DNA of 64,000 nt. Source: Methylocystis heyeri (lineage in GTDB: Bacteria; Pseudomonadota; Alphaproteobacteria; Rhizobiales; Beijerinckiaceae). Shown here piece by piece: positions 1 to 64,000 of the stretch. The position numbers were made by a program, and so were the translations under genes. The notes under the pieces are model-generated. The model did no database searches and had not been told where the DNA came from. It was given only the letters and a program-made list of their open reading frames with translations. Each line of letters opens with the position of its first letter. Positions within the stretch are counted from its first letter, which is position 1. The stretch is from positions 372,001-436,000 of the forward strand of contig NZ_CP046052.1 of NCBI RefSeq assembly GCF_004802635.2. The letters are read 5' to 3'.

Positions 1-31
1 TGTCTTCCGAAAGAAGATCGAGCCAGCTCAT
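1..31 (-). CDS. Start of a gene cut by the window edge, coupled to the RNA ligase gene
   Basis: Only the first ten codons are visible (MSWLDLLSED, then the window ends). The ATG overlaps the TGA stop of the upstream RNA-ligase-family gene in an ATGA arrangement, so the two are very probably co-transcribed and translationally coupled. The product cannot be identified from this much sequence. In other bacteria, ligases of this kind sit beside end-processing or ATPase proteins, but that is context and not something visible here. Confidence 0.5.
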   Translation of the reverse strand, partial: MSWLDLLSED

Positions 32-822
32 GCGTCGGCCCCTTCGAAAATATCGACTTCCGGCGCCAGGCCGTTGGGGAGGATCGGCCGGTCCTGCCAA
101 TGCGAGCCGGAATCCAGGATCGCCTGATGGAAATCGGCGCGCACATATTTGTAGCGGCCGATGACCGTATCCTCGCTCTCGTGCTTGAGATAAATCCCCT
201 CGGCGAGAATGCTGTTCTCCGTCTCGGCGCGAATGCGCGCCGCGTCCAGCCGCGCGCCTTGCGCAGCCTTTTCGAGGTTCTCGCGCCATTGCATGGATTT
301 GTAGAGCGACGGCGCAATGAGGCTGGCGATCTTCGCGCCCTTCGCCATGGGTCCGCGATGCATGACGGGAACAGATATGACGGGAAGCCCGGCGAGCATC
401 TGACGGCGACGCGCCGTCGAAAGGAAAATCTCGCGATCCTTGTCGTAAATATCGAACTCGTGAAAATAATGCGGCAGCAGATCGTAGAACACGGTGTGTT
501 TTGCGAAGCACCATTCGCCATACATCACGAAGCGGCGTTGAAGCAGGCGGCGCAGCCAGTTTTCATGCGTCTGCGCCCATGCTTTGAAGAGATTGAACTG
601 CGTCTCTCGCGGGCCGCCGGAAAGAACATGGCCGCGCGATTGCAAAAGGAGGCGATCCGAAGCGTCGAAGCTTACCGCAGCGTTGGCGCCGTCGAGCTTT
701 TCCTCGAACACGAGAAGGCCGCCTTTAAGGTCGCTGAGCGCGACCTGACCGCTGGTATCGTCTCCGGGTTGAAGACGCGAACCCACCAGATGAGGCGTGC
801 GGGGATATTTGACAAATGACAT
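28..822 (-). CDS. RNA ligase family protein (nucleotidyltransferase)
   Basis: This 264-residue protein carries the motifs of covalent nucleotidyltransferases (ATP-dependent RNA/DNA ligases). Motif I is EKLDG, with the predicted adenylated lysine at K42. A YGEW/FDIYD region around residues 100-125 fits motif III/IIIa, EGIYLK at 208-213 fits motif IV, and RYKYV with K225 fits motif V. It is a catalytic core without an obvious OB-fold or DNA-ligase accessory domain, so strand sealing in RNA repair is more likely than replication-type DNA ligation. The stop overlaps the start of the next gene by 4 bp, suggesting a two-gene cassette. The upstream topA gene is on the same strand but separated by 113 bp and a hairpin. 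Substrate and biological role are inference. Confidence 0.75.
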   Translation of the reverse strand: MSFVKYPRTPHLVGSRLQPGDDTSGQVALSDLKGGLLVFEEKLDGANAAVSFDASDRLLLQSRGHVLSGGPRETQFNLFKAWAQTHENWLRRLLQRRFVMYGEWCFAKHTVFYDLLPHYFHEFDIYDKDREIFLSTARRRQMLAGLPVISVPVMHRGPMAKGAKIASLIAPSLYKSMQWRENLEKAAQGARLDAARIRAETENSILAEGIYLKHESEDTVIGRYKYVRADFHQAILDSGSHWQDRPILPNGLAPEVDIFEGADA

Positions 823-885
823 GGCCCCAACGTCTTCATGAAACAGCGGCTTCGCGTGAGGAAAACACTTTGAACAAGGAATTTG

Positions 886-915
886 GGAGACTTTTCGCTT
901 GAACGAAAAGTCTCC
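886..915 (-). terminator. Perfect 12-bp hairpin after topA
   Basis: The arms ggagacttttcg and cgaaaagtctcc pair perfectly around a 6-base loop just downstream of the topA stop. There is no good U-run on either strand, so this may be a weak terminator or an operator-like palindrome. Confidence 0.45.
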
Positions 916-935
916 GATTGTTCTTCGCGGCGGAG

Positions 936-3821
936 CTACCCCCCCGCCGCCTTTTTCGTCGCCGTTTTTTTGGCGGGAGCCTTTTTCGTCGCCGCTTTCT
1001 TGATCGGTTTTGCGTCGTCGAAGGGCGTCTCGTCGCTATCTTCGATCGCCTTTTTGGGCTTGGCGGCGGCCTTCGCGGCGGGCTTCTTTTTGGCCGGCGC
1101 TTTCTTCTTCACCGGCCCGCCCTTTTCCTCGATGAGGCGGATCGCTTCGTCGAGCGTCACCTCGTCGATGGTCATGCCCTTGGGCAGCGTGGCGTTGACC
1201 TTGCCGTGATTGACATAGGGGCCGAAGCGTCCGGCCCGGACCGTTATGGCGCCGCCCTCAGGGTGCTCGCCCAGCGATTTGCCCCCCGCCGAGCCACCGC
1301 CGCCCGCGGCTTTGGCCGCCAGCATTTCGATCGCCTGCTCCAGAGTGACGGAGGCGGCGTCGGTTCCTTTCGGCAGGGTCGCGTTGACCTTGCCCCAGCT
1401 CACATAGGGGCCGAAGCGCCCGGATTTCACCGAGACGGCGCCGCCCTCGGGGTGATCTCCCAGCGCCCGTCCCGGATCGCTCGTGCGTCCGAAGCGCGAG
1501 CCGCCGCCGCCCGATTCCTTCTCGATGATGAGATCGATCGCGCGATTGCCCCCGATCGTGAGCACGTCTTCGTCGCGGCCGATATTGGCGTAGGTCTTCC
1601 CGTGCTGGACATAGGGGCCGAAGCGGCCGAGACCCGCGACGATGGGCACTCCCGTGGTCGGGTGCTTGGCGACCTCGCGGGGAAGCGACAAGAGCGCGAT
1701 CGCCTGCTGCAGCGTGAGGTCGTCCGGTTTGATGTTCTTGGGCAGCGAGGAGCGCCGGGGCTTTTCGTTGCCGTCTTCCTGTTCGCCTTCCTGCACATAG
1801 GCCCCGAAACGGCCCTCGCGCAGCGTGATTTCCGCGCCGGTTTCGGGGTCCTGGCCCAGAACTTTAACGCCGGGGCGGGCGCTTTCGGCGGCGTCGCCGG
1901 TCGGCGGCGACAGCGTGCGGGTATAGCGGCACTCGGGATAATTCGAGCAGCCGATGAAGGCGCCGTATTTCCCCAGCTTGAGCGAAAGCTTGCCGTTGGA
2001 GCAGGAGGGGCAGGCGCGCGGGTCGCCGCCGTCGGCCTTGGTCGGGAAAATATGCGGGCCCAGGAGGTCGTTCAGGCTGTCGAGCACCTGGGTGGTGCGC
2101 AACTCCTTGGTGCCGTCGACGGCGGCGGAGAAATCCTTCCAGAAATCCCGCAGAACCGCCTTCCAGTCGATCTCGTTGTTGGAGACGCGGTCGAGCTGTT
2201 CCTCGAGATCGGCGGTGAAGTCGAATTCGACGTAGCGGGTGAAGAAGGCCTCGAGAAAGGCCACCACCAGCCGGCCCTTGTCTTCAGGCACGAGGCGCTT
2301 CTTGTCGAGCCGGACATAGTCTCGCTCGCGCAGCACGGCGAGGGTCGAGGCATAGGTCGAGGGACGACCGATCCCGAGCTCCTCCATGCGCTTGACCAGG
2401 GTCGCCTCGGTAAAGCGCGGCGGCGGCTCGGTGAAATGCTGCGTGGCGTCGATCTTGTCTTTTGTGACCGGCTCGCCTTCCGCCATCGCCGGAAGACGGG
2501 CGCTGTCCTCGTCGGCCTCGTCGTCGCGCCCCTCCTGATAGACCTCCAGGAAGCCGGCGAATCTCACCACCTGCCCGGTGGCGCGCAAATCGAGAATGCG
2601 CGAACCCGCCTTCGCCTCGATCTCGACCGTGGTGCGTTCGAGCTCGGCCGATTCCATCTGGCTCGCGATCGTGCGCACCCAGATCAGCTCATAGAGCCTC
2701 GCCTGATCGGCCTCGAGGTATTTGGCGATATGCTTGGGCAGGCGGGAGGCGTCGGTGGGGCGGATCGCCTCATGGGCTTCCTGGGCGTTCTTGGCCTTGG
2801 CCGTGTATTTGCGCGGGGCGTTGGGGACGAAGCGGTCGCCATATTCCTTGGCGATCACCCGGCGGACGCTGGCCACGGCCTCGGGAGCCATGTCGACGCC
2901 GTCGGTTCGCATATAGGTGATGAGGCCGGCGGTTTCGCCGCCGATGTTCACGCCTTCATAGAGGCGCTGCGCGATGCGCATGGTTTGAGCGGGCGCGAGG
3001 CCGAGCTTGCGGGAGGCTTCCTGCTGCAGCGTGGAGGTGGTGAAAGGCGCGTAAGGATGGCGCTTCACCGGCTTCGATTCCACGGAGCGGACGGTGAAAC
3101 CCGCAGCGTCGAGCGCCTTCTTGAACGCCTGCGCCTCCTCGCCCTGGCCGATGTCGAGGCGGGCGATCTTCTTGCCGTCGGCGCCGACGAGGCGGGCGGT
3201 GAAGGGCTCTCCGGCCCGCGTCTTCAGATGCGCGACCAACGACCAATATTCGCGCGCGATGAATTTCTCGATCTCCAGCTCGCGGTCGCAGACCAGCCGC
3301 AGCGCCACCGATTGGACGCGGCCGGCCGAGCGCGCGCCGGGGAGCTTGCGCCAGAGCACGGGAGACAGGGTGAAGCCGACCAGATAATCCAGCGCCCGGC
3401 GCGCGAGATAGGCGTCGACCAGGGCCTGGTCGATCTGGCGGGGATGGGCCATCGCCTCCTTGATGGCGTCCTTGGTGACGGCGTTGAACACGACGCGCTC
3501 GATGGCCTTGTCCTTCAAGGCGCGCTTCTTGTTCAATATGTCGAGCAGATGCCAGGAGATGGCCTCGCCTTCGCGATCCGGGTCGGTCGCCAGGATGACC
3601 CTGTCGGCCTTTTTCACCTGTTCCGCGATCGCCGCCACGCGCTTGGCGCCCTTGGCGTCCATCTCCCAGATCATGGCGAAGTCGTCTTCGGGATCGACCG
3701 ACCCGTCCTTCGGCGGAAGGTCGCGGACGTGGCCGTAGCAGGCGATCACGCTGTAATCCCGGCCGAGATATTTATTGATCGTTTCAGCCTTGGTCGCCGA
3801 TTCGACAATGACGACGTTCAT
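936..3821 (-). CDS. topA: DNA topoisomerase I
   Basis: Type IA topoisomerase of 961 residues that relaxes negative supercoils through a 5'-phosphotyrosine intermediate. The TOPRIM domain is at the N-terminus (MNVVIVESATKAE, with the acidic DPDREGE at 80-86), and the active-site tyrosine is Y303 in GLITYMRTDG. After the core comes a four-cysteine zinc-ribbon near residue 600 (CPSC...CSNYPEC), then four topoisomerase C-terminal repeats marked by GRFGAYV/GRFGPYV, then a lysine/alanine tail rich in KKAPAKK-like units that should bind DNA nonspecifically. The start ATG at 3821 is at the very beginning of the conserved TOPRIM strand. Length and architecture match alphaproteobacterial TopA. Confidence 0.97.
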   Translation of the reverse strand: MNVVIVESATKAETINKYLGRDYSVIACYGHVRDLPPKDGSVDPEDDFAMIWEMDAKGAKRVAAIAEQVKKADRVILATDPDREGEAISWHLLDILNKKRALKDKAIERVVFNAVTKDAIKEAMAHPRQIDQALVDAYLARRALDYLVGFTLSPVLWRKLPGARSAGRVQSVALRLVCDRELEIEKFIAREYWSLVAHLKTRAGEPFTARLVGADGKKIARLDIGQGEEAQAFKKALDAAGFTVRSVESKPVKRHPYAPFTTSTLQQEASRKLGLAPAQTMRIAQRLYEGVNIGGETAGLITYMRTDGVDMAPEAVASVRRVIAKEYGDRFVPNAPRKYTAKAKNAQEAHEAIRPTDASRLPKHIAKYLEADQARLYELIWVRTIASQMESAELERTTVEIEAKAGSRILDLRATGQVVRFAGFLEVYQEGRDDEADEDSARLPAMAEGEPVTKDKIDATQHFTEPPPRFTEATLVKRMEELGIGRPSTYASTLAVLRERDYVRLDKKRLVPEDKGRLVVAFLEAFFTRYVEFDFTADLEEQLDRVSNNEIDWKAVLRDFWKDFSAAVDGTKELRTTQVLDSLNDLLGPHIFPTKADGGDPRACPSCSNGKLSLKLGKYGAFIGCSNYPECRYTRTLSPPTGDAAESARPGVKVLGQDPETGAEITLREGRFGAYVQEGEQEDGNEKPRRSSLPKNIKPDDLTLQQAIALLSLPREVAKHPTTGVPIVAGLGRFGPYVQHGKTYANIGRDEDVLTIGGNRAIDLIIEKESGGGGSRFGRTSDPGRALGDHPEGGAVSVKSGRFGPYVSWGKVNATLPKGTDAASVTLEQAIEMLAAKAAGGGGSAGGKSLGEHPEGGAITVRAGRFGPYVNHGKVNATLPKGMTIDEVTLDEAIRLIEEKGGPVKKKAPAKKKPAAKAAAKPKKAIEDSDETPFDDAKPIKKAATKKAPAKKTATKKAAGG

Positions 3822-4140
3822 TTCAGCCCATCCTCAGAGGTTCGCCTCCAGCCGCAATAAAAGTTCCGCCAGGAGCGGAGCCCGCGGAGGCGACCGGCCG
3901 GGAAAATGGTCAAGCGAGCCGCCGGTGTCAAATCGGGCTTGGTGACGCGCCTGCAAAAAGGGGGCGTCGCGCGCCGGCAAAGGCTTGGCTTTTTTTATTT
4001 TACCGGAGCGAACCCGCGTCCGGGCGGGGCCTCGCGCCGCGCGCCGGCGGGTGATTGGATTTTGGCGCGCGGACAGCCTTGCTCCCGGACGAAGGCTCCT
4101 GTATAGCCGCTGGCGCTGCGTCGGCGTCGACTCGGCGAGA
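3822..4140. other. Intergenic region between topA and tRNA-Cys
   Basis: No convincing gene in 319 bp. It should hold the topA promoter (leftward) and the tRNA-Cys promoter (rightward). A T-rich tract near 3988-4003 stands out in otherwise GC-rich sequence. Open frames crossing it also run through the tRNA and show no family features. Confidence 0.5.
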
Positions 4141-4214
4141 GGCCTCGTGGCGGAGTGGCTACGCAGAGGACTGCAAATCCTTGTACGGGGGTTCGATTCC
4201 CTCCGAGGCCTCCA
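4141..4214 (+). tRNA. tRNA-Cys (GCA)
   Basis: Full cloverleaf. The acceptor stem GGCCTCG pairs with CGAGGCC, the anticodon loop is CTGCAAA with anticodon GCA, and the T-loop is GTTCGATTC. The discriminator is U, as expected for cysteine tRNAs, and the 3' CCA is encoded. No attachment-site repeat or integrase was seen beside it. Confidence 0.97.
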
Positions 4215-4487
4215 ATTGGAATTCGCTTTATCTACAAGCTTTTGAGGCAATGCGTTCATTCGGCCCCACTGCGCCGGGAAAAGCAGTCGCTACAAAACTC
4301 CGGCGCCTGCGCTAGGTGGGGTTGCGCGCAATCAGGCGTTGCGCGATTGTTCGAACTGAAGTGAAACGACATCGGTTTGGCTCCTTCACGTCGCCGCAGC
4401 CGTTCTCACTCGCGATCGGGTTGCTGGATCACGCGTCTCGAACGGGTAGGTTCGGTCCGCTTCGGCGACGCTTCAGGGAGTGTGGAA

Positions 4488-4835
4488 ATGCGCAAGCTCT
4501 CAGTTGCGGGCCTCGCCGCGGTCGCCTTGACGGCGCTGGCGGCGACGAGTTTCTCCGACGCCGCGGTCGCTGGGCCGATCACCGTCTTGAGCGCAGAGAA
4601 AATTGCGCCCGATTCCCCGACGACGCCGGTCTATTACCGCTCCTATTGCGGCAGGCCTTATGTCCGGCATTGGCGCTATCGGCATTATACCGCCTGCGGA
4701 ACCTGCACTCCCGTCCATGGATACGGATACAGCTATCCATCCGATCGTCAGTATGGCTGGGATCTCGCCGCGCCGGTGGCGGCTGCGGCCGATGTCGCGG
4801 CCTTCCCTTTCGCCGCGCTTTTCGGCGGGTGGTGA
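4488..4835 (+). CDS. Small secreted Tyr/Arg-rich protein
   Basis: Hypothetical protein of 115 residues. I chose the ATG at 4488 because a GGAG ribosome site lies just upstream and translation then opens with a clean signal peptide (MRKLSVAGLAAVALTALAAT, cleavage probably after an Ala-rich stretch near residue 30). Longer upstream in-frame starts add only Arg-rich sequence. The mature part has a YYRSYCGRPYVRHWRYRHY-type aromatic/basic segment with two nearby cysteine pairs, then an Ala/Phe-rich end. Short exported proteins of this composition are common in Hyphomicrobiales and have no assigned function. It follows tRNA-Cys with about 270 bp between them. Confidence 0.65.
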   Translation: MRKLSVAGLAAVALTALAATSFSDAAVAGPITVLSAEKIAPDSPTTPVYYRSYCGRPYVRHWRYRHYTACGTCTPVHGYGYSYPSDRQYGWDLAAPVAAAADVAAFPFAALFGGW

Positions 4836-5062
4836 AACCTTCGATTAACCCATGGCTTACGGTAAATACGTAGCCTTGCCGAAAATCCGCGCGGCCTGCG
4901 GCCTCGTCGGCTGCGGGCCGTTTCATTGCCGGCGGAATTGGTTTAAGCGTTCCCCGATCTGACGCTCTTGCGCGCGCTTATGCCGCAGGGGCGTGAGCGA
5001 CCATTCGGGCGCGCGGCCGGCTGGCTGGCCATGCGCGACGCGCCCTTTTTCTGGGAGAAACC

Positions 5063-5269
5063 ATGACTGCCAACGCCATTGTAACTTTTGCCCAGGACCG
5101 GCTGGACGCGGCCCGTCGCGAGATCCGCGAAGCCGTGATCGATTTTTCCGTTCCGGACGAGAAACTGCTCGAGCTTCGCGCCAATGCGCGGCAGGCCTAT
5201 GAGGAACTCCGCAACCTCGACGCCAAGGCCGCGAAGCCGGGTCCGTTTTCGTTCCTGAAGCTGTGGTGA
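5063..5269 (+). CDS. Small helical protein of unknown function
   Basis: A 68-residue protein with a good ribosome site (GGGAGA, 5-6 bases before the ATG). The sequence is highly charged and predicted almost wholly helical (RLDAARREIREAV, then EKLLELRANARQAYEEL), ending in a hydrophobic FSFLKLW. No family recognised. A GC-rich hairpin follows directly, suggesting it is its own transcription unit ahead of pgsA. Confidence 0.6.
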   Translation: MTANAIVTFAQDRLDAARREIREAVIDFSVPDEKLLELRANARQAYEELRNLDAKAAKPGPFSFLKLW

Positions 5270-5275
5270 GCCACG

Positions 5276-5317
5276 CCGCCCAGCCGCCATGGGGCGGCTG
5301 GGCCGGCGCGCGTTTTT
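5276..5317 (+). terminator. Likely intrinsic terminator after the 68-aa gene
   Basis: An 11-bp perfect stem, gcccagccgcc with ggcggctgggc, is followed after about 9 bases by TTTTT. The gap to the U-run makes it less than ideal. Confidence 0.45.
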
Positions 5318-5442
5318 GCGTCTCGCCGCGGTCTTTATCCCCTTCGCGCCGGGGCTCGCGCGCCTGTTCGGTCCATCCCGGTCGCTGCGGTAAAGTTATT
5401 CTACTATTGACAAAGCCGGGGGCGGACCTATTCCCTTTTCTC

Positions 5443-6045
5443 ATGTCCGAGACGGCTTTTCCCAGACGGCGCATGCGCCACGCTCTCGCCCTGCCGAACC
5501 TGCTCACTTACGGCAGGTTAGTGGCGGTCCCTGTCGTCGCTCTGCTTTTGCAATGGCCGCAGGAGCATTGGATGCGCTGGGCTGCGCTCGGCGTCTTCAC
5601 GGTCGCCTGCATAACCGACTTCTTCGACGGCTATCTGGCCAGGATATGGAAACAGCAGTCGCCCCTTGGGCAGATGCTCGACCCCATCGCGGATAAGCTG
5701 CTGGTCGCCACCACGCTCCTCGCCGTCTCGGCCAACCAGACCCTTACGGGCTGGACCATCTGGGCCGCGATCATCATCCTGTGCCGCGAGATCCTGGTTT
5801 CCGGCCTGCGCGAATATCTCGCCGACCTCAAGGTGCCCTTGCCGGTGAGCGCCGTCGCGAAATGGAAGACCACCGTGCAGATGTTTGCGCTGGGCTTTTA
5901 TATCGCCGGTCCCGCCGGTGAAGTCGTATTGCCGGGAACCGTCGCCATCGGCGCCGTGCTGCTGTGGATCGCGGCCGTGCTCACGCTCTATACCGCCGCC
6001 GACTATCTGATCGCCGGATGGCCGCATTTCGGGGACGAGGAGTGA
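5443..6045 (+). CDS. pgsA: CDP-diacylglycerol--glycerol-3-phosphate 3-phosphatidyltransferase
   Basis: Makes phosphatidylglycerophosphate from CDP-diacylglycerol and glycerol-3-phosphate at the inner membrane, the committed step to phosphatidylglycerol and cardiolipin. The CDP-alcohol phosphotransferase signature is complete: DFFDGYLAR, then eight residues to G, then D and D in LGQMLDPIADK. There are four to six hydrophobic segments, and NLLTYGRL opens the conserved domain. The ATG at 5443 gives a 200-residue protein of normal size. A frame open further upstream encodes low-quality Arg/Ser-rich sequence and overlaps the preceding terminator. The stop overlaps the moaD start (TGATG), the common alphaproteobacterial pgsA-moaD-moaE arrangement. 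Confidence 0.95.
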   Translation: MSETAFPRRRMRHALALPNLLTYGRLVAVPVVALLLQWPQEHWMRWAALGVFTVACITDFFDGYLARIWKQQSPLGQMLDPIADKLLVATTLLAVSANQTLTGWTIWAAIIILCREILVSGLREYLADLKVPLPVSAVAKWKTTVQMFALGFYIAGPAGEVVLPGTVAIGAVLLWIAAVLTLYTAADYLIAGWPHFGDEE

Positions 6046-6296
6046 TGCGCGCGGTCTATTTCGCCTCGGTGCGCGAGAGAATCGGGGTTACCGAGGAAGA
6101 CATCGACCCGCCGGCCGAAGTGGCCACGGTCGCGCAGCTCATCGACTGGCTGGCCGGCCGCGGCGAAGGCTATGCGGCGGCTTTCGCCAATTCGAAAACC
6201 ATCAGGGCCGCCATCGACAAGGCTCATGCGCGCCCGGATTCGCCGATCTCCGCCGCGCGGGAGGTGGCTTTTTTCCCGCCCATGACGGGGGGATGA
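6045..6296 (+). CDS. moaD: Molybdopterin synthase sulfur carrier subunit
   Basis: Ubiquitin-like small subunit of molybdopterin synthase, 83 residues. It carries sulfur as a C-terminal thiocarboxylate and hands it to precursor Z with MoaE. The sequence starts MRAVYFASVRERIG, as in MoaD, and ends in the obligatory Gly-Gly (FPPMTGG). The start overlaps the pgsA stop by one base and the stop overlaps the moaE start in an ATGA, so the three genes are coupled. Confidence 0.94.
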   Translation: MRAVYFASVRERIGVTEEDIDPPAEVATVAQLIDWLAGRGEGYAAAFANSKTIRAAIDKAHARPDSPISAAREVAFFPPMTGG

Positions 6297-6769
6297 AAAT
6301 GCCCGCGCCTGAAGTGCGCGTGACGTCCGAACCTTTCGATGCAGCGCGCGAAGAAGCCTTGCTGATCGAAGGGCGGCGCGACATCGGCGCCCTCGTCTCC
6401 TTTACCGGATTGTGCCGCGACGAGGCCGGAACGCTCGATGCGCTCGAGCTCGAACATTATCCCGGCATGGCGGAGCAGGAGATAGCGGCGGTCGCCGGCG
6501 AGGCGCTCGCCCGCTGGCCCTTGCAGGGACTGACCATCATCCACCGCTACGGCCTGATCCGGCCGGGAGAAAAGATCGTCCTGGTCGTCGTCGCGGCGAG
6601 CCATCGCGGCGAAGCCTTCCAGGCGGCCGAATTCCTGATGGATTTTCTTAAAACACGCGCCCCTTTCTGGAAGAAGGAGCACCGCGCCGACGGTCGTCCG
6701 GGAGACTGGGTCGAGGCCAAGGCCTGCGACGACGAGGCCGCCGACCGCTGGAGCCAAAACCGCAGTTAG
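6293..6769 (+). CDS. moaE: Molybdopterin synthase catalytic subunit
   Basis: Large subunit of molybdopterin synthase, 158 residues. It converts cyclic pyranopterin monophosphate to molybdopterin using the MoaD thiocarboxylate. Family motifs are visible: GALVSFTGLCRD near the N-terminus, the LELEHYPGMAE segment, IIHRYG, SHRGEAFQAAEFLMD, and the catalytic lysine region FWKKE. It overlaps moaD by 4 bp. A strong AT-rich palindrome lies directly after the stop. Confidence 0.95.
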   Translation: MKMPAPEVRVTSEPFDAAREEALLIEGRRDIGALVSFTGLCRDEAGTLDALELEHYPGMAEQEIAAVAGEALARWPLQGLTIIHRYGLIRPGEKIVLVVVAASHRGEAFQAAEFLMDFLKTRAPFWKKEHRADGRPGDWVEAKACDDEAADRWSQNRS

Positions 6770-6771
6770 AG

Positions 6772-6803
6772 TGTTTTCATGTTTCATTAAAAACATGAAA
6801 ACA
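6772..6803. terminator. 13-bp perfect AT-rich palindrome between convergent genes
   Basis: tgttttcatgttt pairs with aaacatgaaaaca around a 6-base loop, immediately after moaE and facing the convergent Yip1 gene. It could terminate in both directions, or belong to the adjacent dispersed repeat. Confidence 0.55.
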
Positions 6804-6812
6804 TTCAAAAAT

Positions 6813-6872
6813 TTCTGTTTTGACGCGTTTCCCACGCCGAACCGGCGTCCACTTCGGCTGGAAACGCTCTAA
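6813..6872. repeat. Dispersed intergenic repeat (gagcgtttcc type)
   Basis: On the minus strand it begins agagcgtttccagccgaag, contains the palindromic core cgccggttcggcg, and ends gggaaacgcgtcaaaaca. Repeats of this wording are widespread between genes in Hyphomicrobiales genomes (recall, not a search). It ends at the stop codon of the convergent Yip1-family gene. Confidence 0.6.
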
Positions 6873-7456
6873 TTCGTAAACGCCGTCCACGGAACCGCGA
6901 GGCGGACGATCCAGGCGTGAAGCGCGCTGGTCGCGACCGAAAGCACCAGAACAGTCAAGGACAGGACGTCCGCGTGGTCCCTGGGGCATTTCATCATGCG
7001 CGGCAGGCCGTAATAAAAGACATAAAGGCCGTAAAAGCCCACGATGTCGACCCATCGCAGCCCGGGAATGAGGCCGAAGGCGGAAGCCAGCCATGCGGGC
7101 GTGTAGGAATAGGCGGCGAGCGTGAGCGCCCGCTTGTCGTCCGTCTTGCCGTCGAAATAGGGGGCGATCATCGAAATGACGAAGGCCACCAGATAAAGCA
7201 TCGGCAGGCTGAGCAGATACTGGAAACCGGCGCGCACCAGTCCGCCTGTGAGCGAAATTTGCTCCACGCCATGCGCGGCCGCCCGCGGAACGCCGAAAAA
7301 ATACGCGCTGAGACAGCTGGCGAAGGGCGGAATCAACGCGAGATAAACGATGTATTCGCGATAGAGATCGAGAACGCTCTTATCCTCGGCCTCGATGATC
7401 TCCCATTCTTCCTTGGGAGAGAGAATGAGTCCGCGAATGCGTCGCGCGATATTCAT
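6869..7456 (-). CDS. Yip1-family multi-pass membrane protein
   Basis: A 195-residue inner-membrane protein of the bacterial Yip1/YIF1 domain family, function unknown. I chose the ATG at 7456 because it gives the usual family opening (MNIARRIRGLILSPKEEWEII), preceded by an AGGAACGGCAGG stretch. The frame is open further upstream, but that sequence is Arg-rich and not protein-like. About five hydrophobic segments follow (IVYLALIPPFASCLSAYFFG, then FQYLLSLPMLYLVAFVI, and others), with the family's SLTAAYSYTPAWLA-like middle segment seen as LTLAAYSYTPAWLAS. It is convergent with moaE and divergent from the next gene. Confidence 0.8.
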   Translation of the reverse strand: MNIARRIRGLILSPKEEWEIIEAEDKSVLDLYREYIVYLALIPPFASCLSAYFFGVPRAAAHGVEQISLTGGLVRAGFQYLLSLPMLYLVAFVISMIAPYFDGKTDDKRALTLAAYSYTPAWLASAFGLIPGLRWVDIVGFYGLYVFYYGLPRMMKCPRDHADVLSLTVLVLSVATSALHAWIVRLAVPWTAFTN

Positions 7457-7736
7457 GCCTGCCGTTCCTGCCGTCCTTGCGCCCGCATGGGGCGCCTCGA
7501 GCGACGATGAAAATCGCCGAAGACCAAAGCGCGCGTCCTTGTCGCGGAAGCTCCACGAACCTTGGATGAGCCGCGCCCTAAAGCGCGGCCTCTGGAGAGA
7601 CGCGAGCGGAAACCTAGTCGAACGCGCAATTTCCGCAAGGGGCTTGCGAGGGAGGCCGCGCTGTGCGAGGGAAAGCCGCATCTCCCGGCCAGCCTGATCC
7701 ACGCTTGCGAGCTGGCGCCTAAACCTGGTTGGCCGC

Positions 7737-8738
7737 ATGAAAAAGAAACTCGAATATCTCTGGCCGGCGCTCGGCCTTTGCGCGGTCGTGGGCTCGTTTT
7801 ATCTGCTCTATCACGAGTTCCGGGGCGAATCCGTCGGCTCCGAGGTCTGGTCCGCGCTGCGGTCGATATCCGTGCAGAACTACCTCCTGGCGGGCGCGGG
7901 CTCTCTGCTCGCCTATATAGCGCTCGCCTGGTACGACCGTATCGCGCTGCTGCACTTGGGCGTAAAACACATTTCCTGGGTGTTTATTTCGCTGTGCTCC
8001 TTCACCACCTATGCGCTCTCCCACAATATCGGCGCGAGCGTGTTTTCGGGCGCGATGGTTCGGTACCGCGCCTATTCCACCAAGGGGCTGACCGCGGCCC
8101 AGGTGGCCGTTCTGGTCGTGCTGTGCTCCTACACCTTCGGCTTCGGCAATGTGCTCCTCGGCGGATTGCTGCTGACCTACGACCCGGATTTGATGCAGAG
8201 GCTTTCGGGCTTCCTGCCCGATGTGTTCACCCATCCGCACGCAGCGCGCGCTGTCGGCCTTGCCTGCCTCGGCGGGGTCGCGCTCTACATCATCGGCTCG
8301 CTGATGCATTTCAAGCCGCTGAAAATCGGCAGCCTGGAAGTCCTGTATCCGCGCCCCGAGGTCATGAAGCAGCAGCTTTTCGCGGCGCCGCTGGAGCTGA
8401 TCGGTTCGGCCAGCATCATTTATTTCGCGCTGCCGGAGCAGGGAAATCCCGGCTATCTGGTCGTGCTGGGCGCCTTCATCCTGTCCTTCTCGGCCGCGCT
8501 GGTATCCCATGCTCCGGGCGGGCTCGGGGTGTTCGAACTGCTCTTCATCAAGCTGATGCCCGACGTCGCCCGGGTCAAAGTCCTGGCGGCTCTGCTGGTA
8601 TGGCGGCTTTTCTACCTCATCATCCCGCTGCTCATCGCCCTCGTCGTCGTCGTGGTTTTCGAGCGGGGAAGACTGGCCCAGGTCATGCGGGACGCGCGTC
8701 GGGCCGACGCTGCGATGCGAAAGGAAGAAGTGGATTAG
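7737..8738 (+). CDS. Lysylphosphatidylglycerol synthase TM-region / UPF0104 family protein
   Basis: A 333-residue polytopic membrane protein matching the flippase-like transmembrane half of MprF (YbhN/UPF0104 family) without the soluble aminoacyl-transfer domain. Hydrophobic segments fill residues 10-310. Family landmarks are YALSHNIGASVFSGAMVRYR near residue 95 and SHAPGGLGVFE near residue 260. The role is probably lipid movement or membrane modification, but no substrate can be read from sequence. The ATG at 7737 has only a weak ribosome site. A dispersed repeat carrying an insertion sequence lies immediately downstream. Confidence 0.8.
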   Translation: MKKKLEYLWPALGLCAVVGSFYLLYHEFRGESVGSEVWSALRSISVQNYLLAGAGSLLAYIALAWYDRIALLHLGVKHISWVFISLCSFTTYALSHNIGASVFSGAMVRYRAYSTKGLTAAQVAVLVVLCSYTFGFGNVLLGGLLLTYDPDLMQRLSGFLPDVFTHPHAARAVGLACLGGVALYIIGSLMHFKPLKIGSLEVLYPRPEVMKQQLFAAPLELIGSASIIYFALPEQGNPGYLVVLGAFILSFSAALVSHAPGGLGVFELLFIKLMPDVARVKVLAALLVWRLFYLIIPLLIALVVVVVFERGRLAQVMRDARRADAAMRKEEVD

Positions 8739-8795
8739 GCGCGTCGCGGCGAAAGCCGACAGGGGTTTCGCGGTAGAACGCGCGTTCCGCCTCTG

Positions 8796-8895
8796 GAGCA
8801 TGTTCCCGAAAAGTCGAAACGGCTTTTGGAAAAGAACATGCACCGTCACTGAGATCTGGCGCGCGCTCGACTGCGTTTAAAACGAACGCGCTCTA
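8796..8895. repeat. Dispersed palindromic repeat, copy 1 (interrupted by an IS)
   Basis: About 100 bp starting gagcatgttcccgaaaag, with an inner inverted arm ttttggaaaagaacatgc, and ending gaacgcgctct. It closely matches the copy at 17151-17248 with scattered substitutions. The IS below begins right at its right-hand end. Confidence 0.8.
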
Positions 8896-8909
8896 GGGCT
8901 TGTTGAGAT

Positions 8910-9341
8910 TCATCGCGAATTGATGAGCGCGGCGGCGAGGCGGATCATGGCTGTGAAGCTTTGATCGGTTTTGTCGGCGCGCAGGGCGATCCGCTTGAAC
9001 TCCTTGAGTTTGCCGAAGAAGTTTTCGATGAGGTGACGGGCTTTGTAAAGCTCGATGTCGATGGCGAGAGGCGCGTTTCGTCTTGGATGTTGGGAGATGA
9101 CGATTTGCGCGCCGCGCTCGTTCAGTTCGGCGACGATCCAGTCGCTGTCGAAGGCCTTGTCGGCGAGCAGCGCGCCAAATTCGACGCCCTCGATCAAAGG
9201 CGCGACGCCGACCGTGTCGAAGCGTTGCCCCGGCAGCAGAACGAAGCGGACCAAATTGCCGAGCGCGTCGGTGAGCGCGAGGATTTTGGTGGTCCAGCCG
9301 CCTTTGGATTTGCCTATGGCCTGGCCCTGAGTCCCCCTTTT
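8910..9341 (-). CDS. IS5-family transposase, frame B (reached by -1 frameshift)
   Basis: C-terminal part of the transposase, read from the slippery tract onward. The frame gives QAIGKSKGGWTTKILALTD, then LLADKAFDSDWI with the second catalytic aspartate, and RHLIENFFGKLKEFKRIALR with the catalytic glutamate, completing the DDE triad. There are no internal stops or deletions, so the element may still be active. The start coordinate marks the slip site and is not an independent start codon. Confidence 0.82.
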   Translation of the reverse strand, partial: KRGTQGQAIGKSKGGWTTKILALTDALGNLVRFVLLPGQRFDTVGVAPLIEGVEFGALLADKAFDSDWIVAELNERGAQIVISQHPRRNAPLAIDIELYKARHLIENFFGKLKEFKRIALRADKTDQSFTAMIRLAAALINSR

Positions 9342-9661
9342 GCGCCCTGTCCATGGCGGTGGACCTTGACGATGGTGGCGTCGATCATGGCGTATTCCAT
9401 GTCTGGATCGTCCGACACGGCGTCAAACATCCGCTTGAACACATCGGCCTTCACCCAATCGCGAAAGCGTTTGAACACGGTGTTCCACTTGCCGAAGGCG
9501 GGAGGCAGATCGCGCCAGGGGCTGCCCGTGCGCGCAATCCACAAGATCGCCTCTAAAAACAATCGCCCATCGCTCCCGGTCCGGCCGGGATCGGAGGGCT
9601 TGCCAAGACAAAAGGGCTCCAGCTTCGACCATTGGCCGTCCGTCAGACAGAATCGGGGCAT
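9314..9661 (-). CDS. IS5-family transposase, frame A
   Basis: N-terminal 115 residues of the transposase. It opens with the family's MPRFCLTDGQWSKLEPF segment, has the DUF4096-like region (LEAILWIARTGSPWRDLPPAFG) around residues 38-57, and carries the first catalytic acid in MIDATIVKVHRHGQ. The frame stops soon after an AAAAGGGGG tract at 9333-9341, where a -1 slip leads into frame B. This two-frame layout is normal for the IS427 group and is not evidence of decay. Confidence 0.88.
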   Translation of the reverse strand: MPRFCLTDGQWSKLEPFCLGKPSDPGRTGSDGRLFLEAILWIARTGSPWRDLPPAFGKWNTVFKRFRDWVKADVFKRMFDAVSDDPDMEYAMIDATIVKVHRHGQGAKGGLRARP

Positions 9662-9960
9662 TGCAAACTCCTTTCGGAGCTTGAATCATCCTTCCACCAA
9701 AATGGGAATCCTGATTCTCAACAGGCCCTAAATGCAGCGCCCGAAGTTTCGGGCGGATTGAATGAGCTTCGCGCTGTCGTCGTGCGGAGCGCAGGGACCG
9801 AGAAAGACTGTCGCGGCCCTGGATCTTCCCTGCGCTCGCAATCACGCGAAAACTGTTCAGTCGAGATGGCGGCTCACCGCCATGGCCGGCTTCAAAGACC
9901 AAACGGCAAAAGCCGACCCCTGGCGAAGGAGCCGGCTTTGCACAGGGGAAAACAGACGGT

Positions 9961-10236
9961 TCAGGCGCGGTATTGTTGCAGCCGCGTGGTGCGCAAACCG
10001 GCGAGTCCATGCTGGTCTATCGACATCTGCCAGCTCAGAAACTCATCGACCGTCAAAGTATAGCGACTGCAGGCTTCATCCAGGGAAAGAAGTCCGCCCC
10101 GAACGGCGGCGACTACCTCCGCCTTCCGGCGAATGACCCAGCGCCGCGTCGTGACCGGAGGCAGGTCGGCGATGGTCAGGGGACTGCCATCGGGGCCGAT
10201 GACATACTTGGCGCGCGGACGATACGTCTCTGTCAT
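9961..10236 (-). CDS. sciP: CtrA inhibitor SciP (DUF1153)
   Basis: A 91-residue helix-turn-helix protein. In Caulobacter, SciP binds the master regulator CtrA and stops it activating transcription in new swarmer cells. The family signature is nearly complete: KYVIGPDGSPLTIADLPP, RRWVIRRKAEVVAAVRGGLL, then ACSRYTLTVDEFLSWQ and GLAGLRTTRLQQY. I chose the ATG at 10236, which matches the usual length. An in-frame GTG four codons earlier (10248) is possible, and neither start has a strong ribosome site. It stands alone between an IS and an rlpA-like gene. Confidence 0.93.
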   Translation of the reverse strand: MTETYRPRAKYVIGPDGSPLTIADLPPVTTRRWVIRRKAEVVAAVRGGLLSLDEACSRYTLTVDEFLSWQMSIDQHGLAGLRTTRLQQYRA

Positions 10237-10441
10237 ATCGCTACTCACATACTCAACACGAGGTAGCGTCTTTATAGCGGGGTCGCTTTAAGATTTACCT
10301 AAGCCCGCGCAATCAAAACTGTTCTTCATTTCAACCTATTGTTAGCATTTTGCCCGGCGGCGGCCATGCCGGGGCGTCGCGCGAATCCGAGAAAGTTTGC
10401 AGACTTTCGAGAGAATCCGCTCGGCGCCGGCGGCGTTCTCG

Positions 10442-10777
10442 TCAACGCAGCGCTTCGACCCGCACCTTGGCGACACCGGCCGAACGAAAGCCGAGGTGAT
10501 CGGCCGCCGAGGTCGAAACATCGATGATGCGTCCGCCGGTGAAAGGTCCACGGTCGTTGATCGTCACCACCACAGAGCGGTTGTTGTGCAGATTGGTGAC
10601 CCGGGCCTTCGAACCGAATGGCAGGCTGCGATGGGCGGCGGTGAAGCCGCCGACGCGGCTGCCGCTGGCTGTCCGGCCTTTCAGTCCATAGTAGGAAGCC
10701 TTTCCGGTCCATATTTCCGAATGCGCAGGGAATGTCGACGCCAGTAGAGCTGCGAATGCGAAAGTCTTTTTGATCAT
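10442..10777 (-). CDS. rlpA: RlpA-like double-psi beta-barrel septal protein
   Basis: A 111-residue exported protein of the RlpA family, whose members bind or cleave denuded peptidoglycan glycans at the septum. The start at 10777 follows a strong GGGGAG site and gives a signal peptide (MIKKTFAFAALLASTFPAHS). The double-psi barrel follows directly: GKASYYG, TASGSRVGGFTAAHRSLPFG, VVVTINDRGPF, and GRIIDVSTSAADHLGF. It has no SPOR domain and no lipobox cysteine, so it is the short single-domain form. Longer upstream readings of the frame lack a leader. Confidence 0.88.
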   Translation of the reverse strand: MIKKTFAFAALLASTFPAHSEIWTGKASYYGLKGRTASGSRVGGFTAAHRSLPFGSKARVTNLHNNRSVVVTINDRGPFTGGRIIDVSTSAADHLGFRSAGVAKVRVEALR

Positions 10778-11211
10778 CAGGCTTCTCCCCTTTGGCGTAA
10801 GGCCGGAATGTTCCGGCGCGCTCGACCGAGAAGGCCGTCGCACAGCTTGCGCTAACGGGACGATGTGATCGAAAAAGGGCGGAAAAAAGCAACATTCGGG
10901 TGAACTTGATTAGTATCAATCAACCATCGTAGAAACTGATGAATATCCTGCTTCTTTAAAAATCAAATATGCTTTCTATGCAGGTGCTTATATTTCATTT
11001 TTGGGCTAAAGCCGCGCCTGTTGTAAAAATACAACATGCCGCAATATTCGTTCTGCTTGGGGCGCCATTGTGCGATGCAAAAAAGGACGCGGCGGGCGTA
11101 GCAACGCCGGGCGCGCGTCGCCCGCGCGAAACGCCGGCGCATATTAATGTGCTTATCTGGCGCCCGAATTGCCACCCAGGCCTCGTTTCATCAAAGGACG
11201 AGGCGCGGCGG
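10778..11211. other. Intergenic region upstream of the GST operon
   Basis: No gene recognised in 434 bp. The middle (about 10880-11060) is clearly more AT-rich than its surroundings and includes the small palindrome ttgtaaaaatacaa near 11020. It must carry the divergent promoters of the rlpA-like gene and of the GST/nitroreductase/AAA operon. I could not identify a specific operator. Confidence 0.5.
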
Positions 11212-11826
11212 ATGAAGTTCTACATGGCCCCGGGATCATGCTCGACGGGCATACATATACTGCTCGAGGAAATCGGCCTGGTTTTCGAGGCTTATATCGT
11301 CAATCTCCCCAAAGGAGATCACCTCAAGCCCGAATATCTCGCCATCAACCCCAATGGAACAATACCGACACTGGTTCGCGACGACGGCTCCGCCCTGACG
11401 GATTTCGTGTCGATCGCGACATGGCTGGCGGAAGCCTATCCACGCCGCAAGCTGGCGCCTTCCGACCCCAAGGCTGCCGAAATGGCGTTCGAGACGCTCG
11501 GCTTTTGCACGCGACACATTCACGGCGAAGGATTCCGCCGCGTGTTCACGCCCGAACGATATGTCTCGAAACGCGCCGGCGTCGAAGAGATCCGGAATGA
11601 GGGCCGCAAGATCGTCGCCGAGGCCTTCGCGGAGCTCGACGTCCGCATTCCCGCCAGCGGCTATGTGGCGGGGGATTTCTCCATAGCCGATCCCGCCCTG
11701 TTCTATGTCGCGTTCTGGGCCGACAAGACCGGCATCCCGCTTCCTCCAAATTGCCTCGCTCACTACCAGCTGATGCGCACGCGCCCCGCGGTGCGGCAGG
11801 TGCTGGCGGAGGAGGGCTATCGATGA
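11212..11826 (+). CDS. Glutathione S-transferase family protein
   Basis: A 204-residue two-domain GST. The thioredoxin-like N-terminal half starts MKFYMAPGSCSTGIHILLEE, placing Ser/Cys at the usual active-site position after the first strand, and contains the glutathione-binding NPNGTIPTLVRDDG cis-proline loop near residues 50-62. The helical C-terminal half contains GDFSIADPALFYVAFW, the conserved N-capping/SIAD motif. The ATG at 11212 is set by the fold, since sequence before it in frame is not GST-like. It is the first gene of a three-gene operon, 13 bp before the SagB-type gene, so its function may be tied to that pair rather than to general detoxification. Confidence 0.88.
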   Translation: MKFYMAPGSCSTGIHILLEEIGLVFEAYIVNLPKGDHLKPEYLAINPNGTIPTLVRDDGSALTDFVSIATWLAEAYPRRKLAPSDPKAAEMAFETLGFCTRHIHGEGFRRVFTPERYVSKRAGVEEIRNEGRKIVAEAFAELDVRIPASGYVAGDFSIADPALFYVAFWADKTGIPLPPNCLAHYQLMRTRPAVRQVLAEEGYR

Positions 11827-11839
11827 GCCCGCAGCAATC

Positions 11840-13456
11840 ATGACCAATCAGGACAATGATGGACTGCCGCAGGATATCCGCGGCTATCACCAGCGCACCA
11901 AACATGCGCCCAACCGCTACGCCCTCGGTCCGGCTTTTCTGGATTGGACCTCGCAGCCCTCGCCTTACCGTCGGTTTGAAGGCGCGCCGCTTTTGGAGCT
12001 GCCGCTTTCGGACGGCGACGGCGGTCCGTCCTTTCCGGGGCCGGCGCAAAGGCCGGAAAAGCTCGACGCCGACTCGCTGGGCCTTTTCTTCGAACTCGCC
12101 TTCGGCCTCAGCGCGTGGAAAAGCGTGGAGGGCTCGACCTGGGCGCTGCGCAACAATCCTTCGAGCGGCAATCTGCATCCCACCGAAAGCTGGATCGTAA
12201 TGAACGCCGTCGAGGGCGTTTCGGATCGCCCTGCGGTCTATCATTACGCGCCGCAGGAGCACGCGCTGGAGACGCGGGCGGCTTTCGACGGCGCGGCGGC
12301 GGCGCCTTCGGGCGGCTTTCTTCTCGGCCTGACCTCGATCCCCTGGCGTGAGGCCTGGAAATATGGCGAGCGCGCCTTTCGCTATTGCCAGCTCGACGCC
12401 GGCCACGCCATGGGCGCTGCGGCCCAGAGCGCGGCTGCGCTGGGGTGGCGCCTGCGCGCGCTCTCTTATCCCTCGGACGACGAGATAAGCGCGCTATTGG
12501 GCCTTGCTCGCGCCGACGCCGCACATCGACGCGAGCCGGAACATCCCGAGCTTCTGGCATGGGTGGAAACCGGCGAGAGTTCCGCGAGCCTTCCCGAAAT
12601 AGAATCCCTTGCGGCCGCCGGGAGGCAATGGTTCGGCGAGGCCAACCGGCTCAGCGAGGACCATGACGGCTGGCCGCTGGTGGATCTCGCGTTCAGGCTT
12701 TGCCGCAAGCCGCGCAGCCGGCCGCTGATCCAGCCGCCGGCTGGCCCGTCTGCGGCTCCGGAGGCGGGCGCCCGTTCCATCGCGGATGTGGTTCGCACGC
12801 GTCGGAGCGCCCAGCGCTTCGACGGAACTTCCATCCTTCCCAAGGACGCCTTCTGCGCGATGCTCGCCGCGACCGCTCCGGGAGCCGCGCCGTTGCTCTC
12901 CGCCTTTCCCTGGACGCCGGCGCTCGCTCTGCTGTTGTTCGTGCACCGGGTCGAAGGGCTCGAGCCCGGACTATATCTCTATCCCCGCAACGCCTCTCTG
13001 GGCGATCGGCTGCTCGCCGCCGGTTCTCCGTCTCTCCAGCGCGCGCCGGTCGATTTCGGCGGTCTGTCCCTGATCCGATTGCAATCGGGAAGCGTCGAGC
13101 GAGAGGGGACGCGGCTTTCCTGCCTGCAGCCCATTGGCGGGAAGGGGTGTTTCAGCCTGGCGATGATCTCCGATTTCGACGCCGTCGTCACGGCCGAGGG
13201 CGGCTTCGGATACCGCCGCCTGCATTGGGAGGCCGGGCTCATCGGCCAGGCGTTGTATCTCGGCGCCGCCGCCCATGGATTTTCGGGAACCGGCATAGGC
13301 TGCTTCTTCGACGACGAGGTCCACGGGCTGCTCGGCCTCGGCCCCGAACAGAGCGCCTTTCAGGATGTCTACCATTTCACCGTGGGCGCAGCGGTCGAGG
13401 ACGCGCGCATTCTGACTTTGCCACCTTATCCTCGAGAAAGACGGATGCGGCGATGA
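11840..13456 (+). CDS. Double-domain SagB/ThcOx-type nitroreductase-fold dehydrogenase
   Basis: A 538-residue protein made of two nitroreductase-fold domains in tandem. The first (about 60-240) has the SagB-type RNNPSSGNLHPTESWIV and DAGHAMGAAAQSAAALGW. The second (about 270-530) opens with the nitroreductase-like IADVVRTRRSAQRFDG and has WEAGLIGQALYLGAAAHGFSGTGIGCFFDDEV near its end. SagB-type enzymes are FMN-dependent and oxidise azolines to azoles in peptide maturation, but no YcaO cyclodehydratase or precursor peptide is visible here, so that role should not be assumed. The stop overlaps the start of the AAA ATPase by 4 bp, implying stoichiometric co-production. Confidence 0.85.
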   Translation: MTNQDNDGLPQDIRGYHQRTKHAPNRYALGPAFLDWTSQPSPYRRFEGAPLLELPLSDGDGGPSFPGPAQRPEKLDADSLGLFFELAFGLSAWKSVEGSTWALRNNPSSGNLHPTESWIVMNAVEGVSDRPAVYHYAPQEHALETRAAFDGAAAAPSGGFLLGLTSIPWREAWKYGERAFRYCQLDAGHAMGAAAQSAAALGWRLRALSYPSDDEISALLGLARADAAHRREPEHPELLAWVETGESSASLPEIESLAAAGRQWFGEANRLSEDHDGWPLVDLAFRLCRKPRSRPLIQPPAGPSAAPEAGARSIADVVRTRRSAQRFDGTSILPKDAFCAMLAATAPGAAPLLSAFPWTPALALLLFVHRVEGLEPGLYLYPRNASLGDRLLAAGSPSLQRAPVDFGGLSLIRLQSGSVEREGTRLSCLQPIGGKGCFSLAMISDFDAVVTAEGGFGYRRLHWEAGLIGQALYLGAAAHGFSGTGIGCFFDDEVHGLLGLGPEQSAFQDVYHFTVGAAVEDARILTLPPYPRERRMRR

Positions 13457-15165
13457 ACATTCAAATCGAACGGGCGCATGTGGAAGCGCTGATCGAAAAA
13501 TTCCCCGCTCATTCGGGGTTGGCCGATCAGTTGCGGTTCAGCGATCGCATCGAGGTCGATTTTGCGCATCTTTCTGCGCAGGAGCTGGATTTCCTGGAGG
13601 AGCGCTATCGTCTGGCGGGACCGGACATGCGGGCCAAGGCCGCCCAGCTTTCGACCCTGCGCGCGGCGTTGCTGGCCGGCGAAAAAAGATATGCGGCGGG
13701 CGAGCTCGAGGACGCCTTTCCAGCGCTGGTCAGGCATCTCGCCGCGAACGCCATCCGGGGCTGGCTGTTCACCGCGAGCATCGCGAGCAAGCCTCTTCCT
13801 TATGTCATCACGCGCTTCGATTACGTGCCGGCGTCGAACGACGAGGCCGGCAAGATTCTGATCGAACTCAAGGCCAACGCCAAGGGCGTGCTGCAGAGCA
13901 GCGCCATACGCATCGTGGCGGGCGACATCGCCGGGCGCACCATCAGCGAGATACTGGCCGGGAAAGGCTATCTGCGGGAGACGCCGGCGCTGCTCGAAGC
14001 CTTCGACGCCGCATCGGAAATCTATTTCGACTGGCGCGGGCGCTACGGCGGCCAGTTCACCGGGAAGGGCACGGGCTTCCATGCCGAGGACCCCAACGCG
14101 TCCCATCGCGACACCGACTGGGCGCGAAAGGATGTGGTGGTGCTTTCGACCAGCGGCGGCGACGCCCGGCTGGTGAACGACGAGGCGATTCTCTCAGCCC
14201 GCAGCCTCACTCTGGAGACCCCCGGCGACGTGCTTGGGCACTTCCTGCGCAAGGCCTCGAAGAGCAACCGTTTCGCGGCTGAAGACGAGGTCGCCGAGCT
14301 CGCGGGCGAGCTGCCCAAGGACCTCTTCATACGAGTCCCCGTGCATCCGTACATACTGATGTTTCACCTCGATCTGCATCACCATGTCTGGGTGCATGTC
14401 GACGAACTGGCGCTTTACCGCTATCAGCCCGAGCTCAAGAAGAAGCTGGTGCTGCCTCCCGAGCAGACCGATCTCATCGACATTCTGACCGCCGAGATGG
14501 ATGTGCTGATGGATGATATCGTGGCCGGGAAATCCGGCGGGACCACGGTGCTCTGCGCCGGGCCGCCCGGCGTCGGCAAAACCCTGACGGCGGAAGTCTA
14601 TTCGGAAATCATCCAGCGCCCTCTGTATCGCGTTCATTCCGGCCAGCTCGGGCTGAATGTGTCGACCATGGAGACGGCGCTGAAAGATATTCTCACCCGC
14701 GCCCAGCGCTGGGGCGCGGTCATGCTGATCGACGAAGCGGACGTCTATATCAAGCGGCGCGACGACAATATCGCCATGAATGCGGTCGTCGGCGTGTTCC
14801 TGCGCGTTCTGGAATATTTCAACGGCCTGCTGTTCCTGACGACCAATCGCGTCGACGACATCGACGAGGCGATCGTCTCCCGCTGCATAGCGCTGATCAA
14901 ATATTATCCGCCGGACGCGGAAGCGCGGCGGCGCATCTGGAGCGTCATGTCGGAGCAGTTCGATCTAGAACTGTCGCATTCGCTCATAAACGAGCTGGTC
15001 TCGGCCTTTCCGCAGGCGAGCGGACGCGACATCAAGGGCTTGGCGAAGCTCGTCGCGAAATTCTGCCATCAGAAGCAGGTGAAAGCGGATATGGACGCCT
15101 TCCGGCGTTGCGCGATATTCCGCGGTCTCGACTTCGCGCGCGACGAGGCTTTCGAGGCGGCGTAG
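13453..15165 (+). CDS. AAA-family ATPase with large N-terminal domain
   Basis: A 570-residue protein whose start overlaps the nitroreductase stop (ATGA). The first 350 residues form an N-terminal region I do not recognise, with DWARKDVVVLSTSGGDARLVNDE near residue 220. The C-terminal AAA module has Walker A GPPGVGKT (about 370-377), Walker B VMLIDEADVY (about 422-431), sensor-1 FLTTNRVDDIDEAIVSR and an arginine-rich end. It resembles remodelling ATPases more than proteases, since no peptidase domain follows. In this operon it could act as a chaperone or activase for the nitroreductase-fold enzyme. That is inference from coupling only. Confidence 0.82.
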   Translation: MNIQIERAHVEALIEKFPAHSGLADQLRFSDRIEVDFAHLSAQELDFLEERYRLAGPDMRAKAAQLSTLRAALLAGEKRYAAGELEDAFPALVRHLAANAIRGWLFTASIASKPLPYVITRFDYVPASNDEAGKILIELKANAKGVLQSSAIRIVAGDIAGRTISEILAGKGYLRETPALLEAFDAASEIYFDWRGRYGGQFTGKGTGFHAEDPNASHRDTDWARKDVVVLSTSGGDARLVNDEAILSARSLTLETPGDVLGHFLRKASKSNRFAAEDEVAELAGELPKDLFIRVPVHPYILMFHLDLHHHVWVHVDELALYRYQPELKKKLVLPPEQTDLIDILTAEMDVLMDDIVAGKSGGTTVLCAGPPGVGKTLTAEVYSEIIQRPLYRVHSGQLGLNVSTMETALKDILTRAQRWGAVMLIDEADVYIKRRDDNIAMNAVVGVFLRVLEYFNGLLFLTTNRVDDIDEAIVSRCIALIKYYPPDAEARRRIWSVMSEQFDLELSHSLINELVSAFPQASGRDIKGLAKLVAKFCHQKQVKADMDAFRRCAIFRGLDFARDEAFEAA

Positions 15166-15219
15166 GACCGAACTGGCTCAGCGCTTCGACGTTCACCGGC
15201 GCCCTGTTCCGACGTAAAA

Positions 15220-15253
15220 GAGTCCGCCGCTCGAAGGCGCGGCGGGCTTTTTC
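15220..15253 (+). terminator. Intrinsic terminator of the GST-SagB-AAA operon
   Basis: gtccgccgc pairs with gcggcgggc (one G-U pair) around an 8-base loop, directly followed by TTTTT. It lies 55 bp after the AAA stop. Confidence 0.8.
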
Positions 15254-15461
15254 GGGCGGGGGAAGGCGGAGCCGGAAAAAGCCGTCGCCGATTTGAAGGC
15301 GCTTCGCCAGGATCGGCGGAGCGGACCCTGCGTTACGGCGCCGTCTTGTCAACAATTCAAAACTCAAGGAAATTTCCAGGCGGAGCGGCGCTGTACGGCG
15401 AAATCCTAGTTTATGACGCCCCCTTTGATAACGGCGCGAAGCGCAGTTAGTGGAGGATAAA

Positions 15462-16973
15462 ATGACCACTATTTCACGCACCATCGTTCATGCAGTTATT
15501 TTGTCGGTAAGCGCGGTTCATTCCTTGACCGCGAGAGCCGACGGCGGGCCGCCTTATCCGAGCGGTCCGAGCGTTTGGGTTCCGTTTGCGAACGCAACCC
15601 AGGTCGGAGATCCGTCAAAATATGTCAGCCCTCAAATCACGGTCGGGTTCAACAGTCCCAATGCTACCGACGTTCACCCGACGTTCATTGTCACGATGGA
15701 CACCGGTTCAACAGGAATTATCGTAGGAAGTTCTTATTTCACTCCGCCGACAAACGGGACATTGGATCCGAGTTTTGTTGGTCCCGGGAGCGAAACGCTC
15801 ACCAGCAGCGGTTTTCAATTCACCGGCGATTGGTATGAGACTACGATTAACTTATACGGCGCTTCGAACACCGTTGTTGCGAGTTCGACGGTGCCTGTTA
15901 TGGCGGTAACCAAGGTTTCTTGCCTGCCGGATTCAAGAATTTGCGATCCAAATAACCTTCCTGCTGCAGCTGATACGCATTATTTTGGTATTGGTTTTTC
16001 TGGAGGGGCAGGACAGCCTCAAGGAACGCCTGATAAGAACGCTTTTTTGAATGTAACCAGTGTAACAGGGGAGACTTCAGTGCCTTCTCCTGGTTATATT
16101 TTATCGACGCAAGGTGTGCAGATCGGCCTGACGTCAAGCAATACGCAAGGTTTTAGCCTGATCAAACTGGAGCCGCTATTGGCGCCGAACGCCGCCCAAT
16201 GGCAAATTGCCCCTGCATCTGCAAATGTGCTGACCGATTGGCAGCATGCGCGGGGAACGATCACGGTCAACGGAACCTCGGGAAGCGCCGGCATATTGTT
16301 CGATACCGGCGTTACGACAGGTTTCTTGACCCCACCCATAGGAGTGACGCCGCAAGTAGGAACGGGGCCCACAGGCGCCGAATGCAATGGGTCGACGCCG
16401 CCCAGTTGCGCCGTCAGCGGAACCAGTGTCAGGGTTTCTTTTTCGAATGGAACTTCGCCGGTAGCTTCATTCCAATATACTGTCGGCCCGAATAACGGGG
16501 CTCAAAACGGCAATCCCGTTTCGCCGTACGCTGTGTCGGTCGAGCGCAACGGCGCGTCTTTTTTGAACGCTACCGTTCGCTTTTTGCAGGGGTTCACTTA
16601 TTTTTACGATGCAGCAAATGGTTTCATTGGCCTGAAAGCTACAGGTGAGACGCCGACCCAATTTGCCGCCAGCATCCCGTCCGCTATGGCTGTCGAAGGC
16701 GTTTTTCAATGCTTTTTCAGTTGGGCCGGGCCTAATTTCGTCTCTCCGCCGTCTCGGTGGTATGATCGATTGACGACGCCTAAATATAAATGGCCTTATA
16801 CCTATATATACTACCAACATGATCAGATATACGTCGGAGTTTCTTCCGGCAATCTGGCTTCCGGCAATATTCCCGCTACGACATCCAACTCTGTATATAC
16901 TCTGGGATCTGACGGGCAATATACGAATAGAGGCGCTCTATCCGATTGGTTGGCTGCTGCAGGTTGTCAGTAA
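15462..16973 (+). CDS. Secreted pepsin-like (A1-type) aspartic protease candidate
   Basis: A 503-residue exported protein. The ATG at 15462 has a GGAGG site 5 bases upstream, and the protein opens with a signal peptide ending near TARA. It has two aspartic-protease active-site motifs in the order and spacing of pepsin: VTMDTGSTGI with D80, and GILFDTGVTTGF with D281. Hydrophobic YFGIGFSGG follows the first half, as in the DGILGLG region of pepsins. This two-lobe layout distinguishes it from one-motif retropepsin-like bacterial enzymes. Residues after about 400 form an aromatic-rich C-terminal region (KYKWPYTYIYYQHDQIYVG) ending in SDWLAAAGCQ, not recognised. Base composition is noticeably more AT-rich than its neighbours, suggesting recent acquisition. 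Activity is inferred from motifs. Confidence 0.68.
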   Translation: MTTISRTIVHAVILSVSAVHSLTARADGGPPYPSGPSVWVPFANATQVGDPSKYVSPQITVGFNSPNATDVHPTFIVTMDTGSTGIIVGSSYFTPPTNGTLDPSFVGPGSETLTSSGFQFTGDWYETTINLYGASNTVVASSTVPVMAVTKVSCLPDSRICDPNNLPAAADTHYFGIGFSGGAGQPQGTPDKNAFLNVTSVTGETSVPSPGYILSTQGVQIGLTSSNTQGFSLIKLEPLLAPNAAQWQIAPASANVLTDWQHARGTITVNGTSGSAGILFDTGVTTGFLTPPIGVTPQVGTGPTGAECNGSTPPSCAVSGTSVRVSFSNGTSPVASFQYTVGPNNGAQNGNPVSPYAVSVERNGASFLNATVRFLQGFTYFYDAANGFIGLKATGETPTQFAASIPSAMAVEGVFQCFFSWAGPNFVSPPSRWYDRLTTPKYKWPYTYIYYQHDQIYVGVSSGNLASGNIPATTSNSVYTLGSDGQYTNRGALSDWLAAAGCQ

Positions 16974-17111
16974 GGTTTTCGCTTGATCCCCGGAACCTTG
17001 GTTTATCGGCTGGGATGAGGCCGGCAAAAAGGACCACATGGAAGCCCGCGTCGCGATCGTATCCGAGGCGAGCCATGAACGCTGGTGCGATGCGAGGCTT
17101 TTCAAATCCAA

Positions 17112-17149
17112 AGGGAGGCCACCGCCTCATCGGTGGCGGCTCCCTTTTT
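17112..17149 (+). terminator. Intrinsic terminator after the aspartic-protease-like gene
   Basis: A bulged stem, gggag plus gccacc with ggtggc plus ctccc, is followed immediately by TTTTT. The dispersed repeat starts right after it. Confidence 0.75.
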
Positions 17150-17150
17150 A

Positions 17151-17248
17151 GAGCATGTTCCCAAAAAGTGCGAAGCGGTTTTTGGAAAAGAACATGCTCC
17201 GTCAATGAGATTTGGAGTGCGTTCGAACGCGTTTAAACCGAACGCTCT
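17151..17248. repeat. Dispersed palindromic repeat, copy 2
   Basis: It starts gagcatgttcccaaaaag, has the inverted arm tttttggaaaagaacatgct, and ends ccgaacgctct. It aligns along its whole length with the copy at 8796-8895, and this one is uninterrupted. Confidence 0.8.
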
Positions 17249-17365
17249 CAAGCGCGTTGAAGCCCCTGGTTTGCGGGGGGCTTACTCTTCAAATCCAGGA
17301 AAAGATCGCAGACCGTTGCTGCGAAGCTGGGAGCTCACTCGCCGAGCGACCTCCAGTCGCGGTTC

Positions 17366-17403
17366 AAAAACAGCATCGCCAGCGCGTTGGGGCGCTGGCG
17401 ATG
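17366..17403 (-). terminator. Intrinsic terminator of trxA
   Basis: A 12-bp perfect stem, catcgccagcgc with gcgctggcgatg, is followed on the minus strand by a short spacer and five U. It lies just after the trxA stop. Confidence 0.85.
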
Positions 17404-17426
17404 GAAAATCTTGCGCCTTCCTGGCT

Positions 17427-17747
17427 TCACAGCGCGGAGGAAATCCACCGCATCAGCTCGCCCTTCGGCGCAGCGCCGACCTTCTGCGCCGCCGCCTTGC
17501 CGTCTTTGAACACGATGAGGGTGGGAATCGAACGGATTCCGAGCTTGCCAGCGACGTTCGGATTCTCGTCGATATTCAGCTTGACCACCTTCACCTTGTC
17601 GCCGAGCTCGGCGGCGATTTCCTCCAACGCGGGCGCGATAAGGCGGCACGGGCCGCACCATTCGGCCCAGAAGTCTACGACGACCGGCACCGTCGCTTTC
17701 AACACGTCTGACTCGAAGCTGGCGTCGGTAATTTTATGGGTGGTCAT
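17427..17747 (-). CDS. trxA: Thioredoxin 1
   Basis: A 106-residue cytoplasmic thioredoxin that reduces protein disulfides and is recharged by thioredoxin reductase. The active site is [14 protein letters not shown] (WCGPC around residues 30-34). The buried aspartate region VVVDFWA and the cis-proline loop [14 protein letters not shown] are both present. Size and sequence are textbook. It is a single-gene unit with its own terminator. Confidence 0.97.
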
Positions 17748-18600
17748 CTGGAAAGTTCCTCATGCATCGGTCTGGAACCTAGGAACGGTTGTCGGTTGCG
17801 TCAAGCGCCGGAGCGGCGAAGCAAGAAAAGTGCATCGGACCCGGAAATTCGGCGTTTTCGCTATGATTCTTGTGGCGTTCTGACGCATTGCGCATGATGC
17901 CCCGAGGGAGCATCGTGTTTATCTATCAGATGAGTGGAGGTCTCTATCGTAGCCCTACAAACACAAAGAGCGGGGACGGCGACTCGCCTCTCCCCACTCT
18001 TTGCTACCCGTCCTTAACCGGTCGTGACGTGAGTGGCTCGAGGTCTTAGCGCCCCTGATGCCACTACCGCAGGTTCGTGCAGGAACCTTTGCGGTCGCTT
18101 AAAACCGGCGTCCTCCCTGACTTGGACCGTAGCTGGGCGGTAAATCGCTCGACTTTGGCGTTCGAACGTTACCCAATCTACATGGCGAGCGCACAATATG
18201 ACAAAATCTGGGCTGTGTCATTCGAATTGTGCAGGCTGCCGCAAAATGATGCGGATTATCGCATTTTGATGCAGCGGCTGGGTTGGCGGGGCTATCGGAC
18301 CGGTTTGCGCGCGAGTTGCGGGAAACCCGGCGCCCGCGCTTGAACGCACTGATTGTGCGCGCTGTTTCTCGAAGACCCAGCATGTTTTAGGCAACGCCGC
18401 CTTCCAAAAGGCGCGCCTCAATATTGGTCCGCGCAGGAAATGTGTGACGCGCTGCGGGCGATTGGGGCCTGGGCGATCAGCTCTGGCGCTTTTGAGACAA
18501 ACTCCTTGGTAGGAAGGCTGTTGAAGGCGGGAAAAACCCTTGCCTGCGTGAACAATTTTTCAAAATGTGGCGTTTTTGAGGCAGTCTGCTGCGGTGGTTA
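17748..18600. other. Gene-poor stretch with two strong hairpins
   Basis: No convincing protein gene in 850 bp. Short open frames exist on both strands but lack ribosome sites and protein-like composition. The visible structure is a hairpin at 17965-18002 and another at 18067-18094, listed separately. The remainder (18100-18600) has mixed base composition and no recognisable remnant of a transposase or phage gene. Confidence 0.45.
17965..18094 (+). ncRNA. Candidate structured RNA (unassigned)
   Basis: Two compact hairpins lie about 65 bp apart in sequence with no credible protein frame. The first pairs aaagag and gggga with tcccc and ctcttt around an inner ggc/gcc stem (17965-18002). The second pairs ccgca and ggttc with gaacc and tgcgg (about 18067-18094). 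The intervening DNA includes ttaaccggtcgtgacgtgag. It does not match what I know of 6S RNA, SRP RNA, RNase P RNA or alphaproteobacterial tmRNA. It could equally be two unrelated terminator-like hairpins. The strand is a guess. Confidence 0.25.
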
Positions 18601-18900
18601 ATGTTTTATCAACTGGGCAGCGGCGCCTATGCTGCGGCGGGCACTCCAGAATCGGCGCTCGTCAGCATTCTGGCTTCTGCGGCGAAAGCAAAACAATCGT
18701 CTTCCTCCCCCACGAATACGGCCAGCCCCAATGGGACGAGCGGGGGAAGTTCGCCATCCGATCCAAACTCGAAGCAGGTGGATGTGACGTGCGGGGTTTT
18801 GACCGTGACTTTCAAACCCACGACCCAATGCCCGCTTGCTTCCAAGCCTGCGCAAAAAGCCGAAGCCAAGGCGCCGAAGCCGAAACCCCTGAAGAAGTGA
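18601..18900 (+). CDS. Possible small low-complexity protein
   Basis: A 99-residue open frame rich in Ser, Ala, Pro and Lys (a SSSSPTNTASPNGTSGGSS-like middle and a KPKPLKK end) with a short Cys-containing segment, VDVTCGVLTVTFKP. There is no clear ribosome site and no recognisable family. An opposite-strand frame of similar length overlaps it. The repeated Pro/Lys tail resembles exported wall-spanning peptides, but there is no signal peptide in this frame. It may be non-coding. Confidence 0.28.
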   Translation: MFYQLGSGAYAAAGTPESALVSILASAAKAKQSSSSPTNTASPNGTSGGSSPSDPNSKQVDVTCGVLTVTFKPTTQCPLASKPAQKAEAKAPKPKPLKK

Positions 18901-18995
18901 AAATCAGCCCGGGATTCGGCCCAGCGGGTGGATAACCGGGCGCGGGCTGTTCCTTCCCCGTGGCAGCTACCGCGTGCGGATATTTCGAAGTCTTC

Positions 18996-19036
18996 AGAGC
19001 CGCCGTGGCCGGGCTTGTCTTGGCCAGGGCGGCTCT
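18996..19036. terminator. Strong hairpin downstream of pccB
   Basis: agagccgcc pairs with ggcggctct, with a further inner ggcc/ggcc stem. There is no U-run on either strand, so factor-independent termination is doubtful. It lies 120 bp beyond the pccB stop. Confidence 0.35.
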
Positions 19037-19154
19037 TGGGAGAGATGCGTTACTCCGTCAGTCTTCGACGGGCCGGGGCGCCGGGAGGCGGGGCAGGGCG
19101 ATTTTCTGGCCCTGTAACACCCGACGGCCTTGGGCGTTTCCCGCGCAGCTTTCG

Positions 19155-20690
19155 TCAAAGCGGGATGTTGTCGTGCTTCTTCCAGGGGTTTTCGAGCTTC
19201 TTGTGCCGTAGCAGCGCGAGCGCGCGGGCGAGGCGTCGGCGCGTGGCGTTCGGCATGATCACTTCGTCGATATAACCGCGCTCGGCCGCGACGAAAGGCG
19301 AAAGGAAGCGGTCCTCATATTCCTTGGTCCGAAGGGCGATCTTCTCGGGATCGCCGATGTCGGAGCGGAAAATGATCTCGACCGCGCCCTTGGCGCCCAT
19401 CACGGCGATCTGCGCCGAAGGCCAGGCGTAGTTCATATCGCCGCGCAGATGCTTCGAGGCCATGACGTCATAGGCGCCGCCGAAGGCCTTGCGCGTGATC
19501 AGGGTCACTTTCGGAACGGTGGCCTCGGCATAGGCGAAGAGCAGCTTGGCCCCGTGCTTGATGAGCCCGCCATATTCCTGCGCCGTTCCGGGAAGGAAGC
19601 CGGGCACGTCGACCAGCGTCACGATCGGAATGTTGAAGCAGTCGCAGAAGCGGACGAAGCGTGCGGCCTTCTTGGAAGCGTCGATATCGAGGACGCCGGC
19701 GAGCACCATGGGCTGGTTCGCCACGAAACCGACCGTGCGGCCCTCGATGCGGCCGAAGCCGATCACGATGTTCTTTGCGTGCGCATCCTGCAGCTCGAAG
19801 AAATCCCCTTCGTCCACGATCTTGGAGATCAGCTCCTTCATATCGTAGGGCTTGTTGGGATTGTCGGGAACGAGCGTATCCAGCGACATGTCCAGCCGGT
19901 CCGAATCGTCGAAGCTGGGCCAGTCGGGGATTTCGTCGGTATTGGACGAGGGCAGGAAATCGATCAGCCGCCGCATCTGGAGCAGCGCCTCGACGTCATT
20001 GTCGTAAGCGCGGTCGGCGATCGAGCTTTTCGTGGTGTGGACCGAGGCGCCGCCGAGCTCTTCGGCGGTCACGGTCTCGTTGGTGACCGTCTTGACCACG
20101 TCCGGGCCGGTGACGAACATATAGCTGGTGTCGCGGACCATGAAGATGAAGTCGGTCATCGCGGGCGAATAGACGTCGCCGCCGGCGCAGGGGCCCATGA
20201 TGACGGAGATCTGGGGAATGACGCCGGACGCCAGCACATTGCGCTGGAACACCTCGCCATAGCCGCCGAGCGCCGCGACGCCCTCCTGGATGCGGGCGCC
20301 GCCGGCGTCGAACAATCCGATGATCGGAGCCCGATTCTTGAGCGCCATATCCTGGAGCTTGGTGATTTTCTGCGCATGGGTCTCGGAAAGCGAGCCGCCG
20401 AAAACCGTAAAGTCCTTGGCGAAGACGAAGACGGCGCGTCCGTTGACGGTGCCCCATCCGGTGACGACGCCGTCGCCGGGGATTTTTTCGCCGCTGTCCA
20501 TCCCGAAGTCGGTGCAGCGATGCTGCACGAACATGTCGAATTCCTCGAAAGAGCCGGTGTCGAGCAAGAGCTCGATGCGCTCGCGCGCGGTCAGCTTGCC
20601 GCGTCCATGCTGCGCTTCGATACGCTTGTGGCCGCCGCCGAGGCGCGCCGAGTCGCGCCGCTTTTCGAGTCCGTCGAGGATGTGCTTCAT
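19155..20690 (-). CDS. pccB: Propionyl-CoA carboxylase beta (carboxyltransferase) subunit
   Basis: A 511-residue carboxyltransferase that moves the carboxyl group from biotin to propionyl-CoA to give methylmalonyl-CoA. Landmarks: [19 protein letters not shown] near the N-terminus, the acyl-CoA oxyanion region [20 protein letters not shown], the [17 protein letters not shown] stretch typical of PccB, and [20 protein letters not shown] with [17 protein letters not shown] in the C-terminal half. The biotin carboxylase subunit PccA is not adjacent. The small subunit of methylmalonyl-CoA mutase, the enzyme two steps later, is 22 kb away in this window, so the pathway genes are scattered. Acetyl-CoA carboxylase AccD is excluded by length and by the lack of its zinc domain. 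Confidence 0.95.
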
Positions 20691-20743
20691 GGACGTTTCG
20701 CCTTAAATGTTTTAGGCGCCGTAAGCGCCGATTTTGGATTAGC

Positions 20744-20789
20744 GCATTTCGGCGAAAAGCGGAAACCCGCTTTTCGTGCAGAAAACGCT
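20744..20789. repeat. Dispersed palindromic repeat (cgaaaagcgg type)
   Basis: A 10-bp perfect stem, cgaaaagcgg with ccgcttttcg, sits inside agcgcatttcgg...gcagaaaacgct. This wording recurs widely between genes in Hyphomicrobiales (recall). It lies between the stop of the ClpP-fold gene and the pccB start and could help end the upstream transcript. Confidence 0.55.
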
Positions 20790-20804
20790 CCTGGGGGTCG
20801 GGGG

Positions 20805-21482
20805 CTACAGTTTCTGGGAGCCGAGCCGCCAGCGCGAGATTTCAGCTCTGGTCAGCACGTGAATGCGGTCGGGCGACGTGTGTTCGGCGAGGTTGATCAG
20901 GCTGGGGCTGACGCCCATCATCGAGCTGTAGCGCGCCAGCTTGTCGCGCATGTCCCCGTCGTCGAGATAGCGCTCACGCACGAAGCCCCCCGCCGCCAGG
21001 TCGAAGCTCGTCGTATAGTTGAACATGCGATGCACGCCGACGCGGCTCTGCGGCGGGATTACGCGCTTGCGCCCGCCCATCAAGGCATAGACGCAGGCGG
21101 AATAGCATCGCCCGGAGAACAGATCTCCATTCTGGGCGGTCGAAGGTCCCGGCCTCGCGACGACGACGGCCATGCCGAGGCTGCGGATGGTCTGGCCCAG
21201 TTCCATGGAGGCAGCGACGCGTCCCCCCGGCGAGTCGAGCAGCACGATGCCGTGAAGTTCGCCTCCTCCGATGTTTTCCCGGACGAAGCGGAGGAACTCC
21301 TCAGGGCTTCCTTCGCCGATCTCGCCCTCCGCAGAGATGACTTGAGGGCAGTGGGCTCCGCAGTGCCGGCCGCCGAGGGTCACGACCTCGAAATTCATGG
21401 CTTCGGCCTGAGCGGAGAATCCCAGCATCAGCAAAAACGCCAGAGCGAGCGGGCGGTAAATTTCGATAAAAAACTTTCCCAT
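20805..21482 (-). CDS. Exported ClpP/crotonase-fold protein (periplasmic)
   Basis: A 225-residue protein with a signal peptide from the ATG at 21482 (MGKFFIEIYRPLALAFLLML, ending around AQAEA). The mature part looks like the ClpP/SDH-type serine protease fold used by a family of predicted periplasmic proteins: LHGIVLLDSPGGRVAASMELG supplies the oxyanion glycine pair, and GRCYSACVYALMGGRKRVI has the serine-containing ScYSACvya motif, with a conserved H in VGVHRMFNYT. A Ser-His catalytic pair is therefore plausible. No partner genes are evident. A tRNA-Val gene lies about 70 bp upstream on the same strand. Confidence 0.72.
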   Translation of the reverse strand: MGKFFIEIYRPLALAFLLMLGFSAQAEAMNFEVVTLGGRHCGAHCPQVISAEGEIGEGSPEEFLRFVRENIGGGELHGIVLLDSPGGRVAASMELGQTIRSLGMAVVVARPGPSTAQNGDLFSGRCYSACVYALMGGRKRVIPPQSRVGVHRMFNYTTSFDLAAGGFVRERYLDDGDMRDKLARYSSMMGVSPSLINLAEHTSPDRIHVLTRAEISRWRLGSQKL

Positions 21483-21551
21483 GCCCCTTCTCGCCGCATC
21501 CTCGCCGGTCGCGTGCAATCTTAGTGCTTAAGCGGCTTTCGCTCGCGGCCA

Positions 21552-21627
21552 TGGTGGGCGGTGACGGGCTCGAACCGCCGACCCTCTCGGTGTAAACGAG
21601 ATGCTCTACCAACTGAGCTAACCGCCC
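21552..21627 (-). tRNA. tRNA-Val (UAC)
   Basis: A 76-nt cloverleaf on the minus strand: acceptor GGGCGGT, D-arm AGCTCAGTTGGTAGAGC, anticodon loop TTTACAC with anticodon UAC, T-arm GGTTCGAGCC, discriminator A and encoded CCA. Confidence 0.97.
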
Positions 21628-21771
21628 GTCGCGCGTTCCGCGCCCAAGAGACTTATCGGATGCCGGCGGACAAAAGCAAGTCTGGATCTCGCCAAGGGCC
21701 GCCGAAGGCGGCGCCCCCGGCGGCGGAACCTCGCGAGACTATTCGACCAGGCCTCGAAAGCGAAAGCGGCG

Positions 21772-22053
21772 TTATTTCTTGTTGAGAGCGGCCTTGAGAG
21801 TGGCGCCGGACTTGAAACGGGCGCTCTTGGAAGCCGGAATCTTGATCTCTTCGCCGGTGGCGGGATTGCGTCCCTTGCCCGCGGCGCGCTTCTTTACGGA
21901 AAAGGTCCCAAAGCCCACCAGCCGGACTTCCTCGCCCTTCTTGAGAGCCTTGGTGATCCCCTCGAGAACCGCGTCGAGCGCCGCCGCTGCGGCGGCCTTG
22001 GAGGTGTCGGTTGCGGCGGCGACGTGTTCGACCAATTCCAATTTATTGACCAT
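21772..22053 (-). CDS. hup: DNA-binding protein HU
   Basis: A 93-residue histone-like protein that bends and compacts DNA as a dimer. The start at 22053 is set by an AAGGA ribosome site and the family opening MVNKLELVEHVA. The DNA-embracing arm is clear in GFGTFSVKKRAAGKGRNPATGEEIKIPA, followed by SARFKSGATLKAALN. An Ala-rich helix (TDTSKAAAAAALDAV) is slightly unusual but common in this order. It follows lon, as in many alphaproteobacteria, separated by two terminators. Confidence 0.96.
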   Translation of the reverse strand: MVNKLELVEHVAAATDTSKAAAAAALDAVLEGITKALKKGEEVRLVGFGTFSVKKRAAGKGRNPATGEEIKIPASKSARFKSGATLKAALNKK

Positions 22054-22201
22054 GGCCTGTTCCTTTTTGTTCCTTTCACCGATTGCCGGAGCCCGCTGGA
22101 CTCGGTTTCCCGCGGGCTGAGATCGAATCCCGGCGCCCAGTGCTCGCGGACGGTGAGCCCGAATCGCAGCAATTGCAAGGGCTCGGAGGCTGCTCAACGG
22201 C

Positions 22202-22225
22202 AAAAATCCCCGGAAAGCCGGGGAA
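22202..22225 (-). terminator. Terminator-like hairpin upstream of hup
   Basis: ccccgg pairs with ccgggg around a 4-base loop, followed on the minus strand by ATTTTTG. It is the second of two hairpins between lon and hup. Confidence 0.6.
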
Positions 22226-22304
22226 ATTTACGCTATCGCGTCACTTTTATCCCGAGAAACCCTTGATTTGGCGCGTATTGCGCTGCGCCAATTTCTTCGC
22301 AACG

Positions 22305-22339
22305 CAAAAAAACCCGTCCCGCCGGGAGGGCGGAACGGG
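22305..22339 (-). terminator. Intrinsic terminator of lon
   Basis: cccgtcccgcc pairs with ggcggaacggg (one mismatch). On the minus strand a run of eight U follows directly. It lies about 120 bp after the lon stop. Confidence 0.88.
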
Positions 22340-22456
22340 CCAATTCTACGGGCTTCCGACGTTCCCGTCGGGCGCGATTATTCGCCTGTCTCTCTCTTTA
22401 TGCCGCGCAGGCCGATCGCCGCCCCGGCGCAGAGCATCCGGAGCAAGCGCGGCGGA

Positions 22457-24880
<2,424 letters not shown>

Positions 24881-25349
24881 CTGCTATTCCTTAAGGTTCT
24901 CGCCGCGACTTGGACGCGACTCGACGAAGCAAACTTCACGCCGTAGCGCGTCTGGTGCTCACTGTCTGCTTCGACGCGACCCATGACGCTCCTTGGGGAG
25001 GGTTATGCTCGGGGACTTCATTACGCAACAGATGGGTGGCGCCGGGCGTGTTTCAAGATTGTCAGGCCACCGGCTCACCGCGGGCTTGGCGCGCCCCGGC
25101 GGTCGCCTCAGGCTTCACGCATGCGCGAACGCTTGACGCTCCGCTCACCCGATAGTCCTTTTTACGCGCTCTCGTTCAGGCGACAGACTGCCGCGACGAG
25201 AAAATGCTTCGGTCTCGCTCGTCGGAAGCGACAGCCATGCGCTGCGTCTCGGCGCGTCGGCCCGAGACGTCGCTCCCGCGTCCGTAAAGAGGCGCCCGGT
25301 TTCATCCGTCGCTCGAAGCTCGACGGTTGTGCGGGCGCCCGGTGCGCAA
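24881..25349. other. Intergenic region between clpX and lon
   Basis: No gene recognised in 469 bp of GC-rich sequence. It should contain the lon promoter. I did not find a convincing heat-shock (RpoH) promoter by eye. A nested hairpin near its right-hand end is listed separately. Confidence 0.5.
25291..25339 (-). terminator. Nested hairpin after clpX
   Basis: Outer arms ggcgcccg and cgggcgcc enclose an inner ccgtcg...cgacgg stem. Only a weak U-rich stretch follows on the minus strand. It is a possible clpX terminator. Confidence 0.45.
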
Positions 25350-26615
<1,266 letters not shown>

Positions 26616-26847
26616 GTTTTTCTCCCGATCAATTCAGCCCGCGCGGCGAATCGAACCAACCATAACTGTTACCAGACGCCCGCCTAACAAATGGTGGAAG
26701 GGGCGCCGCATGGATCCCAAGGAAAAGACGCCGCTCCCTACCTTTGCCGGGGTGACCAAACCAATGTACAGCCGGCTGCCCAGATTGCAACTGGCGCAGC
26801 GTTCACTGTGGGAAGCAAGAACGGCGCCCAAAAGGCCCAGCCGATGC

Positions 26848-28074
26848 TCAGCCCTGGCCCTTGAGGATTTTAGGCACCCGGGCGAGCCGCAGACGATAGG
26901 CGTCCGGCATGCCGCTTCCCAGCAGCGGCCTCAGATAGTAGCGGAAGGCGTCGGTGACGTCCGAGCCGCAGGGGCTGATGAACTCGTCCGGCATGGTCCG
27001 GGTTTTCGCCGCCACTTCTTCGAGGGGGGTGAGACGGTAATCCACCGAGTAGAACCCGGTGCGATGAATTGTCACCGTGCCGTCGCGGTCGCCCCATATG
27101 GCGTATTGCACCGCTTTTTCGCCCACTTCACGGGCTTCGCGCTGGTCCACGTCCGAAACGCAGCCGACGAAGCTTCTCTGCAGATAGCCGAAGGTGTCGG
27201 CGCGAACCCGCTTGAAGCCCAATTTTTCTTTTATCAAATCGGTAAGGTTGTCGGCAAGCGCCCCGCCTCCGAGATGGACGTTGCCATGGTCGTCGCGTTC
27301 CACCTGTTTGGCTAGTTTTTCGGCGATAGGCGTATGATTTTCGTCACAAACGCCTTCGGAAACGGCGATGACGCAGCGGCCCAGCCGGTCCATGGTGGCC
27401 TTCACGTCGGCCAGGAATTTCTCGACGACGAACGGCCGTTCCGGGATGTAGATGAGATGGGGGCCGTCGTCGGGGAATTTTTTGCCCAGCGCCGACGCCG
27501 CCGTGAGGAAGCCGGCGTGGCGTCCCATTACGACACCGATGTACACGCCCGGCAGCGCCCAATTGTCCAGATTTGCGCCAGCGAAAGCCTGGGCCACGAA
27601 ACGCGCCGCAGAAGGAAAGCCGGGCGTGTGGTCGTTGACCGTCAGGTCGTTGTCGATCGTCTTCGGGATGTGGACCGCTCGCAGGGGATAGCCGTGGGCC
27701 TTCGCCTCCTGCGAGACGATGCGCACCGTATCTGAGCTGTCGTTGCCCCCGATGTAGAAGAAACAGCCGATCTTGTGGGCCTGCAGGACCTTGAAGATTT
27801 CCTGGCAATATTTGAGGTCCGGCTTGTCGCGGGTGGAGCCCAGGGCCGAAGAGGGGGTGCCGGCGACCAGCTCCAGATTATGGGTCGTTTCCTGGGTGAG
27901 GTCGGCGAATTCCTCGTTGACGACGCCGCGCACGCCGTGGAACGCGCCGTAGACCCGCTCGACCTCGCGGAACTTCCGCGACTCCAGCACCGCGCCTACC
28001 AGCGATTGGTTGATGACGGCGGTGGGGCCGCCGCCCTGGGCGACGAGAACCTTGGAAAAATCGATCTTGGACAC
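26848..28074 (-). CDS. pfp: Pyrophosphate-dependent 6-phosphofructokinase
   Basis: A 408-residue phosphofructokinase that interconverts fructose 6-phosphate and fructose 1,6-bisphosphate. The phosphoryl donor is probably pyrophosphate: the sequence at 109-112 is GGND where ATP-dependent enzymes have GGDG, and PKTIDND at 137-143 has Lys where the ATP enzymes have Gly. Both substitutions are the accepted PPi signature. The N-terminal GGGPTAVINQSLVG and MGRHAGFLT motifs are intact. PPi-type enzymes are known in type II methanotrophs and other methylotrophs, where the reaction is reversible. It follows secA on the same strand, separated by a hairpin. Confidence 0.9.
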   Translation of the reverse strand: MSKIDFSKVLVAQGGGPTAVINQSLVGAVLESRKFREVERVYGAFHGVRGVVNEEFADLTQETTHNLELVAGTPSSALGSTRDKPDLKYCQEIFKVLQAHKIGCFFYIGGNDSSDTVRIVSQEAKAHGYPLRAVHIPKTIDNDLTVNDHTPGFPSAARFVAQAFAGANLDNWALPGVYIGVVMGRHAGFLTAASALGKKFPDDGPHLIYIPERPFVVEKFLADVKATMDRLGRCVIAVSEGVCDENHTPIAEKLAKQVERDDHGNVHLGGGALADNLTDLIKEKLGFKRVRADTFGYLQRSFVGCVSDVDQREAREVGEKAVQYAIWGDRDGTVTIHRTGFYSVDYRLTPLEEVAAKTRTMPDEFISPCGSDVTDAFRYYLRPLLGSGMPDAYRLRLARVPKILKGQG

Positions 28075-28115
28075 GGGAATGGTCTCCGGGACTGGGTCGT
28101 CGCTTCTACTTCAGG

Positions 28116-28141
28116 CCGCTCGAACCTTTCCGTTCGAGCGG
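28116..28141 (-). terminator. Hairpin between secA and pfp
   Basis: ccgctcgaa pairs with ttcgagcgg around an 8-base loop. There is no U-run on the minus strand, so it may be a partial terminator or attenuator ahead of pfp. Confidence 0.4.
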
Positions 28142-28173
28142 AAAGCGCGCTGACATGGAGGCCGGGCGCCCCA

Positions 28174-30987
28174 TCAGGCCAGGGCGCCGTGGCAGTGCTT
28201 GTATTTCTTGCCCGAGCCGCAAGGGCAGGGCTCGTTGCGGCCGACCTTGCCCCAGGTGTTCTCGTCCTGCGGGTCGCGCGGCTGGACCGGCGCGGGCGCC
28301 AGGGCGGCGGGCGAGAAATCGGCGGACGCGAGGCGGGCGTTGAGGTCGGCGAGCGTTCCCTCCTCCGCTCCGGCGCTCTCGGGGGCGGGGTGCATCATCT
28401 GCAGCGGCGGCAGTTCCGGAGGCGCCGAGGGCGGGGCCTCGAACGAGACGTCGACCCACATGAGCTGGCTGGTCACGCGGTCGTCCCAGTGCTCCATCAG
28501 GGTCTTGAACAGCTCCAGAGCCTCGGATTTATATTCGTTGAGAGGGTCGCGCTGCGCCATGCCGCGCCAGCCGATGACCTGACGAAGGTGATCGAGCGCC
28601 ACGAGGTGGTCGCGCCAGAGATAATCCAGCGATTGGAGCACGACCTGCTTTTCGATCATCCTCGCGAGGTCGGGCGTGATTCTTTCGGCCTTCGCCGCAT
28701 AGGCCGCGTCGGCGGCATGCAGCAGCCGCTCGCGGATCTCCTCGTCGGCGATGCCTTCTTCCGCAGCCCAGTCCTTGATCGGAAGATCGAGATTGAGCTT
28801 GGCCTTGACCTCTTCCGAAAGGCCCGCGACGTCCCAGGCTTCGGCGTAGGCGTCGTGCGGAATGTGGCGCGCCACCAGCCCGCCGACGACGTCCTCGCGC
28901 ATGTCCGCGACCTGCTCTTCGACGCTCAGGTCCGCCATGATCTCGCGGCGGCGCTCGAAGATCACCTTGCGCTGGTCGTTCATGACGTTGTCGAACTTCA
29001 GCACGTTCTTGCGCATGTCGAAGTTGCGCGCCTCGACCTTCTGCTGCGCCTTTTCGAGCGCCTTGTTGATCCAGGGGTGGACGATGGCTTCGCCCTCCTG
29101 AAGCCCGAGCTTGACCAGCATGGAATCCATGCGCTCGGAGCCGAAAATGCGCATCAGGTCGTCCTGCAGCGACAGGAAGAACTTGCTGCGGCCGGGGTCG
29201 CCCTGGCGGCCGGAGCGGCCGCGCAGCTGGTTGTCGATGCGCCGGCTTTCGTGGCGCTCGGTTCCGATGATGTAGAGCCCTCCCGCAGCGATCGCCTGTT
29301 CCTTGAACTTCGCGATCTCGGCGCGGATCTCGGCTTCCCTGGTTTCGAGCGCGGCCCCTTCCAGCCCGGCGCATTCCTGGGCGACGCGCATTTCCACGTT
29401 GCCGCCGAGCTGAATGTCGGTGCCGCGGCCCGCCATATTGGTCGCCACCGTGATCGCGCCGGGCACGCCCGCCTCGGCGACGATATAGGCTTCGAGCTCA
29501 TGGAAGCGCGCGTTCAGGACCGCGAAGAGTTTCGACGGCTTGCCTGCGCGCGCGGCCTGATAGAGCTTCTGCAGGGCCTTGGGATCGGAAAAGTCGATCT
29601 GGCGATAGCCCTGCTTGGCCAGATATTCGGCGAGCTGCTCGGATTTTTCGATCGAGGTCGTGCCGACCAGCAGGGGCTGCATATTGGCGCTCGCGGCCTC
29701 GATTTCCGCGGCGATCGCCTTGAGCTTCTCGTCCGCGGTCCGATAGACCTCGTCGTCTTCGTCGAGACGCTGGACCGGACGGTGGGTCGGAATCTCGATC
29801 ACGTCGAGCTTGTAGATCTCGGCGAATTCCGCCGCTTCCGTGGAGGCGGTGCCGGTCATGCCGGCGAGCTTGTCGTAGAGGCGGAAGTAGTTCTGGAAGG
29901 TGATCGACGCCAGCGTGACGTTCTCGGGCTGGACCGCCACATGCTCCTTGGCTTCCAGCGCCTGATGCAGGCCTTCCGAATAGCGCCTTCCCGGCATCAT
30001 GCGCCCGGTGAACTCGTCGATGATGACGACCTCGCCCTTGCGGACGATGTAGTCCTTGTCGCGCTGGAAAAGCTTGTGGGCGCGCAGCGCCTGGTTGATG
30101 TGATGGACGATGGTGACGTTCTGCGCCTCGTAGAGCGCGCCGTCCGTGAGGACGCCGCCTTCCGTCAGCAGCTCCTCCATATGCTCGTTGCCTGCGTCGG
30201 TCAGGCTGATGGAGCGCTGCTTCTCGTCGAGGTCGTAGTCCTCGGGGGTCAGGGAAGGAATCAGCCGGTCGATCGTGTTGTAGAGATCGGACTTGTCGTC
30301 GACGGCGCCCGAAATGATCAGAGGCGTGCGCGCCTCGTCGATGAGGATCGAATCCACCTCGTCGACGATGGCGAAGGAATGCCGGCGCTGCACCATCTGC
30401 GCCAGCTCGTATTTCATGTTGTCGCGAAGATAGTCGAAACCGAATTCGTTGTTGGTGCCGTAGGTGATGTCGCTGGCGTAGGCCGCCGCGCGGTCCTCGT
30501 CGGAAATGTCGTGGACGATGGTCCCGACCGACATGCCGAGGAACCGGTAAACCTGCCCCATCCACTCGGCGTCGCGCTTGGCGAGGTAGTCGTTCACCGT
30601 GACGACGTGCACGCCTTCGCCCTTGAGCGCGTTCAGATAGACGGGAAGGGTGGCGACCAGGGTTTTGCCCTCGCCGGTGCGCATCTCGGCGATGCCGCCC
30701 TCGTGAAGGACCATGCCGCCGACCAGCTGCACGTCGAAATGGCGTTGTCCCAGGGCGCGCTTCGCCGCTTCGCGTACGGTCGCGAAAGCCGGGACCAGAA
30801 GATCGTCGAGCTTGCGGCCGGCCGCGAGCTGTTCCCGGAATTCCTGCGTGCGCGCCCGCAACTCGTCATCCGAGAGCGCCGCCACCTCGGGCTCCAGGGC
30901 GTTGATGGCGCGGACTTTCGGCTGGTATGTTTTCAGGCGGCGGTCGTTGGCGGAGCCGAAAATTTTTCTGGCGATGGCGCCCAACAT
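28174..30987 (-). CDS. secA: Protein translocase subunit SecA
   Basis: A 937-residue ATPase motor that drives preproteins through SecYEG. Landmarks: the N-terminal [15 protein letters not shown], Walker [15 protein letters not shown], Walker B-type [19 protein letters not shown], the [16 protein letters not shown] and [25 protein letters not shown] helicase motifs, and a C-terminal SEC-C zinc motif ([14 protein letters not shown]) that binds SecB and lipids. Length is normal for alphaproteobacteria. It has a 513-bp upstream region. Confidence 0.98.
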
Positions 30988-31500
30988 GCAAGAACCTTTC
31001 TGTCTGGACCGTCGCCTGTCGCCCGCGCGGCGCGGCGCTTTCGATGAAACCTGAAAATTTCGTGGCTCACGCGGCTCCCGGCCATTCCGAGACTCGCCGC
31101 CAGATGGGTTCGCCAGGTTTCGGCTCGAATTTTTCCGCCGGAGAGATAAGAGGCGCCTCTATCCTTGTCAATGTAAGGAAAAATGGCGGGCTATCCGTTC
31201 GAACGGCGACGTTCGAGCGGCCATGGATCGCGCCAGACTAGCGGGGCCATGCGCCTTCGTACAGGATTGGCGCTCAAGTTTTGCGACAATGCCGCCTTCC
31301 GGGCGAAGACGGGACAGAGGGCTCGGCATCGCCTTTTGCCTCTATCCAGGCGGTCATGCTTCATCAACTGCAGCGCTTGATCAATAGATGCGGGATGTCT
31401 TGGAATACACATTTATTGATTCGGATCACGCTTCGAATGCCAAAGTGTTGTCGCCAGATGTCTAGCAAAAATTACTACTAATTTTTGTATTTATTCTGTT
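30988..31500. other. Intergenic region upstream of secA
   Basis: No gene recognised in 513 bp. The part near secA should carry its promoter and leader. The left-hand sequence is GC-rich and the last 120 bp (31380-31500) turn AT-rich and contain the terminator of the convergently placed deacetylase-like gene. I saw no SecM-like arrest peptide frame directly before secA. Confidence 0.5.
31466..31487 (-). terminator. AT-rich hairpin after the deacetylase-like gene
   Basis: caaaaatta pairs with taatttttg around a 4-base loop. It lies 14 bp beyond the stop at 31501 on the minus strand, but the stem is weak in GC. Confidence 0.5.
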
Positions 31501-32505
31501 CTACGGCATTTTTGTTTGTGTGAAAATGTCGTTTTTCGCCGGCGCTTCGACGATGGGGCGAAAGGGCTTCGGCATTTTGCCCTGGGCGACGAGCCGGTTG
31601 AATATTTTCAAGCCGGCCTCTTCATTGCCGTTGGGGTGAACCAGCACGATCGAACCCGGCCGGGGCGGGGGCCCCAGAGCGAGCCAGCTGTCCGATCCGA
31701 GGACGATGAGGTGCCTCTCCCGCAGTTTTTCCATCAAGGCCTCGTCGGACACGAGGCCGGGAAAGCGGAAGAACGCCGAGGGCGTCGCGCCGCCCGAGAT
31801 CATGAGCTTTTCCGTTTCAAGGATTTCCCTGCCGATGTCGACGCCAGGGGTGAGAAGATAGGTCTGGCCGTCCGGGCGACCCCGGACGTAGGGGTGCCTG
31901 AAGGAGTGGTTGACCCAACTGATGGCCAGGGCGCCGCTTTCGGCCTTGCGCTTCAGCCACTCCCAGTCGGGGCCGTGCCGCTGGATCCATAGGCCCGAGA
32001 CGGCCAGCGCGATCGGCGTCCGGGGCTCCAGCGCTTCAAAAAAGCCGCGGTCGAGTGGCTTCCGGCTCGGGCAGAGGTCGCCGGTGAGGAAGCTTCCGCC
32101 TCCCTCGCCATGAATCAATCCCGCGTTTTCCAGCACTTTGGGAATCGTATCCCCGGCGGGCTTGCGTAGCGCTGCGATAAAGCGGGTCCCGCTCTCCTCC
32201 GCATCCGAGGCGTCGGCGCAGCGCCAGCATTCGGCGCGCTCGATGCGGGTGGAGAGCGACTCGGGGTCGACCATGAACAAGAGGGCCGCGCCATTGGCTT
32301 TCATGCTTCGGATGGCGAGTCGCTTTGCGCCGGCTTCATTGGCGCAGCGCTGGAATATCGGACGATAATCCTTCAGCACAGCGCCTTCTGCGGCGACGGG
32401 GGCCGAGCACAGCCCTTCCTGCGCAAAGACGGGGGCCGTCCGGATTGAAACGATCGCTGTGACGGCGAACAATAGCGCCGCGAGTTTTTTCGGCATGGGG
32501 TTCAT
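31501..32505 (-). CDS. Exported polysaccharide-deacetylase-like protein
   Basis: About 334 residues with a signal peptide (KKLAALLFAVTAIVSIRTAP, ending near VFAQ). The NodB-like fold is suggested by SWVNHSFRHPYVRG (the metal-binding H-x3-H motif) and FFRFPGLVSDEAL (the RFPG motif). The first metal-binding motif of active deacetylases, usually an Asp-Asp pair, is not evident: the corresponding stretch reads IALAVSGLW. It may be a degenerate or carbohydrate-binding member. Starts at 32505 and 32496 are both possible and neither has a good ribosome site. The start codon abuts that of the divergent GNAT gene with no bases between. Confidence 0.66.
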   Translation of the reverse strand: MNPMPKKLAALLFAVTAIVSIRTAPVFAQEGLCSAPVAAEGAVLKDYRPIFQRCANEAGAKRLAIRSMKANGAALLFMVDPESLSTRIERAECWRCADASDAEESGTRFIAALRKPAGDTIPKVLENAGLIHGEGGGSFLTGDLCPSRKPLDRGFFEALEPRTPIALAVSGLWIQRHGPDWEWLKRKAESGALAISWVNHSFRHPYVRGRPDGQTYLLTPGVDIGREILETEKLMISGGATPSAFFRFPGLVSDEALMEKLRERHLIVLGSDSWLALGPPPRPGSIVLVHPNGNEEAGLKIFNRLVAQGKMPKPFRPIVEAPAKNDIFTQTKMP

Positions 32506-32955
32506 ATGGCTTGCGACGAAGGGTTTGACCAGCCGACGCTTCAGTTCAGCTTTCAGATCGACGAAGCGGGCGAGTCCCCTTTTGTCGCGGTGTTGCTGGC
32601 GGCGGAGATCGCTCCGAAATTCGGACCGCGCGACGAGCGGCCCTTTTCGATTCTGGCGAGCGACCAGCAGGGCGTTTTCATCGGCGGAGCGAATGGTCAA
32701 TCCCATTGGCGATGGCTCTATGTCAGGCATTTTTTCGTGGCCCCGGAATGGCGGCGGCGGGGCCTCGGGCGCCGGCTCATGGCGCAGGTCGAGGCTCTCG
32801 CCAGGGCGAGAGAGTGCGTCGGGATATATCTCGATACATTCGAGGAAAGCGCGGCCCGTTTTTATGAGAGCTGCGGCTTTGCGCGCTGCGGCGGAATCGA
32901 GAATTTTCCTCCCGGCGCGGCGCGGATTTATCTGAAGAAAGAGCTGTTTTTCTAG
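32506..32955 (+). CDS. GNAT-family N-acetyltransferase
   Basis: A 149-residue acetyltransferase. The acetyl-CoA loop is in VAPEWRRRGLGRRLMAQVEALAR (motif A, R/Q-x-x-G-x-G/A) around residues 82-104, followed by CVGIYLDTFEESAARFYESCGF (motif B with the family's FYe.cGF). Substrate unknown. The ATG directly abuts the start codon of the divergent deacetylase-like gene, with GGGG a few bases upstream as the only ribosome-site candidate. Confidence 0.85.
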   Translation: MACDEGFDQPTLQFSFQIDEAGESPFVAVLLAAEIAPKFGPRDERPFSILASDQQGVFIGGANGQSHWRWLYVRHFFVAPEWRRRGLGRRLMAQVEALARARECVGIYLDTFEESAARFYESCGFARCGGIENFPPGAARIYLKKELFF

Positions 32956-33159
32956 CATCTTGCAGGGCAGCGGCGGGCGCCGGAACCCGGCGCGAGCCCT
33001 TCGCCGCGACGATTAACGCCGACGACCCCCGCTGCTGCTTATTCTTCGCCTACGAGAGTCAGAACTGCTGTGACGTTTTATGACATCGACCAGCAAGCGA
33101 ACAAAGGCCATGCTTAAGCCGGCTTGGTTCGAGCCCGGGCATAGCAGGGGAGTGTTTTG

Positions 33160-34017
33160 ATGTTCGGATTGAAGGCTTGCGCGGCCCTGGCTGCGATCGC
33201 CGCCACCATCGGCCTTTGCGCGCCGGTTCAGGCCGGAGCCGGCATTTCGGCCTGGGTTTCCGCAGCGGGACAGGATGTCTCCGGCTGTGGAATAGTGACC
33301 TCGCCCTGTCGCACCTTCCAATATGCCCACGACAATATTCTCGGCGCCAACGGCGGCGACATTCTGGTGCGCGACTCCGGCAACTACGGGCCGCTGAACA
33401 TCACTAAATCGGTGTCGGTCGTCAACGACAGCGCGGGCACGGCCGGAACCGGGGCGCCGGCCAACCAGACCACCATCACCGTCAACACCCTTGGCGCCGT
33501 TCTGCTCAAGGGCCTGACCCTCGACGGCGTCAACGGAGCCTACAACGGCGTCACTGTCCTCGGCCCCGGCAATGTCACGATCGCAAGCTGCACGGTGATG
33601 AATTTTAGCCGTTACGGCGTCTATATCAACGCTTCCACTGGAAACGTGAACTTTTCGATCATGGATACGCTCGTCCAGAACAGCATCCAGGGCGTTGGCA
33701 CCGACGGGATCGGCCCCTACTCGGTGAGCGGCGACCTCAACAACGTCAGGATTGTGGGTAACTCTTTAGCTGGCGTCAATGCGGCCTTCCTCGGCGCTCA
33801 ACATCTCACCATCGCCGACACGCTCATTTCCCGCAACAACGATGGACTTTTCGCCTCCGGCGCCAGCGCTGTCGTGGCCCTGCGCCATTCGACCATCACC
33901 TCGAACACACAAGGCTACAATATCGTCTCCCCGGCAGTGGTTCAAACCTATGGCGACAATGTGATCAGCGGCAATGGCGGCAACAGCGGGACGCTCACAC
34001 CGGTTTCGCCCAACTGA
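33160..34017 (+). CDS. Secreted right-handed parallel beta-helix protein
   Basis: A 285-residue exported protein. The ATG at 33160 follows an AGGGGAG site and starts a signal peptide (MFGLKACAALAAIAATIGLC, cleavage near VQAGA). The mature protein is a series of short Gly/Asn/Val-rich rungs such as AVLLKGLTLDGVNGAYNGVTVLG, with NGLxxSG-like turns (NNDGLFASGASAVVAL), typical of pectate-lyase-like or surface beta-helices. A DVSGCG...SPCRTFQ cysteine pair near the N-terminus is a usual opening for this family. No catalytic residues can be assigned. It could be an adhesin or a polysaccharide-modifying protein. Confidence 0.75.
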   Translation: MFGLKACAALAAIAATIGLCAPVQAGAGISAWVSAAGQDVSGCGIVTSPCRTFQYAHDNILGANGGDILVRDSGNYGPLNITKSVSVVNDSAGTAGTGAPANQTTITVNTLGAVLLKGLTLDGVNGAYNGVTVLGPGNVTIASCTVMNFSRYGVYINASTGNVNFSIMDTLVQNSIQGVGTDGIGPYSVSGDLNNVRIVGNSLAGVNAAFLGAQHLTIADTLISRNNDGLFASGASAVVALRHSTITSNTQGYNIVSPAVVQTYGDNVISGNGGNSGTLTPVSPN

Positions 34018-34107
34018 TGCAGCAGGGCTCTTCGGTCGGGGCGCGACGCCGGCCCGAGTATCCAAACCCGAAAGCGTAGAACGCGCTCCAACATGCTTTA
34101 GCGTCCG

Positions 34108-35589
34108 TCAGCTCGAGACGAGGCGCCCGAGTTCTTCGACCACCGCGCCAAGATCCCGCTCGGCGTCGACGCGCCTCCAGCCGATGTCGCCGGAGTCCTT
34201 GTGCATCTGCGCTTCCAGCACTTCCTGCGTCGCGTCGGAGGGATCGCCCTGGCGGGCGCCGACGCGCGCGATGCGGGCTCCAAGATCGGCTTCGAGCCAG
34301 AACCCATCAAAGGGCGCGCCGGCGTCTTGCGCGACCTGTTCGATCTCCTGCCGGCTATCGGGCCGGTCGAATACGGCGTCGACCACCGCGGGCCAGCCCG
34401 CTTTTGTAACGCTCGCCGCCTGTTCCATCATCATCTTGTAGACGCGCGCCGAAACCTCGCTGGCGTAAGCCTCGGGGGGCAGCCGCTGCGCCGGCTCGGC
34501 GCCGAACAGGCTTTTGCGCAGCCGGTCGCTGTTGATGGTTCGCGCGCCGGGCGCCGCCCCGATCGAAGGCGCCAGTTCCGCCGCGGCGCTCGATTTGCCG
34601 GAGCCGCTATATCCGCCGATCGCCACCAGCCGCGGCGAGCCGTCGCCTGCGAGGCTCTGGGCGAGACGAAAATAGTCGCCGGCCTCGGCCGGCCGGTTTT
34701 GTTCCGCGGCCACATAGGCGCGGATGGTCGCCCTCAGCGAGCAGAATAAGGGCAGGAGGGGAAGCCCGTCGGTCTCGTCGCGCCGGTCCAGATAGCGGTT
34801 GAGCGCGAGATTGGCCAACAAGGGGAGCCCCACGCGCCAGAGATCCATCAGCAGAAAGGCCAGATCGTAAAGCACGTCGACGGAGGCGAGTTCGTCCGAG
34901 AATTCCAGACAGTCGAAAGGCGTTGGCTCTCCCTCGAACACGCATATGTTGGCGAGGGTCAGGTCGCCATGGCAGAGCCGGGTCTTGCCCTGAGAGTGGC
35001 GTGCGTCGAGAAGCGGGGAAAACCGCTCCAGCAACGCGCCCAGGCGGGCGAGATGGGCGTCGACCGCCGGTCGCGGAGCCGGCGGCGTCTCGCGCAGGCT
35101 GGCTTCCGCCAGGCCGAGAACCCCGGCCATGGCTTGAGCTCCGCCCGACCGGGCGACGATCTCCGCCTTGTCGTGGAAAGCGGCCAGCCGCCGGGCCAGC
35201 CTCTCGATCAAATCGCGGCTGAGCGCGCCGGCCGCGGCCATGCGGCTGAAGGAAGCGGCGGAGTCGAAACGGCGCATCTCCACCATGGCGTCCACGAGCT
35301 CGCCGGGGCCGTCGAGTTCGAGCTCGCCGGAGCTGGAGCGCGTGATGCGCCTTGCGCCGAGGTAAAGTCTGGGAGCGAGGCGCTGATTCAGGGCGGCTTC
35401 CCGCTCGCACATTTCGAGGCGCTTCTGCGGCGTGGAGAAATCGAGATAGGGAAAGACCACGGCGCGTTTGAGTTTGAACGCCCGGCTCCGGCCCAGGATC
35501 ACGCGGGAAATATGGGTCTCGGCGATCTCGCTCGGCCCGTCGAGCGCGGCGAGATAGCGTAGCGTCTCCTCCTGCGAGTCGGCTTGCAT
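34108..35589 (-). CDS. Bifunctional APH-like kinase / AAA ATP-binding protein
   Basis: A 493-residue fusion. The N-terminal half (about 1-310) resembles aminoglycoside-phosphotransferase-like kinases: LCHGDLTLANICVFEGEPTPFDCLEF is the catalytic loop HGDLxxxN followed by the metal-binding D. The C-terminal half is a P-loop kinase with GGYSGSGKSSAAAEL as Walker A near residue 325. Proteins of this type are annotated as uncharacterised kinases. The start at 35589 removes an upstream Arg/Cys-rich extension and has a purine-rich site before it. It is last in a run with the flippase and the outer-membrane barrel, suggesting a shared surface role. Confidence 0.8.
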   Translation of the reverse strand: MQADSQEETLRYLAALDGPSEIAETHISRVILGRSRAFKLKRAVVFPYLDFSTPQKRLEMCEREAALNQRLAPRLYLGARRITRSSSGELELDGPGELVDAMVEMRRFDSAASFSRMAAAGALSRDLIERLARRLAAFHDKAEIVARSGGAQAMAGVLGLAEASLRETPPAPRPAVDAHLARLGALLERFSPLLDARHSQGKTRLCHGDLTLANICVFEGEPTPFDCLEFSDELASVDVLYDLAFLLMDLWRVGLPLLANLALNRYLDRRDETDGLPLLPLFCSLRATIRAYVAAEQNRPAEAGDYFRLAQSLAGDGSPRLVAIGGYSGSGKSSAAAELAPSIGAAPGARTINSDRLRKSLFGAEPAQRLPPEAYASEVSARVYKMMMEQAASVTKAGWPAVVDAVFDRPDSRQEIEQVAQDAGAPFDGFWLEADLGARIARVGARQGDPSDATQEVLEAQMHKDSGDIGWRRVDAERDLGAVVEELGRLVSS

Positions 35590-35674
35590 TGGGCTTTCCC
35601 CTCCGTCTGCGCCAGGAAAACACGAAACTGGTTCACAAACAGCCCCGCCGCATTGCGAGTCGACGACAGGCGGG

Positions 35675-37105
35675 TCAACAATCGGCGCGCGCCGAAACTC
35701 GCGGGCGGTAGAGAAGCAGGGTCCGCAGGCCTGCGAGATCGAGCGCCGCTGCGGTCGCAAGGTATACCGCGGCTCCTACGGCGATCTGCGCGCCCATTGC
35801 GAGCGGCCCCGGCGTCAGCGCGCGCAGTGGCAGCGCTGCGGCCAGCATGAGCGCGCTGGCGAATAAGGTCCCGAGAACGTCCCGCGCCCGCGGCCACATC
35901 GGCTCGAGCAGGAACAGCATGAGAAACAGGGCGAGCATTCCGGCGAGGCTGGACAGCGACTGGGCCAGGGCGAATTTGGCGGCGTCGGCGCCGGAGGGCA
36001 GGAATTCGATCGCGAGCAGATTGACGAGCACCGCGAACAGGGCGCCGATGATGAGCGGCGCCAACCGGTGCGAGATCTGATAGGCCGGATTGAGAGCGTA
36101 GTTGATCAGAGCGAAGGCGGCCAGGGCGGGGGCCATCAGCGTGAAGTAATGGGCGAAGGGCCCGCGGTAGTTCTGGGGTACGAAAAGGCTTTCGAAGCTC
36201 GGAAGAATGAGCCAGCACCCCAGCACCGCCGGGACGACGATGGCGAAAACGACCCCCATATTGCGCGAGACCTGGGCGCGCGCGCCCTGGGCGCCGATGG
36301 TTTTTTCCGCGCGAACCGCAATCTGGAACAGGATCACGTCCAGCGCGGAGCCGATCGCTCCCACGATGCGCACGCCGATCTCGAAAGCGAGCGAGAGCTG
36401 GCCGGCCTCGGCGAATCCGAGGGACTGCGAAACCACGACCCGGTTGAGCAGCGGCGTCGACTGATAAAGGATATTCGCGGCGATGATGGGCAATCCGTAG
36501 CCGAGGAACCTCAGCGCCAGCGCCCGGTCCGGCGCCGCCCTGCGCGCATTGGGATCGATGAGGCCCTCTCTCGCCGCCACGAGCGAGCCCGCCGCGCTGA
36601 CCATGAGGCCCAGCAGGGCGATGCGCGCGGAGCCGAGCGCGAAGGCCCCGCCGACGGTCAGGAGGAACGCCAATATGTTCTTGACGATGACGAGGACGCC
36701 GTAAGGGCGATCGAGAAAGCGCGAGCGGAGCAGGGCGCAGGAAAAATCGAACATGCCGTTGGTTATCGCCACGCCTATCGCCAGAGAGACGAGGTCGGGC
36801 GAGAGCGGGAGGTCGGGTCCGATGAAGAATGCGCCGATCGACGCCGCGCTGGCCGCAAGCCCGATCCAGACGAAAGCGCGATCCAGCGTGGCGCGGACCT
36901 GCGGCTTTTCGGCCTGGTCGCGCTGGGAGTAGAATCTGGTGGCGGCGAGCCGAAGCCAGTCGAAACAGAGCAGCTCCAAAATGACCGACGCCGCGAGCGC
37001 GACGGTGAAGCGGCCATATTCGGCGGGGCCGAGGAACTTCGCGACGAGCAGGCTGACCACGAAGTTCAGCAGGCTGTTCGCCGTGAATACCAGCATCATC
37101 CACAT
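35675..37105 (-). CDS. Wzx-like lipid/polysaccharide flippase (MOP superfamily)
   Basis: A 476-residue polytopic membrane protein with 12 or more hydrophobic segments. The opening SLLNFVVSLLVAKFLGPAEYGRFTVALA is the signature start of polysaccharide biosynthesis (Wzx/RfbX) proteins, and YGLPIIAANILYQSTPLLNRVVV is the mid-protein repeat. It should move a lipid-linked oligosaccharide across the inner membrane. The N-terminus at MWMML is a little short compared with relatives. It lies 33 bp after the outer-membrane barrel gene, on the same strand. Confidence 0.85.
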   Translation of the reverse strand: MWMMLVFTANSLLNFVVSLLVAKFLGPAEYGRFTVALAASVILELLCFDWLRLAATRFYSQRDQAEKPQVRATLDRAFVWIGLAASAASIGAFFIGPDLPLSPDLVSLAIGVAITNGMFDFSCALLRSRFLDRPYGVLVIVKNILAFLLTVGGAFALGSARIALLGLMVSAAGSLVAAREGLIDPNARRAAPDRALALRFLGYGLPIIAANILYQSTPLLNRVVVSQSLGFAEAGQLSLAFEIGVRIVGAIGSALDVILFQIAVRAEKTIGAQGARAQVSRNMGVVFAIVVPAVLGCWLILPSFESLFVPQNYRGPFAHYFTLMAPALAAFALINYALNPAYQISHRLAPLIIGALFAVLVNLLAIEFLPSGADAAKFALAQSLSSLAGMLALFLMLFLLEPMWPRARDVLGTLFASALMLAAALPLRALTPGPLAMGAQIAVGAAVYLATAAALDLAGLRTLLLYRPRVSARADC

Positions 37106-37138
37106 GCTTGCGTCTTCTCTCCGCCGGCGGAAACTTCG

Positions 37139-38776
37139 CTATTCCTGTATCCGCAGCCCCACGAGAAATACATTTGCGGTGTAATCGTCGCCCGCCGTAT
37201 TGCTCGTCAGCCGCTCGTGGGAATAGCTCGCCTTCACGGCCACCGATCGCGTGATCTTGTATTCCAGCTTCACGCCCGCGGTGTAGCCTTTTTCCAGGAT
37301 ATCCGCGCCCTGGTAATTGTTGGTGAAATAGCTGCCGACCGCCGAGACGGTCAGGTTGCGCAGCAGGTCGTGGGAGAGCTGTCCCGTGACGGTGTGGGTC
37401 AGGGCGCCGGAGGCGTTTTGCACCGTCGTTTCGTTGAGCGTCGTCGCGATCCGCAGCGTCGCGGTCGTGAGCGGGGTCGGGGTGTAGATCAGGGCGGCGT
37501 CGACCGTCGGGCCGCGCAGTTGCGGCAGGCGGATGTCCTTGTAGCTGCGCTCGGCGTATCCGCCGGAGGACTCGCCGCGCAGGAGGTCGCTGATCTTGAT
37601 TTCCGCGCCCGCCCGCGCCGCGACGCCATCGCTGTCGCGCGCATAGCCCCACGGGTCCCTGTAGGCGTCGTGAATGCGGGTGTCGTAGGTCGCTTCGGCG
37701 AAAGGCTTCAGGGCCGGCGACACTTCATAGGCCACCCTGCCGGAGACGCCGTAGTCGTTGAAGTCGGTGCTGACGAGATCGAGGCTGGTGCCGTCGCTGT
37801 AATAGGCGTCCTGATACATGGTCCGGTCGAAGGAGCCGCGCAGCGTCACCTCCAGCCGGTTGAATTTCTGAGTCACGCCGTCGCTCGTGCCCACCGAGAA
37901 GATGATGGGACGATTGATCACGGTGACGTTAGGCAGCCCGGAGGAAATAGCCGGCGCGCCGGGTCTCTGGGTGTCGAGCGTGAACCGCCCGGCCGTGACG
38001 AAGGAGGTGTCCCTGGTGATTTCGTAGCGGCCCGAGAATGCGCCGGCGCCGTCGGGCCGATTGGCCTGCTGGTAATCGAAATAATCCGCATAACCCAAGC
38101 GCATGTCGGCCTGGAAATCGTCCCGCGCCCAGTCTGAGCGCAGTTTGAAGCCGGCGTCCGCCCGGAACAACTTCGAACCGGTCGGATTGGAGGTCGAGGA
38201 AAGCCGATCCGGGTTGCTGTCGTAGCCGGTCGAGGTTTCGATGAAAGGCGTCAGGCGAAGCGAGCCGATCCCGATGCCGACCGGATCATAGGGATTGGTT
38301 TCGACCTTGGGCCTCGCCTTCGCCCTGATGGTCTGGGGCGCCGCGACGGTCGGCGGGATTTCGGGCGCGGGGTCGCCCTCCTTGCGGCGCATTCGGGCGA
38401 GGCGCCGCGCCACGGCCGAGGACTTGTAGGCTTCCAGCGCCGGCAGCGGATTTTTGGGCTGGCGGGGCGCGCCCGCATGGGTGCGCGCGGGAGGATAGCG
38501 CTTCGGCAGCTTGGTTTTGGGAAGCGGCGCGCCGTAATTCGAGCCTTGGGATTGGCTGTCCGCGCCTCTCAGCCCGCTGCGCATCTGGTCGACGTCGATG
38601 GAGGAATCGTCCCGCAGGCGCGGCGCGCGGCCGTCGGAGGTCGAGAGCGGCGGCGGCGATTGGCTGGGCGGCGATTGGCTGGGGAAAGTCTGCGCCAGAG
38701 CGCGCGCCGCGAACGCCATGGCGATGGCGAGCGCAAAGGGCGCAGCTGCTCGGCTGTAAACTCTCCGGGGCGGCAA
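37139..38776 (-). CDS. Outer-membrane beta-barrel protein with Pro-rich N-terminal region
   Basis: A 545-residue exported protein. The best start is TTG at 38776, with GAGGA 5 bases before it, giving a leader ending in ARALAQ. A disordered Pro/Ser/Arg-rich region (about 30-165) is followed by a barrel of amphipathic strands from about residue 170 (GIGIGSLRLTPFIETSTGYDSN) to the end. Many strands alternate aromatic/polar residues (RADAGFKLRSDWARDDFQAD). It resembles the putative beta-barrel family (BBP2-like) found next to exopolysaccharide genes in Hyphomicrobiales. The flippase directly downstream supports a surface-glycan role. Confidence 0.75.
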   Translation of the reverse strand: MPPRRVYSRAAAPFALAIAMAFAARALAQTFPSQSPPSQSPPPLSTSDGRAPRLRDDSSIDVDQMRSGLRGADSQSQGSNYGAPLPKTKLPKRYPPARTHAGAPRQPKNPLPALEAYKSSAVARRLARMRRKEGDPAPEIPPTVAAPQTIRAKARPKVETNPYDPVGIGIGSLRLTPFIETSTGYDSNPDRLSSTSNPTGSKLFRADAGFKLRSDWARDDFQADMRLGYADYFDYQQANRPDGAGAFSGRYEITRDTSFVTAGRFTLDTQRPGAPAISSGLPNVTVINRPIIFSVGTSDGVTQKFNRLEVTLRGSFDRTMYQDAYYSDGTSLDLVSTDFNDYGVSGRVAYEVSPALKPFAEATYDTRIHDAYRDPWGYARDSDGVAARAGAEIKISDLLRGESSGGYAERSYKDIRLPQLRGPTVDAALIYTPTPLTTATLRIATTLNETTVQNASGALTHTVTGQLSHDLLRNLTVSAVGSYFTNNYQGADILEKGYTAGVKLEYKITRSVAVKASYSHERLTSNTAGDDYTANVFLVGLRIQE

Positions 38777-38867
38777 TCTATCCTCGCGCAGACGTCGAGC
38801 CGATCCAGGGGGCGGCTACGATCATCAGCGATAAGGACTTATGGTTAACGCGCGCTTACCGGGAGCC

Positions 38868-38919
38868 CTGGAGCGCATCCGCAAAAGAGGATGCGCCTTC
38901 GCGTTGAAACGCGCTCCAG
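38868..38919. repeat. Nested palindrome after gapR
   Basis: Outer arms ctggagcgc and gcgctccag enclose an inner gcgcatcc/ggatgcgc hairpin. It has the look of the other dispersed repeats here and could end gapR transcription on the minus strand. Confidence 0.5.
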
Positions 38920-38938
38920 ACTTCATGCCAGGCCCCAA

Positions 38939-39181
38939 TTACTCCATGCCGAGGGCGGCGAGATAGAGTCCCAGGATCTCTTCTTCTTCCTCGCGCTTGC
39001 TCTTGTCCTGGCGGCGCAGCGAAACGATCTTGCGGATGATCTTGGGGTCGAAGCCGGTGCCTTTGGCCTCGCCATAGACATCCTTGATGTCGTCGGCGAT
39101 CGCCCGCTTCTCTTCTTCGAGCTTTTCGATGCGTTCGATGAAGGCCTTGAGATGGCCTCCATCGACCAGATTGTTGTCCAT
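38939..39181 (-). CDS. gapR: GapR family DNA-binding protein (DUF2312)
   Basis: An 80-residue protein of the DUF2312 family. In Caulobacter, GapR encircles overtwisted DNA ahead of forks and RNA polymerase and stimulates topoisomerases. The whole sequence matches the family: [23 protein letters not shown] coiled-coil, then [23 protein letters not shown] and the acidic/basic [17 protein letters not shown] end. It is a single-gene unit with a palindrome behind it. Confidence 0.94.
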
Positions 39182-39447
39182 CGGCGGTTCCCGGGGGGTT
39201 GCGCGCGGAGCGCATGGCTCGCAGCGCGTGTGAGGGCCGAGGGGCTACGCCCTCGGCGGGATGATTCCGTTTGAGGCATGCAACGGGCGCGCGCGCGCCG
39301 TCAAGCCGCTTGCGCGGGAATTCCCGTTATCCACCTCTCCATCCGCCCCGATTGCTCGTCCAAGACCCCATTCGCCCAACCAACCCGCTTGAAAAGCTTG
39401 TCGCAGTCGACGACATTTGCGTCGTCGAGCAAAAGAGGCGGTCATAA

Positions 39448-39966
39448 ATGAGTCGCAGCGATGGGCTTCAACCTCGCCCCGTCGAGAACATAGGGCCGCG
39501 CATTCCGCGCGCAGCGCTGGAGGGGGTGCGCACCCGGCGCATCACCGCGGTGGCGCTCGATTTCCTGATCGTCTCATTCCTGTCGGCGCTGCTGTTTACA
39601 GGCCTCCTGTTGCTGAGCTTCGGCATGACGGCCATACTGCTGCCGCCGATATTCCCGCTCGTCGCCTTTTTTTACAACGGTTTGACCGTGTCGGGCTGGC
39701 GGATGGCGACCCCGGGAATGCGTCTCGTGGATCTCGAGGTGCGCACTATGGAGGGGCGGCCGGTTCCCTTCATCAACGCGGCGGTCCATGCCGTGCTGTT
39801 TTACGTCACCACGCTCGCGCCGCCTTTGTTGCTGGTCTCCTTCATAACCTCTGACAAGCGTTGCCTGCATGATATTCTGGCCGATGTAATAGTGCTTCGC
39901 CGGGCGGACACGCGGATCGGCTTCCGCCCGGACTTCGAAGGCGCCGATCGGATCGAAAAGGACTAA
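39448..39966 (+). CDS. RDD family membrane protein
   Basis: A 172-residue protein with the RDD domain. TRRITAVALDFLIVSFLSALL has the Arg and Asp of the domain name in the first helix. GLTVSGWRMATPGMRLVDLEV is the conserved T-x-G-K/M region, and CLHDILADVIVLR ends the domain. There are two to three hydrophobic helices. Some RDD proteins act in ion or solute transport. None can be assigned here. The bpt start follows after 6 bp, so the two are probably one transcript. Confidence 0.88.
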   Translation: MSRSDGLQPRPVENIGPRIPRAALEGVRTRRITAVALDFLIVSFLSALLFTGLLLLSFGMTAILLPPIFPLVAFFYNGLTVSGWRMATPGMRLVDLEVRTMEGRPVPFINAAVHAVLFYVTTLAPPLLLVSFITSDKRCLHDILADVIVLRRADTRIGFRPDFEGADRIEKD

Positions 39967-39972
39967 AGCCAC

Positions 39973-40689
39973 GTGACCAGAGAGCTTCGGGACGCGCCGC
40001 AGTTCTATCTCACGGCGCCGACGCCATGCCCTTATCTGCCCGGCCGCGACGAACGCAAGGTTTTCACCCATCTCATCGGCCGCCGGGCCGTGGCCCTGAA
40101 CGACACTTTGACCCAGTCCGGTTTCCGGCGTTCCCAGACGATCGCCTATCGGCCGGCCTGCGAATCCTGCAGGCGTTGCGTCTCCGTCCGGGTGAAGGCG
40201 AACGACTTCGCTCTGTCGCGCGGGTTCCGGCGCGTCCTCAAGCGTAATGAAAACCTCGTCGGGGAAGCCCGGCCGCCCCGCGCGACGGCTGAGCAATATC
40301 GGCTGTTCCGCGCCTATGTCGAAGCCCGCCATTACGACGGCGGCATGGCGGACATGGGCTTTTCCGACTTTCAGATGATGGTCGAGGACAGCCATGTAGA
40401 GACGCGGATGCTGGAATACCGCGATGACACGGGCAGGCTGGCGGCCACCTGCCTCACCGACCATCTCGCCGATGGATTGTCGATGGTCTATTCCTTCTAC
40501 GAGCCGCAGTTCGAACGGCGTTCGCTCGGCGCCTTCATGATTCTCGACCATATGGCCCGGACCCGGGAGCTCGACCTCGAGCACCTCTATCTCGGCTATT
40601 GGGTCGAGGGGTCACCCAAAATGGATTACAAAGCCCGCTTTCTGCCCCAGGAGCGGCTGAGCATGGACGGCTGGCGCAGGATCGAGTGA
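39973..40689 (+). CDS. bpt: Aspartate/glutamate leucyltransferase
   Basis: A 238-residue Leu/Phe-tRNA-protein transferase of the bacterial Bpt type. It adds leucine to N-terminal Asp or Glu and so targets proteins to ClpS-ClpAP in the N-end rule. The N-terminal [16 protein letters not shown] and [15 protein letters not shown] cysteine cluster, [11 protein letters not shown], and the C-terminal [18 protein letters not shown] are all family hallmarks. The start is GTG at 39973. Confidence 0.95.
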
Positions 40690-40739
40690 GCGCCCGGGCG
40701 CTCGAAGCGCCGCCCGCGCGTCTTGCGCCGGGAACTCGA

Positions 40740-40770
40740 AAATCGGGCCAGGCCGTTTCCGGGCCGATTT
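40740..40770 (+). terminator. Possible terminator after bpt
   Basis: aaatcgg pairs with ccgattt around a GC-rich interior, 51 bp past the bpt stop, without a clear U-run. Confidence 0.35.
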
Positions 40771-40887
40771 GGCGCCGGCTGTCACAAAATAGCCGGACTA
40801 TTGGGGCGTTGTTAACTCAAAAATGCACTTCTAATTGGAACACGGCGACCGCGCGCGGCGTGCGGCGCGCCATTTCTTTGTGAAAGC

Positions 40888-42228
40888 ATGCGCAATCGGA
40901 GCTGTCCCTTGCTCGTTATGAAAACCTGTCGCCTTTCCGCCCCCGCTCTGGCATGCGGAGCGGCTGCGCTGATCTCCCTGGCGCCGCCAGCCCGCGCCGC
41001 CTCATCGGATCCCTATGACGGGCAGGCCGAGTGGGCCCAGCGCTACGACGCGGCCGAGCGCCTTACGGTGTCGCGGTCGACGACGCCCATCCTCTCGCCG
41101 CAGACCGTCGCGGCCACCGAGGAGGCCATCCAGCGTTATCAGCAGATCGTCGCGAGCGGCGGTTGGCCCACGGTCCCGTCCGGGCAGCAGCTTCGCCTCG
41201 GCTCGAGCGGCCCGGCGGTGGTCGCGCTGCGCCGCCGGCTGATCGTCTCCGGCGACATCGGCTCGGAAACCGGCGGCAGTCCCGTGTTCGATTCCTATGT
41301 CGAGGCCGGGATCCGCCGCTTTCAGGCCCGTCACGGAATCAGTGAAACGGGCGTCGTCAACCAGCAGACGGCCGCCGCCCTCAATGTGTCCGCCGAAACC
41401 CGGCTTCGCCAGCTCGAAATCAACCTGGTTCGCCTGCGCAGTTTTTCCCGCGACCTCGGCAATCGTTACGTGACCGCCAATATTCCGGCGGCTTCGGTCG
41501 AGACGGTCGAGAACGGCGCCGTCGTGACCCACCATATCGCCGGAGTGGGGAAGATCGACCGCCAGTCGCCGGTCATGCAGACCAAGGCGATCCAGATCAA
41601 TTTCAATCCGTTCTGGACCGTGCCGGCGTCTGTGATCCGCAAGGATCTCATCCCCAAGATGCAGGCGGACCCCAATTATCTGCACGACAACCATATCCGC
41701 GTCTACAATAAGGACAATCAGGAACTGCAGCCCGAGCAGATCAATTGGCGCTCGATGGAGGCGCTCAATTATCGTTTCCGCCAGGACACGGGCGGAGACT
41801 TCAATTCGCTCGGCGTCGTGCGCATCGACATCGCCAACCCCTATGGCGTCTATATGCACGATACTCCGGCCAAGGGCGTGTTCGGCGACGATTTCCGCTT
41901 TGTTTCGTCGGGGTGCATACGCCTTCAGAACGTGCGCGACTATGTCGCCTGGCTGCTGAAGGAAAATCCGGGTTGGGACCGCGACCACATCGACGAAGTC
42001 ATTCGCTCCGGCGAGCGCGTCGACGTGAAGCTCGAACCGGCTGTCCCGGTCTATTGGGTCTATGTCACCGCCTGGGGAGGTCCCGACGGCGTGACCCAGT
42101 TCCGCGAGGATATCTATCTGAAGGACGGCTTTGGCGGCGCTCCCAGCGCCGCGGCCCAGCAGGGGCGTCCCGTGGCCCAGAACACCCAGTCGGGCAACAG
42201 GCTCGATCCGCGCGACGACGAGCAATAG
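40888..42228 (+). CDS. L,D-transpeptidase (YcbB/LdtD-like)
   Basis: A 446-residue exported enzyme that forms 3-3 cross-links in peptidoglycan or attaches proteins to it. After an N-terminal leader (signal-like ALACGAAALISLAPPARAA) comes a peptidoglycan-binding domain (LGSSGPAVVALRRRLIVSGDI...VEAGIRRFQARHG). The YkuD domain carries the catalytic motif MHDTPAKGVFGDDFRFVSSGCIRLQN, with His and Cys in HD...SSGCIR. An internal ATG at 40918 is an alternative start and also leaves a leader. Confidence 0.9.
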   Translation: MRNRSCPLLVMKTCRLSAPALACGAAALISLAPPARAASSDPYDGQAEWAQRYDAAERLTVSRSTTPILSPQTVAATEEAIQRYQQIVASGGWPTVPSGQQLRLGSSGPAVVALRRRLIVSGDIGSETGGSPVFDSYVEAGIRRFQARHGISETGVVNQQTAAALNVSAETRLRQLEINLVRLRSFSRDLGNRYVTANIPAASVETVENGAVVTHHIAGVGKIDRQSPVMQTKAIQINFNPFWTVPASVIRKDLIPKMQADPNYLHDNHIRVYNKDNQELQPEQINWRSMEALNYRFRQDTGGDFNSLGVVRIDIANPYGVYMHDTPAKGVFGDDFRFVSSGCIRLQNVRDYVAWLLKENPGWDRDHIDEVIRSGERVDVKLEPAVPVYWVYVTAWGGPDGVTQFREDIYLKDGFGGAPSAAAQQGRPVAQNTQSGNRLDPRDDEQ

Positions 42229-42345
42229 CGAGCGCCTTCGGCAGGTTGCGCGGTCGCCATAAACGACCGCGCCCGCCGCAGGGGCTCAGGGCAAGGGGAC
42301 TGATTTTCTGGAGAGGCCGTTCCCGAACGGGTCGGCCGGAGACCT

Positions 42346-42762
42346 CTATCGGGAAGCGCGATCCCCGCCGGCGCGACGCGCGCGCCATGTGCCGCCGCAC
42401 ATGTCCGTCGAGCTGGACCAGGCGCCGCTGCCGCCGGCCGCGCTGAGCCTGCCATTGGCGCGGGCCAGATGGCCGTTCGCATCGGAGAAGCGGGCGACGA
42501 AGGTTCCGTCGTTTTCGACATAGCCCCAGGGCTCGGCCGAGAGGCCGGCGGCCGAAGCCACCCGATTCGCCTGGATGGTGAGAGAGCCGGGGACCAGGGC
42601 GGAGCAATTGCCTACGGTCGTCGTGGCCTCGATGGTCCAGGGACCGTCATAGTTGGCGGCTTCGGATGGAGCGGATCGCGCCACCCGCGTTTTGTTCGGC
42701 TGCGCCGCCGCCGGCGCCGAAACGACGGCGGCCGCCAGCGCAAGCACGATCAACTGCTTCAT
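42346..42762 (-). CDS. Small exported protein coupled to mutA
   Basis: A 138-residue protein with a signal peptide (MKQLIVLALAAAVVSAPAAA). The mature region, YDGPWTIEATTTVGNCSALVPGS followed by a Gly/Ser-rich GSGAWSSSTDMCGGTWRARR end with two cysteines, matches a conserved but uncharacterised Hyphomicrobiales family. Its ATG overlaps the stop of the mutase gene (ATGA), so translation is coupled. That is odd for a periplasmic protein with no evident metabolic link. Confidence 0.78.
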   Translation of the reverse strand: MKQLIVLALAAAVVSAPAAAQPNKTRVARSAPSEAANYDGPWTIEATTTVGNCSALVPGSLTIQANRVASAAGLSAEPWGYVENDGTFVARFSDANGHLARANGRLSAAGGSGAWSSSTDMCGGTWRARRAGGDRASR

Positions 42763-44624
42763 TTGGCTTCCTCGATAGCGCGTTGCAACATGTCGTACAT
42801 GTCGCAGCCGGCGAAGATGAAATGGGATACGCCCGCCTTACGGAACGCTTCCTCCATCTCGCCGGGCCGCCCTGCGAGATAAAGCTTGGCTCCGGCGCCG
42901 TTGAGGGCGATGGCGACGGGAGCTGCTGCATCGCAATAAATCCTGTCCGACGAGCAAAGGCAAGCGAGTTTCGCGCCGCTCTCGCGATATGCGCGAACGA
43001 TTTCGGCGCTGTCTTCGGTCTCGGGGCCGAAGGTCGCCTCTACGCCTCCAGCCTCGAAGAAGTTCTTGGCGAAATTGGCCCGCGCCGTGAAAGCGGCGAC
43101 CGGCCCGAGCGTGGCGAGAAACACCCGCGGGCGGGCGCCCGTCGCCGCGAGATGGGCGTCGGAGGCGTCCCGCAGGCGTTCGAATGGTTCCGAAAGCCGC
43201 CTCGGCGCGAGGAGCGGCGAGCGCGGAGCCCCCTGTGGCGCGGCGGCTTCCGAAGCTTCGGCCGAGAAGGGCGCGACGACGCTGAGCGCAGCTTCGTGGA
43301 TATTTGGGAATTCGTTGGAGCCGGTGATCTTGTCTTTGGCGCGAGCGACGTTCCTGGCCCGTTGCCCGAACGCTTCCGCCGCTTTGGCCTGGAAGGCGCC
43401 GCTTTCGAGGGCGCTCGGCAATCCACCCGCGGCTTCGATCTCCTGAAACGCCGTCCAGGCGCGCTCGCACAGCGTGTCGGTCAGAGCCTCGAAACCGCCG
43501 GCGCCGCCGGCCGGATCGTCGACCACGTGAATATAGGACTCGTCCTGCAAAACGAGCTGGGTGTCGCGCGCCAGCCGGCGAGCGAAGGCGTCGGGAGCGC
43601 CCAGCGCCTGGGTGAAGGGCAGCACGGTAATGGCGTCGGCTCCACCCGTGGCGGCGGAAAAGACCGCGATGGTCGCGCGCAGCAGATTGTTCCAGGGATC
43701 GCTGCGGGTGGTCATCCGCCAGGCGGTCTCGGAATGGACCAGCGCCGGGGCGGGCTCGAGGCCGCAAGCCTCCTCGACGCGCTCCCAAAGCCGGCGAAGA
43801 GCGCGGAATTTCGCTACGCCGAGGAATTCGTCGGCGTCGGCGGCGAGCCGGAAGACCAGCAGCTTGCGCGCGGTCTCGATGTCGAGGCCGGCGTCGGCGA
43901 GGGCGCGCAGATAGGCGAGGGCGGCGCTCAGGACGAAACCGAGTTCCTGGGCTTCGGTTCCGCCGGCCGCATGCACGATGCGGGCGTCGGCCGCGACCGC
44001 GCCGTAGGCGAATCCGGCTCCGGCGACGCGTTTGACGCGCTCGGCGAAGCTCTTGCGCTCCTCGCTCCAGGGCGTCGGGAGGAAGCCATGGCGCGCAAGG
44101 GCCCCGAGCGGGTCGAATCCGAAGGAGACGCGGGTGATCGAGGGCTCGATGTGATTCCGGTCGAGCAACCGTATGATCGCGTCGGCGGCGTTCGGCGCGC
44201 GCGGCGAATCCTCCATGAGGAGCGGGATGCCGTAATCGAGGCGAATCTTTTCGAGGATCGCCGCCAGGGTCGGGTCCCCGTCGTCGGCGATCGCGGTTCC
44301 GTAGGCCCCCTGGCCGCCGGGGAAGACCAGATGCAGGCCGGCGGCTCCGTTTTCCAGGTCTTCGAGCGCCTGCGCGTTGGCCGCTTCCGGATCGGACAGA
44401 TCGACGCGGGCGAGAACCGACCAGGGGCCGGGGTTCTGGCGCAGGGCCCGCGGCCCCGGATTCGCCACGCGGTTATAAAGCGGCGCCATTTCCGCGCCGT
44501 CATAGGTCTTAGACACCAGCTTTTCGAACGAGCCGCCCTTGAGGGCGCGTTCGACGGCCTTGCGCCATTGATCTTCGTTCGCCTGTGGAAAAACAGAGGC
44601 CAAGGGCTGGTCTTGTAATGTCAT
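42759..44624 (-). CDS. mutA: Methylmalonyl-CoA mutase, small (beta) subunit
   Basis: A 621-residue protein of the methylmalonyl-CoA mutase family. The heterodimeric mutase interconverts methylmalonyl-CoA and succinyl-CoA in propionate and ethylmalonyl-CoA routes. The barrel region contains PLYNRVANPGPRAL, DPWNNLLRATIAVFSAATGGADAITVLPF and SYIHVVDDPAGGAGGFEALT. The C-terminal flavodoxin-like domain, ANFAKNFFEAGGVEATFGPE, lacks the DxHxxG cobalamin-binding motif, which identifies the non-catalytic small subunit. The start at 44624 (MTLQDQPLASVFPQ) is preferred over a longer upstream frame. The catalytic large subunit is not adjacent. Confidence 0.9.
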   Translation of the reverse strand: MTLQDQPLASVFPQANEDQWRKAVERALKGGSFEKLVSKTYDGAEMAPLYNRVANPGPRALRQNPGPWSVLARVDLSDPEAANAQALEDLENGAAGLHLVFPGGQGAYGTAIADDGDPTLAAILEKIRLDYGIPLLMEDSPRAPNAADAIIRLLDRNHIEPSITRVSFGFDPLGALARHGFLPTPWSEERKSFAERVKRVAGAGFAYGAVAADARIVHAAGGTEAQELGFVLSAALAYLRALADAGLDIETARKLLVFRLAADADEFLGVAKFRALRRLWERVEEACGLEPAPALVHSETAWRMTTRSDPWNNLLRATIAVFSAATGGADAITVLPFTQALGAPDAFARRLARDTQLVLQDESYIHVVDDPAGGAGGFEALTDTLCERAWTAFQEIEAAGGLPSALESGAFQAKAAEAFGQRARNVARAKDKITGSNEFPNIHEAALSVVAPFSAEASEAAAPQGAPRSPLLAPRRLSEPFERLRDASDAHLAATGARPRVFLATLGPVAAFTARANFAKNFFEAGGVEATFGPETEDSAEIVRAYRESGAKLACLCSSDRIYCDAAAPVAIALNGAGAKLYLAGRPGEMEEAFRKAGVSHFIFAGCDMYDMLQRAIEEAK

Positions 44625-44889
44625 CGTCCTCACTCGATCATGGTCGTTCCCGGCCGCTATTTGGCACGAAGCGCGTCTTGTAGCCACACCATTCAGGTCT
44701 GGGGAGGGGGTGGGCTTTATTTTCGCCTTCAAACGCCGTAACCAAGGTTACGGTCCAGGGCGCCGGGCGACTGAACTCGCTTCAGGTCTAACGAACGCGC
44801 CGGTGGCGCTCGCCGACGACAAGGCGGCGGTCGAACCGAAGTCGGCGTTCTCCAGCCTGATAGCCGCAGACCCCGATACGGAGGTGAAT

Positions 44890-45165
44890 GTGACTGAGAA
44901 TCCAAAGGACAAGGCGAAACTGGTCGACGAGATTATCGAGGTCATCGCCGCCGAGGGCATGATCGATCGGTCGAAAGTCACCCCGGACGCTACGATCGAA
45001 AGCCTTGACCTGAAATCCGTGGACATCGTGATGATTCTCACGGCGCTGGAAGAAAAATTCAACGTCTACATCCCGATGGACGGGTCGCTTCAGGAAGCCA
45101 GGGACGTCAAAACCCTGATAGACGCCATCGCAGACCATATCGTTAAAGAAAGAGAGAAGAATTGA
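44890..45165 (+). CDS. Acyl carrier protein, pathway-specific
   Basis: A 91-residue acyl carrier protein. The GTG at 44890 has a GGAGG site 5 bases upstream. A longer reading from 44710 adds a basic, low-quality extension and is rejected. The phosphopantetheine serine is in the variant motif IESLDLKSVDIVMIL (S in LKSVD, where primary AcpP has DSLD). Helix II is acidic, and EEKFNVYIPMDGSLQEARDVKTLIDAI completes the fold. It is the first gene of a seven-gene run, so it should carry the chain built by the genes behind it and not serve general fatty acid synthesis. Confidence 0.85.
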   Translation: MTENPKDKAKLVDEIIEVIAAEGMIDRSKVTPDATIESLDLKSVDIVMILTALEEKFNVYIPMDGSLQEARDVKTLIDAIADHIVKEREKN

Positions 45166-45166
45166 T

Positions 45167-46456
45167 ATGACGGCTTCGCAAGCAGGCGAGAGCCCCGCGC
45201 CTGCGCAAGGCGCCTCGATCAATCGGTGCGATAATCAAAAGAGAATTGTCATCTCCGGCATGGGCGCGGTTTCGGCGGCGGGCATGGGCGCCGGGGCGCT
45301 CTGGCGGGCGGCGCGCGACGGTTTGACGCAGGTGCGGGAGCTCAGGACCGAGCGCCCCTACGACGGACGAATCCGGATCGCGGCGCAGGTGCCCCAATAC
45401 CAAGCTTCCGACCATATCGAATCGAGTCTGCTGCCTTTTTGCGATCCCTTCACGCAAAACGCCATCATAGCCGCGGACGAGGCGGTCGCGCAGGCCGGTT
45501 ACGGCCGGGACGATATCGGCGGCTCCCGCACCGCGGTGATCATCGGCAGCGGCATCGGCGGCATGACCACCATAGATAACGGCCTCTGCCGGTACTACGC
45601 CGAGGGCATTCGTCCCGATCCTTTGAGCGTTCCGCGTCTGATTCCGAGCGCCGCCCCCGCGACTCTCGGCATGCGTTACAGGTGCCTCGGGCCGACTTTC
45701 GCGATCGGCAGCGCCTGCTCCTCGGCCTCGCAGTCGATCGGCCTCGGCCTGCAGATGATCCGTGTCGGTCTCGCCGACAGGGCTCTGGTCGGCGGCTCCG
45801 AGTCCTGCGTCATCAACGGAACCATGCGGGCCTGGGAAGCGCTCCGCGTGATGACGCCCGATTTCTGCCGGCCCTTCTCCACGGGACGCAACGGCATGTC
45901 GCTCGGGGAAGGGGCCGCGGTCTTCGTTCTGGAGACCCTGGAATCCGCGCTGGCGCGCGGACATCGCCCGTTGTGCGAACTGGTGGGATACGGCACGACC
46001 AGCGACGCCAAGGATCCCGTGCGGCCGGACGTGGTCGGGGCCTCGAGCGCCATGGCTCTCGCGCTGGAAGACGCCGGCCTTTCTCCGCAGGACATCGATT
46101 ACATCAACGCCCACGGCACTGCGACGCACGCCAACGACATCACCGAATCGGAGGCGATCCTGCGCGTCTTCGGAGACGATTACGGCCGCAGGGTTCCGGT
46201 GTCCTCGACAAAACCCGTGCATGGCCATGCGCTGGGAGCGGGCGGTGGACTCGAGCTTACAATCACCATCAACGCCTTGCGGGAGCAGGTGGCTCCTCCG
46301 ACCATCAATTTCCTCGAAGCGGATCCGCGCTGCCCGATCGACGCCGTCCCGAATGTGGCGCGTCCCCTCAAGATCGACGTGGCCATGTCGAATTCCTTCG
46401 CTTTCGGCGGCATCAACGCCGTGCTGATCGTACGGGCGTTGGGCGATGGAGCGTGA
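45167..46456 (+). CDS. Beta-ketoacyl-ACP synthase (KAS II/FabF-like)
   Basis: A 429-residue ketosynthase that condenses an acyl group with malonyl-ACP. The C-H-H triad is complete: FAIGSACSSASQS (Cys), INAHGTATHANDITE (His) and STKPVHGHALGAGG (His). The N-terminal extension (about 25 residues) is rich in Ala, Gly and Pro and not conserved. It starts 2 bp after the ACP stop and its end overlaps the next gene by 11 bp. Confidence 0.9.
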   Translation: MTASQAGESPAPAQGASINRCDNQKRIVISGMGAVSAAGMGAGALWRAARDGLTQVRELRTERPYDGRIRIAAQVPQYQASDHIESSLLPFCDPFTQNAIIAADEAVAQAGYGRDDIGGSRTAVIIGSGIGGMTTIDNGLCRYYAEGIRPDPLSVPRLIPSAAPATLGMRYRCLGPTFAIGSACSSASQSIGLGLQMIRVGLADRALVGGSESCVINGTMRAWEALRVMTPDFCRPFSTGRNGMSLGEGAAVFVLETLESALARGHRPLCELVGYGTTSDAKDPVRPDVVGASSAMALALEDAGLSPQDIDYINAHGTATHANDITESEAILRVFGDDYGRRVPVSSTKPVHGHALGAGGGLELTITINALREQVAPPTINFLEADPRCPIDAVPNVARPLKIDVAMSNSFAFGGINAVLIVRALGDGA

Positions 46457-46841
46457 GTCGGCGACTGCTCTCGAACCTTTTCGGGTGCGCGTGGACAGGG
46501 CCCGCGCCGCCGAATTTGCGCGAGAGACGGACAACGCCGGAGAACTCGCCGCCATGCCGCTGGCCTATCCGGCGGTCTGGCTGAGCGAGCCTCGAGTGTA
46601 TGCGGCGATCGCCCGAGCCTGTGCGCAGGCCGAAAGCCTGCCGGTGCACGAATCGCAGAGTTTCGTTTATGATCGTCCGGTGCTGTTCGACGCCGATTAT
46701 GATCTCGTCGTCTCGATGGCGCGCGAACAATCGCCGCCGCGGTTGCGCATAAGAGCGGCGCTCGCGTCGCCCGACGGCGCTCCCGTCGGAAGTTTCGAGA
46801 CCTTGCTGCGTCTCGTGCCGCGCCGGGAAACGGCGTCGTGA
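46446..46841 (+). CDS. Hotdog-fold protein, non-catalytic MaoC-like half
   Basis: A 131-residue protein. The DNAGELAAMPLAYPAVWLSEP stretch and the ESQSFVYDRPVLFDADYDLVVSM-like strands resemble the N-terminal MaoC-type hotdog domain, but the catalytic Asp/His pair is missing. The next gene encodes a MaoC half with that pair, so the two probably form a heterodimeric dehydratase (as in HadAB-type pairs). It overlaps both neighbours (11 bp with the ketosynthase, 4 bp with the next gene). The assignment depends mainly on context. Confidence 0.6.
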   Translation: MERESATALEPFRVRVDRARAAEFARETDNAGELAAMPLAYPAVWLSEPRVYAAIARACAQAESLPVHESQSFVYDRPVLFDADYDLVVSMAREQSPPRLRIRAALASPDGAPVGSFETLLRLVPRRETAS

Positions 46842-47263
46842 CGGCGCGCGAGGCGACCGGCCTGCCCGAGATCGGAGAACGTCTTCCAGAGGTTGCGATC
46901 GGGCCGTTCGATGCGGAATCGCTGCTTCGCTACGCCAGGGTATCCGGCGACGACAATCCGATCCATCTCGATGACGCTCTCGCGGCGGCGATCGGGCTTT
47001 CGGCGCCTCCGGTGCAGGGAATGAAGCTGCTCGCCGCCTTCGAGCCGATGTTGCGGGCGTGGCGAAAGGATCTCTTTGTCGTGCGGCTCGGCGGGACCTT
47101 CGTGCAGCCCGCGCTGCGCGGTGAAAAAATAACCCTTTCCGGCCGCGTCGTGCGGTCGTCGCTGCAGGATGGCGTGCTGGTCCGGTTGCATGCCCATGGA
47201 GCGTCGCGCGCGCCGGCGGTCATCGCCGAAGCGACGCTGCGGCCAGCCGCCAACGGAATGTAG
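46838..47263 (+). CDS. MaoC-family (R)-hydratase / 3-hydroxyacyl dehydratase
   Basis: A 141-residue hotdog protein with the hydratase-2 motif YARVSGDDNPIHLDDALA: Asp and His in D-N-P-I-H are the catalytic pair. APPVQGMKLLAAF is the usual following helix. It should dehydrate 3-hydroxyacyl-ACP, or hydrate the enoyl form. The start is GTG at 46838, overlapping the previous stop (GTGA). Confidence 0.85.
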   Translation: MTAREATGLPEIGERLPEVAIGPFDAESLLRYARVSGDDNPIHLDDALAAAIGLSAPPVQGMKLLAAFEPMLRAWRKDLFVVRLGGTFVQPALRGEKITLSGRVVRSSLQDGVLVRLHAHGASRAPAVIAEATLRPAANGM

Positions 47264-47266
47264 AAA

Positions 47267-48058
47267 ATGAGCGGAAAACACATTCTCATAACCGGAGCGT
47301 CGAGCGGCATCGGCCGCGCATTGGCGCTCCGATACGCCGAGGAAGGCGCTCGGCTCAGCCTGCTGGGGCGGGACGCCAATCGTCTGGAAGCCGTCGCCGG
47401 CGAATGCCGGGAAAAAGGCGCCGCTGCGGACACCGCGATCGTCGACGTTCAGGACCGGTCCGGCATGTTCGCCGCGGTGGAAGCGGCGCTGGCCCGCGCG
47501 CCCATCGATATATTATTCGCCAATGCGGGCGTCGCGACGGGCCTCTCTCCGGGGCAGATTCTCGAGCCGACCGAATCCGTGCGGGCGATCCTGGCGATCA
47601 ATGTCGCGGGCGTGTTCAACACCGTGGAGCCGGCGATTCTGCCCATGACCAGGAGAGGCGCCGGGACCATCGCCATGGTCGGCTCCATGGCTGGGGTCCG
47701 GGGGCTGCCTTATTCCCCGGCCTATTGCGCGACCAAGGCGGCGGTTCACTCCTATGCCGAGTCGCTGCGCGGCGTCCTTGCGCCCCATGGCGTCGACGTC
47801 AGCCTCATCATCCCGGGCTTCGTGAAGACTCCGATGTCCGCCCGCACCAAATCCTGGCAGCCGGGCGCCATGAGCGACATGCAGGCCGCCGAGATCATCC
47901 TGCGCGGGTTGGAGCGCCGCAAGCCGGTCATCGCCTTTCCGCTTTTCATGTATGCCGCGTTGCGGTTCTTCACCTTTCTTCCGCCGCGACTCGTCGACTC
48001 GGTCATGGCGCGCTTCAGCGCGGATGTCCCGCAGACCACCGAGAGAGAAGCTGTATGA
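47267..48058 (+). CDS. SDR-family 3-oxoacyl reductase
   Basis: A 263-residue short-chain dehydrogenase that most likely reduces the 3-oxo group made by the ketosynthase. The cofactor motif is ITGASSGIGRALAL, then DILFANAG, the catalytic Ser in MVGSMAGVRG and YSPAYCATKAAVHSYAESL (YxxxK). The C-terminal end has a hydrophobic PVIAFPLFMYAALRFFTFLPPRLV segment, suggesting membrane attachment, unusual for FabG. The stop overlaps the glycosyltransferase start (ATGA). Confidence 0.88.
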   Translation: MSGKHILITGASSGIGRALALRYAEEGARLSLLGRDANRLEAVAGECREKGAAADTAIVDVQDRSGMFAAVEAALARAPIDILFANAGVATGLSPGQILEPTESVRAILAINVAGVFNTVEPAILPMTRRGAGTIAMVGSMAGVRGLPYSPAYCATKAAVHSYAESLRGVLAPHGVDVSLIIPGFVKTPMSARTKSWQPGAMSDMQAAEIILRGLERRKPVIAFPLFMYAALRFFTFLPPRLVDSVMARFSADVPQTTEREAV

Positions 48059-49251
48059 ACCTGGGCGAGGGCCTTTCGCTTTCCGAGGCTTTGACCTGGT
48101 TCGGCGCATTCCATTGGGTTGTCTCGGTCCTTCTGCTGGCGTTCTCCAGCATTGCGACCGTGATGCAGCCGTGGCTGACGGAACGACGCGCGAAAAACCG
48201 GTTACAACCGCCGGTGTCCGTGGTGCTTCCAGTGAAGCTGCTCGAAGATAGTTTCGAGACCGCCCAGGAATCGGTGCTCGCTCAGAGCTATCGCCAATTC
48301 GAGGCTCTGGCTTCCGCGGTCGACCCGCAGTCGGAAGCCTCGCAAAAGATGCGGAGAATATTCGAGCGCCACCCCGAGGTCGCCACGCGCTTTCTGGCCT
48401 CGACGGCCAATGGCGCGAAAAGCCCCAAGGTGAATAATCTCGTCGCGCCTTTCACGGAGGCGACGAACGACGTCATATTCATGAAGGACGCCAATGCGGT
48501 GCTGGCGCCGGGCGACCTGGCCGAGCACCTGCGGCAGCTGACCGATCAGGTCGGCCTCGTCTGTGCAATTCCTTACGGGGCGAATGCGGAGAACCTGGCG
48601 GCCCACATCGAGGCCTCGATCCTCAACGGCCCGCATCAGCGCATGCTTTATCTCGCCTCCGCTTTCGGTCATGGCTTCGGGGTCGGGAAAATCATGCTGT
48701 TTCGCCGAAGCGATTTCCTCAGAGCGGGAGGCTTCCACGCGATTTCGCATACCGTGGGCGAGGATAACGCCATGGCCAAAGCCCTGGCGCGAATCGGGCT
48801 CAAGACGGTTTTTTCGCACCGGGCGGTGCGGCAGGATCTGGGGCGGCGCTGCATGAAGGACGTCTACCAGCGCCAGCTTCGCTGGAGCGTGATCAGGCGC
48901 GGGGACGTGCTGCTGTCCTTTCTTCTGGAGCCGTTTTGCCAGGCTTTTCCGTCCCTTATAGCTGCAGCCCTGGCCGCGCCGCTGGTCGGCTTGACGCCGT
49001 TTTCAGCCGTGGCTGGGACCCTTTGTCTCTGGCTGGCCTCGGAGACATTGCTTTCCTTTGCGAAGGGTTGGCGCCTATCATGGGATGCGCCGGCTATTCT
49101 CCTTTTTCGAGAGGCGGTCATGCTCGCTGTGTGGCTGCAAGCCTGGATTACCAACCAGGTCGTTTGGGCTAATGAAAACTTCGACGCGCGCACGGACTCT
49201 CCTCGCGTCGTTTGCACCGAGGCGCCTTTGAAGCCGCCTGTGATGAAGTAG
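48055..49251 (+). CDS. Membrane glycosyltransferase, GT21-like (ceramide glucosyltransferase/HpnI type)
   Basis: A 398-residue inner-membrane glycosyltransferase. An N-terminal anchor (VVSVLLLAFSSIATV) is followed by the catalytic region PVSVVLPVKLLEDSFETAQESVLAQSYRQFEAL, the acidic NDVIFMKDANAVLAPGD, GEDNAMAKALARIGLKT and the membrane-proximal RQLRWSVIRRG, the (Q/R)xxRW motif of processive-type enzymes. Two to three hydrophobic segments close it. It resembles the sugar transferases that glycosylate ceramide or hopanoid lipids. Start ATG at 48055, overlapping the SDR stop. Confidence 0.82.
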   Translation: MNLGEGLSLSEALTWFGAFHWVVSVLLLAFSSIATVMQPWLTERRAKNRLQPPVSVVLPVKLLEDSFETAQESVLAQSYRQFEALASAVDPQSEASQKMRRIFERHPEVATRFLASTANGAKSPKVNNLVAPFTEATNDVIFMKDANAVLAPGDLAEHLRQLTDQVGLVCAIPYGANAENLAAHIEASILNGPHQRMLYLASAFGHGFGVGKIMLFRRSDFLRAGGFHAISHTVGEDNAMAKALARIGLKTVFSHRAVRQDLGRRCMKDVYQRQLRWSVIRRGDVLLSFLLEPFCQAFPSLIAAALAAPLVGLTPFSAVAGTLCLWLASETLLSFAKGWRLSWDAPAILLFREAVMLAVWLQAWITNQVVWANENFDARTDSPRVVCTEAPLKPPVMK

Positions 49252-49265
49252 AGAAGGATAAAGTC

Positions 49266-50573
49266 TTGGTTCTCGATCTCTTGCGCTTCGTCGTCGATGC
49301 GCTCGCCTTCGGCAGCGGGCTTACGCTCATAATCATTGGCCTCGGCTTCTTTGCGGTGATTGGGCGGTTTCTTTGGGACGAACTGCGCGGCGCCAAAGAT
49401 CCCGAGATCGTGGTTCTCCCCGATTCGGAATTGCCTCATGTGCTCGTTCAGATCCCCGTCTACAACGAGCCATTGGTCACCGAGCAGTCCCTGCGCTGCG
49501 TTGCGCAGCTCGATTGGCCGAAGGACAAGCTGCACATCCAGCTCCTCGACGACTCGACCGACGAAACCACCGCGCGGGCCGAGGCCGTCGCAAAGGAGCT
49601 GCGCGCAGCGGGAGCGGACATCGCTCATGTGCGGCGCCCCGACAGAGTAGGCTTCAAGGCGGGCGCCTGCGCCTATGGCCTCGGCATTTCCGATGCGCCA
49701 TTCATCGCTATGCTGGATGCGGATTTCAGGCCGCCGCCGAATTGGCTCAAGCGCGGCGTGCCTTTGCTCGTGAAGGACAAAAAGGCCGGTTTCGTCCAGT
49801 CGCGGTGCGAATTCTCGAATTTCCGGAAGAACTGGCTGACGCGGGCGCAAGGCCTGGTGCAGGACGGGCACTTCCTGGTCGAGCAGCGCAGCCGCGCCCA
49901 TGCGGGATGGCTTTTCCAGTTCAACGGCACCGGCGGCGTATGGCGCCGCGAGACGATCGAAAGCGCCGGCGGATGGTCGGATTTTTCGCTGTGCGAGGAT
50001 CTCGACCTCACCGTTCGCGCCGCTCTCGACGGCTGGCACGGGATCTTCGTTTCGGAGCCGGCGATTCCGGGACAAGTGCCGGAAGGACTGCGGGATTTTC
50101 GCCGTCAACAGAGACGCTGGTCCAGCGGCTTCGTCCAGGTGGCGCAAAAGACGGTAATCCCGCTTTGGCGTGCGCCCTGGACCCTGGTGCAGAGAGTCGC
50201 GGCGATTACGCTGGTCGCGCACCAGATTTTCTTCCCCGCCGCCGCCATTGGCGTTCTCGCCATGATCGTGGGGACGATTCTGCACCGGTCACCCGCAACC
50301 TATGCGCCGATGCTGGAGATCATTGCGGCGATGACCACGGTCGTCGTGCTGGGAATGACTCTCCCGCCCTATGTCGCGCTGAAGCGCGGCCCGCTGGCCG
50401 AATATCTGAAGACCATGGCGTCGGTGCCGCCTCTGATGATCTATCTCGCCTTTTCCAATGGCGCCAAAATCATCCAGACCATGCGCGGGCGCAAATCGCC
50501 GTTCAAACGCACGCCCAAGATCGAACATGCGATCAAGGCCGAAGCTCCGTGCGACGCCGACGCCGAGGCGTAA
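49266..50573 (+). CDS. Membrane glycosyltransferase, GT2/cellulose-synthase-like
   Basis: A 435-residue inner-membrane transferase. Motifs: HVLVQIPVYNEPLVTEQSL, QLLDDSTDE (first Asp), IAMLDADFRPPP (DxD-like), SLCEDLDLTVRAAL (ED), and FRRQQRRWSSGFVQV (QxxRW), followed by three C-terminal membrane segments. I chose TTG at 49266 because AGAAGGA precedes it by about 7 bases. An earlier in-frame TTG (49212) lies inside the previous gene. It probably adds a sugar to a lipid, after the GT21-like enzyme. Confidence 0.85.
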   Translation: MVLDLLRFVVDALAFGSGLTLIIIGLGFFAVIGRFLWDELRGAKDPEIVVLPDSELPHVLVQIPVYNEPLVTEQSLRCVAQLDWPKDKLHIQLLDDSTDETTARAEAVAKELRAAGADIAHVRRPDRVGFKAGACAYGLGISDAPFIAMLDADFRPPPNWLKRGVPLLVKDKKAGFVQSRCEFSNFRKNWLTRAQGLVQDGHFLVEQRSRAHAGWLFQFNGTGGVWRRETIESAGGWSDFSLCEDLDLTVRAALDGWHGIFVSEPAIPGQVPEGLRDFRRQQRRWSSGFVQVAQKTVIPLWRAPWTLVQRVAAITLVAHQIFFPAAAIGVLAMIVGTILHRSPATYAPMLEIIAAMTTVVVLGMTLPPYVALKRGPLAEYLKTMASVPPLMIYLAFSNGAKIIQTMRGRKSPFKRTPKIEHAIKAEAPCDADAEA

Positions 50574-50620
50574 CGCGACCAAAGTGGGGAAAGAAACAGG
50601 GCGATCGGGTGAAGGGCTAT

Positions 50621-50670
50621 TACCCTACCCCTTGAGGGGGAGGGTCGCCGCGAAGCGGCGGGGTGGGGCG
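50621..50670. repeat. REP-like GC-rich palindrome
   Basis: taccctacccc pairs imperfectly with gggggagggt, followed by a second hairpin, gtcgccgc with gcggcggg. Position and wording suit an interspersed repeat that may end cluster transcription. Confidence 0.55.
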
Positions 50671-50787
50671 GTTTTCCGCCCTATTTTGCGCCTTTACCCC
50701 CCCCCACGCGGTCAGCTTCGCCGACCGAACTCCCCGCCAAGGCTACCGCATGCACACATCTCGAAAAGTCGCCAGTCCCGTCATGAC

Positions 50788-50994
50788 CGGGCTTGTCCCG
50801 GCCATCCACGCCGAGCAGCAGCGAAATCTTCGGAATGTGCGTTCAATCCGCGGGATTTCGGGGTTTTCGCGCGCTGGCGTTTTCGCGTAACGTCAACGCC
50901 TGATGAGGAGCCAGACGATCGCTTCATCTGAGGAGCGACGCGCAATTCCGCGAGAAACCCCAATGTCCCGGCGTGGATGGCCGGGACAAGCCCG
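50788..50994. repeat. Element bounded by 25-bp perfect inverted repeats
   Basis: The arm cgggcttgtcccggccatcc plus five more bases at 50788-50812 recurs exactly in inverted form at 50970-50994, enclosing 157 bp of non-coding DNA. This MITE-like layout carries no transposase. Repeats with similar wording occur in many Hyphomicrobiales (recall). Confidence 0.75.
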
Positions 50995-51220
50995 GCCAGG
51001 ACGGCCTCCTGGAGATGTGTGACTCCCTTAGCCCGCAAAGGGGAAGGTATTCGCCCCACATCGAAAGGTTCGGTCCTTCTCTCGATTGCCCTGGGGAAAG
51101 AGGCTTTTCGCCTTCTCCCCCTATCGAGGGCCACGAGTTATCCGATCGATAGGAAACCGCTCCAGAGATAGGGTTGGAGCGGTTTGTTTTTGCAAAAGTG
51201 TTTTCGAGCGAAGTCCGTCT

Positions 51221-52012
51221 TCAGGCTGTCCGGCGCTTGCGCTCCGGGACGAGATCCCAGCGTGTCCCAAACAGGGTGTCGCAAATGTTCGAGGAGCCGA
51301 ACCCGTCGGAAAAACTGACATTGCCCCGCGCGTGATGAGCGGCATGGGCCTGGGAGCTTATGAGTTTCACCAGCATTGTGCGCAGGCGGTTCGCAGGTTC
51401 GGCGTCAAAACGCTGGCGCAAAACGCAACTGAAATCGTAACCGGAGTGCTCGTAAAGTCCGCCGAAGGCGCCGGCGCTGACCACCACGGCGTGGAACAGA
51501 AAATTGGAGCCGCCGACGCCCACCGCTGCAAGCGGTATCAGATAAGGGCAGACGATCTCGAGGAAGAAATCGGCGGCGCTCATATAGCAGGCGCTTATCC
51601 CCCGGCTTCCGACCGTGGAGTGATGCAGCGAGTGACCCAGCCGCCGCATCAAGTCGGGGCGATGCAGGATGAAACGATGGGCGACATATTGCACGATGTC
51701 GTGGCCGATCGTGAGGCCGGCGAAGCCCAGCAGCGCCGAGGCGAGCGCCACATGCTCCGAACCGACGAAAGCGAGCCCGCTCCACTGCGTCAGCAGCATG
51801 GCGGGCAGCAGCACGAAGACCTGGTTGGCCAGGACGCGCGGAAGCAATTTGGAGTATTTCATCCGTTCTGCGGGGCGCGTCTTGTAGCGAGACAATGAAC
51901 CGCTGCGGTCAAGCCATTCGAACCACAGACCAAAGCCGTGGTAGGCCAGCATTTGAACGATCCATATCCACAATGCGAGTGGAAAAAGTGGAAGCGCAGG
52001 TTCAGAAGGCAT
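51221..52012 (-). CDS. Membrane fatty acid hydroxylase / sterol desaturase family protein
   Basis: A 263-residue inner-membrane di-iron enzyme. The histidine boxes are in order: GHDIVQYVAHRFILH (HxxxH-like), LGHSLHHST (HxxHH) and AHAAHHARG (HxxHH-like), with several hydrophobic segments between. It should use O2 to hydroxylate or desaturate a lipid chain or ring. I chose the start at 52012 for its GGGAAG site. An earlier ATG at 52030 has none. It is convergent with the lipid cluster, so it may act on the same lipid, but that is inference from position. Confidence 0.85.
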   Translation of the reverse strand: MPSEPALPLFPLALWIWIVQMLAYHGFGLWFEWLDRSGSLSRYKTRPAERMKYSKLLPRVLANQVFVLLPAMLLTQWSGLAFVGSEHVALASALLGFAGLTIGHDIVQYVAHRFILHRPDLMRRLGHSLHHSTVGSRGISACYMSAADFFLEIVCPYLIPLAAVGVGGSNFLFHAVVVSAGAFGGLYEHSGYDFSCVLRQRFDAEPANRLRTMLVKLISSQAHAAHHARGNVSFSDGFGSSNICDTLFGTRWDLVPERKRRTA

Positions 52013-52262
52013 AAATAGACTTCCCGTCATTACGCGAAAATGAGATAGCTCCTGATTCCCCGAAATCCGGACGACCGAGGCTCTTGGCATAAATTCCCGT
52101 GAAGATGAAGCTTTTATTTCAGCGCAGGGGATAACTGCGGCGCGCTTATTGCACGAAAAACGGCGCTGAGAGTTTGTTGACGTTGTGGGCTGCATCTTCA
52201 ATACGTGTCACAGCCGGCTCCGCCGGCTGGCGTAATTGAGCAATCGGCGAGGAGCGAAGGTT

Positions 52263-53378
52263 GTGGCGAACGAAGCTGACGTCCTGAAGGCTTTGGAGAA
52301 AGTGGCGGATCCGGCGGGCCGGCCCCTGAGCGCGGCGGGCGTCGTCAGCGGCATAAATGTCGTCGGCGGCAAAGCCTTCGTCTCGATCATCGGCGACCCG
52401 GCCAGGGCCGACCTGTGGGAGAAGGTCAGACTCGCGGCGGAGCAGGCCGTCGCCCAGCTCGCCGGCGTCGAAAAAGCCGTCGTCACATTGACTGCGGAGC
52501 GCGCGCCGCAGCCTGCCGCGCAGGGCGGCCATCACGGTCACGCCCATCCGCCGCAGGGGGCGCCGCGCCAAGGTCTCGCGGCGGCTGTGGCGAACATCCG
52601 CTTCATCATATGTGTGGCGTCGGGCAAGGGCGGCGTCGGAAAATCGACGACTTCGGCCAATCTCGCCCTCGGCCTCGCCGCGCAGGGTTGGCGCGTCGGC
52701 CTGCTCGACGCCGACATCTACGGCCCTTCGGCGCCGCGCCTGTTCGGATTGCACGGCAAGCCCGAGGTCGCGGACGGCAAAATGATTCCCCATGAGGCCT
52801 ATGGGGTCAAGGTCATGTCGATCGGCTTCCTGGTCGAGGAAGACGTGCCGATGGTATGGCGGGGACCGATGGTCTCGCAGGCCCTGACGCAAATGCTCGG
52901 CGACGTCGCCTGGGGCCCGCTCGACGCGCTGGTCATCGACATGCCGCCCGGCACCGGCGACGTGCAGCTCACGCTCGCGCAGCAGGTTCCCATGAGCGGC
53001 GCTGTCGTCGTCTCGACGCCTCAGGATATCGCGTTGATCGACGCTCGCCGGGCGGTGAGCATGTTTCAGCGGGTCGAGGCGCCGATCCTCGGGATCGTGG
53101 AGAACATGAGTTATTTTCTCTGTCCGCACTGCGGCGGGCGGTCGGAGATCTTCGCCCATGGCGGCGCCCGTCACGACGCCGAAAAGCTCGGCGTGCCGTT
53201 CCTCGGCGAAGTTCCGCTCGATATCGCCATTCGCGAGACCTCGGACGCGGGACGCCCCGTGGTCGGCGCCGATCCGCAGGGCGAGCATGCGGCGATCTAT
53301 CTCAATCTGGCGGCCAAGGTGAAAACGCTGCTCGAAACCCAGACGAAGCGCGCGGCGCCGACGATCGTGAAAGGTTGA
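52263..53378 (+). CDS. mrp: Mrp/NBP35-family iron-sulfur cluster carrier ATPase
   Basis: A 371-residue ApbC/Mrp protein that delivers Fe-S clusters to apoproteins. The N-terminal MIP18/DUF59-like domain (about 1-85) is followed by a His-rich linker (QGGHHGHAHPPQG) and the ATPase domain with the deviant Walker A ASGKGGVGKSTTSANLALGL, DALVIDMPPGTGDVQLTL, and the C-P-x-C cluster site MSYFLCPHCGG. I chose GTG at 52263 with GAGGAG upstream. A TTG at 52236 is possible. Confidence 0.94.
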   Translation: MANEADVLKALEKVADPAGRPLSAAGVVSGINVVGGKAFVSIIGDPARADLWEKVRLAAEQAVAQLAGVEKAVVTLTAERAPQPAAQGGHHGHAHPPQGAPRQGLAAAVANIRFIICVASGKGGVGKSTTSANLALGLAAQGWRVGLLDADIYGPSAPRLFGLHGKPEVADGKMIPHEAYGVKVMSIGFLVEEDVPMVWRGPMVSQALTQMLGDVAWGPLDALVIDMPPGTGDVQLTLAQQVPMSGAVVVSTPQDIALIDARRAVSMFQRVEAPILGIVENMSYFLCPHCGGRSEIFAHGGARHDAEKLGVPFLGEVPLDIAIRETSDAGRPVVGADPQGEHAAIYLNLAAKVKTLLETQTKRAAPTIVKG

Positions 53379-53387
53379 ATTGGAAAC

Positions 53388-53411
53388 GCCCTCGGCGCGA
53401 AGGCCGAGGGC
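53388..53411 (+). terminator. Hairpin after mrp
   Basis: gccctcggc pairs with gccgagggc around a 6-base loop, 10 bp past the stop, without a strong U-run. Confidence 0.45.
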
Positions 53412-53490
53412 GCTCCATATGCGTCCCGCTTCGGTTCCTCGCACGCACAGCTCGGACGCTCCTATCCGGCTTCGCTGCGAGGCGGATGCG

Positions 53491-54915
53491 TCAGAAATGG
53501 GTCGGGATGAAGGAGTTGTCGCCGAGGTCGAATTTATAGGTATAGCTCACCGAAAATTCGAGGCCGCTGAGCGAATCGGTGATGTTCGTGCCGGCGGCGT
53601 AATGCGGCGGCACGGCCACCGGAACCGATCCGAAAGGCGTGCTGTATGCGAAACGGGCGAAGGGCACGTTCTCAGGCCCGCTGACCGAATTCTTGAACGC
53701 ATAGACCGTCGCGAAGTCGATCGACGAATTCTTGGTCAGATCATATTTGAAGCCGCCCGCGATGTGATGTTCGCTGATCGCCGGCGCGAGGATATTGAGC
53801 GTGACGTCCTGCGATCCGATCATGGGGCTGGTGTGATTATAGCCCAGCCGCAAGGTCAGGTCTTTCGTCGCCCGCCACTCGACGCCGAAGGCTTCCGCGT
53901 CGGTGTCGCGCCAGCCGAATCCGAGCCCGCCGTAGGTTCCGAGCGTGCCGTAAAAAATCGGGAAAGTCGGATTCCCGAGGGCGGGAACCGCCGAATAGAA
54001 GATGTGCTTCCAATCCACCATCACCGTGACATTGGGGAGAATGTCATAGGCGAGGCCGACGCTGACCTCGGCGGGGATGTCCATTTTACCGTGATTGGCG
54101 ATGGCGCCCGCATATTTGCCGAACTGGGTCATGAACATCGGCGTCGAGCCCGCCACGCCGAGACGCAGCTCCTTGGTGATTTCGTATTGGAGGCCTAGGC
54201 GTATGCCGCCGCCGACCGAATAGTCGTATCCATTGTCCGACAGGTGGTAGGGATCCCAGGAATAGGGGGCGAGCGTCTTGAGGCCCTGAACGTTCAACGC
54301 CTGGCCGGCCAGGGTCGGGGCGAAGCCGATGGTCACGGGACCGAATTTGCGGGCGTAGACCACGCTGAAAAACTGCTGCTGGAGGTCGATGCCGGCGAAA
54401 CCTCCGCCGAGCGGACCGCCCAGGGAGGGGCTGACGAGCGGACCGGCGAGCTTGAAGGGGCCCACCGAGAGCGACGGCGCGTAAATCGGGGGCTTGTAAT
54501 GCCCCCAGTCATAAGCGGTGTTGATGCCGCCATTGCCGTAGGAGACCGTGCCCCAGGCGGATTCGGCGTCGATCGGCTGGACATTGGCGTTGTTGGGAAC
54601 AGGGAAGATCGGACGTCCGCTTCTGACATCCCCCGGCGCGACCACGGAGAGCGGACCGCTGGCCTGATAGCCGCGATCGGGCAGAAGGGCGCTGATGCCG
54701 AACTGATATTGGCGTTCCATGCCGACGATGCCGGCGGGATTCACGGCCATCGACATGGCGTCTTTGGAATCGGCGACGTCGGAGCCGGCCAGGGCCTTCT
54801 GCCGCGCGCCATAGCCGATGAGCTCTATTCCCTCCGCCGCAAGGCCGGCTTCGGCCGGTAAAATGCAAGCCACCGACAGCGAAACCACGAGCGCGCGCCG
54901 AAAATCCTGACTCAT
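53491..54915 (-). CDS. OMPP1/FadL/TodX-family outer-membrane transporter
   Basis: A 474-residue outer-membrane barrel. A signal peptide (FRRALVVSLSVACILPAEAG, cleavage near GLAAEG) is followed by the FadL-type hatch region, GARQKALAGSDVADSKDAMSMAVNPAGIVG, where NPAGI is the family hallmark. Fourteen or so strands follow and the chain ends in Phe (SFIPTHF), the usual barrel end. Members import long-chain fatty acids or hydrophobic aromatics. The substrate cannot be read here. Confidence 0.88.
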   Translation of the reverse strand: MSQDFRRALVVSLSVACILPAEAGLAAEGIELIGYGARQKALAGSDVADSKDAMSMAVNPAGIVGMERQYQFGISALLPDRGYQASGPLSVVAPGDVRSGRPIFPVPNNANVQPIDAESAWGTVSYGNGGINTAYDWGHYKPPIYAPSLSVGPFKLAGPLVSPSLGGPLGGGFAGIDLQQQFFSVVYARKFGPVTIGFAPTLAGQALNVQGLKTLAPYSWDPYHLSDNGYDYSVGGGIRLGLQYEITKELRLGVAGSTPMFMTQFGKYAGAIANHGKMDIPAEVSVGLAYDILPNVTVMVDWKHIFYSAVPALGNPTFPIFYGTLGTYGGLGFGWRDTDAEAFGVEWRATKDLTLRLGYNHTSPMIGSQDVTLNILAPAISEHHIAGGFKYDLTKNSSIDFATVYAFKNSVSGPENVPFARFAYSTPFGSVPVAVPPHYAAGTNITDSLSGLEFSVSYTYKFDLGDNSFIPTHF

Positions 54916-55151
54916 CGGGATGACCTATGCTGAAGTTGTGACTGCGCCCATGCACGCACAGGCCGATCCTAGTCTAGCCGCGAGCGTAACAAAAACTTCC
55001 TGATTCGAGCAGGGTTTGGAGCTCAGTCGCCGCTTTTTGTCCCGAATGTCACGTATTTGCCACATCTATGTTTCCGCATTACATGGGCGTGATAAAGCCT
55101 ATTCGGGCTGGTCCGGCTTGCGAGCGGGCCGACAAACCACTAGCTTTCACC

Positions 55152-57160
<2,009 letters not shown>

Positions 57161-57199
57161 TTAACGCGGAAATCTTTTGATTGGCTTGAAGAGGCGCAC

Positions 57200-58012
57200 T
57201 TGAACCACCCTTTAAGGCTCTTGAGCTTTGACGAGTACCTCGCCGGTAAGGCGGTCCGGATCGGCCGCCTTTGGTGCTCGCCGCGCTCAGTGGAAACCAC
57301 GCTGCACCGTCATTGTAAAAAGATAGTTGGGGTAACGGATATGGGTTACGGATATCCTGGCAGCTCCACCGCAGTGGCGTTTGAAAAACGCTGCTTGCTC
57401 TTTTGTTGTGGGCATCAGATTGGAAGCTTTAATCCTGATCAGATCGGGATTTGGCCGTCTTACAACAGGGAGTGGATCATAACAGGTAATTCGATGGTAA
57501 TCGCTGAGGCATCTCAGCAGATAGAATATGACGAACTTATTGATGTCCGATCGTTTAATTTCCCGGTAGAGTCGTATGAAATCCCAAGTCTTAGGAGCGA
57601 ATTCTTTGATATTCAGGAGTCGGAAATATGGAAGCCTGGTAGAGAGCGGGTTTTCATTGTTTATGGATACCCCACGGAATTTCAGGACATCGGGTTTGAT
57701 GAAGACTCTGGCGAAAACACTCATGTGCATGCGCGTTGTATGCAGACTACGGGGTTTTACGACGGGCCGAGCAATGCCCCGCATGTCCATCGCTTAACGA
57801 TGTCCCGGCGAGGATCTTTCGACGCGGATGGGATGAGCGGCGGCACCGTGTTCTATCTCGGTGTCGATGGCAATGGCTTTTTCGTTGGCCTAGCCGGTAT
57901 GATAATTCGTGGTTCTCGCACCTCGAATATTATTCATTTCATCGAAGTATCGGCGATTAAGCTGTTCGCCTCACATGTGGCGTCCAAAAATAAAATAGAT
58001 GCGGTTAGCTAG
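57200..58012 (+). CDS. Unknown low-GC protein with trypsin-like features
   Basis: About 270 residues, function not known. Features suggesting a trypsin-like fold are STAVAFEKRCLLFCCGHQIG, with a His where the catalytic His would sit, and DADGMSGGTVFYLGVDGNGFFVGLAG, a GxSGG-type serine loop followed by the strand seen in HtrA-like domains. No clear catalytic Asp can be placed. The start is TTG at 57200 with GAAGAGG upstream. The gene is markedly AT-richer than thiC and purB on either side and overlaps the convergent Uma2 gene by 8 bp. It looks acquired, possibly linked to mobile or defence-type DNA. Confidence 0.5.
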   Translation: MNHPLRLLSFDEYLAGKAVRIGRLWCSPRSVETTLHRHCKKIVGVTDMGYGYPGSSTAVAFEKRCLLFCCGHQIGSFNPDQIGIWPSYNREWIITGNSMVIAEASQQIEYDELIDVRSFNFPVESYEIPSLRSEFFDIQESEIWKPGRERVFIVYGYPTEFQDIGFDEDSGENTHVHARCMQTTGFYDGPSNAPHVHRLTMSRRGSFDADGMSGGTVFYLGVDGNGFFVGLAGMIIRGSRTSNIIHFIEVSAIKLFASHVASKNKIDAVS

Positions 58013-58571
58013 CACCGTAAATCTCCGCCACCACCACCTCCAACCCCGGCGGGTCGAGCAAGGTCGCGCCCTCGCGGATGATGCGGGTGAGGATATCGCA
58101 GCCTTCCTGCCGGCGATGGTGGATGACGAGTGGCTCGTTCGAGTCGACAATCAGATAATGCGCGAGGCTGGGCAGGCGAAAATAATCGGCGAGCTTGCGC
58201 GCGCGATCCATGCGCCCGGTCGAGGGGGAAAGCACCTCGACGATAATGACGGGATTATCCACCGTGAGCGCGGAAGGCGCCGCCTCCTCGCCGCAATAGA
58301 CCAGCGCGTTGGGCTCATAAGCGGTGGCGTCGTCGATCCTCACCGTGGCCCCGTCGGGCACGACATGGCAGTTAAGGCCGCCGGCGCGGACCGCGTTGAG
58401 CAGAGCGACATGAACCGCGAGCTTGACCTTCCAATGCGCGGCGCGCTCGGCGGACTGGGACACGACCTCGCCATTGATCAGCTCATGGCGCCCCGGCCGC
58501 TCGCTCGCCCAGACGAGGAACTCGTCGACGGTCATATGAGGCGGCGTCGGCGGCTGGGCGCTCATCGGCAT
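58005..58571 (-). CDS. Uma2-family (PD-(D/E)XK) nuclease-like protein
   Basis: A 188-residue DUF820/Uma2 protein. TVDEFLVWASERPGRHELINGEVV opens the family, and DNPVIIVEVLSPSTGRMDRARKLADYF carries the E-V-L-S-x-S-T motif, with HYLIVDSNEPLVIHHRR behind it. The fold is that of PD-(D/E)XK nucleases, but the cellular role of this large family is unknown. Starts at 58571 and 58565 are both possible. The open frame extends much further upstream, antisense to purB, and that part is ignored. It overlaps the 3' end of the convergent gene by 8 bp. Confidence 0.82.
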   Translation of the reverse strand: MPMSAQPPTPPHMTVDEFLVWASERPGRHELINGEVVSQSAERAAHWKVKLAVHVALLNAVRAGGLNCHVVPDGATVRIDDATAYEPNALVYCGEEAAPSALTVDNPVIIVEVLSPSTGRMDRARKLADYFRLPSLAHYLIVDSNEPLVIHHRRQEGCDILTRIIREGATLLDPPGLEVVVAEIYGAS

Positions 58572-58700
58572 AATCGTAGATGATCGGGCGGCCGGCGGCC
58601 ATGAGTTCGGGGCGGCCGCACCCGCCCCAACTGGACATCCGCCGGACGCGCATGTTAGGGCCGCGGTTCTCCTGTTTTCGCTAGTTTGAGGCCGACGCCC

Positions 58701-60002
58701 ATGATCCCGCGCTATTCCCGCAAGGCCATGACCGACATCTGGGAGCCGCAGACGCGGTTTCGGATCTGGTTTGAGATCGAGGCCCATGCCTGCGACGCTC
58801 TCGCCGAATTGGGCGTCATCCCGAAGGAAAGCGCCAAGGCGATCTGGGACAAGGCCGGAGGCGTCACCTTTGACGTGGACCGCATCGACGAGATCGAGCG
58901 CGTCACCAAGCATGACGTCATCGCCTTTCTCACCCATTTGGCTGAATTCATCGGGCCCGACTCGCGTTTCGTGCATCAGGGCATGACCAGCTCGGACGTG
59001 CTCGACACCTGCCTTTCGGTCCAGCTCACCCGCGCCGCCGATCTTCTCATCGCCGACGTTGACGCTCTGCTGGCCGCGATCAAGAAGCGCGCCTTCGAGC
59101 ATAAAGACACCCCGACCATCGGCCGCTCGCATGGCATTCACGCCGAGCCGGTGACTTTCGGGCTCAAGCTGGCCCAGGCCTACGCCGAATTTACCCGCGC
59201 CCGCGAACGCCTGGTTTCCGCCCGCAAGGAGGTCGCGGTCTGCGCTATTTCCGGCGCGGTCGGGACCTTCGCCAATATCGACCCGCGGGTCGAGGAGCAT
59301 GTCGCCGCAAAGCTCGGCCTCGCGGTCGAGCCCGTCTCGACCCAGGTGATCCCGCGTGACCGCCATGCGGCTTTCTTCGCCACGCTGGGGGTCGTCGCCT
59401 CCAGCATCGAGCGGCTGGCGATAGAGATCCGCCATTTGCAGCGCACCGAGGTGCTGGAGGCCGAGGAATATTTCTCCGCCGGCCAAAAGGGCTCCTCCGC
59501 CATGCCGCATAAGCGGAACCCGGTGCTGACCGAGAATCTGACCGGCCTCGCCCGGCTGGTGCGCGGCATGGCGCTGCCGGCCATGGAGGATGTGGCGCTC
59601 TGGCACGAGCGCGACATTTCCCATTCCTCAGTCGAGCGCATGATCGGCCCCGACGCGACCGTGACGCTGGATTTCGCGCTGGTCCGCCTCACCGGCGTGA
59701 TCGAGAATCTCCTGATCTATCCCGAGAACATGCAGAAGAATCTCGACCGGCTGGGCGGACTCGTCCATTCGCAGCGCGTGCTGCTGGCGCTTACCCAAAA
59801 GGGCGTCTCGCGCGAGGACGCCTATGCCATGGTTCAGCGCAACGCCATGCCGGTCTGGCGCGGCGAAGGGGAGTTCCGCACGCTGCTCGGCGCCGACAAG
59901 GACGTGAGCGCCAAGCTCTCTCCCGCCGAACTCGACGAGCTGTTCGACCTCTCGTACCACTTCAAGCATGTGGATACGATTTTTGGCCGGGTGTTCGGCT
60001 AA
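58701..60002 (+). CDS. purB: Adenylosuccinate lyase
   Basis: A 433-residue lyase that splits SAICAR and adenylosuccinate, releasing fumarate, in purine synthesis. The opening MIPRYSRKAMTDIWEPQTRF is the family start. TSSDVLDTCLSVQL and GRSHGIHAEPVTFGLKL hold active-site residues, and SSAMPHKRNPVLTENLTGL is the fumarase/lyase signature. I chose ATG at 58701. An in-frame TTG slightly upstream is rejected. Confidence 0.97.
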   Translation: MIPRYSRKAMTDIWEPQTRFRIWFEIEAHACDALAELGVIPKESAKAIWDKAGGVTFDVDRIDEIERVTKHDVIAFLTHLAEFIGPDSRFVHQGMTSSDVLDTCLSVQLTRAADLLIADVDALLAAIKKRAFEHKDTPTIGRSHGIHAEPVTFGLKLAQAYAEFTRARERLVSARKEVAVCAISGAVGTFANIDPRVEEHVAAKLGLAVEPVSTQVIPRDRHAAFFATLGVVASSIERLAIEIRHLQRTEVLEAEEYFSAGQKGSSAMPHKRNPVLTENLTGLARLVRGMALPAMEDVALWHERDISHSSVERMIGPDATVTLDFALVRLTGVIENLLIYPENMQKNLDRLGGLVHSQRVLLALTQKGVSREDAYAMVQRNAMPVWRGEGEFRTLLGADKDVSAKLSPAELDELFDLSYHFKHVDTIFGRVFG

Positions 60003-60055
60003 TAATAGAGAAAGGCTGCGGGCTTTCCTAAGGAAACCCGCGGCGGTTCATCGCC

Positions 60056-60159
60056 GCCGTCATCGCGAGGAGCGTAGCGACGTGGCGATCCAGTGGATTC
60101 ACGTGGCGTTCAACGTTTTCATTTAGTCTGGATTGCTTCGCTTCACTCGCAATGACGGC
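60056..60159. repeat. Inverted dispersed repeat (gccgtcattgcgag type)
   Basis: The left arm gccgtcatcgcgaggagcg and the right arm cttcactcgcaatgacggc are related inverted copies, with gcgatccag/tctggattgc at the inner ends. Wording like this is a very common intergenic repeat in Hyphomicrobiales (recall). A hairpin-like sequence just after purB (60018-60041) may serve as terminator. Confidence 0.65.
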
Positions 60160-60255
60160 TGTTTTTACTGCAGATATTGTAAATTAGCCTTGCTGGTGCT
60201 GCTTTTGCTTCGTCCCGGCATGGAGCCCGTTAAACGACGCCGAGCGGCGTGGCGT

Positions 60256-60291
60256 GACAGCCCCGGCGCCGGCAAGTGGCGCGGGGCTGTC
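60256..60291 (-). terminator. Strong hairpin after the 244-aa secreted gene
   Basis: gacagccccg pairs with cggggctgtc around a GC-rich interior with its own small gcgcc/ggcgc stem. It lies about 55 bp beyond the stop on the minus strand, without a U-run. Confidence 0.5.
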
Positions 60292-60345
60292 GAGAAGGCC
60301 TCAGAGATGGAATGCCGGCGTGAAGGTCTGCCCCGGGCTCTCCGC

Positions 60346-61080
60346 TTATTTCCCGCCGCCCATGGCCTCGTGATAGTTCTCGATGTTGGTCTGAAAGTCG
60401 GCGGTGCATTTCGGCGGCACTTTGTCTGCGATCGAGGGCCGCTTGTCGTAGCAGCCCCCGAGCATTTCCGGCCCGGGCTTGAAGCCTTTGCAGAGCTCGG
60501 CGTAGATTTTGTTGCATTCGCGGGAAAGCTTTTCCTCGGCAGCTACGCCTGCTCCAAGCGCGCCGTCGATGAGCCCGCGCGCTTCCTCATTTGTCGGCGC
60601 GGAGCCGATCAGAGCGGGGTCGCCGCGCAGATCGAACACAAAGAGCGCGGAAGCGGAGGCGCCGGGCTTGTCAGTGCGCATATATGAGACGCGCACGATC
60701 AGCCCCGCAGCCTTGCCGTCGGCGTCCAGCCGCCATTCGGCTTTCTGCGCTCCCGAGACATTGGGAAACTCGCCGAGCTTGAAATCGGACAGCAGCGGCT
60801 TTTCCAGGGAGAAAAGCTTTCCGCCCTTTCCTAAAACCAGAAAGCTGCGCGGATCCTGGTCGATCACATAGACGGAATAGTCGTCGATCCCCTTGCAACG
60901 GAAAATGCCCGCCCCGTCGCCTTTCTCGATCACGCGTCCGGGCAGCTTCAGATGGTCGAGCGTCTCGCAATTCTGGAGCGAGGTATATTGCGATTTCCCT
61001 TCCTCCGCCTGCGCCGCGCCGGAAAGGAGAATGCCGGCGATGAGCAAGAGCCGGCGCAGGGAGGTTCTAGCGTTGGTCAA
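60346..61080 (-). CDS. Exported protein of unknown function
   Basis: About 244 residues. The best start is TTG at 61080, with AAAGGA upstream, which gives a leader (TSLRRLLLIAGILLSGAAQA). The mature chain has spaced cysteines (LQNCETLDH, IFRCKGIDD, ECNKIYAELCKGF, GGCYDKR, PPKCTADF) suggesting disulfides, and no recognised domain. It is on the same strand as the ZntB-like gene directly upstream (33 bp gap) and may share its transcript. Confidence 0.65.
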   Translation of the reverse strand: MTNARTSLRRLLLIAGILLSGAAQAEEGKSQYTSLQNCETLDHLKLPGRVIEKGDGAGIFRCKGIDDYSVYVIDQDPRSFLVLGKGGKLFSLEKPLLSDFKLGEFPNVSGAQKAEWRLDADGKAAGLIVRVSYMRTDKPGASASALFVFDLRGDPALIGSAPTNEEARGLIDGALGAGVAAEEKLSRECNKIYAELCKGFKPGPEMLGGCYDKRPSIADKVPPKCTADFQTNIENYHEAMGGGK

Positions 61081-61113
61081 GATCGATTTTCCTTTGGCTT
61101 TGCGCCGAGCTGT

Positions 61114-62163
61114 TCAACCCTGACGCGGACGCTTCTGTCTTGGTTCCGCGCGGGGGCGGGTGAGGCCGATCCGGCGCATGAAGAAAAGCGTCACCAGCGA
61201 GGCCGTGACGCAGAGGGCCGCGGCATAGGCGGTTCCATGCGCCGCTTCGGCGAAGGGCAGGGCTTTGGTGTTCATGCCGAAGAAGCCGGTGACGAAGGTC
61301 GCCGGCAGCAGCAGCGTGGTGACCATCGTCAGGATGTAGAGCCGGTCGTTGGTCACCAGACTGGCGATGGCGTTGAGTTCGTCCTGTAAAAGCCGGGCCC
61401 GGTCCTGAACTTCGGCGAGATCATGGACGAGTATGTCGGCGCGGCGCGCCAGCCGCGCGCCAGCTTCCTTCAGCTCCTCCAGCTCGGGATCGTAGAGCGT
61501 CGCCTCCAGCCGTAGCAGAGGAGAGCGCAAGCCGGCGGCCTCGCGCGCCAGCCGCAGCGCGGCGCGGCGCACCGAGCCAAGCGTCGCGCGCTCGCTCTCG
61601 CCCTTGCCGTCGGCGACGATGCGCTCCTCGATGCCGTCGAGCGTCGAGGACAGCTCGTAGATGATCTTGCCCAGCTCGTCGCAGATATGGCCGACCATCG
61701 CCTCGAACAATTCGAGCGGCGTGCTCGCCAGCCGTCCATGAGTGAGAGCCGCCTTGGTCGCCTCCGCCGCGTCGATGGGGCGATGGCTGGCGCTGGCCAG
61801 GAAGCGTTCGCCGAAAGCGAAACGCAGAAAGCCGATCTGCGGAGGCCCGCCCGGCGCCCCGCGTTCGCGGTCGAAGAATGCGCCCCGCACGATGTCGCCG
61901 GAATGGTCGATGAACTGCCGGTCGACCGGCTCGGACAATATTTTGCGCACTTCTTCCGGCAGGGCTGCGAGCCTCGCGAGAAGTCCCGAAGAGCGGCTGT
62001 CGTTCAAATCGACATGCAGCCAGACGAAGCCTTCGCCGGGGGCCCCGAGCTTCGCGAGGTCCTGCTCTTCGCCCGGTTCGGCGCGTCCTTCCTCGTCGAA
62101 GCGCAACATCCATGCGCAACCGGGGACGGGGCTCGCCTGCTTGCCGTAATGATCGAAATCCAT
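61114..62163 (-). CDS. ZntB/CorA-family divalent cation transporter
   Basis: A 349-residue inner-membrane transporter. A large acidic cytoplasmic domain (about 1-280) leads to two C-terminal helices with the pore motif GFFGMNTKALPF, the GMN signature of CorA-type channels. The TKALP continuation is typical of ZntB-like members, hence zinc efflux or uptake is the likeliest role. The ATG at 62163 has GGAAGG upstream. A longer frame to 62262 adds an Arg/Ala-rich extension. Confidence 0.85.
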   Translation of the reverse strand: MDFDHYGKQASPVPGCAWMLRFDEEGRAEPGEEQDLAKLGAPGEGFVWLHVDLNDSRSSGLLARLAALPEEVRKILSEPVDRQFIDHSGDIVRGAFFDRERGAPGGPPQIGFLRFAFGERFLASASHRPIDAAEATKAALTHGRLASTPLELFEAMVGHICDELGKIIYELSSTLDGIEERIVADGKGESERATLGSVRRAALRLAREAAGLRSPLLRLEATLYDPELEELKEAGARLARRADILVHDLAEVQDRARLLQDELNAIASLVTNDRLYILTMVTTLLLPATFVTGFFGMNTKALPFAEAAHGTAYAAALCVTASLVTLFFMRRIGLTRPRAEPRQKRPRQG

Positions 62164-62301
62164 CGACAACGCCTTCCGCGACGCCCGGAGCGGCCGCCCG
62201 GCTGGAGCCGGGGCCAGCCGGGAGACGGCTTCACTCGCCGGTTGATAGCTTTGGCGAGCCACGCTTATATGAATGTTCGTCCACGCGAGCCATGAGATAC
62301 T

Positions 62302-63465
62302 ATGCCTCGAGCCAGCCGCGCCTATCTCGACTATAACGCCACGGCTCCGTTGCGGCCACAGGCGCGCGAAGCGATGCTGTCGGCTTTCGACGCGCTCGGA
62401 AATCCTTCATCGACCCATGCCGAGGGGAGGGCGGCGCGCGAAGTGCTGGAGCGGGCGCGGCGCGTCTTGGCCGGAGGCTTAGGAGCCGCCCCGCGCAATC
62501 TGGTCTTCACCAGCGGCGCCACCGAGGCGGCCAATCTCGCCCTCACGCCCAATCTTCAGCTCGGCCGGAACGAAAACCCGTTCGACCGGCTGCTGGTCTC
62601 GGGCGGGGAACACGCGGCGACGCTTCTTGGCCACCGCTTTCCCGCCGGGCAGGTCGAGACGCTGCCTCTCACGGCGCAGGGCGCCCTCGATCTCGAAGCT
62701 CTGGAAGACGCCTTGAAGCGGGCGGCCGGCCAGCGCATCGTCCTCGCCCTGCAGGCCGTGAACAATGAGACCGGAGCGATCCAGCCGGTGAGAGAGGCGG
62801 CGGACCGGGTCCACGCCGCGGGCGGAGTTCTGGTCTGCGACGCCACCCAGGCCGTCGGTCGTTGCGCTGCAACATTCTCGACATTAAACGCCGATGTTTT
62901 GTTCTTTTCCTCTCATAAGCTCGGCGGGCCGTTCGGCGCGGGGGCCCTGGCGTTCGCGCGCGACGATATCCATATCAGGGATGCGGTCTTGAAAGGCGGC
63001 GGACAGGAGGGCGGCCGGCGTTCCGGCACCGAGAACGTCGCCGCAGCCGCGGGCTTCGCGGCCGCTTTCTCGGCCTCGATCGAAAATCTCGACGCGGAAA
63101 TCGCCCGGCTGGGCGCCTTGCGCGACGCCGCGGAGGCGAAGGTCGCCGAAATCCTCCCTTCTGCTCAATTTCTGTGCAGAGAGGGGACGCGCGCTCCCAA
63201 TGTCTGCGCGTTCCTGGCGCCGGGCTTCGTCCCGCAAACCATGGCGATGGCGCTGGACCTGGAAGGGGTCGCCGTTTCTTCGGGATCGGCCTGTTCTTCA
63301 GGCAAGGTTCGCCCTTCGCACGTGCTGGCCGCGATGGGGCTGAAGGAAGACCGGCTGCTGCGCGTCAGCCTGGGTTGGTCTTCGAAGCCGGAGGATGTAG
63401 AACTGTTCGGCATCGCTCTTGCACGGGTGGCGGCACGGATGAGGCCACGGCGATCCGCCGCCTGA
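62302..63465 (+). CDS. Class I cysteine desulfurase (IscS/NifS-like)
   Basis: A 387-residue PLP enzyme that takes sulfur from cysteine for Fe-S clusters. YLDYNATAPLRPQAREAML opens the fold, TSGATEAANLAL binds PLP, SSHKLGGPFGAGAL holds the Schiff-base lysine, and VAVSSGSACSSGKVRPSHVL has the persulfide cysteine in the long mobile loop that defines class I. It lies 67 bp before sufB, the usual start of the alphaproteobacterial suf operon, where this class I enzyme precedes sufBCD and a class II SufS. Confidence 0.92.
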   Translation: MPRASRAYLDYNATAPLRPQAREAMLSAFDALGNPSSTHAEGRAAREVLERARRVLAGGLGAAPRNLVFTSGATEAANLALTPNLQLGRNENPFDRLLVSGGEHAATLLGHRFPAGQVETLPLTAQGALDLEALEDALKRAAGQRIVLALQAVNNETGAIQPVREAADRVHAAGGVLVCDATQAVGRCAATFSTLNADVLFFSSHKLGGPFGAGALAFARDDIHIRDAVLKGGGQEGGRRSGTENVAAAAGFAAAFSASIENLDAEIARLGALRDAAEAKVAEILPSAQFLCREGTRAPNVCAFLAPGFVPQTMAMALDLEGVAVSSGSACSSGKVRPSHVLAAMGLKEDRLLRVSLGWSSKPEDVELFGIALARVAARMRPRRSAA

Positions 63466-63532
63466 GCTGGGGCTGGCCCCCAAGGATTTCGGCCGACGGG
63501 CCTTGAACCCGCCGTGACGAGGAGAAGAGACC

Positions 63533-64000
63533 ATGGCGGCTCTGAAAGAGACCGTTCAGACAGTCGAGTCGATCGACGTCGACGCGTATAAATACGGCTT
63601 CACGACTGAAATCGAGTCGGAGAAGGCCCCAAAGGGCCTTTCGGAAGAAATCGTCCGCTTCATCTCCGCCAAGAAGAGCGAGCCGGAGTGGCTGACGGAA
63701 TGGCGGCTTGCGGCCTATCGTCGGTGGCTCACCATGGAAGAGCCCAAATGGGCCAGGGTCGAGCATTCCCCGATCGACTATCAGGATCTCTATTATTATT
63801 CGGCGCCCAAGACGACGCCCGGCCCCAAGACGCTCGAAGAGGTCGATCCCGAGCTTCTGCGCACCTATGAGAAACTCGGCATCCCGCTGCGGGAGCAGGA
63901 GGTTCTCGCGGGCGTGGAAACCCGCAAGGTGGCGGTCGACGCGGTGTTCGACAGCGTATCGGTCGCGACCACCTTCAAGGAAGAGCTGGCCAAGGCGGGC
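63533..64000 (+). CDS. sufB: Fe-S cluster assembly protein SufB (cut by window end)
   Basis: The first 156 codons of SufB, the scaffold subunit that builds Fe-S clusters with SufC and SufD. The ATG at 63533 follows GGAGAAG. The visible N-terminus has KYGFTTEIESEKAPKGLSEEIVRFISAKK and EPEWLTEWRLAAYRRWLTM, both characteristic of SufB. The frame is open to the window edge. Confidence 0.95.
   Translation, partial: MAALKETVQTVESIDVDAYKYGFTTEIESEKAPKGLSEEIVRFISAKKSEPEWLTEWRLAAYRRWLTMEEPKWARVEHSPIDYQDLYYYSAPKTTPGPKTLEEVDPELLRTYEKLGIPLREQEVLAGVETRKVAVDAVFDSVSVATTFKEELAKAG

Follow-up and report, generated by a model that had tools for sequence, protein, structure and literature searches.

A conserved acyl-supply and glycosylation operon of Methylocystis heyeri, probably one half of a split glycosphingolipid pathway

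Introduction

In rhizobia, NodE is thought to condense an acyl chain with malonyl on NodF. The ceramide pathway of Caulobacter crescentus and Escherichia coli BL21 is outlined in PMC9386255 and PMC11087976 as spt-acpR-cerR-aasR-bcerS. According to the former, SPTs tested from three Proteobacteria favour acyl-AcpR, and YghO of E. coli BL21 is the proposed N-acyltransferase for dihydroceramide. Sgt1 and Sgt2 were found among GT4 candidates, as described in PMC6445935.

Here we analysed a 64,000-nucleotide stretch of the M. heyeri genome (the window), in which seven genes form an operon (the block). The block is probably one half of a glycosphingolipid pathway, serving acyl supply, keto-reduction and glycosylation; the other half would be encoded at G000:C1:1346419-1350673 of the same genome, 931 kb away (the partner operon). 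Like the Caulobacter/BL21 pathway as outlined in those papers, the two operons encode an SPT-like enzyme, a dedicated ACP of proposed AcpR-like role and a YghO/bCerS-type N-acyltransferase. They differ in having a KAS, a HadAB-type dehydratase and an SDR where that pathway has AasR and CerR, in the additional predicted Delta4-desaturase and hydroxylase, and in GT21 and GT2 glycosyltransferases in place of the Sgt1/Sgt2 of PMC6445935. With NodF-NodE the block shares an ACP-KAS gene pair, the KAS being 42-44% identical; however, nodA, nodB and nodC are absent from its seven genes, it has a hotdog pair, an SDR and a GT21, and its ACP is barely similar (22-30% where aligned).

Results and discussion

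Table 1 Features of the block and its facing gene (window coordinates) and of the partner operon (coordinates in locus L225)
Feature	Position	Strand	Evidence or location
Dedicated acyl carrier protein (ACP), AcpR/NodF-like role proposed	44890..45165	+	PF00550
Beta-ketoacyl-ACP synthase (KAS), NodE-related clade	45167..46456	+	ketoacyl-synt N and C, tree
Hotdog A, HadA-like partner subunit (weak sequence support)	46446..46841	+	FAS1_DH_region in relatives, HadA, model
Hotdog B, HadB/PhaJ-like (3R)-hydroxyacyl dehydratase, predicted catalytic subunit	46838..47263	+	MaoC
SDR/KR reductase	47267..48058	+	adh_short
GT21, proposed first (ceramide) glycosyltransferase	48055..49251	+	Glyco_transf_21
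GT2, cellulose-synthase-like membrane enzyme proposed for the second glycosylation step	49212..50573	+	Glyco_trans_2_3
Facing membrane hydroxylase P0008	51221-52201	-	PF04116; real ORF
SPT-like enzyme	L225 4420-5658		partner operon
GNAT, YghO/bCerS-type N-acyltransferase	L225 5842-6981		partner operon
Delta4-desaturase, predicted	L225 7015-8007		partner operon; Lipid_DES
Fatty-acid hydroxylase	L225 7955-8674		partner operon

Architecture and conservation of the operon

The operon spans 44890-50573, with all genes on the forward strand. The first six genes overlap by 4-11 bp or are spaced by 1-3 bp, while the GT21/GT2 junction is set by the uncertain start of GT2, which was called at 49212 and, judged from relatives, likely lies at ~49263. 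A sequence-only reading had described a head-to-tail operon dedicated to acyl-chain synthesis and glycosylation; the coordinates, gene families and conservation of the block agree with it, the last junction depending on the GT2 start. The synteny check it proposed also came out in its favour: the whole block was present in 10 of 11 named loci, the other (L045) being cut by a contig end, and in 22 of 23 longer loci from 24 genus relatives (first copy of G017 left out; the two locus sets share some records). The single exception, G023, had another KAS only. The KR-GT21 overlap was 4 bp in all 22 loci measured, and the hotdog B-KR spacing ranged from -4 to 280 bp. Gene order was kept in Methylocystis and Methylosinus relatives, in two more genera of this family and, outside it, in a genus belonging to another family. 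The seven-gene operon is real and conserved. Of relevance to aryl polyene and KS-CLF systems, the block contains a single KAS; for a conjugated polyene product, the present findings speak neither for nor against.

Acyl-chain genes

The ACP matched PP-binding (PF00550) at 25.5 bits (cut-off 20.8), and Ser43 of its LKS motif was invariant (23/23); it was 33% identical to AcpR of BL21 over an aligned segment of only 48 aa. Residues Cys184, His316, Lys349 and His354 of the KAS were likewise invariant (23/23). The KAS scored 370 bits against NCBIfam fabF, under the cut-off of 493.75, and in the tree stood apart from FabF in its own clade beside NodE; the earlier reading had likewise set it apart from housekeeping FabF. 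Four NodE-type sequences formed one starred clade and the block and cassette sequences another; the block KAS thus falls outside the NodE clade and is not a NodFE member. It was 41.8-43.6% identical to NodE, a value exceeded among named relatives only by a KAS from a Xanthomonas sacchari plasmid (48%).

In the family scan, the window's own hotdog A had no match. Of the 23 aligned hotdog A sequences, 8 matched FAS1_DH_region (best E 0.00025). The best solved relative of hotdog A was HadA, with a weak E (0.096), and its predicted model (pLDDT 84) showed a helix and long strands. Hotdog B matched MaoC at 39.9 bits, its profile matched MaoC 4rv2, PhaJ-type 1iq6 and HadB, and Asp38, Asn40 and His43 were invariant. 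Mycobacterial HadAB/HadBC are similarly non-identical hotdog pairs with a HadB-like catalytic subunit, but hotdog A is only weakly similar to HadA and the gene setting is different. The SDR scored 190 bits against PRK07024 (under the cut-off of 266), and its best solved relative was HSD17B13. It may be a 3-ketosphinganine/3-ketoceramide reductase, which we prefer, or a 3-ketoacyl-ACP reductase. A close CerR was absent from all six genomes searched, with just 26-34% matches (best E 3.4e-21) and none at pathway loci, and the partner operon has no reductase of its own, which makes the SDR a candidate for the 3-keto reduction.

AasR was not found inside the fetched pathway loci of 11 genomes searched, the nearest match, in G022, being separated from the block by ~22 kb. 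Near-full-length matches (33-37%) occurred in 7 of the 11 genomes, in frames of 958-3377 aa except in G049 (626 aa); matches in G047, G056, G153 and G074 were only partial.

Glycosyltransferases

GT21 matched Glyco_transf_21 at 150 bits, in line with the ceramide/hopanoid class previously assigned to it, and it carries the R-Q-x-R-W motif. It thereby resembles both ceramide glucosyltransferase and HpnI, but forms its own clade, separate from HpnI-like paralogues, and its best NCBIfam match, HpnI (142 bits), did not reach the cut-off of 310. Its match to the ceramide glucosyltransferase of solved structure (E 1.1e-27) is non-specific: the genome's other, HpnI-like GT21, encoded at G000:C1:664936-666021, is closer (E 3.4e-41), so we withdrew this match as proof of function. 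It should be noted that this paralogue, too, falls short of the HpnI cut-off (185 vs 310) and is nearer the solved enzyme; it could therefore be the ceramide glycosyltransferase instead of the block GT21. In GT2, the DD, DxD, ED and QQRRW residues were invariant (22/22; alignment A5, without the GT2 of L158).

Partner operon and facing hydroxylase

The facing hydroxylase P0008 was previously included in the cluster, but we rejected it as a pathway part: among the loci compared, it occurs only in L039 (facing) and L084 (some 3 kb more distant), and it reaches 17 bits on the profile for the hydroxylase assigned to the pathway, a different protein encoded in the partner operon.

The earlier statement that SPT and acyltransferase genes are missing holds for the vicinity of the operon in this genome, but SPT-like and N-acyltransferase genes are present in the partner operon, and in several relatives they adjoin the block. 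The SPT-like enzyme is of the AOS family (solved SPT, E 1.7e-64, vs Kbl, E 2.4e-65). It scored 300 bits on SPT model NF047599, below the NCBIfam cut-off of 500, compared with 213 for the genome's own BioF-like paralogue (L252); on bioF it scored 346 against a cut-off of 426. The SPT score below the cut-off and the higher bioF score weigh against the assignment, and the tree gave no settled grouping with the BL21 SPT. Over 381 aa, the GNAT and the YghO of BL21 shared 38.6% identity (E 1e-85), and the GNAT is by homology a bCerS/YghO-type N-acyltransferase. The desaturase passed Pfam Lipid_DES (34.4 bits, cut-off 23), as did all four relatives' desaturases scanned, and was also above the FA_desaturase cut-off; no solved relative was found at E<=0.01. 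These matches place it among relatives of eukaryotic sphingolipid desaturases, with the Delta4 type predicted.

Linkage of the two proposed halves

The full set of eleven genes is clustered in L048/L144, L157 and L166. In L235, L239 and L240, a block lacking GT21 faces SPT-GNAT-DES, and L236 shows this arrangement with KR missing as well. Among 46 genomes with ACP and GNAT on one contig, the two were <10 kb apart in 17 and separated by 38-84 kb in a further 14; against the linkage, the halves were >140 kb apart in 15. The distance for G213 was measured from a GNAT fragment.

Among 298 family genomes, close orthologues of GT21 and GNAT occurred together in 70, GT21 alone in one and GNAT alone in four. 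The ACP orthologue was present in 86, with GNAT in 73 and alone in 13; GNAT occurred without it in one. Thresholds (GT21, bits>250; GNAT, E<1e-100; ACP, E<1e-30) were chosen once the gaps between scores were visible, and Fisher p values on co-occurrence ignore shared ancestry. At E<=1e-20, some GNAT match existed in 96 of the 298 genomes, 22 of them below threshold and not counted as orthologues; a partial GNAT (133 aa, G286) was counted as absent. Several cases speak against strict coupling: in genus g49, 11 genomes carry the ACP without a close GT21 or GNAT orthologue, and in G208 (99% complete) ACP and GNAT are present and GT21 is unmatched. Outside the family, a GNAT gene was in reach in 11 of 20 ACP-KAS loci and an SPT-like gene in seven, but nine of these 20 order loci had neither. 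Methanotrophy as an explanation was rejected: pmoA-type (PF02461) matches occurred in 3 of 43 genera (g1, g58, g56), whereas the block or a shorter form is also present in g24, g33, g37, g26 and g51.

Proposed pathway and alternatives

In the proposed pathway, the KAS would take an acyl chain supplied by housekeeping FAS and condense it with malonyl on the dedicated ACP, in a NodE/NodF-like manner, so that the chain would pass to the ACP by elongation and no ligase would be needed. A ketoacyl reductase, hotdogs A and B and a housekeeping enoyl reductase would complete the elongation cycle. The SPT would then couple the acyl-ACP with serine, the SDR reduce the 3-keto group and the N-acyltransferase attach the second chain; the desaturase and hydroxylase would modify the ceramide, GT21 add the first sugar and GT2 the next. 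This reading draws on gene content, homology, synteny and co-occurrence, from which we infer reactions, step order, chain length and sugars. The undescribed glycolipid suggested previously is retained as a glycolipid-type product and narrowed by the SPT/GNAT/DES linkage to a putative glycosphingolipid, its acyl chain and sugars being predictions. It is conceivable, though somewhat doubtful, that the NodE-like condensation/HadAB module replaces the acyl-ACP ligase as a second route for feeding SPT in a eukaryote-like pathway of Delta4-desaturated, hydroxylated and glycosylated ceramides.

The acyl module might instead make an amide-linked fatty acid or a special 3-hydroxy or 2-enoyl chain rather than feed SPT, with the SDR as its own ketoacyl reductase. 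The KR lies directly 3' of the hotdog genes and shares 29.7% identity with E. coli FabG, and a GNAT gene lies directly upstream of ACP in L206, L215, L217 and L244. However, L245 has SDR, KAS and GNAT without hotdog matches and L236 has hotdogs without SDR, indicating that SDR and hotdogs are not tied together; with the preference of tested SPTs for acyl-AcpR reported in PMC9386255, this leaves such a module unlikely. Far less probable is a non-sphingolipid glycolipid, either Nod-factor-like or a polyene, in which a glycan or diacylglycerol would receive the ACP/KAS/HadAB chain and the link to the SPT operon would be coincidental. The KAS has NodE among its closest named relatives, GT2 shows weak similarity to NodC (26%) and the block itself lacks an acyltransferase, but no NodA- or NodB-like gene is among the seven, and SPT/GNAT/DES adjoin the block in several genera in differing arrangements, with near-complete co-occurrence.

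A further alternative restricts the sphingolipid role to the acyl part and takes GT21 as a hopanoid, HpnI-like enzyme, consistent with its best NCBIfam match and with the paralogue's greater closeness to the solved ceramide glucosyltransferase. We consider this improbable, given the score far under the HpnI cut-off and the distinct clade. In addition, weaker HpnI-kind matches occur in many family genomes without a close orthologue (any GT21 match in 177, a close orthologue in 71), and the block GT21 tracks with GNAT and with the partner-operon hydroxylase (FAH; FAH-GT21 neighbourhood profiled in 6 of 19 loci with GT21 but without the block).

Two other lipids of these bacteria were considered. 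The signature fatty acid of Methylocystis and Methylosinus is 18:1 omega-8; a module for its synthesis was discounted in view of the dedicated ACP, the linkage to SPT and the occurrence of the block in other genera. The PlcP-Agt glycolipids of Methylosinus involve different genes, with Agt placed with GT4 in PMC9239053; that account assigns no MGDG glycosyltransferase, and no connection between this enzyme and the present block was found.

Implications

Among the open-access papers listed in our searches, no title or abstract opening described a glycosphingolipid pathway of this kind in type II methanotrophs. If the glycosphingolipid reading is correct, Methylocystis and Methylosinus would carry a largely complete glycosphingolipid pathway. 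Methanotrophs such as these have internal membranes, and the pathway would bear on those membranes, on the lipids that serve as biomarkers of methane oxidation and on the history of sphingolipid modifications of eukaryote-like type. It would also offer a testable alternative to AasR acyl supply, and the GT21 enzymes would be candidates for bacterial ceramide glycosylation.

Conservation of the seven-gene block

The seven open reading frames lie at the positions proposed in the sequence-only reading, and family-model scans gave the expected families. By its named relatives, the window falls close to Methylocystis and Methylosinus. Conservation of the order ACP-KAS-hotdog A-hotdog B-SDR-GT21-GT2, set beforehand as a test, was borne out: 10 of the 11 named loci carried it intact, as did 22 of the 23 longer loci from 24 relatives within the genus (two sets of partly overlapping records). 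Among 31 further loci of the family picked via a GT21 match, 12 contained the full block and the other 19 carried GT21 without it. Both loci fetched from another family (f50) showed the full seven-gene order and one extra GT2-type gene. Synteny of a mutase-like gene upstream of the operon was kept in many block loci, and no functional link between this gene and the operon was evident. The facing hydroxylase had been counted as part of the cluster, which was not upheld: it is a local neighbour, since among the loci of the block survey only L039 (facing) and L084 (displaced) carry it.

Features in the window (G000:C1:372001-436000 of the 4.73 Mb genome G000) and, with C1 coordinates, outside it
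Feature	Position	Strand	Remark
Seven-gene operon	44890-50573	+	
Fatty-acid-hydroxylase-family gene, other subfamily	51221-52201	-	faces the operon
FadL/TodX-family outer-membrane transporter	53491-54915	-	downstream
Second GT21	G000:C1:664936-666021		HpnI-like, below the HpnI cut-off
Frames of 9008, 2893 and 1160 aa	G000:C1:3019462-3057250		many carrier domains
969-aa frame	G000:C1:3751647-3753548		carrier domain and fatty-acyl-AMP-ligase-like domain

A quick tree of 50 ketosynthase rows included block, cassette, second-copy, FabF and NodE sequences and the KAS of a Xanthomonas sacchari plasmid. The window's KAS clustered with those of the other blocks, with all but one of the 13 cassette sequences (L245 fell outside) and with the second copies (98% SH-aLRT), separate from the FabF of E. 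coli and of its own genome, confirming that it is not a housekeeping FabF. The NodE rows and the plasmid KAS formed another group (89%). A second stand-alone KAS, at 66-70% to the block KAS, was seen in 23 of 24 genus relatives (e.g., L053, L059, L065, L066 and L087; not G007), and the window's genome had no second match at this level. In L053 and L056, its neighbours resembled galU and murA by eye.

Linkage to a partner operon

In six of six profiled loci (L149, L152, L153, L159, L160 and L161, from the 19 with GT21 outside the block), a fatty-acid hydroxylase gene adjoined GT21 or lay 1-2 kb away. In the window's own genome, the orthologue of this hydroxylase shares an operon with genes for an AOS-family enzyme resembling SPT, a GNAT protein and a desaturase (DES). 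The desaturase passes the Pfam sphingolipid Delta4-desaturase model, as do all four others scanned. The GNAT protein shows 38.6% identity to YghO of E. coli BL21, for which a role as ceramide N-acyltransferase is proposed in PMC9386255. Genomic context supports the SPT identity of the AOS enzyme better than its sequence does. All eleven genes occurred together in L157, L166 and the Methylocystis sp. MAG locus L048 (JACOUB010000005.1; L144 is the same contig). The block without GT21 faced SPT-GNAT-DES in L235, L239 and L240, and so did a block lacking both GT21 and SDR in L236.

Close orthologues of GT21, GNAT and ACP were compared across the same 298 family genomes; weaker matches, which at E<=1e-20 reached 177 genomes for GT21 and 96 for GNAT, were not counted. 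GT21 and GNAT were both present in 70 genomes, GT21 only in 1, GNAT only in 4 and neither in 223, and the corresponding values for ACP and GNAT were 73, 13 (ACP only, 11 of them from genus g49), 1 and 211; these counts are not independent because nine of 43 genera make them up. The gene arrangement differing between genera is the stronger argument. Some single-gene cases were incomplete genomes (G139, G188, G237 and G245, 73-86% completeness), and G208 (99% complete) had no GT21 match. ACP and GNAT shared a contig in 46 genomes, lying <10 kb apart in 17, 38-84 kb in 14 and >140 kb in 15, the last including the window's own genome (931 kb).

Departure from the published ceramide pathway

The published ceramide pathway has AasR and CerR, whereas the fetched pathway loci contained no AasR-like ligase, the nearest being ~22 kb from the block (G022), and a search for close CerR in six genomes gave only 26-34% matches in all six. 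Near-full-length AasR-like matches (33-37% identity) were present in 7 of 11 genomes searched. Apart from the block ACP, the window's genome contains two short carrier frames that stand alone (92 and 115 aa), both away from the SPT operon. From this we infer the leading candidates: the block ACP as carrier for SPT and the block SDR as keto-reductase. NodE/NodF offer a likely precedent in which a chain is moved by condensation. Frames similar to the 969-aa frame were seen in several relatives, and the three long frames of the window's genome are probably a large peptide synthetase.

Across the order, the ACP matched at E<=1e-12 in 37 of 397 genomes, 34 of them outside the family. In 20 fetched loci from these 34, KAS followed ACP in all 20. 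Hotdog B was close by in 19 of them and hotdog A in 16, whereas GNAT was seen in 11, an SPT-like gene in 7 and the whole seven-gene set in 2. SPT and GNAT were both absent from 9 of the 20, some being short contigs. A few of these adjoined inositol-phosphate synthase, CDP-alcohol transferase or acyltransferase genes, and such cassettes could yield a phosphosphingolipid. In L211, L219 and L222, ACP-KAS-hotdog cassettes lay near genes of the first two kinds or PlsC-type genes, with no SPT or GNAT in reach.

The operon GT21's match to ceramide glucosyltransferase is not specific, because its HpnI-like paralogue scores better against the solved enzyme. This control speaks against a simple ceramide reading of the operon GT21 and makes it slightly likelier, though still improbable, that this GT21 acts on hopanoids, with the acyl part alone belonging to sphingolipids. 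As read from the genomes, the two separate loci of the window's genome would together encode a new version of the sphingolipid pathway of bacteria, with a proposed function for its acyl module and with proposed sugars.
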